NCBI GenBank assembly: GCA_013365365.1
Contig: JABVXU010000012.1
Location: 372,001 to 436,000, forward strand
Reading direction: 5' to 3'
Length of the DNA stretch: 64,000 nt
Origin: Cruorifilaria tuberocauda
Taxonomy: Eukaryota > Nematoda > Chromadorea > Rhabditida > Onchocercidae
Shown here: positions 1 to 64,000 of the stretch, piece after piece
How positions within the stretch are numbered: the stretch's first letter is position 1
How the letters are laid out: the number at the start of each line of letters is the position of its first letter
Notes under the pieces: generated by a model
Told to the model about the DNA's origin: nothing
The model's input: the letters and a program-made list of their open reading frames with translations, nothing else
The model's database searches: none
Position numbers and translations under genes: made by a program

Positions 1-254
1 TAATTTCATACATAGGAATTTGTAGCTTTTTTCAGTGTTCTCCAAATGAGGAGTGTAATATCTTACTATGGGGACTGTTTTTATAGTCGCCAGTTCGTTC
101 ACTAATATTATTTTTGAGATTTCCAAAAAGTTCACCATATAATTTGTGAAATTTCCTCTTTGACAGCATTTTATCTGTGGGAATTTTCTCCTGTTTTACG
201 TCGTCATCCTAGTGGCTGAACATCCTTTAAGAATATGTCCTAGATATTTTCTAG

Positions 255-3200
255 GTATATCGGGAAGTATCGATATGTAGTTTATACTGGTGACATAGAT
301 GTAACAGCTCGAAAAATCTTGCAAAAAGCGAAGGATCACTTCGACATAGAAGTTATTGATACTAATTTGCAGTTCATTTATCTTCGGTATTTCTTTTTAC
401 AATAATAGTACATAAAGCAAGAGTTAAATTTAATGGAAATTATTATAACCTTTGGATTAATTACAGTTTTAACCACCGTGTTATAAGTCCTCTGTACTTC
501 AATCACATTTAATCAAATGTTTTCCAGTTAATTATAGTTCTTCTCCAAAGTCAAACGGAAAATTAAAGAAATGAACAATGAAATTTATAATTTCACATTT
601 ATTATTTAATTTGGGAAAAAAGGTCTAATTTTTGCTTTTCCATTTATAGTACACGACCTTGGTTAGAATCAAGCAATTACCCACATTTGACACTGCTGCT
701 TCAAAATTTGGCCGGTTTCCTCGTTGGTGTCGAGGCATTGTGCCGATATAGCCCTCATATTTTCATCGACACAATGGGTTATCCTTTTACTCTACCACTA
801 TTCAGGTTGGCACCAACCGTTATCGTAGTTCGATAAGTATTTTTTTTCCTTTTATTGTTCAGGAAAAAATGAGTAAAAGTATTTTAAAATTTAAAACATA
901 AATCAGAGGAAGGATAACATTGGAGATAAGATTAGCATATGTTACCTTATAGAGACAAAAGTTTCATGTTCGGATGGGATAACAGAAAATGCCATGTTAT
1001 ATTGTTTAAAAAAATTTTGATTATTTTAAATCAAGCAAATTTTGTTAATTTGATAGTATTTTCTTCTTTTGATTTGGAAAAAAATGTTATTGTATAATGC
1101 TTTAGCAAGAACAAATACTAAGCAGATGTGGTCTGTATCTTACAGGTGGCTGGCTGGATGCAATGTTGCTTGCTATGTGCACTACCCCGTCATTTCACGT
1201 GGTTAATTTTACTTTCATTTGTATTGCCTTATTGCCTTCTAATATGCTTTGTTTTGGTGTTAAATATCTCATTTAGAAATGATAAAATTGGTGGAATCAG
1301 CAGAGCCGTCTTATAACAATGCACAATGGATAGCGAAAAATCGATTCTTTACCTATTTTAAATTGGTGTATTACCGCATATTTGCCATATTCTACTTCTT
1401 CAGTGGTATTTGCAGTGAAGTTGTTATGGTGAATAGCACGTAAGTACTTAGTTTTTGATTCCAGGCTGTTGATTATTTTTACTAGTTACTTAAGCAGTTT
1501 AAATGTTATTGCGTAGAATACACAGAAGGACTAACCGATTAATGTATCATCCAAAATTATCTGAAATTAAATGTTAGAGGTGAATCAAATAGGGATAGGT
1601 ATATTACTAACTTATTAAACAAATTAGTTTACTGATTTAGAAAATTGTTGCGTTGTAATTGTTTACTAATTTTCTTATACATTAGAAAACAATTTGTGCG
1701 TTTCAGACTGACTAATCATGCTTTTACCGCCTCGGAATCAGATATTTATTTGTCTGGCACTTGAAATTGTGGATTTTTTCTTGAATTTTTATTGCTGACA
1801 ATTTTAAAATTTCAGTTGGACTCGTGATCATATTGTGGCATTGTGGGGTGCTGATGATCGTACATACCTCGTCTATCCGCCGTGTAATGTTGACAGTCTG
1901 CTCAGGTTCTTTTCTTGCTATCTCTTAAAGCCAAGAAGTGGAAGATTGAAAGTATTATATCATGAATCATATAATTTTGTATGATATTCATCAGAAAAAC
2001 AGCATTGTTTGGAAAACTTAACTGATGATATTTTTCCAGGATCAATTCCAGAGCAGAAGAATTGCTAAGAGAAGAGCGACGAGTGCAGGTGTTATCAGTT
2101 GGACAAATAAGACCTGAGAAAAATCATCGATTGCAGATTTGTTTCTTGGCTGAATTGAAGAAACGGTTATTGAAAGAAAATGTAAACTACAAGGCAAGTT
2201 TTCCATGTTACTTTAATCTTATTTCATTAATTGTCACCGCTAACATAAAAAATAGGTCTTGAAGGAGTAAATGATTTTATGAATTTTCCATTGATTCTAT
2301 AATTTTTTTCCAGAGATGATTTTTATTTTAAAAAGAATGGAAGTAAGTAACAAAATCTGATTATGAAATTATTATAGATTCGATTGGTTATATGTGGCGG
2401 ATGTCGTAATATGGCCGATGTTGAACGTGCCAAAGATTTGCAGTTGTATGCAGAAGATATGGGCCTTAGCAGTGATGATCTAGAATGGGCACTTAATGCA
2501 TCTTTTGATAAAATAGCAGCACTGCTTGAAGTAATTGAACTTATCTAATGTTTAAATAAATGAATACAAGATTCATTATATATCAATTTAAAATTAAGGA
2601 ATCACTGATCGGTATCCACACAATGCAAAATGAACATTTCGGCATATCAGTTGTAGAGGGTGTCGCTGCTGGCCAAATTATGATCGCTCACAATTCAGGT
2701 GACTTAGTCTTTCGTGTTCTTTTTCACTAAGAATCAAAAATTCTGATTAATGCAAGATAGCTAGGATTTATAGGTGGGCCTAAGCTGGATATATTGAATG
2801 CAGATGCTGTCGGAAGCAAAACTTTGCTTGGTCTGTTGGCAACTAGTGTGCACGGTAAGTTTTTCCTTCAAAATTTATTTAAGCTTTTGAAGAAATGAAT
2901 GAGAAAAGTATGTTCCAAAATTGCAAAATTGTTTTAAAAGAAATAGTGGGTTGTATTAGTTGAATTTCTTATAGCATTACATCTAAGTTTATAGTTTTTC
3001 ATTCTGATGCATCTATTTTCATACCGGACTTGATATAAAACTGGAAAGTACAATTTATAATAAAATATTATTGCTAAGCATCTGTTAAAAGGCAAATGAT
3101 AAGAAATAAAATTAAACGAATATGGAAGAAATTTCTGTGCTGTACGATCCATAATTTAATTTGTCTCTAAATTTTGTCCATTTTCAGATTTTGTTGATAG

Positions 3201-3345
3201 TGCTCTGGAAGTAATACGAATGAGTCCGGGGCAACGCAATTCAATACGTGATGTTGCGCGCTGTTCGGTTAATCGTTTTGCTGAAAAAAATTTTGAGAAA
3301 GAATGGAATTCTGCAATCGAAAAATTACTACCTGCTTTTGACTAA
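255..3345 (+). CDS. alg-11: GDP-Man:Man3GlcNAc2-PP-dolichol alpha-1,2-mannosyltransferase (ALG11), 5' end outside window
   Basis: Adds the fourth and fifth mannoses to the dolichol-linked N-glycan precursor on the cytosolic face of the ER. Exons seen: 255-386, 650-805, 1146-1201, 1277-1439, 1816-1905, 2040-2193, 2378-2530, 2599-2698, 2774-2854, 3188-3345, all phase-consistent. Landmarks in order are [73 protein letters not shown] and the GT4 EX7E motif in [15 protein letters not shown], then AHNSGGPKLDI, all typical of ALG11. The N-terminal membrane anchor and the first glycine-rich loop are missing because earlier exons lie left of the window. Intron 6 uses a GC donor at 2194. The frame is intact to TAA at 3343. 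Identity is secure; exact exon ends are inferred. Confidence 0.95.
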
Positions 3346-5121
3346 AAACATCATTCACTTTATTAGATGTTTCTTTTTTTATTTTATCGAACTAGACGGT
3401 ATTCAACATCTCTATTTTCTATATTTCTCTCAATTTCTTCTTTCTCTTCACCATGTATCAGCACTGCTCTAAATCTTTTGTCATTGTAGTTGAACAGGCA
3501 AAAATCTTATCGCGCCTTTTACTGCTATAAAACATTGCTTATTGAAAATTTCGCCTTATTATCATTTCACTGCTTTTTTCAGAGGTTAGAATCTGTTTAT
3601 GTTGGTTAGGATTGAACATGTTTGTCGAAACAGTATTAACTAAAATTTTAGGAAAAGGTAGGATAGGAAGTCAGAAGATGATGTTCCTTGACATTGCATT
3701 TGTCTTTTTTCTAATAGCTTCATATCCTTTCATAGCCTATTTACGAGTCAGTCAGTTCTGTATGTACACGCTTTTGTTCACTTTTTATTCTATCATTTCT
3801 TTTTCAGCTTTTTTTAATAGCAAATTATCAGGTTGGTTCAATTTGAATGAGTTTTATGAATAGGCTGTAATGGAATTAGCTTTTTTATATAGTTTGCAAA
3901 GATTTTTCTAAGATTGTGGTAATTTTACAGTGCAATCGTAGTGTCGGGAATCCTATTTCTGTGGCGTCAAGAAGAGGACAGTTAGTGCTCAGAAACAAAG
4001 AAAAAAAAATGGAACATCGTAATTATTATCTTTTTCATTTAGATACATCTTTCATTTTCAAATGAACGTTTCCTTTTGTGATTTGTGCACTGAATCGTAG
4101 CGAGGGTTTTAGATATTGCATGGATTATATCAGTGGTAAAATTATTTTCCCATTATTCCACCTGAAATCTAGCGCATGTATATCACTACAGAGACCGCAA
4201 GATTTACTTGTTTCAACTTCCAATCAAGGCTTTAATCATATTTGTGCTATAATAGTCGTAAATGTTATAAATTTTGTGTTTCCGTATATATATATCCATG
4301 TTTATTTTTTAGAAGCAGAAATTATAAATCGAAATTAACTTGTGAGAAGACAACGAATTAGATTGTACAAGCATACAGATTTGACGTTTATAATTTTTTA
4401 CTTTTTTATTTTTGAAAACTGTATTCTTTTGATCAGATTTTCATTTTGATGATAGTGAGAATTTATTTATTGTGGCGTGCATGTCCAATTTGTAATGGAA
4501 AGTGATATCATAAATGTTTTAATTTATGATTCTTGTATATTAATTTTTACGTGCTTTCTAACCTGCTATATATTTTTTTTTTGAAAATACAAATTGACAA
4601 GTTACAATTCCGAATGATTTGGCAAAGTGATCTGATTGACATGCTGATTTTTTTCTATAAGTAGTTACCTGTTATTTTCCAACCATCTGGAATTCAGTAT
4701 TATTTATTGGCAGAAACAGCATTTTCTCAAAAGAAATTTCCATTTTGTTTTAGGAGATGATTTTCGCTCGGTAAGAATCACGAAAAGTATGTGATTTTCG
4801 GATGTTAATAAGTGAGAAGTTTGGATTAATGAAAAAATTCTTTGTAAATAAATTTTTGATTACTGTAATGTTCCCAAAGATTTAAAATTCCGTCTATGTA
4901 GTTTTCCGTTCATTGACGCTGAGAAAAAGTCGGAGTTATCCTCACATTCTTCAGCTAATTGGTTGCAGCCGTTATAGGTTTTCATTTTGCTCTCTGCTTC
5001 CTTTCATAGTTTTCACCTGTCTTTGCAGAATTAGATTTTTTAGCCCTTATCAATGTGGAACAATCACTGAATTTAGAGAGGCTGAGCGTGGGCACGTGCA
5101 TATTATCGAGACTTTTGTCTA
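3346..5121. other. Intergenic stretch, ALG11 to YKT6
   Basis: Very AT-rich with homopolymer runs. Small open frames such as 3612-3863 are hydrophobic and T-rich, as chance frames are in this base composition. I see no exon series, RNA gene or repeat here. It should contain the ALG11 3' UTR and the YKT6 promoter. Confidence 0.5.
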
Positions 5122-5122
5122 G
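5112..5122 (+). promoter_or_regulatory. Candidate spliced-leader acceptor for YKT6
   Basis: A pyrimidine-rich tract ending in AG (cttttgtctag) lies 14 bases before the YKT6 ATG with no open exon upstream. This is where a nematode trans-splice site is expected. It could instead be a cis acceptor from an upstream non-coding exon. Confidence 0.4.
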
Positions 5123-5136
5123 ATTCTGGGCTACCG

Positions 5137-7156
5137 ATGAAGATTTTTTCAGTCCAAGTGCTTCATAAAGGCCCTGATGGTAGGGCAAAAGCTCTCAAAT
5201 CTGCTCATGATTTGAGCAGTTTCAGTTTCTTCCAGCGAAGTTCCGTTCAGGTTGGTTGACCAACTATTAATTTGTTTTGTCGGAATAATATGATCACTGA
5301 TGTATCATTCCCCAGCCCTTTCAAAACATGACTAGAAATAGAAAATAATAGCAAAATTAAAGCAATAATAGGATATGGAATTTTTCACCAATTGAGATGA
5401 TGTGAATTAGATTATAGAAACTTTTTTACGTGAGAGTGTTTATTTACTTTCTCGAATATAATAATGTAAATTGATTTTAGGAATTCATGATTTTTACGGG
5501 AAAGTTGCTAGTTGAACGTTCTGCCTTGTCAAGTCGAGGTTCTGTGAAAGAAAATGAATATTTTTGTCATGTGTAAGAAATATGTGTCATTTCTATTTTC
5601 CATGTACATTTTCTATATCTTTGGATTCTGCATCTCGTATTTAGAGATTTTATTATCACAAAGAGCTTAGATTTTGTTCGCAACAAAAATTCCGCATTAT
5701 ACATAATTCTTTTCTCTATAACAGATGAAGAAAATTTCATCTTATAGTCTTTTAATCTTCAGATTCGTACGTCAAGATGGATTATCGGGCATTTGTATAA
5801 CGGATGCAGAATATCAGCAGCGTGTCGCATTCACCATGTTACGCCGAATCTTGGACGATTTTGCAGCTAAAGTCCCATCAGTGCAATGGGTTTGTTTAAT
5901 TTTTTTCTTTTAATCCCATTGTTTTCTGTTCCAGTTCTTTTCTAATTAAATCAGAAAGAAATCCATGGACCTGGATTCTTTAGGTAAGAATCGAAAAGGA
6001 CTGAAAAAAATATTGGATAATCGATGTGAATGTGTAATTTCTGGTGTCTGGCCTCGAATCAAACAAATGTAGAAATGTTTGTGAAGAAACAAAACAGTCA
6101 ATTTAAAGTTTATTATTAGCTTCCATCCGAATTTTTGGTTTTGACAGGTCAGTAGATATAGTTTCGGATGTAATCATTTAACCGAAGTTTTGTGAGTATA
6201 ATTTGTAAAACGATTTAGTAGCAGCAATTTAATTTTCATACGGCAAAAAATATCAGCAAAATATAAATAATCAGACAAACGAATAATTATTTATAGTAGA
6301 ATTAACAGATGATTTTAAATCATTTTGATTATAATTTTTAATAACACTTTGGAAAGAGAAAACGGAAAATTTTGCCTTGCTAGTAAATTTTGTCCGTCGA
6401 TTAATAAGACTTAAATTGCCTATTAGAAGATCCTCATTCATATCGGCTTCAATTGGACAATAACTTTCGTATGGTTCTCTATTAATTAACTGCCGACACC
6501 ATCTGATAAAATTGCACTTAAGAGAAGAATGAACTAAAGTTTAAGACACTTAAAAATATGGCCGGGAAATTTTGGAAATTAAAGATAATAATATTGATTT
6601 ACTCATCTTTCCACTAAAATTTTAGAAATGATATCTGCAGTTATCGGAAATTCATGCTAATTGCTTATTTCGTATGCTTCATTCAATGAAAAATGGTGTA
6701 TAATTTTCAGGCACAGATAAAAACTGAGAAAGATTGCACCTACACAGGCCTGTCCGAGCTATTGATAAAATGGCAAAATCCTCGTGAAGCGGATGCAATG
6801 ACGCGAGTTCAGGTCATCAATGAATTTCTTTTATTTTGCATTTATAATAAAAAAGTTCTAATTAAAATATTTGGAATTATCTCTGGTAGTTTTCTTGTTC
6901 CTTAATATTTCCGTTATGCAACAGAAGAATTTCTCCCCAACAATTCTTTTTTGCCTTTCACTATCTTAAAATGTAGGTACATTTTCAGGAAGAAGTAGAA
7001 GAGACGAAAGTAGTACTACATAATACGATACAGTCAGTACTGGAGCGTGGTGAGAAGCTCGATGATTTAATCGCTGCTAGTGAAGGCCTCTCTAATCAGA
7101 GTAAATTATTTTATACCCAAGCAAGAAAGATGAATAAATGCTGTAGCTGGACCTGA
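5137..7156 (+). CDS. ykt-6: R-SNARE YKT6 (longin SNARE)
   Basis: A prenylated and palmitoylated R-SNARE for ER-Golgi, endosomal and autophagosomal fusion. Five exons: 5137-5250, 5481-5572, 5763-5889, 6711-6812, 6989-7156, encoding 200 residues (human YKT6 has 198). The N-terminal longin domain (about 1-135) carries SSFSFFQRSSVQEFM and the ITDAEYQQRVAFTML strand/helix. The linker has WQNPREADAMTRVQ. The SNARE motif follows with the zero-layer arginine in VLERGEKLDDL. The C-terminus is CCSWT: an upstream palmitoylation-type cysteine followed by a CaaX box, matching the family's dual-cysteine end. The start is set by the conserved opening MKIFSVQVL. The frame is intact. Confidence 0.96.
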
Positions 7157-9111
7157 ATGCTCTTATATTTCAGATGTTTACTGTTTTGTTTTGATATGTA
7201 TTGCTTTTTAAATTGATTCAATCTATGTCTTATAGTCTTTTTTATAATGTCTTTAAAGATCCCCGGTATTGTTTCCTTTCACCTCTGCACATCATTTGAT
7301 ACTAAGTTATCATTAAATTGCGCATAAACATTATGACATAGATTTACATTAACAAGCGTCACAATATTCCATTTAATTCGCTTATTAATGACTAGAACAG
7401 TTATTCAATAAATAGAATGTTAAAATCGTTTGTTGTTTTTTTCTCTTGAGCTTTTTTTAATAATTTTAATTTCCTGAAATTCGCATTGGCCTTATTGCCA
7501 CATGCTATTGAGCTGAGCAAGAGAATATTTGCTTCTCTAATTTTCCTATCATTGCTACGAATTTTTCTGTTCATGTTATTTTTATTTTGGTTTTTTCTTT
7601 CCAATCTTTCAAATTTCGTTTTTTGCTTGCGCTGGAAATTCTCGTATGAGAAATTTTAATGAAGTTTTGGGTTATTTTATACTCTATGAATCCATTTTTG
7701 AAAATGACAATTTTTGCATTTTTCAATTGGTCCTTTGTTCCTATTTTTGTCCGTCAAGCCTATTCAGATTAATGAGAGTGATGTGGCAATCATTAGAATT
7801 GATAGGTAAGTAGAACTGATGGTGTGAGAGCTATTTGCGAATGTGAATTTTATGATAATAAATTTTTTCATCGTTGCCAGGAGAATTTATCGATATTTGT
7901 CAGAAATTGAATTTCCATCTTGTAATTTTTTAATGTTTGATAATGTTGATGTAACATTCTAGTTACATTGATTTACATATATATCACCATTAATTAAATT
8001 ACTGCATGTAGATATTGGTTTCGGTCTGTCTAAAATTTGAATTAAAAGTATGGGCGAATTAATACAAAATAAGCTCTTGAACCACGGTATCTCATATCGC
8101 TGTATTGCTTGAAATTTTAACTCTTCTTCTATGATAACGAAATAATCTTATCAAAAGATTAATCAAGGTAATTAATCTCAGCTTCATGAAAATATTTGAT
8201 GGTATCTTAGAAAACCATTTAGGAATCAGATGAATAACATTATTGTGGAAATGTTGACAAACTGGGAAACTTGATAAAATTTTAGAAATTTAATAACTGC
8301 AAATTAATATGGATAGTATAAGAATGTAGTAGATCTCAGCGTGGAAAACATTTTCCTACGAAGCATGGGTATCCGGATGAGTGCTTTTTCAAATTTTGAA
8401 TTTTGGTGAGATGGGGATTCAAAAGGATATTTTCAGATCTTGCAATTCTATAATTATTTTGGATGGTGGAAATGATAAAGTGATGGCTGCTGCAGTCCTT
8501 TCAAAATCATCGATTACTGTTCACTTTCTTACTTTCCACAGTTCCTCTCGAACCAAATCCCGATTCTGCGGAATTGTAACAACCTTTACACATTGGATTC
8601 CACCATTCGTTGCATGCGACTCGCTTGGTTCGCCTGATTCGAAAATATGTTGAGGAATTGAGAGGAGGTAGTTTGGAGGTAGTCTGAAAGTTCTTCCCAT
8701 TCTTCCGTGTGACCTCTCACCTCTTTAACAATGTATTTTGTGCAGTGGGAAAATAAACAAATAGATTTCTACATCGTTCATATTATCGGAATGTTGACGT
8801 TTCTTGGATTGAGGAAGAAGAGGTGGAAGAAATGAAAGAGGACCTGAGGTGCTATTTATTTTGATGGCTGAGAAGCAGGGCAAAGCTGAGGTAAGGGAGA
8901 TAAGAGTAGTATGTAAATCAGCAGTATTTGTGTATTGGTAAACTTCTTCAATTTCCTTTCTTCTTAATGATTTGTGATCATTTGCTTACACGTTTCCACA
9001 TTCCTTGCATTTTTGCTATAATTCAAGAGCGAAATCGGTTGATGATCTCACGTTTAGGAAAGTACGGTCATTATTCAGTAAATTTTTCTGAAAGCTTTTT
9101 CTTTCTGGATA
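7157..9111. other. Intergenic stretch, YKT6 to NMT
   Basis: Mostly AT-rich with no convincing exon. From about 8440 to 8900 the composition is less AT-rich. This part carries an exact copy of a 34-bp segment of NMT exon 1 (see the repeat entries). The region should contain the NMT promoter. Confidence 0.5.
8459..8492 (+). repeat. 34-bp exact copy of NMT exon 1 segment (upstream copy)
   Basis: These 34 bases are identical to 9142-9175 in NMT exon 1, which encode the residues [11 protein letters not shown]. Similarity stops abruptly on both sides. The upstream copy is not in a recognisable gene. Confidence 0.9.
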
Positions 9112-12100
9112 ATGGAGGAACTACGGGGAGGAAACGAGAAATTGGATGGTGGAAATGATAAAGTGATGGCTGCTGGTGATTCGAAGACAGTGCAACATTA
9201 TGGTGAGGAGAACAGCGATGGTGATACTCAAAATACGGTGGGTCGGAATAGTCCGACCGCAGTGATCGATCTCAAAGAACTCACTGAATCTGCTCTCATG
9301 AAGAAATTTGAGGTGACAATTTTTATTTGATTAGAATGATTTGAAATTGAAAAAGCAGAAATCAAAAATAACAAATTAAGCAAAAATTTTATGGTGACAT
9401 TAAACACAAGCTGGAAATTTGTAGTTGCATTTACTATTTTCATTTATCTAGAAACTGTTGACTATTTATTGACTCCTATTTTTTAATTACTTGCAGATGT
9501 TGACGGTTGGTGGAACATCGGCTGCTAAACACATCACCGAAGCGCAGCGTCATAAATATCTTTTTTGGGACACACAACCGGTTCCAAAAATGAGTAAGCT
9601 TATTAAGAATTTTGTTTCATGGGACCTGTTTAAACAGTGAGAAATTTGTATAGATTTTGAAATTTTGGTTAAAAAGCTTTTATATTAATTTACAGATGAA
9701 ATGGTGACGGAAAATAGGGCTATCGAACCTCCGTTGGATATCTCAGAAGTACGTGAAGAGCCATTCTCATTACCAGATCCATTTTGTTGGTGCGATGTTG
9801 AAATCAATAGTGTAAAGGAGCTTACCGAATTGTACACATTATTGACAGAGAATTATGTGGAAGATGATGATAACATGTTCCGATTTGATTATAGCCCACA
9901 ATTTTTGCTTTGGTTTGCAAACTTTTTTCCTGTAGCATTCTAACAATAAAAATAGTTAAAGATCATTATCATTCATTACTTGTTATAAGCCATGAAAATG
10001 ACTTGAATAGCTATAAGTCTAAATAAAACGAATGTTTATGTTCAGCAATTATACTTTAATATTCTAACATTATGATATACGTTCTCATCATGAGATAATA
10101 GAGATCTCTAAAAGAGGTTTAAACTTGTTTATTAAAGGATTTTATGTATATGTAGCAACAACAAAGATAACTTGTTTTTCTAACCATAAGCAATATTCTA
10201 TGGTACATGTCTTACAGCAAATCAAACTACTTTATATTTTAAGGAAATTTCAGGGCTCTGAAAGCTCCAGGGTGGATGAAGAAATGGCATTGCGGTGTTC
10301 GAGCAAAAGCAAGTGGAAAATTGATTGCTTTTATTTCTGCTATACCTTCAGTTATACGGGTTTATAATAAAGTGGGTTCACTTTATTCTATTTTATTGCC
10401 AATAAGTGATCGGTATCAGCTAATTTAATATTCTTTCTTTATTATTATTTGAATATGTATGAGCGATAAATATTAGGAAGCTTACGAAATAGTGCACTAT
10501 ACCTTTACATGACATACCTGCAGAATGACTATATATTTATATATCACATGATACATTTTAAAACAAAGTAATCTTTATAATTCACATATTTGCAAAGACT
10601 TACTTTTTAGTTATTGACAGTGTACTGTCATTTCTTCCGTGCTTCTTTTATTAAGCCTTATCCAAAAAATCATTTTAGAAAATTAAAATGGTAGAAATTA
10701 ATTTTCTTTGCGTGCATAAGAAACTTCGCTCAAAAAGGGTAGCACCAGTATTGATTCGTGAAATCACTCGCCGTGTGAACCGAGAAGGTATTTTTCAAGC
10801 GGCATTTACAGCTGGTGTCGTCTTACCGAAACCCATTGCAACATGCAGGTATTGTATTTTTGGTGGTGCAGTTGTCGGTCTGCTTTATTTTAATTTTTTC
10901 TTTAGAACATTCTCTACGTGAATAAGGTTTAAAAGATATATATTAATAAAGTTTAAATGCAAAAAACTGAATCAAAGTCTAAAAGTTAATGATTTCAAGA
11001 TACTGGCATCGATCGCTGAATCCAAAAAAACTTATTGAAGTAAAGTTTTCACATCTTTCCCGAAAAATGACGATGCAGAGAACGCTGAAGTTGTATAAAC
11101 TTCCGGAGGTATGTTTTAAAATAATCATGAGCTTTCTTATATGCAAATTATATTAATGATTATGAAAGCAAATTAATTCCTGCTTTCAGTAATATTGAGT
11201 GAGCAATAAAAATTAAAAATATTTTTATGGGATCGAAAGTCAATGTTAATTAAATTACGTTAAGATCCCGAAACTGTTAACGTCAACCTGTTATTTTGTC
11301 AAATATTGTTGTTTCAGCAACCCAAGACGGCAAACTTGATGCCGATGAGGAAATGTCATATTGATGGTGCGTACAGCTTGCTGCAATGTTATCTAAAGAA
11401 ATTTGACTTGTCTCCTGAATTTACTCGAGCTGATTTCGAGCATTTCTTTATGCCTCGTGAGGATGTCATCTACAGTTACGTTGCATTGGTTCGTTTATTT
11501 GTATACTATCATTTCTGCTATTTTATTTAGGAATTATTCAAGTTGTGATAAACTTTTTCTTTTTATTGACATGAACTTTTATTTTATTTTTTATCGTAGA
11601 CTTTTCTTCTCTTTTTTTTGAAGTTTTATAATTAAAAATTTAAATCAAATCAGAATTTGTATAGATTGCAGAGATCTATATAATTCGCGGAGAATAACGT
11701 GGTACTCCATGCATTAAAAATTTACAGAATGAAGATGATAAGAAAGTAACCGATTTGATTAGCTTTTACTCCTTGCCTTCATCGGTCATGCATCATCCGC
11801 AGTATAAGTCAATTCGTGCAGCATATTCATTCTACAATGTTGCCACCTCAGTAACTCTCAAACAGCTCATCAATGATGCTCTTATTCTTGCACGAAATGT
11901 ACGGTTATTGAATTATCAATTGACATCGATTGTTACATCTGAAATGCTAAACGCAATTTTGAGATTTGATTGCTCACTTTTTTACTCACTCTATAGAAAA
12001 AAACCAACTATTTGTTAAGAAAGTTAATATCAATAAATAATCATTTTGTATGCAGTAATGCAAGCAGCAAAACATTATTGCATTGAAGTATCAGCATTTC

Positions 12101-12323
12101 TGATATTTTCGTTGGTCCTGCAATTGTAAATTGAATTTGGAAAATAATTTTCTGAATTTTATAGTGTGGGTTTGATGTATTCAACGCACTTGATCTCATG
12201 GACAACAAAGAAATATTGGAAGATCTCAAGTTTGGTATTGGTGATGGGAATTTACAATATTATCTATACAACTGGAAATGTCCTGATATTGCACCAGAAA
12301 AGATTGGTCTTGTGCTGCAATAA
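9112..12323 (+). CDS. nmt-1: Glycylpeptide N-tetradecanoyltransferase (N-myristoyltransferase)
   Basis: Transfers myristate from myristoyl-CoA to N-terminal glycines of proteins in the cytosol and at ribosomes. Nine exons: 9112-9312, 9497-9593, 9696-9912, 10254-10371, 10679-10848, 11000-11108, 11318-11488, 11728-11898, 12165-12323, encoding 470 residues. After a variable acidic leader (about 1-65) the conserved core runs [14 protein letters not shown], the [12 protein letters not shown] segment, then the acyl-CoA signature [32 protein letters not shown] and [10 protein letters not shown]. It ends with [26 protein letters not shown] and the terminal LVLQ, whose C-terminal carboxylate is the catalytic base in this family. 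The start is the first ATG of a long open first exon; the leader is not conserved, so the exact start is inferred. NMT is an established drug target in eukaryotic parasites. Confidence 0.96.
9142..9175 (+). repeat. 34-bp repeat inside NMT exon 1 (coding copy)
   Basis: Identical to 8459-8492, about 680 bp upstream. Here it lies in the variable N-terminal leader of NMT, outside the catalytic fold. Confidence 0.9.
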
Positions 12324-15300
12324 GTTTATTCTATGTTAAAGTTATAGCCATAGGATTTTTTTCTGATATTTTCATGAACATTTTCATGCATTTTATCAAT
12401 GAACGATGTTTTTTGACATTGTTCGTATGATTAAGTTTGGGCTAAAAAGATAGATATAATGATATAATATTTGGGTGGTTTTCATGTTCTAAAGTATATA
12501 CCGCAAAGTAAAATCAAAATTCTGGTATTATGTGCAAGTGGGAAAATATCGAAGAAATGGGCAAGAAACCACATGAAATAAACCTGAGACATATGAAAAT
12601 TTAGTAATTCTCCATGACTCGAAAGCAAAATGAATGCGTTTTATGAATCAAAACTTAGAAAATAGAAATATTAACATATGCGTCAGTTCTGATAAAACGA
12701 AAGAGAATTGTATGCTTTCATCATAGCAAATTGTTATGTATGTTGTTCTCTAGTCTATCTGCAATTAACATTCCCTTGCTATGAATGAGATCTAAATTAG
12801 TATTTGCCGCTTTGCCAGATTTAATGGGATTATGTCATATCATTTGAAGTCACTAAATTGTAAGGTCCGAACATATTCCCGGAACATTCTATTTGCAAAA
12901 CGTGATTCAAATATAGTGTACTATTTAATCAGAGTTAATCATAAATGTGATATTTATTCAAACCGTTTGCTTGTTTCCTTAAATGTTATAATAATATGAA
13001 TGATTCTTTGTTATTATTGGAATAATTAATTATTCACTTGCTTTTTAAATGGATTTCAAATGAATATTCGCATCACAGTCAAAATCATAACCTTTAGCCA
13101 AATTTTTTTATATATTTTAATTGCATTAGATTTTTGCTAGATATTTAGCCTTTTGAAAATCTGAAGGCTTATTTATCCAACTTTTGAAGATCTGAAGACT
13201 TATTTCCATTATAATGCATGGTGCTTCTTGATTTCTTTTCATTCCTACTTTGTTCATATGCAATTCGTGATTCATCATTTTCTTTCTTTCATTGTTTCTC
13301 CGTCGCTCATATCTCGGGAAATTGGAGTGGTAACGTGGGGGTGGAATTTCATTATTTCTCTATTAGCTTAAGTTTAAGCTTCAACTACCAACATTTGGAA
13401 TTTTAAGAAACTATAACTGCTTAATTAAATACTTTCTGCTAGATATTGCTTTCTAATGAATGTTATCGATTCAAAATAATTTATTATCATTTGAGAAAGG
13501 GTAATAGATAAAATGTAGCCCTTCCTTTTCCGGAAGAATTCGGATCTGGAAGAAATCCAGTAATTTGCTGTTTTTTGCTTCATTTCATGTATTATTTGTG
13601 GTTGTTATTTTCTGGAATGCAGAATATTGTGTTAAATGAGTGAGACCTTTGTGATCGATTGATTGGCTGGTTATGTCACTGACTTTGTCGTTTATTACTG
13701 TTCTCTAAATTGCTGTTGTCAATGAAATGGAAAGAATTCGATCAGAGTTATAGTATTTGCAGTTTGTGCTTGTTTAATTATTGAATGCTTCCATTCCTCA
13801 CTCTTCACTGTCATCTAATTGTATATAGAATCAAATCTAGTAACGAGTGAACTCCTATATATTAGGTATTGCTAACTGCCTCAAATTTTTTCGTCGTCTC
13901 TTCATTTTTGCATCCTTTATAACATTGTTATAATTAACTCGATAGGAAAATGAATAAATTCGAAAAGGATTTTTTGGTTTAGTTATTTCTGCATTCCGTG
14001 GATGGTCATGCATCATTGTTACGACTAAAATTTGTTGAAATTAAGAACAGGAAATGAGCTTCTCAGTTCAGTGAGTTTTGGCGAAAATTTAAACACAAAA
14101 ACTGGTCATTTGATTTTTTATTGTTATGTCATAAAAAAACGGTTCTGCCATCAATCCACATGGCATTCCTTCGACAATACCACGGCATTTGGAAGTTGGC
14201 CATGGAATTTTTTCAAGTTGGAGTACTTAAGATTTCCTCTTGCAGCGATTATTTGGCAATATCCACTTCGGATTCATCAACTACTTTACCTTTGCTACTT
14301 TCTCTTTTATTTGATTGCTGGAGTGATTTCCATGATTGCCATTTGCATTAGTGGGGAGAAAATAGTAATGGAGTATTCATACCACTTGGAATATCGTGAA
14401 CGAGCTGGACGATTACCGACCATGAAGACGAGATAATTCCAGGAGGAACAGATCCCGATATTTCTGGGTTATTTAGTTGATCAAGTACTGAATCTTCTGT
14501 TTGGTGATTTTTGATATATTGATATGATGTAGGGGTAGCGGGTTGTGTTAGTCAAGAAATTCTCGGGCATTCCTGATTCTTCCTCTATTTCCTCCATTTT
14601 CTATCGAGCTAACTCATTCCCATCCCTTTTCACTATAGACGAAGTGTTATCCTCTGTATCAGTCGAGAAACTGAAATTGATGTGATAAATTCACCAAAGA
14701 TTTTCACTTCCTTCTCGGGATCTTCTCCAGCATTATCTCTGCTGATTTCGGTTCCTTCGAGACGTTACTCTTCCTTACCTTTATAAACTAGCAAATTTAT
14801 CCATTTTATTTATTATCACAATATCGTAAATAGTTTTTCGTCGCATCTCTATTAACGTCTTAAAATTTTTTAGGACTAAAATTAATTCAAGTAAATTCAT
14901 TCCGTAATCCAGCATTTCTTAATTTTTCATATTCTAGAGACTTGTCGAAAAGGTAGTGATTTGAAACGGAGAATGATTTTCCTAATCCAGCTTAATTGTA
15001 TATTTAAAGTGTCATTCTCAGAAGCATACTTTTACTCTTTTCCTTCCACTCCATTTTCCGGAACATCACTTTGTTTCGATGTGTACGTAAGGATGTTTCC
15101 CAGTCTTTCATTAATATTGATGGGTTTAAATGTTGAGCTATTTTTTGAGGGCTTGTGGAATATCGCAATGATACAGTTTGTCGCGTGGTGGCATGCTATA
15201 AGCGTCAGATAAGTTTTTCCTGAATGACGTGCTATTTCCTGTTTGCTCGAGTGTTTCATGGAATCTGGGAACTGAATGGTAACATCAAGTAGGTTATATT

Positions 15301-18300
15301 TGATACTCCACTTCTCGCTATATTTAACCTCCGTTACTTTATCGAACTTGCCGCATCTGTTGCTGAAATAAATGGTGAATTTCGTTAGTAATTCCCTATA
15401 GCGATCTGCTCCAGTAGATCCTGACTTAACGGACCGTTTCTGTAGAGCAGTTTCTGGAGGGAAGTTTGACTTGATAGTCTTGCTTCAATCACACGGTACC
15501 AAGCAAATAGAATTTCTTTTGAAGAGTGACGCTGCTGTTCTTGCGAGCTGCCGAGTTAAAATAAATAAATGACCTGAATGAATTATGACGATATGGATCT
15601 TGTGAGTAAAAAGGTCCGATCTTGGAAAAATATCTTACATAAATACCAACATTAGTGATTCTGACGATAAACGCAACTGACGTAAGTAACGAGTTCAATC
15701 TGGCATTTAAGAGCATTTGCCAACTATAGAATGAGTCGCTGATCTGCAAATAGGTGACACTTGCTTGCGATTCTGTTGTCTTTTCTGGATCTGAATTCGG
15801 CCTCCCCAATTAATATTACCACACTTTCCACTTCTGATGAAAGTTTTTGTAGAATATAGTTGGTGTTAATTAGTTTAAACAAAATCAGTTTTCAGAGAGA
15901 ACTTTCACGTCAAAACAAAAACAAGTTTAAACGATAGAGGCATTACAGTGGACATGCAAAGAGATATGATCAGCGAGGGGATCGTCCTGATACATCTGAT
16001 GCATTGACTCTATGATGCAAACATCCCTTCGTACTGAAACGATCAGTTTCTAACCCGAGAGCTTCAGAATGCAACACAGTGGAGTGCTGATAACTTACTG
16101 TTAAGGATCGCCAGAAATGTGGATAAGGGAGGGAGCGGACGAATGGCGAGGTATGAGTGACACGAACTCATCACATTCCATCGTTTCATCATTAATCAGT
16201 AAATATGGAAGCTCATACAACTTTCATCAAATACTTATAAGGTTGAAAGACTAAACATGGCACTTTTTTAGATATGGGAGATATGAATGACTTCTGCATG
16301 ATTCTCTCCCATCACTCTACTTCGAAACATAAACCTGGTGCCTTGATAAATTTATTGAAATATCAAATTGTCATTTATGAACGTCAACGAAATTCTTGAT
16401 TGATTATACCCTTCATGTCACGTCATTCTATTTTATGTCGTACTCAGCAATGATTTCAACTGTTGCGTTAATTAAAAACCTCTTTATAATGATACAGTAT
16501 TTTCATGTTAATTGTTGGAGAGAGACGTATGATTGATTAACCAGTAATTATGAACCACATGGTTTTTCAGATGCACACTGCTTCCATGAAGATTGATAGA
16601 TGGTTTTGTAATGCTCCTAATATAATACAAGAGATCAATCATGTTCCGATTCATGAATCATTTTTTGAAAGTGCCAAAGGCTAAAATTATTCCATATTAT
16701 TCACAAATTTCTCCTTCCTCTTCCAAAAGTGTAACAGTTCCATACCTGCAGTATGGAAGGGCAATATGAAACAGATTGCAAAATGAAACTTCACCGCGCA
16801 TCAAATCCGTTCAGTCGGGAAGGAGCAGGAAGAGAAAGAAGTGATAGCCAACGGTCACACTACTTTATTCTGGAAAGGTAGTTAGCCGTAAGGAAGAATA
16901 GCTGATGAATCTGGCTGATTCCTATAACACCTAACTGTTAAGCACTTTGAACTCTCCTCTCAACTCCTTCGCTATTTGAACAATCAAGATCAAGAACAAA
17001 TAGCCAGTGCCCTGTCACCTCTGCTGGAAACAATTAAATTTTGACAGTAATTTTGATTTTGAAAAAGATTAATCAGAGAAACAAAAGGAATTAAAAGGTG
17101 AGAATGGACATGCGAGTCCCAAACTTGATAAGCTTCACTGTATTGTTGATTATTTATTTGCCTTCAAATTGAAATCTTAAAAAGATCAATTGGGATTATG
17201 AACTTTTCGTGACCCATCTTGGGGAGAAAAGGTTAAAATTCGACAAAAATTTTGAGGTGAAGATGCTGAACGGAATTTCCTGTATGATATTTATCTATCC
17301 GGGTGCACTGGAAAAAGGTAAAGATGATATGATCGGTACTAGCTTGCTTGCTCATTCGGAAAATGATCAGAATAGTTTCTGTTTTTCCTTCCCTACGGAA
17401 ACGGAAACCGGATTTCCAATTGGGGAAAAAAGGGTGAGAAAAATTTTTTGGTGTGAAAGAAAGGGACGGTGGTAAATTGTAGAAATCGAATTGCACTTTA
17501 ATGTTTGTGTAATGAAATAGGAGAAAGAGAGGAAGGGATAGAGGAGGAAAGGCAAGAAGAAAATATTTCCGAGGTTGGATAGATTGCGCGCTGAGCAGTT
17601 ATTGTTGCAAACGACCGCACTTTTCCAAAATTATGTGTTCATTTCGGTGTTCTTCCTATTGTAAGCTGTTCAAGGGGAGACGGTTAGCATCGGGACGGGT
17701 TGATATTCCCGGGAAACATTCAATGCTAAAGTATTTTTTGATGCAGAGCAGTGAAAGGTCGAGGTCAGGAAGATCAGAGTAGTGTTGTTGGTTTGATTGG
17801 TAGCTTTGGAGCCTCACACTACTGACTGACCTCCCTTCAGCACTTTCCATCCATACTTACTTCATCATTAATTTGATTCTACGTACTCAGGTAACAATGT
17901 AACTGCTTTCAGTTCCTCTTTCACTCCATGTCACGTCGCTTTCCAACTCTTCCACTTACGCTTCCCCTTCCAGTGGTCTTGAGGAGTGAAGATTTTGGGT
18001 GAAATAGGTCAGGAGCGAAAGATAAAGACGCGAAATGCACCGTTATCTGATTTCAGGGAGAATCATCGGTTCCCTTCCATGTATAACGAGCATGGCACTG
18101 TACAGAGAGGAAAAGCCTCTTTGTTTCTCTGCTTAACGATAATTAATTAGATAAATGATAGCATTCTACGCGATCCCTCATGTGTCGATAGATGCTTTCG
18201 GGAAGCGACATTAATTCACATCGGTATTTGATTTGTACCTTCTGCCCCGCCTTTTTCTACTTCCTCTTAAGTAATACTGTTCGAATTTACGGCTTTTATA

Positions 18301-21300
18301 ACAAAAATAACTAATCGAATCCAAACTTGAAATTTGTTGTTTGATATAAGCCTACTGTAACGTTAGCTTCCTAATATGAGATGATCAATGATATTTTGCT
18401 GAGAATTTGCTTGAAATCTATTTCAACACATTGAACTGTTCAATTAGTATTTCTAATAGAAAAGCCTAAAAGCGAGAAATTCTTTTAGTCTCATGTCTCT
18501 ATTACTCCATTTCAATATTTTCTCGATTTGTCGTTTATTCCTGCATACTTTACAGTTTCAACCATTTGCATATTCTGTCGCCACTCCGCGATCTATGCAT
18601 ATCTTTTTGAGGAGAGATGCTTGACAAGTTTGATGTTTTCTAAGTCAATCCTAATCTTTAGAAACGATAGAATTACCATTTTAGTCTACGTCCATGTGAA
18701 ATGTCTTATGTGTAATTTCATGTTAGATTTATGAAATCATAAAAACTTCGTAGTGTCGTTGAGGCTTTCTGCGATAAAAAACCGTACATCGATAAATTAT
18801 AGATTTCACGATTTTTCTCTCTTGACTCCGCAGTATCGAATTTTTAAGCCCTTTTAGTACTTTATCCGAAACGAAATTTACGAGGATGATCTTGTTTAAT
18901 CCAGATTGAATAACTAATGAAATAAGTTAGACCAAATGTGAAGTAATAGGAGGTTTCTATTATGATGTGGGGATTGCTTGTAAATTACAGTATTTAAATT
19001 TTTAAACCCGGACAACAAAACTTTTTCTGCAGAAAATCATTGTAAGCAACTTATATTATCCTGTTCCTTTCTATGCTGACTGCGTGAAAGGTCAAAACTA
19101 TTATTTATCTGTGACATATTGTTGTTCCTTATGTTTTATTGAATAATTAATAAGGGACTGAGATAAATTTCCTGGAATCACCAAGTAAGATCATCGAAAG
19201 GGAACAAAGTTGTGTTATGGTTCGTTGATAGAATGCTTCGAGGAGAATCGCTAACTACTAGTAGCGGTACTGGAAAGATTCACCAGTGGATTCGGGAATA
19301 TCATCTTACAAGTATCCTTTCATACAGTTTCGTGTCTTAGGACAGAAATTCCTTTTAGTTTTAATAAATTTTTGAGCTATAAAAGTTAACAACTTCTCTT
19401 TGCAACCTTCGTTCATACCGACTTACAGCCATATTTTTTTCACAAGATTTCACAAAACATGTACGAATAAATTGTTATTTCCCAATGACCAGGCAGGAAA
19501 ACGGATATCGACAGGATTTTGAGCCACGTTATGTAGGGATATAACATGATAAACTTTACTGAGATTCCAGCGCGTGAGGAAGCTGTACTGCATCAGATAC
19601 TTTGATCATAAATTTGATTTGAAGAATGACGTGATTGTAACTGAGATACTGAAGGGAAAGTGCAAAGGAGTGGAGTACAAAGTATTCGGTGTATACTGCC
19701 TCAGTTGAAAAGTGATGCGGAGCATAAATTTGAGAAGCATGAATTCTGTAAGAGATGAAAGTTTTATAGTGGGTGATAAGGAAATAATAGGAAGTAAACA
19801 GCGACGGAGAGAGGATGTTGATTGCCGTAAAAGAAACGTTGTGATCAAGAAAGAAAATACGGATGAATTATCTTCCTTAATGACGTGATTTTGATATAAC
19901 TTGATCCGCTCCTCAAAGATATCATTTGGGGAGTAACTCTCACGAAGACCGAGATATGCCGATACAAAAGCTCAATATTTATTTGTCTCAATACTTCTTG
20001 TCCTTTATTCTTTTTATTTCCTGGAATTCCCTTCATTCAACTTACACCTATTACTGTATACTTTTTTAATAACCTTACGTCAAATGCTTGAGAGAAATTT
20101 CCTCGGTAGATTATAGTTACTTCATCATAAGTTGTTTTCCGCTTTCCGTACTAAAGTGATGTGCCGAATAGAAATAATGAATTAAATTTATGAGAGCAAA
20201 ATCCTTTTGTAAAAAATTTTCTGCGATCTATTTTAACCAAAAATGAAAAGAAGAACAACAAAAAATTGATCCATTTACAGTCTCAATTACTATTCAGTTA
20301 TCTTAAATACCTATTTAATAAACGTTACTTGAATTTAATGAAATACTGTATGAGCATTTTCTTGCTTAAGTCATTCCTCTGCTTCCACAGTGGAAAAGCT
20401 CTCTTTCTGTAATCAAAATCGTGAGCCGAATGTTAGCAGTATGTGGACTTTGGCTTTGAAGACTTTTTTCATGGTAATATTGCAATAGTTGAAGCAAATT
20501 ACGGTGAATCGAATCCACTTGATCTGATCTGAATAACACAGCATGACCTGAATTGAACTGATTCGAACTTGTTCCGCTTACTGTTCTCTTCGCCGTCAAG
20601 CAAATAACATTTTCTTACTATCGGTTTTTTCCATTCCTTTATTGCTAATAATTTTCTAAACTGAATTCTGTTCTCAACAACACTACAACTTTCAGGCTTA
20701 AACCAGGAAAAATTGCAAAGATGATTGCATTTATTGCAGGAGTTTATTTAGCAAGCATCCCTCCGTTTTGCATTCATCCCATTTTCCGATTTCTTTATAC
20801 TCCGGTTGTTTCCTGTTGACTTCCGGTGTCTTCTGCATCTCGGGACAACCCGTTCTTCAATGCTTTCTTGAAAGGGAAAAAGGCATCTGAACTTGAAGCA
20901 TATGGAATCAGATGGTTTTCATCTGTGACATTTTTTGATGAAGCTTTTTGGAAGTGTTTAATAACTTTTCAGCTTCACTTTATTTGTTTCTTTTAAAATT
21001 GTTCAACACTTACGTAAGAAATTCTCCACCAAATCAATTCGTACGTCGTTATTCCATTTCTATTATCTGGATCTTTGTGGAGCTATTGCTGATAATTTTC
21101 GTTTTGATTAAATATTTCTCAAATGTCGCCATTTCCCGAAGTGGACTTGGAAGGCTTCAAGATGCTTTCAGCTTTCTTGAAGTACAACAGCACTGTGCGG
21201 AAGGGATCATACTCGATTTGTCGGTTCGTGCTAGCCATCTGCGCCCATCAGCAGAAATGATTTTTAGTGAAGTGGTAGGTAAGGAAGTACACTATAATAA

Positions 21301-22299
21301 ATTTGCTTATCCTGCACTTAAGAGTAAGTCGTACCGCTAGAATGTAGTGTCCTGAATTGTTCCTTCATCACCTGACGGCTTCTGAATTCAGAAGTTTTGC
21401 TGCTGCATGGAGCTACTTGTTGAATAGTTTGCTTTGTTCGAAATTAATTTGCATTATTCAATCATTTCGATAACCGCTCTTTTCTATATAAGAATCTTCT
21501 TCGAAAGGGAACATTGATGTCGAATGTCAGCATTTTCTTAACTCAGACTTCAGCTTCCACGTCTTCCGTATTTACGTGAAGCTCTGCCAGTGCATTTTTC
21601 AAGTCAGAATAGAACTGAATATCATTTGTAGCAAAAGGTAATAGCGGTAACGTAAAATTTTGCTTATTCTGACGCAGCAAACAGTGTGCAATTCAGTTCA
21701 TTGAACTTATTAGTGGGAAAAGGAACACGGGCACATCCCACACTCAGTTCCTTTTCCATTGTTGAATATCAATTAAATTAAATTATTCAGCTCAACTGTT
21801 CGTCAGTTGTGATGACCGTATTACTTCGTGTCTGTGTGAGGTATATTCCGTACAATGCGAACAGAAAGTAAGGATGAGGTGAAATGTATGAACGTTCCTA
21901 GAAATTAATTGAGCTATTTCTATTAGATTCATGAAACTTTTTGCTAGATGCATCCACGAAACAAAATTATTGTTATTAGCGTTTTCCGGCGAAGCAATCC
22001 CGGCGCATTTGCTCGTTTGGCATTGTGATGAAGTGATTATCATTATTTACTGTTCATGCTTTATCAAAGTGCTCATAGTCCCGGTGTGTTTCTGCGATAT
22101 TTTCGTTCTATTCCACAATCTGATCTAGCAATGATTTCGATTTCCGATTCATTTTCAATCCATCTTTTACGTCATACTTCTTTCGTTCGCTGTTGATGAA
22201 CTTAAAGTCCTCAACGTTCCAAATGCTTTGTTCGTCCTCTTTCATCTTTTATGCTTACGACATTCGGCTAATCATTAACTGATTTCTGTAATTAGTTAG
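12324..22299. other. Ten-kilobase gene-poor interval, NMT to GT92 gene
   Basis: I find no exon chain with recognisable protein motifs on either strand. Composition changes along it: very AT-rich near 12.4-13.5 kb, closer to balanced from about 14 to 22 kb. The longest open frames (15489-15809 minus, 20366-20599 minus, 20948-21340 plus) have no motif I recognise and no consistent splice partners. A 25-bp near-tandem repeat lies at 13150-13205. Fast-evolving genes, non-coding RNAs or regulatory sequence cannot be excluded. Confidence 0.45.
13150..13205 (+). repeat. Near-tandem 25-bp direct repeat
   Basis: The units at 13150-13174 and 13181-13205 differ at two positions and are separated by six bases. 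This is a local duplication in non-coding DNA. Confidence 0.8.
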
Positions 22300-22305
22300 T
22301 TTCAG
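22296..22305 (+). promoter_or_regulatory. Candidate spliced-leader acceptor for GT92 gene
   Basis: A TTTCAG-type site ends at 22305, three bases before the ATG at 22309. Such a minimal 5' UTR is typical of nematode trans-spliced messages. No upstream exon in frame was found. Confidence 0.5.
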
Positions 22306-22308
22306 GCA

Positions 22309-25300
22309 ATGGCATTGAAGCGTCTGTTTGCAGTGCTCTTCCTCAGCTGTCTTACAACGATGGTTGTGCTCTCATTTACACGTATCTTCACGCGTTCTAC
22401 AGCAATAAATTTATGGAGAAGTGAAGAAGTTACGCTGAAGCCTTCAGCTGTCACAGTTCTTACTACCACAGTTCCCACTGCTACCGCAACTACGTCGAAC
22501 TACGACGATAAGGTATAGCTTATAATTATTTTCTGGCGACGGAATCCAATGACTCTTCTATTCTTCCCTACAGGAGATGGTCATTTACTTGAATTACCAC
22601 ATCTAACGATTGAAGAAATATTCTTAAAAGAAATCAGAACGAATTTAAGATAGTAAAATTCCTCTCAAAGAGAAAAATGAGAATTCAATTTCATTTCTAC
22701 AGCAATGATCTGAAATCAGCAAATGAAAATTCGTTTCGATGAGAAAAACAAGGAAGTAAATGGAAGTAATCAGGAAAGGGAAAGAGTTATCAAGACAAGT
22801 TGGATTAGTCTTTTGCATCTCATTCCTTGCAACCTTTGAAGTAAGTACTCGTCTCATTTGCAGACATATGTAATGGCCGCCTATATAACTTCTTCCTCAG
22901 TGATAAGATTAACGACAATTCGCAAGTGTAAGACGATTATTAGACTCCGTTTTCATCTGAGGATAAATCAGTCTAAATTCCTAACTATTCCACTGATTCA
23001 TAAGCCAATTCTAAAGTGTCCATGGTTCTACGCCACCAAGTTAGTTCCTTTTTCTTGTCATTCATTACCTTTAGTTTATTGAGTCAATGAGGGATATTAT
23101 TACACAAATTTAGTTTATATTCAGGTGTGATTTTGTCGGCTATTTTGCGATAACAGTGCGTCGGAAAGATTTGGATCAGTTGTTAATGATAAGCCATAAA
23201 AAGTTACCGAAAGCTTTCATATCGCGGATGGATAGGCCTTCATTACAAGTGCCAGTTGTACTGCAGGAAGCACGTGTGATACCGAATCGACCGCGGAAAC
23301 ATTACCTTGCTGTCTGCTTGCAACCAATCTTCTTATTAGCTGATTGGACCTTACTCGTGCAGTTTTTCGAGGTAGTCTGAACATTTTTTAGATAGTGAAG
23401 TAATAAGTAATAAACTCTTCTAATTGAAAGCTGATGTTGTTTTGAATTCATAAGCCTTCTCGACTAGCAGATTTCATCATCAGAAATATATCCACTCTCC
23501 TTATAAAATGTTTACAGATTTGGATTGCACAAGGTGTCACCAAGTTTTGTGTATATGTGCAGTCAATGACCCCTGAAGTTGATGCACTGCTACGTGTTTA
23601 TGAGCATTCAGAAGACGTGGAAATTGAACGAGTTAATTGGGCTCCATTACCGACAGGTGACGTTACTTCACATGAAAATGATCCGAATTTACGGATTTAT
23701 AGGACTGAGGTATGACATTCTTTAATTTCACGAGGCAATTTGACAAATCAATTACTTAGGGTGTTTTTGTTGCTAAGAGACTAAGAAATAGTGAATGTAT
23801 TCTCAGCAATGAGTGGATTTGCCGGTTGATTTTTCCTGATATCACTGCAGAATTCTTGAATTGTTTAAAAGAATGACGGGAAAACTTGTTGCTACATTTC
23901 CTTTTGAAGGTATAAGTTAAATTACTTGCAATTTGGCTAGAAATCAAGTGGAATATGATAGAGACTTTACCAAACACTTTTTCAAATATCCAAAATGTCA
24001 TTCAGCCGCGCTAAATGAAAATTCATTCCCGGGAAAGGACCATTCCCTGCTAATAAGACAACCTCTTCTCTCGTCAAAAACGCAATTATTAGTGCTTCTT
24101 CTAAGGTTCTAAGAGAAACTGCGTTCCTTTCAAATAAAAATAAGTGTGAGGCCTCACTGCTTCCACGTATTACGTCGAGTTCTAAATCGCCACCAACTCA
24201 TTTCTCTGCTCTACAGGTGACCACTTCCATTAACGATTGTCTTTTACGAAGTCGCGGACATGCAAAATATGTGATTTCTTCTGATCTCGATGAAATTGTG
24301 GTGACAAGTAAAGAGTCATCTTTACTTAAATTACTGGACAAGTTGCAGAAGAAATTCGAGAAATCTGCGGCATTTGTAATTCGTAGCAGTTTTGCGCTTT
24401 TTGAGGTTAATGTCTTTGAGGAATACCTCAGTTTCTTTGCTTCATTAATTTTCCTGGAAATTAATTTTCCTTCATTAATTTTCCTGTCACAAAGCAACAG
24501 AATATAATAGAGCCAATATTATTTTTACAGTCTATCAAAACAGAAATATGATGAACCATCTTATAAGACAATTGCGCTTCGTATTGAATGCCATATTAAT
24601 CGTGGAATTATTGTGAGAAGAGAGGGAATGAGATGAAACCGGAACTATATGGCTCATAATTCGAGAGAAGCGGAAATGTGACGAACAAAATTTTGTCGCA
24701 AAATTTGAATAATAAAAAATATGATTGTTTCCAATCATATCTTTTATTATTCAGATAATGCTGTCAATGACTTGTGCAATTTCTAGAATCACTGGGCTAA
24801 TGTTTCTAAGCCATCGGATATTGATTTCAGTGGTTTCGCAAATATTTCTCTGGAAAACTATGTTTGGCCGGCTGGTTTTCGTAGCAAAGTAAGTCTTCAT
24901 TTCAGAACCTGTAATTCCTATCATTTAAAAATGATGTTACCTAGCTTGATTATATCTGACTTAATTGAACAGATATGAGTTACTGATAGAATAACGATTA
25001 GAAGTGATTACCTACCTTTCTTTCTGAAATTTTTACTTTTACCATGTTTATTGTAATATTTCAGGTAGTGATGATTCCGGAGCACATATACAGTGCACAT
25101 GTACATCAGGTATTACAACCAGAGCCTGGAAAGCTTGTAACGATCGTACCACCTGAAACTGCTCTTGTTTTTCACTTAAGGTTATTGAAGTTCTCAAGTG
25201 TGAATTACCATAAGTTCCACTGAGTCTGCCAAAAATTCTAATTATGCGAGCGATGAGTGAGTGAAAGTTGGTAACGCTTAAATAGGTAGTAAATGAAACA

Positions 25301-26568
25301 GTAATAGGAGTTCTTATTTCGTGGCGATTGAGATTAGATGGACTGATTAATGTGCTATTATTCCAGTTTCACTCATCAAATTTCACAAAATTATAAAGTT
25401 TCCCTCCTAATTCGAATTTCTCGTTTTGGTTTTTGAGACGAGTGATGAGGAATAAGCTGTGGTCATCAAACAGAACAGTGAAAACCAATGCACTTGCTCG
25501 ATTTATTGATCCGTGTAACAAATCTTGGAAAAACCGGTTGAAAATGATCAAACAGATTCCTGAAGCTAAAATATTGCACGGAAAGGAATGGCCTCAGAGG
25601 GGAAGCCAGGTTTCCATTGTTATTGTACTTTTCAAATATATATAAATGACTAGTCGCTGAGTTTTCAAGTGATAATAACAACGTTTTATCATTCAAGAAA
25701 TAGTTACGATCGATGCTATCGTATGTTCTCCTATCAACTTCAGTTTTCAATCATTCCGAGCTTCTATCAATATAGCAACATAGAATTGTTTGTGCTTTAA
25801 TATTTTCAGATGAAGGGTATAAAAACTCTGGTAGCTTCCAGAAAAAATTTCAGGCCACCTTATCTGATGTCCCCGTTTGGCTGCAGAAATATGAAAGGTT
25901 ATAAGATATGCTCGCCATGCTGTTCAGTTAAAATTTTTCAAAACAACAGTGACATTAGTCCGGTTTAAAGGAAGTTACTGCAATCGAAAGTTGTAGTTTA
26001 GGAGAGAATATGCAATAATTCTCTTTTCCTTAATAATGTCAAGAAAATTATCCAAGTGTAATTAATGCTTGAACGCGTGTTATATGTCGTAGTTCCGTGT
26101 CTGTATCATCTCACGTATATCGAATATCTGTCTCCTGTGATTCCTCAGTTGATAGATATAATCATTTTCGCAATGAGGTTTTGCTAAAAAATTCCCTTAT
26201 TAACTGTATTGAAAGTCCTGGAAGATTTTGGGGCAAACGATACAATTGGGAAGTGCTTTAGATTCATGTCACTGAAATGACTTTATCGTTGTGAAGAATG
26301 CGATGGACCGCATTTAATAATACTGAGAAATGCTGTAGTTGCAGGCTGTGATTAAGTTAGCTAACATATCATTTCTCTGTTGAAAAATAACTTTCAGTTT
26401 ATCTCTGACCTTTCATTTTAGGTAATGAAGGAACTGGAAGCATGCCGCGAACAACTTGAATCTGTTCAAAATAACACCTGCCATTCACCGTATCGTTGTA
26501 TGTCCAAAATTAGTTCCGTTACAACAAACGAGTGGGTAATTGCACGACAAACATGGACTATTTTATAA
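22309..26568 (+). CDS. GT92 (DUF23) family glycosyltransferase, type II membrane protein
   Basis: Ten exons: 22309-22512, 22864-23039, 23125-23371, 23518-23709, 24217-24405, 24544-24612, 24787-24888, 25065-25180, 25438-25609, 26422-26568, encoding 537 residues. Residues about 4-25 form one hydrophobic anchor after MALKRL, as in Golgi type II enzymes, followed by a Thr/Val-rich stem. The GT92 core includes LADWTLLVQFFEIWIAQGV, then SMTPEVDALLRVYE. It continues with DCLLRSRGHAKYVISSDLDE, whose DLD supplies the expected metal/donor site, and the late block VVMIPEHIYSAHVHQ. The family includes C. elegans GALT-1, which adds galactose to core fucose of N-glycans, and many nematode paralogues, so the substrate here is unknown. 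Exon 6 (23 codons) rests mainly on phase and splice sites and is the weakest part. Confidence 0.85.
24441..24486 (+). repeat. Intronic direct repeat, 16 bp twice
   Basis: Identical 16-base units at 24441-24456 and 24471-24486, with a related AT-rich segment between, in intron 5 of the GT92 gene. Confidence 0.75.
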
Positions 26569-29530
26569 TAGCGTGGATATATATGAGGTTATATTTACCT
26601 ATTCAAGGTGACAATTTTATTGTGCTACCTGCAACGAGCTACCTGAAATGTCCTTCTTTGGACATATCACATTCTCATTTATTTATAGTTTTTATTAGTT
26701 GAATGTAGTAATTTTCTAATAAGTGTTGATTGCCTTCTATGCTTTTTGACCTCTTGTTTTCATAGTATTGCATACCTGCAATGTAGAACACGTAACGACG
26801 ATGGCCCGCCCATTTGCGGGTAGATTCTGATACTTTATGTGACTCTGACAATTATGATAGTAGCTCCAGAAGTTAACTGGATTTCCATCATCAAAAATTC
26901 AATCATTCATTTTATACTTATAATTGTTGTGCACTGTCACGCTCACTAAAAGCCAAGTATCAGCAACTTCCATCTTCGTTTCGTCACTTCTTCATTGTCT
27001 GCTTCTTGTCATTTTCATGATAAGGATCAGTCTGCTAGGTTTATACTTTCTGCAAAATCAATGCAGAGCTGTAGTAGAATCATTTAGGACATTATTTGGA
27101 CGATATTCAAGATATCCGGTTTCTGTTTTAATAGTTCCTTACATCTCATTCTAACATGATTCGCATTAAGATTAAATAAAGTAATATCTGAGAAGACTTT
27201 TGGATTAGGGACCTCTAGACGATCCGATCAATGGCATTCATGACGTGGGAATGAATCGTTCCTAGAATACCAGGTACCGCGACGACGCATGGGCAACATC
27301 CACGTCCCACACATACACGCAAAATGGTCGCGTCCTATTCGAGGAATTTGACGGCCTATCTCTCCCACTCCTTCATTGCCAATAAATGCTCATTGTATGT
27401 TTGAAAATAAAACTTCATATTTCTGACTCTTTGAAGTAATAATCCTCGAAGGATTAAATCAAAGAGAGAGAGGGAGAGGCACAAGTAAGCATTGCATTCT
27501 TTGTTTCGAGAGTGTCTTGATAAAATATCGTCCAAGCCTTCGCTCTTCCTTCTCTTATTTTTATCTCAACTGATGCCACTAATAAAGATTCACCTATTAC
27601 AATAGTTCAACAGCAATAGCGGTATTAATGATCATTATCATTAAAGTTAATGATCGATTGGTTATCATTTTTGAGGAATGGCTTCAACAGTTCCTGATTT
27701 TAAGGCCTTTTGCTTCTGCGTGAAATTGTTCACAGAGCGCTTCAAATATCAATTCTTAGCATAATACTAATCAATTCATATTGGTAGTGAATGCTAACCT
27801 AAATCGAGCTTCCGTCGAAGATCCAGAAAGATGGGACGTGAGAATCGGAAGTCAAATTGTCGGGAGGAAATTCTGTCTTCGGTTTTTGTTATACTTGATT
27901 TTTATCCACAATTTATGGTGTGCAGCCAGAAGAAGAAGTTGATAATCGAGACATCGAAGAATGCACGGGTCATGGGTCTCGTATAGAACTATTCCTTAAT
28001 TAAATTAAAAAGATCATGATATCGGAATCAGTAATCAATGCAACTAGTAATGGTTATGATTGCGGTAATAATTCTTGGAATCATTAAACTGTCATTGTCA
28101 CTAGCGATAACTAATATTAAAACGAACGTTTGCAGTACGTTGACAACTTGTGTGATCTATTAATTCTCTACTGATAAATTTTCACTTCAAAAAGTTTCTT
28201 TGCAGCAAACTATTCAATCGGTTTTGCTCAGAAAGTTTCTATTCAAGGAAATTTGAGGTTCAGCGATAAACATTGTTAAAATAGATTAATCACTCAAAAG
28301 ACTACATCATTTCAACACTGCAGGAATGCAGAAATATAGACGGCTACAAAAATACAAATACAACCGTATATGTTTTGGCTGCAAACTAAATAAATTGCAC
28401 GAAGTGTGAAAGAAACGTGGAAACATTCACGCCACATAAGTCTTCTCCCAGATAATTCAAATCTGCAGTTGTAGAATACAGTTACAATCAAAGTTAAACT
28501 ACATCGTATCTTATCATATCTATCCGATCAATGACCTGATACCATAATTGTGGTATTAATATATAGAAGAGGAAGTGCTGGCATAATGAGACGTAAATGT
28601 TGTCAATGCAGCAAATTCTGAGGAATTTCACAACTCCTAATAATTAGCTTCGAATTTGATCGATTGTATTAGTTATTCGACACTATAGTCCTTACTATAT
28701 GGCGAAACTGTAAAGCGAGAAAGTGCTAAAATGATAAAACGTTGATTGTTGAAGGAACTTAATTAGCGATTTCTTCAGACACATATCTTAATTATACTCT
28801 GACCCTGACTGATAATAGACACAACTCTGCGAATTTGCCTCCCAGAATAGTCGGTCGGAAAGTTGCGTGAGATAACTGCGTGAGGTAATCGCTAATAAAA
28901 CGCAACTTACTACGAATATTAAATTGGTCCAGATGGTGGAGGACTATGTATAAGTGAACTAATGAAAACGAACATTTGGAGTGAGCACTAATTAATCAAT
29001 TCTTGGGAAATATACGTTGAACGACAGTATACTATGTAGTATCATTTTTCTTCACATGCTGCGCTGATCTTCAACAAGCTTCTTATATTTTTTACAGCTT
29101 AATTGAATAATCTTAAAAACTGTACTCGAATTTAACTATCTTATTTGTTCCAACTAATTGAATGCTTCCGAAATTTAAGGGAAACTTGAGCAAACTTCTA
29201 ACTGCATAAATTCTAAATGACTGAAACTATTTTAGCAGCAGTCTATGGATTTCGCAGAAACTGCATCATTGAATGATATCCGTACTGGATGATCAGTATG
29301 ATACCGTTAACATTTGCATATTTCCAACAGATTATTTGCTAAAATAGCTGTGACTAATCGAAGGAATCCTTTTTCATAAAGTATTCATTTGAAGGTGGTT
29401 GTTTAGAGGAACTCGGTTTGCCATTAGATTTCATTGCAAGGAAATGCTTATAGACGGGAACAGCTGTTCAGGATAAGATAACGCTACCTATATATTATCT
29501 TTATTCTTCTACCTGAATTCCAAATAAATC
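26569..29530. other. Intergenic stretch, GT92 gene to membrane protein gene
   Basis: No supported exons or RNA genes. There is a short GA-rich tract near 27460-27480 and a small imperfect palindrome rich in TGATCA/TAATGA near 27625-27655. Otherwise this is AT-rich spacer containing the 3' and 5' flanks of the neighbouring genes. Confidence 0.45.
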
Positions 29531-29539
29531 AATTTTCAG
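29531..29539 (+). promoter_or_regulatory. Candidate spliced-leader or cis acceptor before small membrane protein gene
   Basis: An aattttcag site ends 24 bases before the ATG at 29564. The reading frame is open between site and ATG, so this could alternatively be an internal exon of a longer protein. Confidence 0.35.
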
Positions 29540-29563
29540 GTTTTTAAAGTTAATGGAAGAAAA

Positions 29564-32159
29564 ATGACTTTATTGACAATTATATCGCTCGTATATGTTC
29601 TGCTCAACATTTCCTACACAATTGCTTTATTGATTGTGTGCATAAGAGAACGAAACGTTGAAACAGTAACTTTTATGAATCTTACAGCAACAAATTTCTT
29701 CGCTTAGTTGTAGTAGACACAAGTAGTAGCATGACCACGGGATACGGGAAAGATTTACTTGACAGTTCTACGGGAGAAATCAAGTTCACTTCATCTTCGT
29801 CGGAAATGGAGATAAGTTACTATAAATTAATGGGAAAATTCTATTTGGTAGTAGTTTAAATCTCAAAGGAATTTTAAATTTCGTCATTTTTTCAAGAACT
29901 GGAAAAGCGTTTCTGATTCGGAAATAAAACTAAACAGTGGGATAGATAGTTCGCAAAATTGCTAATTCATCCCAAATGAATCATTTTGAGATAAAAAAGA
30001 AAAGTGAGCAACACAAACCATCGGAACGACCAGAAGCAGATCAAAAAGTGCCTTCCGGCTCTCATCCCTTACCAAAGGATGCAGTCACGAAAGAATCCGG
30101 CACTGCCGTTGCTGACGGTGCACCCAAACAAGTACTGCAACAAAGTTCGACTGCAGCTAATAAAACCATTAGTAATGTTAACTAGAAAAGTGTTCAAATG
30201 ATCGGGCCTGGAATAGATATGGTAGAGACTGCAACTTGTAGCAGTCGCGAAAATAGTTCGAGAGGGCCTACAACTAATTATCATTTGTGTAGTATTCCTC
30301 CGAGCAGGTGCCCTTAAATGAAATCTGATTAAATTTGGATAAAATATGAAAGCTAATTTTGAGAAGCGTTATATTTGTATGTGGGACCATACACCGTCTC
30401 CACACCATAAATATTGGGTGCTTCAGAACATGCAAGCATCGAGGCTGGTTGGAAATTTGGAAATAAATTCTTGACATGTGAACAGTATGAAGTACCATGC
30501 CATCTAAGCGATTATGAAAGATAAAATAGCAGAGGAATGCAGAAATGTTACCATATGTCTCTTCATTAGATTGCGTAACTTAGTGATTCTAGTTGGTTGC
30601 CTAATTTCACGTTCATGATGCATAGTCCACCGAGATTGAGAATTATGAGGCAGAACGATTAAGCAAATGCTAGAGCAGATTTTAAGTTAGCAGCTTTTGA
30701 AATTCGCAGAAATGCATCGAAGTTCCTTTGTAGTGAAAGCTTGATAGGAACAAATTTCCGACAACGTTTTCGATCACGCCAAACCTACGTTATCCACAAT
30801 ATATTCAGGAGCACACGCAACCGACGCAATTGAGTAAAGAAGGAATAGCGAGCACAAAAGATGGGCAGAAAAATCTGCTACAGGTTAGCCGATTTACATT
30901 TCAAAATTCTAACAGTTTATTAGGAAAGGAAAAAACTGATTTACACAATGAAAGAAATATTCAAATTTTTAGAGGATAAAAGATATGAAGGAGAAGAAAG
31001 ATGGACAAATTCAATACGAACAGTATGTAAGCTTGCCATTATTCTTCTGTTCAAATATCTAGTACTGACGAACTGATACTGTATAAATATGTAAAGCATA
31101 GAGGTGAGATGAAATGAATTGCTCAAGAAAACTTTTAGATACTTCTCCATTGACCTTATGATTGTGTGAAGTTAATTCCAGGCAAATACTCCTTCAACAA
31201 AATTGTTTTAATAATAGGTGAAAGGAATGAACATAAGCCTTTTTCTAATCTAATTTTCTAATTAAGTAAATAAATACTCCTTTAATTGCACCAAGCAAAT
31301 GGCTCGAATAAAGGAATACTTCAATAATTTTTTTTATTTCAAATAAATAAATCGGAAAATCTAAAACAAATGTTGTACTATTATCCTAAAAATTCTTAGA
31401 AATCTGCAAAACGGCGAAAAAAACCAACAAAAAGAGTGACAAAGTTGGAAGTATCGCAAACGCAAAATGACCGAACGGAAAAACAATTAAAAAAAGATAA
31501 GGTGGTAATGTTAAAAATATTTAAGTGATACCATTCAACTGCGCTCAAATATCACAGACATTGAGAAAAGCTCCGGTAATCTTATCGGCAATACCACCAT
31601 ACATTCCATCCATCGCTGATGACATCCTAATGTCTTCCAGTCCTTATTATCAACTACAGTAGATGTTATGTTATGTATTCAAGTTTCTTCTTACCTGTCT
31701 TGTGAAATGTCAAAGAACACCTCGTTCCCACTTTCTCTTCCCTTACCTGCTCTCCACCTATCCATCCAACCGGCATTTCATATACTGCAATGTAGCATTA
31801 CAGCCTGATTGCGTTCTGTTTATTTCCCCTTTTATCACTGATTCAATTCCCTCACAAAACCACTACCTATTGTATCTCTGAATGAATTTTCAATCTTTGC
31901 ACTGATAGCTGTGAATTGCCGACTTCAACCCTTCAGTATTCGTTTCAGGGAGTTCAACACATCATAATTGTAACTTCTTAATTCATTTTTGCGTTAATAA
32001 CTGATATGAGAAACTATCCTTAATGTATCACCGAACTGTCCTTGTCACACAGTTTATCACTTATAGACGGCAATCGAGGAAGAAGAAGAGGAGGATGACA
32101 CGATGAAAGGAATCGTTTCGCTGCGACAGGACCTCAACATCGTCTCCACCGAAGAATAA
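29564..32159 (+). CDS. Hypothetical single-pass membrane protein with charged tail (185 aa model)
   Basis: Not recognised. Proposed exons: 29564-29665, 29991-30176, 30809-30883, 31400-31501, 32067-32159, all of length divisible by three with phase 0 junctions. The N-terminus has a hydrophobic span (about residues 3-27, MTLLTIISLVYVLL onward) followed by CIRER. The rest is a hydrophilic, probably disordered tail. It includes KKKSEQHKPSERPEADQKVP, a basic stretch KSAKRRKKPTKR and an acidic run IEEEEEEDD before the stop at 32157. The charged exons lack stops and have plausible donors and acceptors, which supports coding. Joining them to the membrane exon is inference. An AATAAA follows 51 bases after the stop. 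Tip60 starts 350 bp downstream on the same strand, so the two may be co-transcribed. Confidence 0.5.
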
Positions 32160-32209
32160 TCTACTTGTGATCATTCATCCGCTCCCTCTCATGTAAATCC
32201 GTTATCAAT

Positions 32210-32215
32210 AATAAA
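32210..32215 (+). terminator. Polyadenylation signal AATAAA
   Basis: Canonical hexamer 51 bases after the stop codon of the small membrane protein gene, well placed for 3' end formation before the Tip60 gene. Confidence 0.55.
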
Positions 32216-32489
32216 CTACGTTGACGTTCCATGATTTTCCTCATTCCCGTAATCGAAAGCTGAACAAGTGCCCGCGACTCCAAATACTATGGGAGATGGC
32301 TTGGCCTGGTTCAATCTTCATTTTCTAGTCTTCCACTTTTCAAGTTTTGAGGAAGCATATGTACACGTACGTTGATTGGACGTTGTTGGGTTCAGCAATA
32401 TTGTGCTAGCTGTTACAGTGCCTCACTCACTGTGCGGTATTTCTCAATGTACTTCTCTTACAGATTCTCCCGTTGAAGTGTGATTTCTT

Positions 32490-32499
32490 TTATTTGCAG
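32490..32499 (+). promoter_or_regulatory. Candidate spliced-leader acceptor for Tip60 gene
   Basis: The tttatttgcag site ends eight bases before the Tip60 ATG at 32508 and about 285 bp after the upstream AATAAA. This fits a trans-spliced message, possibly the second gene of an operon. Confidence 0.5.
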
Positions 32500-32507
32500 T
32501 GATAAAA

Positions 32508-35615
<3,108 letters not shown>

Positions 35616-35789
35616 ATGATATTTTTGATGCATTGTAAAAAAGCTTGACATAAATTTCTTTACACCCCATTTGTATTACACCCCATATCTCATATATTTT
35701 TCATTGTAGTCCTGCTATGCTTACGTTCAGAAGAAGCATAAAGATTGGGAGCTGTACCGGGAAGTAGTGATTCTGATTGAGATGAGCTT
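35616..35789 (+). promoter_or_regulatory. Short intercistronic gap with acceptor and two small upstream ORFs
   Basis: Only 174 bases separate the Tip60 stop from the ATG used for the FANCM-like gene. An acceptor-like ttttcattgtag ends at 35709. Downstream of it are two short out-of-frame ATG frames (35717-35767 and 35782-35817). The spacing suits an operon junction. The upstream ATGs mean the chosen start of the next gene is uncertain. Confidence 0.4.
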
Positions 35790-38700
35790 ATGTCATTGTT
35801 TGTTGCTCAAGATTTGATCAAGATTTATGGTGTTGATAAAGGTATATTGTACATTATGATATATTATTTCATGATCGTTCCAGTAAACCAGCCTATTCCT
35901 AATCAGTAATTCTACTTCTATTTTGGTACTGCAAGGAAATTCAAAGTTTCCTTCCTAGTTTGTTTATTAAATTGATTTTTAGGAAAAATTTTAAACTTCA
36001 TTACATGTCATTAAGGATCTGTAGATAGATGAATTATCCCGGATTCATTTGTTATTGTCTTTACTCAAGATGTAATGTAGCGCCCTATCTCTATTTTACA
36101 CCGCTGCAAATGTTTAAGTTCTGTAGAAATTAGACATCGAATATTCACGTTTCCAGGTATTTATATGGAACCCTTTGGACTTCCTCATTTGCGAGTTGGA
36201 GAGGCGGTGATAGCACCTATGATATCTGGTCGGAAATACAAAAAGAACGTCTTAGATGTTTCAAAGTTAGTCTTTTCGACTATCATGCACATTCACATGT
36301 TATTCACTAAGATAAGGTAAGGTGTTTTGCTTCAAATATCATTAGTAATCATGTGCATTATTTTAATTGCTTGTTTGCTCTACATCTGTGGATAATGCTC
36401 GATCTGACACATACTTTTCATTCCAAGGATCACAAAAAAAGACATCGATATATAAAAAACCTGTAAAAGTTTTTTGACATTACTTCGAAAACATAATTCT
36501 TCCCAAATTTTCGATTATGTATTTTACAGGTTGACTAAATCCCAACAACTATCAATGCATCATCTATACTATCCTGTAAATGCTCCTGTCTATCATTATC
36601 AGAAGAGGCTAGTTTTGGATTCCGTATACAATAATATGTTGATAACACTCCCGAAAGAACTTGATACTTTCTTCATTGGTGCCATTACTATGCTCAATTT
36701 TCACAGGTACAAACTGTTTTATAAATGCTGAAAAATAAGAAATTATAGAAATTCTGTGTATGGCATTGACCTTTGTGATAACTTTAATATTATTTGCTTC
36801 ATTGTTGATTTTTCAGTATGTGAAATACAGGCATGATTTCTTCTGTATTAAAGGAGTAGAATGCTATCCTGTGCTATGAATTCTATGGAATAGATCCTTG
36901 TTTTGTTTTCTGCTTCCTCCAAAAAAACAAATGCTATATCTCTGTAGCACTCTTGCAAGACTATGGAAATATATCTTTTTTCCTCCCGTCATTTTGGGTA
37001 GTTGTTGATTAAAATTTACATCCTGTAAGAATTTCCTGCCTTTCTTATATTTTCTCAATTGTTTTCTTATATATCGATGTCTTTTTTCTGATCCTTAGAA
37101 TGAAAAGTATGTGTCGGATCGAGTATCATTCACTGATGTAGAGCAAACAAGCAATTAAAATAATGCATATGATTCCTAATAATATTTGGAGGAAAACATT
37201 TTACCTTATCTTAGTTAATTACAGATGGTTTCCGAAACAAAAGGTAGTGTGCATATGCAAAAATGCAGAATTATCCTTGAATGCTGCAAAGCGGTTCGTC
37301 GAAATTACGGGTCATTCACAAAGTATTCGCGTACATGCCAACCTGAAAAAGGGTGGTCGTCATCCAAAATGGATTGAGCAGAACATCATATTTGCTACCG
37401 CGGAGGTTTTTGCATGTATTAGAAAAATTATGAATTCATTTAAACTTTGTGAATGCAATTAGAGTAAATCGTCTCTGGTCGATTAAAGTAGTAGGCAAGC
37501 AAAGAGTATTTATTAGCGATTTTCTTCGCATATAACAAACGATAAGAATACAAAATTTGTATCAACTAATTGGAAGTATTTTTTGTGGAAAAATAATATC
37601 GAATATTTCTTTCCTCTTTTTTTCATCTTCAAAGTATATGTTAAACTCTGGAATAAAAGAAATAATAATTCATTTATTTTACCGTTAACCTTTCGTTTTT
37701 TTTTTCGACTATTAAATTTAAGGGAAATTTTGAAAATCTATATCTAAGAATATATTATTGCGCAGGCACAATGTTTAATTCGAAACGGTCGCTTGATCTC
37801 TTGATTTATTATACCTACTAGCGTTTAAATCACCGGTTTTAGTTCTATTTGTAGCATATTAAATAAATGAGTTGTTTGATAGGAATAAAATTCTAATCAA
37901 CCAATAGATATTGCACTGAAATTTCTAATTCTTAAGTATCTTCAAAACTTCTAAAATATTAGCTTGAGATTGTGAGTGGATGGTGGGATGCTACTTTAAA
38001 GCAAATTAAATTAATCAGTAGTCTTCTATCCTAAAATCCAACGAAACAATTTGAGAAGCTGGATTCTGTTCTAGAAATTAATTATCAATCTTAGACTTCC
38101 CTACGAAATCTCACAATCTGCATACTCTCCATCGACTTCTACGGAACTATGGTTCTTACAAAGCTGTTCGTTTTCTTCTTTTAAAAAAGTAGCTTCATAA
38201 AACTATTTTTTAAGACATTTTCTCCAAAAAATTAATTAATTTTATCTCGATATATTTGCCACTGTATGTCGCAAAGGAAGTTGGATAATATTTAACACGA
38301 TGGTGACCAGTCAATTTCATAGTATTACTGTTACAATATTTGTTATAATTTAACAAACAATGGATTCAGTTCATGCTTGTGCAGCATGCAGAGAGATTGG
38401 CATTTGCACCGAATTGTGCATAAATGAACTTCCAAAATCTTAAACATAAATAGGAATTGAGTTATTATGTCTATCTTGAAGCCTACATTTTCCATCTGAA
38501 AAACACAAATTATTTTTAGAACGTAATTGAATCGAATAAGCGGGAAAACACGATGACTAACAAATTATTTTAATTTTATATTTTATGTGGTTGAACTTTA
38601 CGTGGTCCAGAACTAACTCATATATTATTACTGTTCGTGAGTATTTTTGGGCAGGATTTATCTGAATTTCAAATAATCTGCAAAGATATACTCTTTCAAT

Positions 38701-41700
38701 TTTAGGCGCTCGTTAATGATTTCATGGGCAGAGAAGAGCTTTCAGAAATTTGTTTGCTGGTTGTGGAAGATGCCCATCGTGCCATCTCTGGTTCTCATCC
38801 TTTATCTGAACTAATTCGTGGTTGTATTCTTGAAAAAGTCAGTTATTGATTGAATCAATTGTAGCATTTCTCATTTGGTGACATTACATCTAATTTTCAG
38901 TAAACAGGAGATGAAAAAGGGAGATCACAAACCGCTTTTGTTTTTTTATTTTATTGTTTATTCAATTAAAAAAAATTTTTTTTCAAGGCGAAGTTTCGTG
39001 TTTTGGCTTATACGAACTGTAAGGTGGATAAAGTCGGTCAATTACAATTAATTGTGATGAATCTCCAAATCGATTTGATCCGATCACTAAGCTCTATAAG
39101 GAAAGAAGTTTCTTTAGCTGTCGCTTCTCCGAGAATGTATAAACTCTATGTAACCATCAGTGAAGATATGCATCGTGTTGGTAATGAACTACTGAAAGTA
39201 TATTATATTTTATTTCTTTTTTTGAAATTATAGAATTACTAATAAATCATGTAATCACGGGGTTATGTACGTATTAAATCTTTGAAATGATAAAAGCCTA
39301 GAAGGAATGAACTTGATAGATCTTTCATTTTGAGAATTTTTCAATTAAAAGCATAGGAAATGGAAGTTTTATTAAGTAGAAAGTAATACTTCTGAAGAAT
39401 TTTTCTTCAGTTTGTCAAATCTCATGTTTTCCAATGTCATTGCTCTTCAGGCTATGGAACCCATTGCAGCTTTATTATATGAAGGTTGCATATTTCCTAC
39501 AAGTGATATAAAGAAAATTGTCAATTTTTCAACAAGTTTTTTGCAAAAAAAAGTACAAAATGGGCAAAGCCATTTGGTAGAAATTTATTGGGATTTTTTC
39601 GAACTTCTATCAGCATATGATATCCTGATGTGCGATGGTTTGACCGCTTTCAGAAATACTCTTCAAGGTTGTAATTTTCGGAACAGTAATTTTGCAGCTG
39701 TATCAGTTGCCTCAATGAAAGTTTTAAAGCTGGTTTTCTAACAACAGATATTATTGGACACATAGATATTTTTCAGCATTATCCACCATGAGCACGACGA
39801 TTGCAAAAATCACTCGGTCGAATGATTTTTTAAGAAAGACTTGTTTTCTTCCGATTCTTCCAAGGTCTGATGATCTGCAGTGCCACAAACTGGACATGCT
39901 AATTACATTACTGAGGAAAACTCGCATGTATTACGGTACCTTATTAATGATTTTCATTCTTTTGTGAAGAACGCCTTAATTATCAACACGTAATGGATTG
40001 CAAGAGTTTTTAACATTTTTAGGTGACCAGAAGTCAACGATAATAGTGCTGTGTAGAGATCGAGATCCTGCATTTGTTACCAGTCTTCTTTTGTCGATTG
40101 AAGCACGGCTTTCTAGCGAAGAATATGAATTTGCTTTTTTCCTTTTTAAAAGTAATTTCGAAAAAGACTCTGTGACAAAGTCTTATCATTTCCTTACCTA
40201 TTATATTTTCCTTTTGCATTCATCTCACCATCGATCTTCTTTTTCTGGTCCATTTGTGCTCAGATTATGTATTACTGATTAACTGTCAAGGTAATTTGTT
40301 CCAGGAAACGATCACCAGGCAGAAATCTCGGAAGATACAATAAAGGTATGGATAGTTTGCATTTTGTGCATTTTGTTTGGAGCCTAACTGCATTATAGTA
40401 TTGTTCATTTATATTTCATAAATTTTTTATTTTATATTAATTTTAACAATTTTGATTAATAATCTTAATGAGAATAGTTTTATATTATTCGTATGTTTAT
40501 TATAAAATATTACAGGATAAATTATGCAACGTTGTCATTGTACCATGTGGTTCTGATGCAGTTGAGATTAATATTGATTATGTAGATTCCATAATTTGTA
40601 TGGATGAAGGGTTTGCTTTCTTTAGACTTTTCTTGCTTTTTATGTAAAACTTCCTTAATTTAATAAATTGAACATTTACACGATTATATACTGCTTGTTA
40701 TTTAGTCTCTGTTCGCTGCATTATACAGGATTTATCAGAGTACGATCAGAAGGAAGTCTTTCTGCGCTCTGTTCTGAAGGCTATGAAACGGTATGGATAT
40801 GAAACGCATATTAAATATGAAGCATCTGCAAGTTAATGTTAGAAATAGGTTTTAAAACTCAGCAAAATTTTAATGTTTGCGTAGAAAACAAAATATATTT
40901 TACTCAATTTATTACTTAAGCGCTAGCACCAACCAAGTGAAATCGTGAAAGTAGGACTATGTTGGTAATGTGCATTTTAGAATATCTGCAGTTTCTTGAC
41001 AGTTGACGGAACCATTGATTACGTTCAAGCAGATCACATTAGAGGCATGCAGTTATGTAACGATGTATTGCCGATGTTGCCACTTAATATCACTCCTGAA
41101 ATTACGGAATACTGGGCTCAGAATGTTGAGGACAAGTTGATTCACTTTCTTTATTTGATAAATGAAATTCAACTGCTGAAGTAATATTACAATTGACGGT
41201 TGTTTCTGTTTCAGTGAAGGTTTGTTGACGATGGTTCAACGTTTAGATTTTCAAGAAAGACTTGCTTCCAGTAATCCATTAAATAGGTTAAATTTAATTG
41301 AGGTTCGTTTTTCATTTATTTAATTTTCATTTTTTCCTATGAGATGAACTCTCGATAAGCGAAAATTAACAAATGATGAGCATCAGTTTTCAATCTTGAT
41401 AAACACTGAACAGTTGACTTGAAACTTAAGCAGAATTTTTCCTCCCTAATCGTATATGTTTATATGAAAAACTATCAAAATTTGCTTTTCTTTAAATTTT
41501 TATACTCTAATGCTTATCTTTTTTATCAGGACAATAATAGTTTACTGAATTTTTGTATGAAAGAAACGTTTTTATGGCAAGATCGTCTACAGCGTTTCAC
41601 ATTGCTTGGTCACAGTATTAGCGCTTCTGGTTTGACAAATATTTTCGGCAGAGATCCGAAAATTTTGGCCAGACAAGTTTTAAAGTATGTTTTAAGATAC

Positions 41701-42536
41701 CTAAATTATTCGGTATAATTCCAGTGACTTTTATAATGCGGTTTTTTTTATACCACTTTACATATCGATCCTAATTGTTCTTTGCCGTAGATTACAAAGT
41801 AAGCATGGATTAAATTGGTTGGATGAAGATTCACAGACATCAAAAGCAGACGACGCAGACTTAGTGGAATTAAATTTCAAAAATGCTGAAAATTTAAAAA
41901 TGGAATGTTCTAGAAAACTATCTGCTCAGAAGCGAAAAGTATCAAAAGTATAGTTATTTTTAATCAAAAATTCCGCAAATTTTTATGATTAATATTTAGC
42001 AGCACGATTTTCTATAAAAGTATTGAGATTCATAAGGCAAACTAAAATATAAAGTAAATGAATTACAGGGATCATTCAGAAAATGTGGCATAACAAAGGT
42101 ACCACGCTTGAGCCGTATCGATTCAGCTAGCTTTACACTGTTAAAAGTATTAAAAACAAAGGTAGATATGTAGTCTTCTTATTTCAAATCATTTTTTCTG
42201 CTTTGTTTCATGCTTTTACATTCGATAATGCGATCAAAATAATTTATTGCAACTAACTGTAAACAATTGAGGGGGAAGTTGGTTTACTCAGATTATTTGA
42301 GAAGTTTGTTCTGAAAATGACTTTCAGATTTGACAGACTTTTTTCTTCAATTGTTGAACTGGACAAATGACAGAAGAAATACTTTTCTGCTTTTTTAATC
42401 GCGAAAATTAGTTTTATTATTTCAGTTGACAAAAAGTGATTTCGTTGACCATGTGAAAGAACAGAGCTCATATCGTGAACGTCTGGAGCAGATGACTGAA
42501 ATCATTCAGCAACTGAATGATTTAATAAGATTATGA
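35790..42536 (+). CDS. FANCM/Hef/Mph1-family protein with degenerate helicase motifs (predicted pseudo-helicase)
   Basis: Eighteen exons join without a stop into 781 residues: 35790-35841, 36157-36265, 36530-36706, 37225-37405, 38706-38837, 38988-39197, 39451-39667, 39777-39935, 40023-40151, 40305-40345, 40516-40610, 40706-40790, 40981-41135, 41215-41302, 41530-41684, 41791-41947, 42069-42161, 42426-42536. Alignment to FANCM is clear at FIGAITMLNFHRWFPKQKVV (human has AAVVMYNFYRWFPSGKVV), ALVNDF, the VVEDAHRA box, the helical insert, CHKLDMLITLL, IDYVDSIICMD and FLWQDRLQRF. ATPase residues are lost: the Walker A loop reads LPKELDTFF (about 94-102), DEAH is EDAH (194-197), SAT is YTN, and motifs V and VI are unrecognisable. 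No ERCC4 nuclease or HhH domain follows; the last exon looks coiled-coil. Known FANCM remodels stalled forks and anchors the Fanconi core complex. Here only a DNA- or partner-binding role can be inferred. The 5' end is the least certain part. Confidence 0.75.
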
Positions 42537-43676
42537 TCTTAAAGCTTGACACACTTTATTCGCTTCAGCCAAAATTTCCGAATTCATACTATCTAATAAT
42601 TGAGAGCATGTCATCCCAGTATATTCTTAAAGTTGTCTTTTATTATCGTAACACTCCTAATTTGTACAGTAAAATATAGTATCAAAGAAATATTTAGCAA
42701 AAAATTTGCTTTCGCTCTACTTTCTGATTATTGAATATATTACCTGGTACTCCTATTGCCCATTGATGAACCTGATGCTATTATTTCTTGTAAGTTTAAG
42801 AACCATTACATACCCCATTTTGGAGGGGTATAAAAGATTCTGCCCTTAAAAACATTTGAAAAAAAAGAAAATTTTGGATTTCGTATACAAGGCACGTTCC
42901 ATAATGAAATCTGTAGTTCAGCATAACAAGGTATTAATTTTAGGATTTTTTCTTTCGAATACTTATTTTAAAAGTGATGTTAAAAAATTAAATAAGGTTG
43001 GTTTCTTCTAAAGTCTTTTTGAAAATTAAATTAACGATGAGAGTCGAATATTTAAATACTGTAATAGTTAAACACTTTTTATTTCATATCAAGTGAACCA
43101 CCAAAAGGATAATGCCTTTAATAATTATTGAAGAGAGCGGAAAATTTTATTTCTAAAAATTATTTTACTGTTCCTGTTTGTCTTGGAAGTTAAAAAAGTT
43201 AAGATTTTGTGATTTTGTACGAATCTTTGCTCATTAATATGGCATTTTTTCGTCAGAATAAATGCCAAATGTTGAACTTTTGACATTAAAAGGATATTTT
43301 CATGCGAAATAATCCACAGTATATTTTTCAGTTATCGTTTCATTATCCAAAGTTGAAAGGTTGGGAATATTTTCTCCAGAAATCTGAAAATGAGTGAACA
43401 AAGGGAAAAAATTGATTGAATGAAAACTGTTATCAGTTAATCCATGACTGATTGAGATTTCTCACAAAGTTTCATCCTTTTTTATTGATAGTTTCTTATG
43501 CTCCAGTGGTCCAATTACACACTATAAATTCTTTAATTCTATATAAAGAAGTTGTATTATCTTGTTTCTATAAATACCATAGGTAAGGAAAATATTAGCC
43601 AGATTTAGTGAAAAAATGGGAAAGAGTTCACATTACATTTTGATCTTGCACTTTCAGGTGGCGTCTAATAAAACGA
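42537..43676. other. Intergenic stretch before tRNA-Pro
   Basis: Low-complexity AT-rich DNA. I see no exon or repeat. It contains the 3' flank of the FANCM-like gene. The minus-strand oligo-T tract just below the tRNA is a suitable Pol III terminator. Confidence 0.45.
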
Positions 43677-43748
43677 GGGCTGAGCCGGGGATTGATCCCG
43701 GGACCTCTCGCACCCTAAGCGAGAATCATACCACTAGACCACTCAGCC
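43677..43748 (-). tRNA. tRNA-Pro (anticodon AGG)
   Basis: Read on the minus strand, 72 bases fold as a cloverleaf. The acceptor stem is GGCTGAG with CTCAGCC and discriminator C. The D arm contains GGTCTAGTGGTAT. The anticodon stem CTCGC/GCGAG encloses loop TTAGGGT with anticodon AGG. The T stem CCGGG/CCCGG encloses loop ATCAATC. The body from the D arm through the anticodon arm matches eukaryotic tRNA-Pro. No intron is present. The T loop has A instead of the nearly invariant T at position 54, which also changes the B box. A TTTT tract follows the 3' end for Pol III termination. Confidence 0.93.
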
Positions 43749-44912
43749 CCTTCCCACTAATTTTCAGACTTTATTTCATTGTTAAAATATTGGAGCAATT
43801 GAAGATGGAGAATTACAATAATGGGAGGCTTAGATAAATTTCACTTTCTACCATTCAATGTTCATCGGAACATTCGACGTGCGTTCTCCATCGAGTTGCT
43901 TCATCGTTCAGATTGACAAGACAGAAGGCTCGAATTCTGGTTCATCTACCCACCCACTGGACTTCTGGTGAATCGGCTTCTTGTCACCACTTACAACGCA
44001 TTCTCTATACTACCTGTCGCTAAAACTTTTAATTACAAATAATAATTGTCAAGCATTCTTCAACACATACCACTACTCATCTATTATAACATTCATGACG
44101 ATATGGTGGGGAGATTCACGAAGCTGAAAGAAGTGTTTCGTATAGTTGCCAGGTTCCTGACTTCATGTATTAAGCTTGCTAATAAACATTACGCTCAAAC
44201 CTATGGGAAATCTAAGAACGTATCTTGGTCATGAAACGAATATTACTAATTTGTCATCTCTATTCCGTCACTATCAGTCACGCATTTTTCAATTTCCAAT
44301 AAAAGTTTTGAAGACTTTCGAGTTTCGATGATGGTATCGTTCCGCTTTAGCGGACTTAATGTGATTTAGTTTCAGCCTTGGTAATAAAATTACACAATGA
44401 AACTGCCGTTCAGTCATACATACCACCATAACATGTTACATTCTTCGATCATTTTATCTTTCATTCATATATATATTGTTTTATTTCACCACAGTACAAC
44501 AAAAGTTCAGAAGTTAGAACCTAATGAAACATCAAAAAAATGCAAATCGCTGAATAATAAAATTAACAAGAAAACAAGGAACCGAAACCGGTTTTCATTA
44601 TCACATTTGAACTTCAGCACGGTGAAACAGTAACTTATAAGGCACTTAGTATTTGTGAAATTCATTCCTCAAAAATCTATACGATTGATTCATCATAAAC
44701 TGAAATATGTAACGAAAGAATGAATAGGAAGAATAGAAGGTTAACAAAAAAAGAAAACAGACAATTTTTATTATTGCTGCTAGTTAAGCGTCACTGAAAC
44801 TTGTCTTTAATTATGCAGCAAGTATGGCACTATCACATGAAAGACTGCTCTTCTTTTATCACAACAACAATCATTTCCCATTTTCAATTCATTTCAATAA
44901 ACAAAGATTAAT
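43749..44912. other. Intergenic stretch, tRNA-Pro to POLRMT 3' end
   Basis: No exon series seen. Open frames at 44046-44234 and 44397-44633 have no recognised motif. A TTTATT at about 44767 reads AATAAA on the minus strand, about 140 bases past the POLRMT stop, and may be its polyadenylation signal. Confidence 0.45.
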
Positions 44913-47900
44913 TTAGGAAAAGAAATAGGTAGAATGTCGTACAGCATCTAGATCAAGCGTCCCTTTTTGAACTTTTGGCGTGAATATTTTTCGCAATTCT
45001 TGGGATTCTTCAGTCAACATGACAGTACGTAACCAGTTTGGCAAATATTTCTGACGGAAGAACTGAAAAAATGAAAAAAGTACGAACAAGAAATCACAGA
45101 AAAAGACAATCACTTCAAGTTTCACCTCTCCGCACTGCTTCACTAGTGGCTCGCTGTGCAACTGCACAAACTGTTCTCGACATATCTTATTCATCTGATC
45201 CACCTCACAAGCGTGGGTCCAATAGCAATCATGTACCGCTGCAAACGTTATACCCAATCGTCGGCAATATAAAGCAGTTAACATCATATGTGTTGAATCC
45301 AGCGAATGCACGAAATTTGGAGGAAATGCATTTACCTTTAAAATAATTTTGTATTTTTAAAGCAAAGACGAGGTTTTTAAAAACATACATAACTTTGTCT
45401 TTGTTAGAATACTTGTTTATAATGTACTTATTCAACTTCACATTCGCTAAACCACAATTAACATTCTACTCGTCTTTGCTGAAAAATGATTTACAAGAAA
45501 ATTTCGTTCACAATTGAAACAAACTTGTTTGATTGATTTAGGTAGCCGATAAACTTTATTGTCTTCCATTTTTGTTTCTAAATATGGTTGATAAACGGGT
45601 AAACCGAGGGGTGTAATCCATTCTACCGTCTGCATCAGTTTTACAATTGCTTCTGCACAACTGCGAAACCAATCTTTCATTTTCCTGAAATAAGAATAAA
45701 AAATGACCGGGAACTATGATAAAACGAGAAAATGAACAGAAAAATAATAAATGTAAAAGACAGAGCTGAATGAAAGCACCATACATTGAGCTAGTAAAAG
45801 CGTCGTTTAGACTTCTAAATGTCCTATCTGCCAAATACGTCGCGTATTTCATACGCTGAAAAACAAATTAACAAGTACTGAAATTCGGCAAAACTTATTT
45901 ATTTGAACTAAATTGCTTTACAGTATGCCAATTTTTAATTAAACAATGGGATAAAATGTAAACTTCATCCGAATTGATTCCGATCGCTTTCAGCTGTCTT
46001 TCGATTTGCCTTCGTGCTCCGTTCATTGTCACACCATAAACAGTGGTCATTACTGTTTGTTTTATCACCTGAATAGCACTATTACGTAAAAAGGAATTTT
46101 TTATTTTTTAAATCTTTTCTAACAGATAATTTTGTCAGATTTCAGCAAAATCTTGACTTAGCATACCTTTCTCGAAATAGGTCCAGGCATAATAGCACGT
46201 AATGACAAAGCTAAATCGCGAACTTCAGAATCAAGACTCCGTTCATCCTCCAAACGTTTTTGTTCTACTCTGAAATGCATCACATTAATGTTAAAGAATA
46301 CTGCAACTCCATACTGTTAAATACCAACCTTAATTACATTTCCTAGAAAGTAAGAATGGCATACCTAACAGCAACACTATAATAAACATCAGATGGCTTT
46401 TCTGCAGGTACTAAGTTCACTTCCTTTCCACCTTCTTGATCCCTACCCAATGCTGCATAATGCTGCAAACCATTGCATGAACCATCTTGATATATCGGTA
46501 AGTGGCTAATGAAAGTTGTCGGATCACCTTTAACGTATAAAAATAGAAAACACTTGAAACTTCCAAAGGAAGCAATAATAAATAATAGAGCATATACCAA
46601 CTCAACCTCAAATCAAAATTGACGAAAGAAATCAGAGTGATGATCCGAAATGCTGCAGATCATTTTGTAACGAATTGGCAGCCTATTATACTCTTCCAAA
46701 AACAAAATCATTAAAATGCATATATTCTCAAAAGCAGAGTTAATGACAAAGATTAACGAGGAAGCAAAAGTAACTCGGATTACATCCACTTTTAAAGATC
46801 TCATTGCAAAGCTTAAATAATAACGAATAAAATTGCGGTTATTTAACAGCAGTAAAATAAACTAACAAAACGGAAGCAAAAAAAAATTAGCATGGAAAGC
46901 TTACATTAAAATGGAAAGCCCAAACAATTACTATACATCCAATAAAAACGTGATATTTGTTGCATATTGTCCAACAAATCATTTCAAACTAGGAATGGTA
47001 AGCATAATGAATAATGAATAGGTTCCATTAAAAAACCTACCAGTTAGCAAAGCATTTCTAATTTCGATACACGCAGATAAAGTCTGCCACGGTTCTTCCG
47101 ATTTCGTCCACCACATTTCACCTAGATAATAAATCAAAATAAATCAGATCCCAACCATCTAAAGTAAATCCATCAACACGTTACTACTACCTGATAAGGG
47201 GTTATTCGCACTTTCTAGGATTTTCGGCAACATTTCATCAGCATATGCCACACGAGTGAAATTCGATTCTTTTTTTAAAATACCCGTCAAATTTATACAA
47301 TGAAGTTTCAGCCACCGAAAACCATCATCACCTAATGGTCGACCTGAAACTTGCATATTCACTTTTACATGCTATTATTTACTGAATGTTATATTCACTA
47401 GAAATATAACAATGTCGTGAAAAAACATACCTTCTGCAAAGACCAATAATGAGCGATTTAAATCGTCTCCCATATGATTCAAGTATGGAGTTATCGGATA
47501 TACACGTCCACGAAAATCCATATTGTGCGGAAAGAAAAGGACACTTCTTTTAAAGTGGTTTGCCATCGTCAAACGATAAAGCAACCAGCACCATAATGAA
47601 TTTAACTCGTTTCTGAAAATTACAAATAATTAGAAATCTGATGTCTCCGTTCATTTTCTCCTAAATTTTGTTTTCTTCACTTGAATTTTAGCTGATTTGC
47701 ATATCCGGAAAACAGAGAAATATAAGTTAAATTCGTGAGTGTAAGATATATTGAGAGTGAGAGACAGCGTAATTTAGACGGTGTGTTAAGGTGTATGACG
47801 AAGAGGCTATGTAATTATATAAAGTTAAATTTTGATATTCAAAATTTAACTTCTTCCGATTAATGAAACTCTCGAAAATTTATAACACTTTTTCAGTAAA

Positions 47901-50900
47901 GAACCTTTTTTTCATCGCTTCATATTTTGCTTTTGAATACTCTCTCCATTCACTCGTCGGTAATTCATCTATTTTCATATTTCCGAATTTAGCTACGTAA
48001 TCCGGTACCGAAACTCGACTTGGATGAATAGGTATCGATAATTTTTCCAAAAAATCCTCATTTGCTTTCGTTTGAGCCATTTCAAAAACCTGAAGCTTGG
48101 AATAAAGACTGCGAAAAACTCTATAATATAGAGAAACTTGAAAGCAAAACACAGATGTGTAAACAAAAGCATCTTACCTTAAGAGCCACATCAAGTACAG
48201 ATTGATTTATTTTCCACGGTGTAATACCCAAATCATTGAGTGCATCGAAAACTGGCCGAGCTTGTTTGCTGAAATAATTTTTTAATATTAGTTACTACTT
48301 AAAATGTAACCTGAAATTTGCAAAACACATAAAAGACACCAGAAACTTACCGTGATTTCAACCGTTTCTTCATCTCATAATTCACATTTATCGTCGGATA
48401 ATCAGGATGTGTCCTTAACACACTGAAAGAAGATCCGTAATACGGCCCACCTTCTCCAGAATCTAACCATGGACGCGGAGGTACCTGTTACGGTTTCACG
48501 CTTTAAACGCAATAGGATATAGAGTTGAAAAGAAGCTAAAAGAAGCAATAACATTCTTTTTTATTACTATTGTCATTAATAGATAATACTCCACTTCTTA
48601 ATAAATCTTTTTTACCTTATAAAACCTCATTTTCTCAAATTTTAGATAAACCTATGAAGTGATCAAGAACAAAAAATCAAAAATCAGCAAAACATCGATC
48701 AGAGAAGAGTAAATATATTTATGATAAAATATACTGCTCACATTATTTCGGCATTCGAATAGGATAAGCGTTGTACGAATGTTCTAATAAATTCATGTAG
48801 ATGGAAATATTACGTTTTACATGATATATTTATTATGTGGATGGATGAGACTTCAAGATATTATTCAATATTGAAGATATTTTAAGAAAGAGATTACTAA
48901 CTTCCATAGGCAATAAATCAGTAGGAAAAACCATCCATTCAAATTGATGCTTGCTTACAATGTCCATCATTGCACTACATATTTTAATCATTTTCGTTAC
49001 ACACAACACATCGCCATCAAGAGAACTTTCTTCATTAACAACGTCTTTATAAGAGAACACTGGAATGCATACAGTCTTCCCACGATGGCCTGCAAATTAA
49101 GTAATTATCTTGAGAAAAAAAACACCTTTTTGGTATCACTTTTATTCCTCCGACGATTTTTTTACTGAATTTCAAAACTTTACCACATACCAATTTTAAC
49201 ATCTACTTTGCATGCTTCCAAAATAACAGATGTTAAAAACGAGCCAAGCTGTTCACGTATTCCAGATGCGAAATCAGCACATGGAAGTTTTAGCTGAGGA
49301 TTTATGTGCATTCGAGAGGCACAATGCATCCACCATTCACGGACAGTGTACTGTCGTGAAACTTCTTCATTCAGAAAATATTTGACGTAGTCAGAAAAAA
49401 TCTCGTCTTGCATCTGAAACAAGGCAAAAAATACGAATCAGTAAAATGCAAAAAAATTTTTGTTTAGTTGTTCATAAATAAAAAATAGTTACTTTAATTA
49501 TGGTCTTTGACACTTTTTGCAGAAACATTTGGCCAATGATGTTTAAAATAGGACTTGCTAAACAGTAGCGAAATGTAGTTGCCGGAACCAATTCTTCACC
49601 TTGGGCACATATCGACATTATCGCTGATAGCATAAGTGAGGCACAACTTCTCAAGTCCACAACGCTCATAAAATCTTTCACTGCAAATCAGTGTCAATAT
49701 TTATGGAAAAAGGTCGTAATCTGCCAAAACTAGCACAACTTTTCCAAGTCTAGGTATAAGCAGTAAATTAAACAACTTACAAGGATACTGTCGTAATTCT
49801 TCTACATGTAAAGTCAAGCATTCCAATATACTTTTATGCCAGTCCCATTGTTTAATTAAATCTTCCACTGGAATTTCATTTGATCTTCGATTGAAATTTC
49901 TTACAAATAAATAACGGTCAGCCTCTCTTTGTAGTTGCTCAGGAAATTTCTTCGCGTATTCATTCTTAAACAGCAGCTTGCTGCATAAAAGAGAAATATC
50001 GATTAACAATCAGTCTACTGAAAGGAAGAAAAAAACATACCTTTGCAAAAGCGATATTAGAGTATGGCGACCCATGATATTCATTTCTCGAAGCAGGCTC
50101 ATGTAAACCACTTACAAGTTTGAGATCCTGAAAAAAACTACCTCTGCAATTTTCGACTGATACTTTAAGTACTTCAAAAATGAGTCGAACATTAAAAAGG
50201 TTCTATTTTAATTTATCATTTACTTATTTTATAATGAAAATATTAAAATTTTTTTTACTTTATCGTATGGCCATTCCCTCTCTTCATCCCTGTACACGAC
50301 ATTTTTGCCAAAAAGTTCACGTTCTCGAAAACGAATCACCACTTGATCTTCATCAGTAAACAAGAATCGATTGTAAAATCGCGGTAAAGAACCTAATCCT
50401 GCCTGAATGCATCGTATGGATACTTTAAAAACTTACACTTTATTCAAATTATAACATAAAATATTTATTAAAGAATGAAAATCAACCTGAGAAGTTAGTT
50501 TACGCCTCAATTCAATGTGCACATCATCAATATCATTTGATTTCCCATCAATCGTTCTAATCCCAATCCATCTTTCGAAATGATCAAGAAGAAGTATCCA
50601 AGCTGCTTTTGTATCATCTCCTTGTATTGGCATTTGTTCCATTAAATTTGCTAATGAGAAAAATAGCTGTAATGGTTCCCTTGAATTAGCTAATGACTGA
50701 TTTCTTGAATAATGACTATATTGACGAGCAACCAACAACAATGCAACACTGAATATCTGAAAAGAAAAAAGTACAAGATTCCAAGTCCTAATTATTACAG
50801 GCAATCGAAAAACAGAAACTTTGAAGGACCTGAACCTATAAAGCGCATCATTTAAACAGGGAAGATACCTCGTCATCTTCGCGATCCCCAAGTGACTTTT

Positions 50901-51413
50901 CATTTAGAGAGTCGAGGTAAGCATGCGTGTAAGAAACCAAATTTCTGTAATCATCTCTGAGCGCATATCTGCAGGAATAACAATAATAACATCGAAGATA
51001 TCATATAAACAGTTACAAACAGTTACCAAAAGAAAGATCAGTTGTAATATTTTTTTTGCTATTTAAGCTGAACGAAAAACAAAAGAAGAGAAAAAAATGA
51101 TTTTGTTCTGTAGTATTTCGAATCAGTCTATCATAATGTCTGAAAGAAAACAATTAGCATCCCTGCGCATCACAGTAAATATTTAGTAGGATATCGCTGA
51201 TAGTGATGAAAGACAAGTGTATAATGTACAGACACGCAAGAAAGCGTACTTACCGAATCAAATTACACTGTGCTGTGTTTCGTTTCACCAAATCGCCGTA
51301 TCGCTTGTATTCGCTTTTTAGCTCCTTTGCAAGTAGTGCTTTTGTTCGATCTTCCCATGTTTTCTTCTTTATACCTTTTTCTTTTCCTGTCGCTTTTGTA
51401 ATTGGTTCAGTTG
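44913..51413 (-). CDS. Mitochondrial DNA-directed RNA polymerase (POLRMT), first exon(s) not identified
   Basis: Single-subunit T7-like polymerase that transcribes mitochondrial DNA. Twenty-two exons in transcript order: 51413-51254, 50968-50869, 50756-50487, 50402-50259, 50127-50041, 49976-49781, 49680-49493, 49413-49191, 49089-48902, 48484-48351, 48268-48178, 48089-47905, 47612-47431, 47343-47191, 47121-47041, 46527-46365, 46269-46167, 46068-45922, 45855-45785, 45684-45495, 45335-45126, 45062-44913. They give about 1,137 residues in one frame. Signatures are [14 protein letters not shown], motif A in [18 protein letters not shown] (catalytic Asp), the O helix [14 protein letters not shown] (Lys, Tyr) and motif C HDCYWTHA (second catalytic Asp). 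The N-terminal PPR-like region is weakly conserved. The first exon here starts mid-codon and has no ATG, so the transit peptide lies upstream, possibly beyond the eEF1B copy. Confidence 0.95.
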
Positions 51414-51764
51414 CTGAAAGAAATAAAGCGATGACGACACGCTATTTTGTCATCCATATTTATATTAAGAATGTTGAGCTAGTAAATGGTATACAAATCA
51501 CGTTACGTCATAAGTCATAAGTGGTCATACAACGCCACTTTTGGTCAGATTCTACTACTGACATAGAATGAAGTGAAGCAATTCTAATTAATTCATGGAA
51601 TGAAGTAATTCTTTTAACTCTCAGGTTACAATTAATACTTTATATATTGCGGTTCAAAATAAAACAATTCATATATTTGAAACAATACGAAACCATAAAA
51701 TTTACATAAAAATTTATTTGTTTTGTAACTCTGTTAAGAAAGCATATGCACAATCCTGAAAGAT

Positions 51765-52560
51765 TTGGTGACATTAAGATCACGTAATTCTAAGAGAACT
51801 GGAATAGTAATCAGAACTGAAGAAATAGAATATCACCAGTGGATTCCCTGGATTCGGTCATATGATGGTTCGCTTTCCGGACAACTTCCTCGACCCACTT
51901 CAACTGTTTTAATACGCGAAGATACTTCATCTAAAAGTAGAAATCCGTCAAAGCTATCCGCTCACGGAAAATAAGTGGTGAAACGCGAAACGAAATCCAA
52001 AAACTACGTGAAGATTACCGAAAGATATCAAATTACGTCCAACATGGAGACATTCCTCCACCTGGTTTAACAAAACATCATCATCGAAAATTGAGAAATC
52101 ACCAGAAGCATCAAAGGATGATATTTTGATTTATTTGGGTCATCGGATGAAGAGGAAGATGCGGAAAAAGAACATATTAAACAGGAGAGACTGAAGACTT
52201 ACTCTGAGAAAAAAGCAAAGAAACCAGAATGCACTGCCAAGTCTTCTATTATTTTAGATGTGAAACCCTGGGACGACACGACAGATATGCAAGAAATGTT
52301 GAAAAAGATGGTCTCGTCTGGGATGGTGCAAAACTGATCCCATTTGCCTACGGTACTAGGGTGCTGCAAATTATGTGTTGTGGAAGATGCGAAAGTTTCT
52401 GTGGACGGATCTTATGGATGAGATAACATCGTCGCTCTTAACAAAATTTGAAAAGTAAATGCCACCTGGTTAGATTCTCTTTTCATCCTTATCACTCTCA
52501 GTCAATCTTCGAAGTATTCTACACTCGTGCTTCGCTGCTGTACTCTATCTCATCAATAAA
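51765..52560 (+). pseudogene. Retropseudogene of translation elongation factor eEF1B (delta/beta type)
   Basis: An intronless, frameshifted copy of the eEF1B guanine-exchange subunit. One frame reads [15 protein letters not shown], the acidic linker, then [20 protein letters not shown] and WDDTTDM. Shifted by one it continues [20 protein letters not shown] and TRVLQI, and a further shift gives CVVEDAKVSVDG and the end DNIVALNKI. A block before the end is deleted. Upstream, KLREDYRKISNYVQ-type heptad sequence and several stops (for example near 51972 and 52131) are seen. An AATAAA at 52555 may be the copied 3' UTR signal. The lack of introns in a region where neighbours have many suggests reverse transcription. 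Boundaries are approximate. It cannot encode the active subunit. Confidence 0.85.
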
Positions 52561-52961
52561 CATTCACCTTGGCTTGTTTTCCAACTCAGTCAACTGAAAC
52601 GAGCAAGGAACTCTCTGTCAAATCAAGGAACGGCCCCGCAAATAAAACCGCCCGTGAAGTAAACCAAATTAAATTTCCCCAAATCCAAAACACTTCACGA
52701 CAAAATATAGTAATCTACTTCAGAGACAGTGTGCATTTTGGAGACAGCCAGGTTCCTGCCATTCCACCTTCTCAATTCCTGCTCACATCATCAAACACGA
52801 CTATTTTGTCCTTTCCTATCTCTCTCTCCCAGTGGCCCACACCACTCTCTAATCTCGATGATCCTATTCGCTCTCATTAATTACTATACTATTTCCTGCT
52901 TTCCATTCATGACTGCTATTTAACAAAATGGCATTTTTTGCGGGAGATTCAATTTTTTAAA

Positions 52962-52974
52962 TAATTTCTTCCAG
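52962..52974 (+). promoter_or_regulatory. Candidate acceptor in MCM5 leader
   Basis: A pyrimidine-rich tract ending in ttcttccag lies 38 bases before the MCM5 ATG with no upstream coding exon. It is probably a trans-splice site. Confidence 0.4.
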
Positions 52975-53012
52975 TTTGAAATTGTTTCTGATCTTTGCAC
53001 TGAGAGATCCCG

Positions 53013-57556
<4,544 letters not shown>

Positions 57557-57808
57557 TTTTATTTAGCATCATACATTCATTTCTTCGTATATAATTTTCT
57601 ATATGATAAATCATATCAAGAATAAGATGAAATTCTTTCGGGAAAATTAATTTCGTCTCAAAACGGTTGTTTCCAGAGAACTGCATATCTTGATAGTATT
57701 TTATATTTTTGTATTTGTAAATACTGGAGAAGAAATCATTCGTAAATGGTCTTTTTGTGATTTTTGAGTTGATAACGGATTGATATGATAAATTATTATT
57801 TTTCGTTG
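57557..57808. other. Convergent 3' interval between MCM5 and AGMO
   Basis: Only about 250 bases separate the two stop codons, so the 3' UTRs must be short or overlap. A minus-strand open frame across this interval is AT-driven and continues past the AGMO stop in another frame. I do not treat it as coding. Confidence 0.5.
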
Positions 57809-60800
57809 TCATCTGAAAAATATATTTAACGAAAAAGACAAAACAAATTCTAAAAATCCCATAAATTTTTGTTTTGTTTTGGAACGACAAATTTTATCAC
57901 TTGCTTGAACTGTTGAAATTTGCTTCATCGTACCACTGTTCTCCATATTTTCATAGGGTACTGCGGCGATCTGGAAAACTAGTAAGATAGTAATTATTGT
58001 AAAAATAAGGTCTCTTTAATTTGCTATATAATGGCATGACCCGAAGTTGATGACCTTGAAGTCAGTCGAAAATTTCTTTATGCAGTCTGATGACTTGCCT
58101 ATTCAGTTTTGCACTTACATGAAATACGATATAGACACTCCAGAATGCAGCGCTTGACATGAAAACTGCAATAATGAAAAGCCTATTTGATCCGATGTAA
58201 AAGTAATATGTCGTTACAGTCATGCATCGCAAAATTTCTTGGTATGGTGCGTAAATCCTGAAAGTATTTTCGTCGCAAAAATTTAAATTTAAGACTTTAA
58301 ATACTTCTAGGAATGACTTTGAAATAAAAAGAAAGCATTGGTTCATATAATTGGCCAGTTATTCTTTTATTTACCTTTTCTTCACTTATAATCAACCAAT
58401 CCAAGCAATGTCTGATAAATTCTCAGCAAAGTGCTAGGATAGCTTTTCAACAGTCATAAGTTCATTTTTCTATTTTAGAGTTTTAGAGTAAGTTATCATT
58501 TCTATTTATGATCGTTTTTAAATAAATAATTTCTCTACCCTAAGTCTTATCAGTTCAATTGTTTCATCTCTTCCATAGCACGGCGTATTTTCTTAACTTT
58601 GTCAGCTGTAAAACTATCACAGTTTTTTCCCATCATACGACAATAGAGGATATTGTAACTTCCTTTGCATTTTTTGGTACAATCTACTTCTTATTTATGG
58701 ACTGAACAATACCTCATTTTTATACAATAGTCGTACATGATCGATATATTCAATCTGAAAACTTGAACTAATATTCTCAGCATTTTTGTGGCGTTTGGAT
58801 TTCTTCCCAAAGTGACAATAGGCTGATGTATGATAATGGTGAACTCGAAGCTCTTTCTATTCTATATTCAACTTCAATTCATCCACATATTAAGCTGTCA
58901 ATGATTTCTAATGTTTGCATTGATTAATTAATGTACAGTACGAATTATTTCCACGTTGTCCTGGCGCAAATCGATTAAAGAAAAAGTATTTCATATAGAA
59001 TCTCATGCGTACATCTCAAACAGGATCAGAAGCATCTTCCTGTGTGAAGCGAAACATTGTAATTTAAATGTGTAAAAAGTAAAAGCAACGAACTTGCGGT
59101 CAAAAAAAGCTCCCAAACATTGGATTGTTGTGATGAAAAATGCTAATTTAAGACTGAAAACGAAGTAAGAGAGTTGACTGCGATCGAATTCGAAGTGAAA
59201 AAATGCGGCTAACAGGATCAAGAAATGGCCAAAACAGTATAGCTTTTTCCAGGCAGGAATTTCTGGATTGTAGCACATTACTTCGTTTTCAACCTGAATT
59301 ACTTAGTTCATGTTCATCAAAGCAAAGTTCCAGAGAAAAAAAACCTTGCACTTTCAAGACATCTGGTAGCTATTGTTTGCTCATTCACAGAAAATTAACT
59401 TGACTGAAACCAAGAAGTCTTTTAGAAATTGGACTTAAGTTACCATTGGTATTCCTTCCTCGTGATCAACCATTGAAAACCAATGGAAGTATGGCCGCAC
59501 TTTCATTCCAGGCATATATATTGGTGGGTAGTAAATAGCCTTCAACTTTTCAATCCCTCGAAATATCCATTCACCTTTTTCTGTTTTCATTCTCCATTTG
59601 ACAAATAACAGCTCATACAAGGTATGGAACTACAAACTTTATCATTCAAGCAATTATAGGTGCATGGATATGGTTTGTGCGGCTCATATTAGAGACTTTC
59701 ATGCGATGCGATTCAATGCTTAATTATAATATTGTAAATTCTCTTGATTTGAACAATTCTAATTTACACTCTTACCGCATGAATAGTTTCTGGTGGAGTT
59801 TGAATTCTATTTAAAATACATTTTTAGTTTCGAATTAATTTTAAAGCAACTAAAGTATACAAAATGAGACCTGGAGGTAAATTTGATTGAAAGTTCTTTC
59901 CCGCCTAATGGTACCATAAACCGGCTTTTCAAACTGATGTTCCGGTTCGAAAGTACCGAATATTTTATCCCATATGATAAACACCGCTGCATAATTGCGA
60001 TCAATGCAATATGAATTACGACCATGGTGAACACGATGATGAGATGGCGTATTGAGGATAATTCCCAGCCTTCCGTAATTATCTAATAACTGCAATTGTT
60101 GGAAATAATTTATTTGTTACGTATGCAATGTCTCTGATCTTCTCTTCTGTTTAACTGAAAATCACTTCCGGTTTAAAAGTGCGGAAAAGTCGTTCTCATT
60201 TACGGTATTATAGTCAACATGCTGATTTCGGTGAACTTGCTTATTAGTCAGCATAAGTTAATAAAAACTTTTCACTCAATTTTCACCCAGTTTTCAAATT
60301 GAGTATTTGAACACTTATTTTTCTCTACTTTACCTATTGTACGTTATCCCTTAAATTGATTATATTTTGTTAAACGGTAAATTAAAGAGGAGACGTACGG
60401 TAGTGTGCAATGTAAATTGATAAATCTCGCTAAAGTACCGGTGAACCAGAAATATCGATGGTGGTATAAAAAATGCCTGTAGAACATCGTAGATGGCAAG
60501 TCCAATATCTAGAAAAATACTACAGTACAAAATTTGGACGATTCCGAAGGCAATAAGGAAATTCTAGAATCAACAAGGAACTGTTTAATGAGTGAAATGG
60601 AACAGGAAATCCGATTGGTATTTCGCTTTCCATCGGTTTGGTTCAACTCGACATTGGTCGGTATTTATGTGACAATGCTGGAGTGATAACCCTGAATAGC
60701 AGCTTGTCGCAAAGCTGTCGTATAGTTAAAATATTCGGAGCTATGATGCATCGCATGAAGTCCCCAGAAAACTCCAATCTGTAGAAAAGAAAACGTTAAT

Positions 60801-62165
60801 TTTCAAGTGCAGAATATGATAATTCTAAAGGATTTAATCAAAACTTGAGTGAATGAATTGGAAGAAACGTATCATGAACAGCTCGATGTCCAAGGTAATA
60901 CATAAAGTCCTGGAAAAACAGGCAAAAAATCCAAGTCAAGGTTGAGTCCCACGAGCTTTCGATTAGGCGGAAATTATTCCAAATATAATCATATGCAAAT
61001 ATCGCAATCGTCCTGCCTCCAAACCTATAAAATTCTATCAATAATTCTCACTACCAATATTTTTTCTCACTTAATCATTTTGCTTTCGATTTTTTGACTC
61101 AATTATCTTTCGTTACTTTCTTGATTAAATAAATGAATTCGGTTGATTATTTAACCCAATTTTTATCTTCTTTGCACTACTACTCACTTATCATTTGTCC
61201 ATACCGTTCAACATATGGATCGTTCACCTGTCGGATAATCGAGCTGTTCAGTCTCATAATTGACCGGGTAGTAATCTACAGGGGATTCATCTGTGAGACG
61301 ATTAGCCCTACCAATTCCCGATCGAACTAAATCTTCAATAAATCAAGACTATTCCTTTATTGATTCTATGGAGGGATTTCGTTATTTCGAAGTTTTAGAA
61401 TTCCAATCATCAGATATGTCGGGTAATCTCAGTAATAAGAGGAAGGTCGCTATTGCTTAAATTAATTCATTCTTTTCCCGAGAAATGTAAGAAAATTTAC
61501 TTGAAACATTGTGAGAGAATACCGGCAGAAATTGATGTAATAGAATCGTTGAGGGCAAACCGATCGTCGTGTCCGCGTAGAAATAACAAACAAAATTCAA
61601 ATACAATAAAAAGCAACCACCAAAGACTGACCTGTAAGCCGATGAGTATTTAATGGAAACCTTCCATTTGCAATATCATACTCCTGAAGACTAAAAATTT
61701 TTCAAGATACTAAAGATACTGATGCAGTCTATTTCTAAAACGGATAGGCTGAATTTGAATTAAAAATTTGATCCAATAATAGACGATCTCTGAGAGCTAA
61801 TTCACTGATTCATCCTTGCATTGAGGACAACAGGCAACCAAATGGATAGGAAATATCTTTGAAATTTTCGAGACTTCTACTTGTGGTCAGGTTATTGTGT
61901 GGGTGGTAATAAAGAATGTAACTTAACCTCTACCGAACCTATAGCTGAACTGACATAATGATGAAACGATCACTGATATCACCTGAGCAGTATAGTTGGG
62001 CACTTGATCCACACTCTCAAACATCGTTTCTTTCGGTGTTATCAAATAATAGGTATAGCGGAGGTTGTTCAAGTCAAATCGATGTAGCATACGTCGGCCT
62101 AGCGAAGTACTGGCAATGATGTAATCCAGCCGTATCTTGGTATCATTTCTCCATAGCGCTAACAT
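57809..62165 (-). CDS. agmo-1: Alkylglycerol monooxygenase (AGMO/TMEM195), fatty acid hydroxylase superfamily
   Basis: A tetrahydrobiopterin-dependent di-iron membrane enzyme that cleaves ether lipids in the ER. Exons in transcript order: 62165-61983, 61631-61501, 61024-about 60871, 60778-60691, 60508-60399, 60089-59871, 59629-59444, 59293-59094, 58257-58119, 57970-57809, about 523 residues. The N-terminus matches the family at ITPKETMFESVDQVPNY, then a membrane span (VSLWWLLFIVFEFCLLFL) and LNDSITSISAGILSQ. The metal-binding histidine boxes are all present: GHRAVHD, LHAMHHSSEYFNYTTALRQ and TPSHHRVHHGRNSYCIDRNY. The WDKIFGTFE segment follows, then C-terminal membrane helices. The C. elegans orthologue affects cuticle integrity. 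One junction (exon 3 to 4) lacks a canonical in-frame splice pair, and the last exon is weakly conserved. Confidence 0.92.
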
Positions 62166-64000
62166 ATTAGTGGATGGAGAAGAAGCTGTCCTGGGTATTA
62201 CTCGATTTTATTATTCAACAATGACGAAATCAGCGACAAACGAACCAGGGACGACTTTCAGTGAAGCTGAGAAAATTTCCCGTCAGAAGTGCTGCTGTAG
62301 TTATAATATAGCTTGATTAACCGACAATCGTCTTCTGGGATATCTAAGCTATGCTACCAACGATTTTTTCATTCCCTACTGAATCATCAACATACGAACT
62401 TGAGGAAGGAAACAGGATTGACGTGTTCAAGCAAACGAACATAATTCAGAAATGAAATTTGAAAAAGCAATGGGATAATGTGTTTTAATTTCATTTTACA
62501 CGGTCATTATTCATCCTATCAACGCTAGAGAAGCGGAAATGTGAAATCAGAAGTGAAATGAAAAGTAACGAATTAATTTTGGAACGAACTTCTTGCGCAA
62601 AACTCTACGCACGATATGAAGCACACTTTCATCAGGTGTTGATAATAGAAGCAGACGTGTGGTAATACGCCCTGAATCCCGGAGAGGTACGGAGGATATG
62701 ATGTGGTGTAGTGAAACATCCGTAACATTTTGTAGGGAATGAATGAACGGCAGGAGATTAAGTGATGGATGTTCTCAGGAAAACATCCTTGGGAATCGCG
62801 GTGGAAGTAGAAAGATAATAAGAAACCGCAAGTTTCCTTCAATCGGGACAAATATATGCCAACTTGTTCGTCCGTCGTCCATTGTCCATCCTCGTCCATT
62901 GTCCATCCCCAACGTCAAAATTGATAAGTCTCTTTCCGTTTCTCTTCTCATATTGTTTTCATTCGCTTCCTCTACTAATAGGTCAGATGATCTAGTTTCT
63001 CTTTCCAACAATCCTTTTTCAAATTCAAATTGAAGTGAAACCCACTAAGAAACGTAACGAACATAATTTCACGTTTCCCGGGAGCGACCACATAAATAAA
63101 TATAGGGGCGTGGGATACAATGAATTCTGCGCAGTCACTCCCGTCTGAACGATGACACTTTATGTATGGACCGGCGGAAGCGAGAGATAAATTGAGGAAG
63201 CTGTTGGAAAGGAAATTGAAAGCTAAGAGAGAAATAATACTGATAGTGATAAGCTCGAATGTCTTTATCGTTAAATGTGATATTTGTTTTGGTGATGAAT
63301 TGAACTGTATCTTTTCCGGTACATCTGATGCTTTCATTATCTCAACTCTGTCAAACCCTGGAAAATAAAGTCGTTGTCCCCGTTACATACTAACCTGACA
63401 AGAGCTGATAGGTCCTGATAGGAACTCATTTCAAGTTCCATTTCGTTCTCTTTCCTTCTCTCATTATTACCATACTGAAAATGATTCAGCTAATTGCAAA
63501 GCGGCGTCTTACTGCAGTTTTCCGTTTGCATATAATTTGTATTGGGATGTAAGTAGTTGAATGATGGATTGAAGTCAACGATGCTGCGATTACGAGAGCA
63601 ACTCTTCTCTTCAAAAATAGGAGCCTTCCGAATAATAGCTGATCACTGGCTAGTTATGATGGCATGCTTATATTGTACTATATTGCGCAGTTAATCTTGT
63701 AACTAAAACATTTCAGGAATGAATTTAGATTCGTTTTATTCTTCAATAATAGATGCAAGCATTGCAGATGGGAGAAGGTGTTCCTCAGATGGCTCGAAAG
63801 TAGCAGTTTTCAATAAAAAGATTCCTGTCAATACAGTTCCACTTCCTTCAATGTTCTTCATCGCCAACTGTTCCAATTATTATTTCACAAAATGGCTTTT
63901 TCATAGTTGTAAAAACATGTTGCTAATAAAACATTCGATAAGATATTCAAGTGAAATGTAGAAACTGTAAATCAAACGGTCAGATGCAGAAATGGCTAAA
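62166..64000. other. Right-end interval without an assigned gene
   Basis: It contains the AGMO promoter side and a 17-bp tandem duplication at 62875-62908. Short open frames on both strands between 62573 and 63400 overlap one another and look like chance frames. An ATG frame at 63481-63548 ends at a gtaagt donor and could be a first exon of a gene running off the right edge, but no motif supports it. Confidence 0.4.
62875..62908 (+). repeat. Perfect 17-bp tandem duplication
   Basis: Units 62875-62891 and 62892-62908 are identical and directly adjacent. Non-coding context. Confidence 0.85.

Follow-up and report, generated by a model that had tools for sequence, protein, structure and literature searches.

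The window analysed here, a 64,000-nucleotide stretch of the nematode Cruorifilaria tuberocauda (positions 372001-436000 of contig C133, in an assembly of 71.7 Mb and 1108 contigs), contains a FANCM-like gene on the forward strand at 35790-42536. Its 18 exons are separated by 17 GT-AG introns and join into one open frame (Table 1), with a coding sequence of 2364 bases including the stop codon (42534-42536), which is a multiple of three and encodes 787 residues. An initial annotation of this DNA, made from the sequence only, had likewise joined 18 exons into a single multiple-of-three frame, and the same is found here with GT-AG borders and no internal stop. The earlier length was 781 residues, its junctions not being given. 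The two shifted frames of the joined exons contain 62 and 61 stops; when the letters of the same exons are shuffled, the count averages 55.8 with a minimum of 32 (500 shuffles). G+C content is 37% in the exons against 29% in the introns, and 45, 33 and 33% at codon positions 1, 2 and 3. Lesions of the kind expected in a pseudogene (frame lesions, lost splice sites) are absent within the 18 exons, and the 5' end alone is untidy. The exon-1 frame directly upstream reads GSSDSD, TGA, DEL and then the start ATG, which puts a stop in the same frame 9 bases ahead of the start, and out-of-frame ATGs lie at 35717 and 35782, between a candidate splice acceptor and the chosen start. Either the start has shifted inward or the end is damaged. 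Human FANCM has an acidic stretch ahead of the core as well.

The upstream neighbour on the same strand (33435-35615) is a MYST-family histone acetyltransferase gene (zf-MYST 80 bits, MOZ_SAS in pieces of 34 and 27 bits) with a stop codon, read by eye, at 35613-35615. A short operon-like spacer (35616-35790) lies between the two genes, and the distance from the MYST gene to the candidate acceptor fits what would be expected of a nematode operon. The assembly contains an SL1 spliced-leader RNA (82 bits, cut-off 75), as expected of a nematode. Elsewhere in the window are an MCM helicase gene about 12 kb downstream (54133-55183, forward strand; MCM_OB and P-loop pieces), a tRNA gene (43677-43748, reverse strand; 52 bits) and a Glyco_transf_92 piece (24019-24504, forward strand; 33.6 bits).

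Table 1. Features of the FANCM-like gene and its 5' flank (window positions)
Feature	Position	Strand	Remark
Candidate 3' splice acceptor TTGTAG, possibly for trans-splicing	35704..35709	+	Ends 94 bases past the MYST stop
Exon 1, chosen start codon	35790..35841	+	In-frame TGA just upstream (35778-35780)
Exon 2	36157..36316	+	Also matched by the protein itself
Exon 3, PVxxYQ entry and former Walker A	36530..36706	+	
Motif I position, LPKELDTF for Hef consensus LPTGLGKT	36648..36671	+	Human K117 replaced by T; counted coordinates
Exon 4, RWFP stretch as in FANCM, former motifs Ia and Ic, beginning of Ib	37225..37405	+	
Exon 5, remainder of motif Ib, motif II	38706..38837	+	
Motif II position, EDAH for DEAH	38766..38777	+	Counted coordinates
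Exon 6	38988..39197	+	Acceptor TTCAAG, a weaker match to TTTCAG
Motif III position, TNCKV for SATPG/TASPG (Hef TASPG)	39012..39026	+	Counted coordinates
Exon 7, helical-insert (Hel2i-like) region	39451..39667	+	F330 at human Y332
Exon 8	39777..39935	+	
Exon 9, RecA2-like domain begins	40023..40151	+	
Exon 10	40305..40345	+	
Exon 11, former motif V	40516..40610	+	
Motif V position, VPCGSDAVE for Hef TSVGEEGLD	40540..40566	+	Counted coordinates
Exon 12, past the missing motif VI	40739..40790	+	QRRGRTGR absent
Exon 13	40981..41135	+	
Exon 14	41215..41302	+	
Exon 15	41530..41684	+	
Exon 16	41791..41947	+	
Exon 17	42069..42161	+	
Exon 18 and stop codon	42426..42536	+	

Comparison of the protein with solved structures (phmmer, threshold E 10) returned three distinct sequences, led by human FANCM (9el5_A, E 5.6e-24, residues 84-339) and archaeal Hef (1wp9, E 1.9e-7, residues 97-446). 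The third and last is unrelated (E 0.86), and none is RIG-I, MDA5 or Dicer. As the human FANCM core also finds its best match in the assembly in this same gene, the membership in the FANCM family proposed earlier is supported. Profile scores are low, with 46.3 bits for NCBIfam Hef NF010337 (equivalog cut-off 610) and 19.9 bits for Pfam DEAD (cut-off 26), the latter in keeping with a helicase core without motifs. The helical insert region aligns, keeping 3 of the 13 Hef-conserved insert columns. Neither an ERCC4-type nuclease fold nor HhH was matched by Pfam in the full protein or its tail. The last 238 residues, searched for an MHF-binding segment, have no Pfam match and a single PDB match that is not meaningful (E 1.8), and no new domain was found in the tail by either search. 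A scan of viral contigs with the protein gave no lead.

To describe the state of the helicase motifs, the protein was aligned with human FANCM and 49 archaeal Hefs. The Hefs came from the best 80 loci of 426 relatives, 71 of which loci yielded ORFs with G.GKT and DEAH, and were chosen for an ORF longer than 600 residues, motif VI and a full LPTG.GKT, a selection that biases this control towards canonical Hefs. One further comparison used 41 of the 50 listed references. The Walker A lysine and both glycines are replaced in motif I, motif Ia reads ICKNAEL (Hef LAPTKPL), Ib TAEALVND (TPQTIEND), Ic HA (TG) and motif II VEDAHRA (FDEAHRA), and with the absence of motif VI the arginine fingers are absent too. 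The initial annotation had described every helicase motif as destroyed. This applies to motifs I, Ia, Ic, III, V and VI, whereas parts of DEAH (A-H), of motif Ib (T and ND) and of the entry (YQ) survive; the PKELDTF and EDAH that it reported, and the loss of V and VI, reappear in our alignment with Hef and human. Motifs Ia, Ic and V are DNA-contacting parts of the canonical SF2 groove. Conserved residues flank the changes on either side in the same frame, so a frameshift artefact does not explain them. Human K117 and D214 correspond to T and E, and mutation of either in human FANCM abolishes the ATPase (PMC12263834). The phenylalanine at human Y332 would be a mild change, and a single residue proves nothing. 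Judging from the motifs, it is nearly certain that the protein has lost its motor, in agreement with the loss of ATPase chemistry first suggested.

Scanning 34000-44500 for the motifs in six frames gave 12 short, chance-like strings (GKT 4 times, SAT or SGT 7 times and GRIGR once, the last on the opposite strand). None coincides in frame and position with the gene's own motif, and DEAH and motif V did not occur. Alternative exons restoring the motifs were on this basis rejected for the scanned region.

We also searched the assembly for another FANCM. At E 10 the protein matched its own exons only (17 of 17 matches within its own gene). The human FANCM core gave its best match in exon 3 of the same gene (E 0.001), and all its matches were weak, the others falling in two RIG-I-like genes and a gene of Ski2 type (4 of 4 candidates). 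Ten matches came from the Hef profile (10 of 35 candidates scored), with a RIG-I-like gene at the top and the FANCM-like gene not listed. Two of these profile matches (C1 and C288) cover both helicase halves and were set aside as RIG-I-like after individual reading of their translated frames; both have an intact Walker A and DECH or DEAH. C125, matched over the nuclease part of the profile alone, was taken unread as XPF-like, and the human-core match C285 was judged Ski2/ASCC3-like by eye. The Hef-profile matches C444, C488, C665, C881 and C138 were left unread, as were, individually, the 40 DEAD-profile matches (32 of 96 candidates scored). None of the own-protein, human-core and Hef-profile searches of the 71.7-Mb assembly found an intact second FANCM, for which the initial annotation had advised a search, and the FANCM-like gene is the sole copy detected. 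An intact FANCM is expected to outscore the FANCM-like copy and is taken as absent from the assembly, on searches that had no positive control; an assembly gap is also possible.

The survival of the frame can be set against neutral drift. In simulations run until 10 of 16 motif residues had changed (transition biases of 4 to 1, 180 runs), a mean of 29-38 stops accumulated and never fewer than 7; with 4 of 16 changed, the mean was 13-17 and the minimum 1. The observed number is 0, read with the caution that the chosen exon borders could conceal a stop near a border. The simulation assumes that the motif residues were freed at the same time as the rest of the protein, and it leaves out insertions and deletions, the inclusion of which would make it stricter. 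The survival of the frame argues for selection after or during motif loss, in line with the selection suggested by the initial annotation.

Identity to human likewise speaks for a selected frame: outside the motifs it is 54/218 (25%), equal to the mean of 25% (21-30%) for the 49 archaeal Hefs, while inside the motifs it is 11/37 (30%) against a mean of 78% (70-86.5%). It is less clear that the motifs were lost in particular. Among 54 columns conserved in Hef and human, the protein keeps 6/16 in motifs I-III and 18/38 elsewhere (Fisher p 0.56), and with wider motif sets 7/21 inside against 17/33 outside (p 0.26) and 10/28 against 14/26 (p 0.27), so that the Fisher test for motif-specific loss is negative with all three sets. 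In the second domain, 0/16 motif V and VI columns are kept against 16/48 others. Over the compared part, human FANCM keeps 54 and the FANCM-like protein 30 of 78 Hef-conserved columns. Of 116 core-hydrophobic columns 84% are still hydrophobic, and in the 69 comparable with human the values are 94% for human and 83% for the FANCM-like protein. Drift simulated from the FANCM-like sequence leaves 70% hydrophobic at 0.45 changes per site and 87% at 0.14, and if drift was as short as the latter value, this test does not separate selection from drift. The protein seems to be under weaker constraint than a working FANCM, yet not free.

Part of the pathway was detected elsewhere in the assembly. Two exons at L111:1276-1617 splice to a CENP-S/MHF1-like protein, QFAKHAKRSIVNISDLRLLFRRNENM, which scores 39.4 bits (cut-off 28) and matches Centromere protein S (4e44_A, E 1.7e-7). 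The human MHF1 counterpart binds FANCM. A VRR_NUC domain of FAN1 type is also present (45.5 bits). The FancD2, FANCI_S4 and CENP-X profiles had no match in the assembly, and none of the 14 controls, all prokaryotes, matched either, so that the lack of matches does not demonstrate absence of the genes. Brugia malayi, a filarial worm, has an annotated FANCD2 gene (PMC4986938), and the absence of FANCD2 from C. tuberocauda is therefore not to be assumed.

We consider it moderately likely that the gene is a FANCM ortholog turned pseudohelicase, whose product would serve fork or crosslink repair as a passive platform. Both RecA-like domains and the helical insert would persist as a diverged fold, and with the ATP site and the arginine fingers gone the protein would be unable to translocate or branch-migrate DNA. 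The platform would be tethered through the insert, MHF1 and other partners. Since motifs Ia, Ic and V are gone, any DNA binding would probably take place through the insert or MHF. A scaffold or DNA-binding role, as proposed by the initial annotation, may still apply, although the loss of Ia, Ic and V together with the ATP site, and the similar retention outside and inside the motifs, speak against it. Also counting against the platform reading are the low retention of Hef-conserved insert columns (3 of 13), the untidy 5' end and the missing FANCD2, FANCI and CENP-X matches. According to PMC12263834, three ATPase-dead forms of human FANCM (K117R, D214A and V555F) lose branch migration and keep the stimulation of FANCD2-FANCI ubiquitination and FANCD2 foci, whereas Y332A loses the stimulation and deletion of Hel2i the foci. 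The ATPase-dead mutants are still sensitive to crosslinkers (same source), which indicates that human FANCM falls short of full function once its motor is lost. In C. elegans the loading of FCD-2 requires FNCM-1, although an E3 core complex is reported not to have been identified in that species (PMC9097270). By analogy with the human and C. elegans data, a motor-less FANCM may plausibly serve as a loading platform. More tentatively, at somewhat lower confidence, a nematode lineage may keep FANCM as an obligate pseudohelicase from which the motor was removed and the platform kept, possibly throughout a clade.

A less likely explanation is that selection on the motor ended first, a minor role was kept for a while and the gene is now dying, its 5' end being already damaged. 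The main support for such late decay is the in-frame stop just upstream of the start with the out-of-frame ATGs before it. The wide loss of conserved residues, inside and outside the motifs, and the missing FANCD2, FANCI and CENP-X matches (in profiles that matched none of the prokaryote controls) point in the same direction. The 787 open codons, 17 intact introns and lack of any internal lesion speak against it, as does the number of stops predicted by drift since the onset of motif loss. Exaptation to a role away from the fork, for example in chromatin regulation with a histone demethylase, appears improbable, as no new domain was found in the tail and the MHF1-like gene, with a human counterpart that binds FANCM, is retained. 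It would fit the lost DNA-contact motifs and the position close behind a MYST acetyltransferase gene, and for C. elegans FNCM-1 an interaction with the demethylase SPR-5 has been reported (Kim et al. 2018, cited in PMC9097270). That the protein is still an ATPase, through unusual motifs or an unseen exon set, is very improbable: EDAH retains an acidic pair and A-H, but the Walker A lysine and both glycines are replaced, the arginine fingers are missing and the six-frame scan offered no replacement. An assembly or base-calling artefact is hardly credible even in a single assembly of 1108 contigs, as many separate in-frame substitutions are spread over different exons with no frameshift within them.

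The FANCM-like protein resembles the known FANCMs (human and C. elegans FNCM-1, the comparison resting on the human sequence) in the order of the core segments, the NFxRWFP stretch and an alignable helical insert region, with human as the best match, and differs in the lack of the ATP site, motifs Ia, Ic, III, V and VI and any sign of the C-terminal nuclease-like domain. With archaeal Hef it shares a helicase core alignable over about 350 residues; unlike Hef it falls far below the NF010337 cut-off, has no nuclease half that could be found and has lost the motifs. The RIG-I-like helicases of the same genome belong to the same SF2 subgroup but have intact Walker A and DECH/DEAH, their naming resting on a reading of the translated frames. 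The human K117R, D214A and V555F mutants (PMC12263834) are alike in that the motor is gone and a platform function possible, but they are single laboratory changes and not, as here, a natural near-total loss of motifs. No publication describing motif loss in a nematode FANCM came up among the titles and abstract openings listed.

In the one FANCM detected in this nematode assembly, nearly all motor motifs have been lost in nature while the frame stayed intact, and the protein may serve today as a platform without motor activity. Designed mutants and patient variants separate the motor of FANCM from its part in activating the Fanconi pathway (PMC12263834), and the gene described here would, if our reading is true, be a natural counterpart of such laboratory separation-of-function mutants. 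Retention of the protein after loss of the motor in a species would reveal which function of FANCM is indispensable, and this question would be testable by rescue of the C. elegans fncm-1 laboratory mutant.
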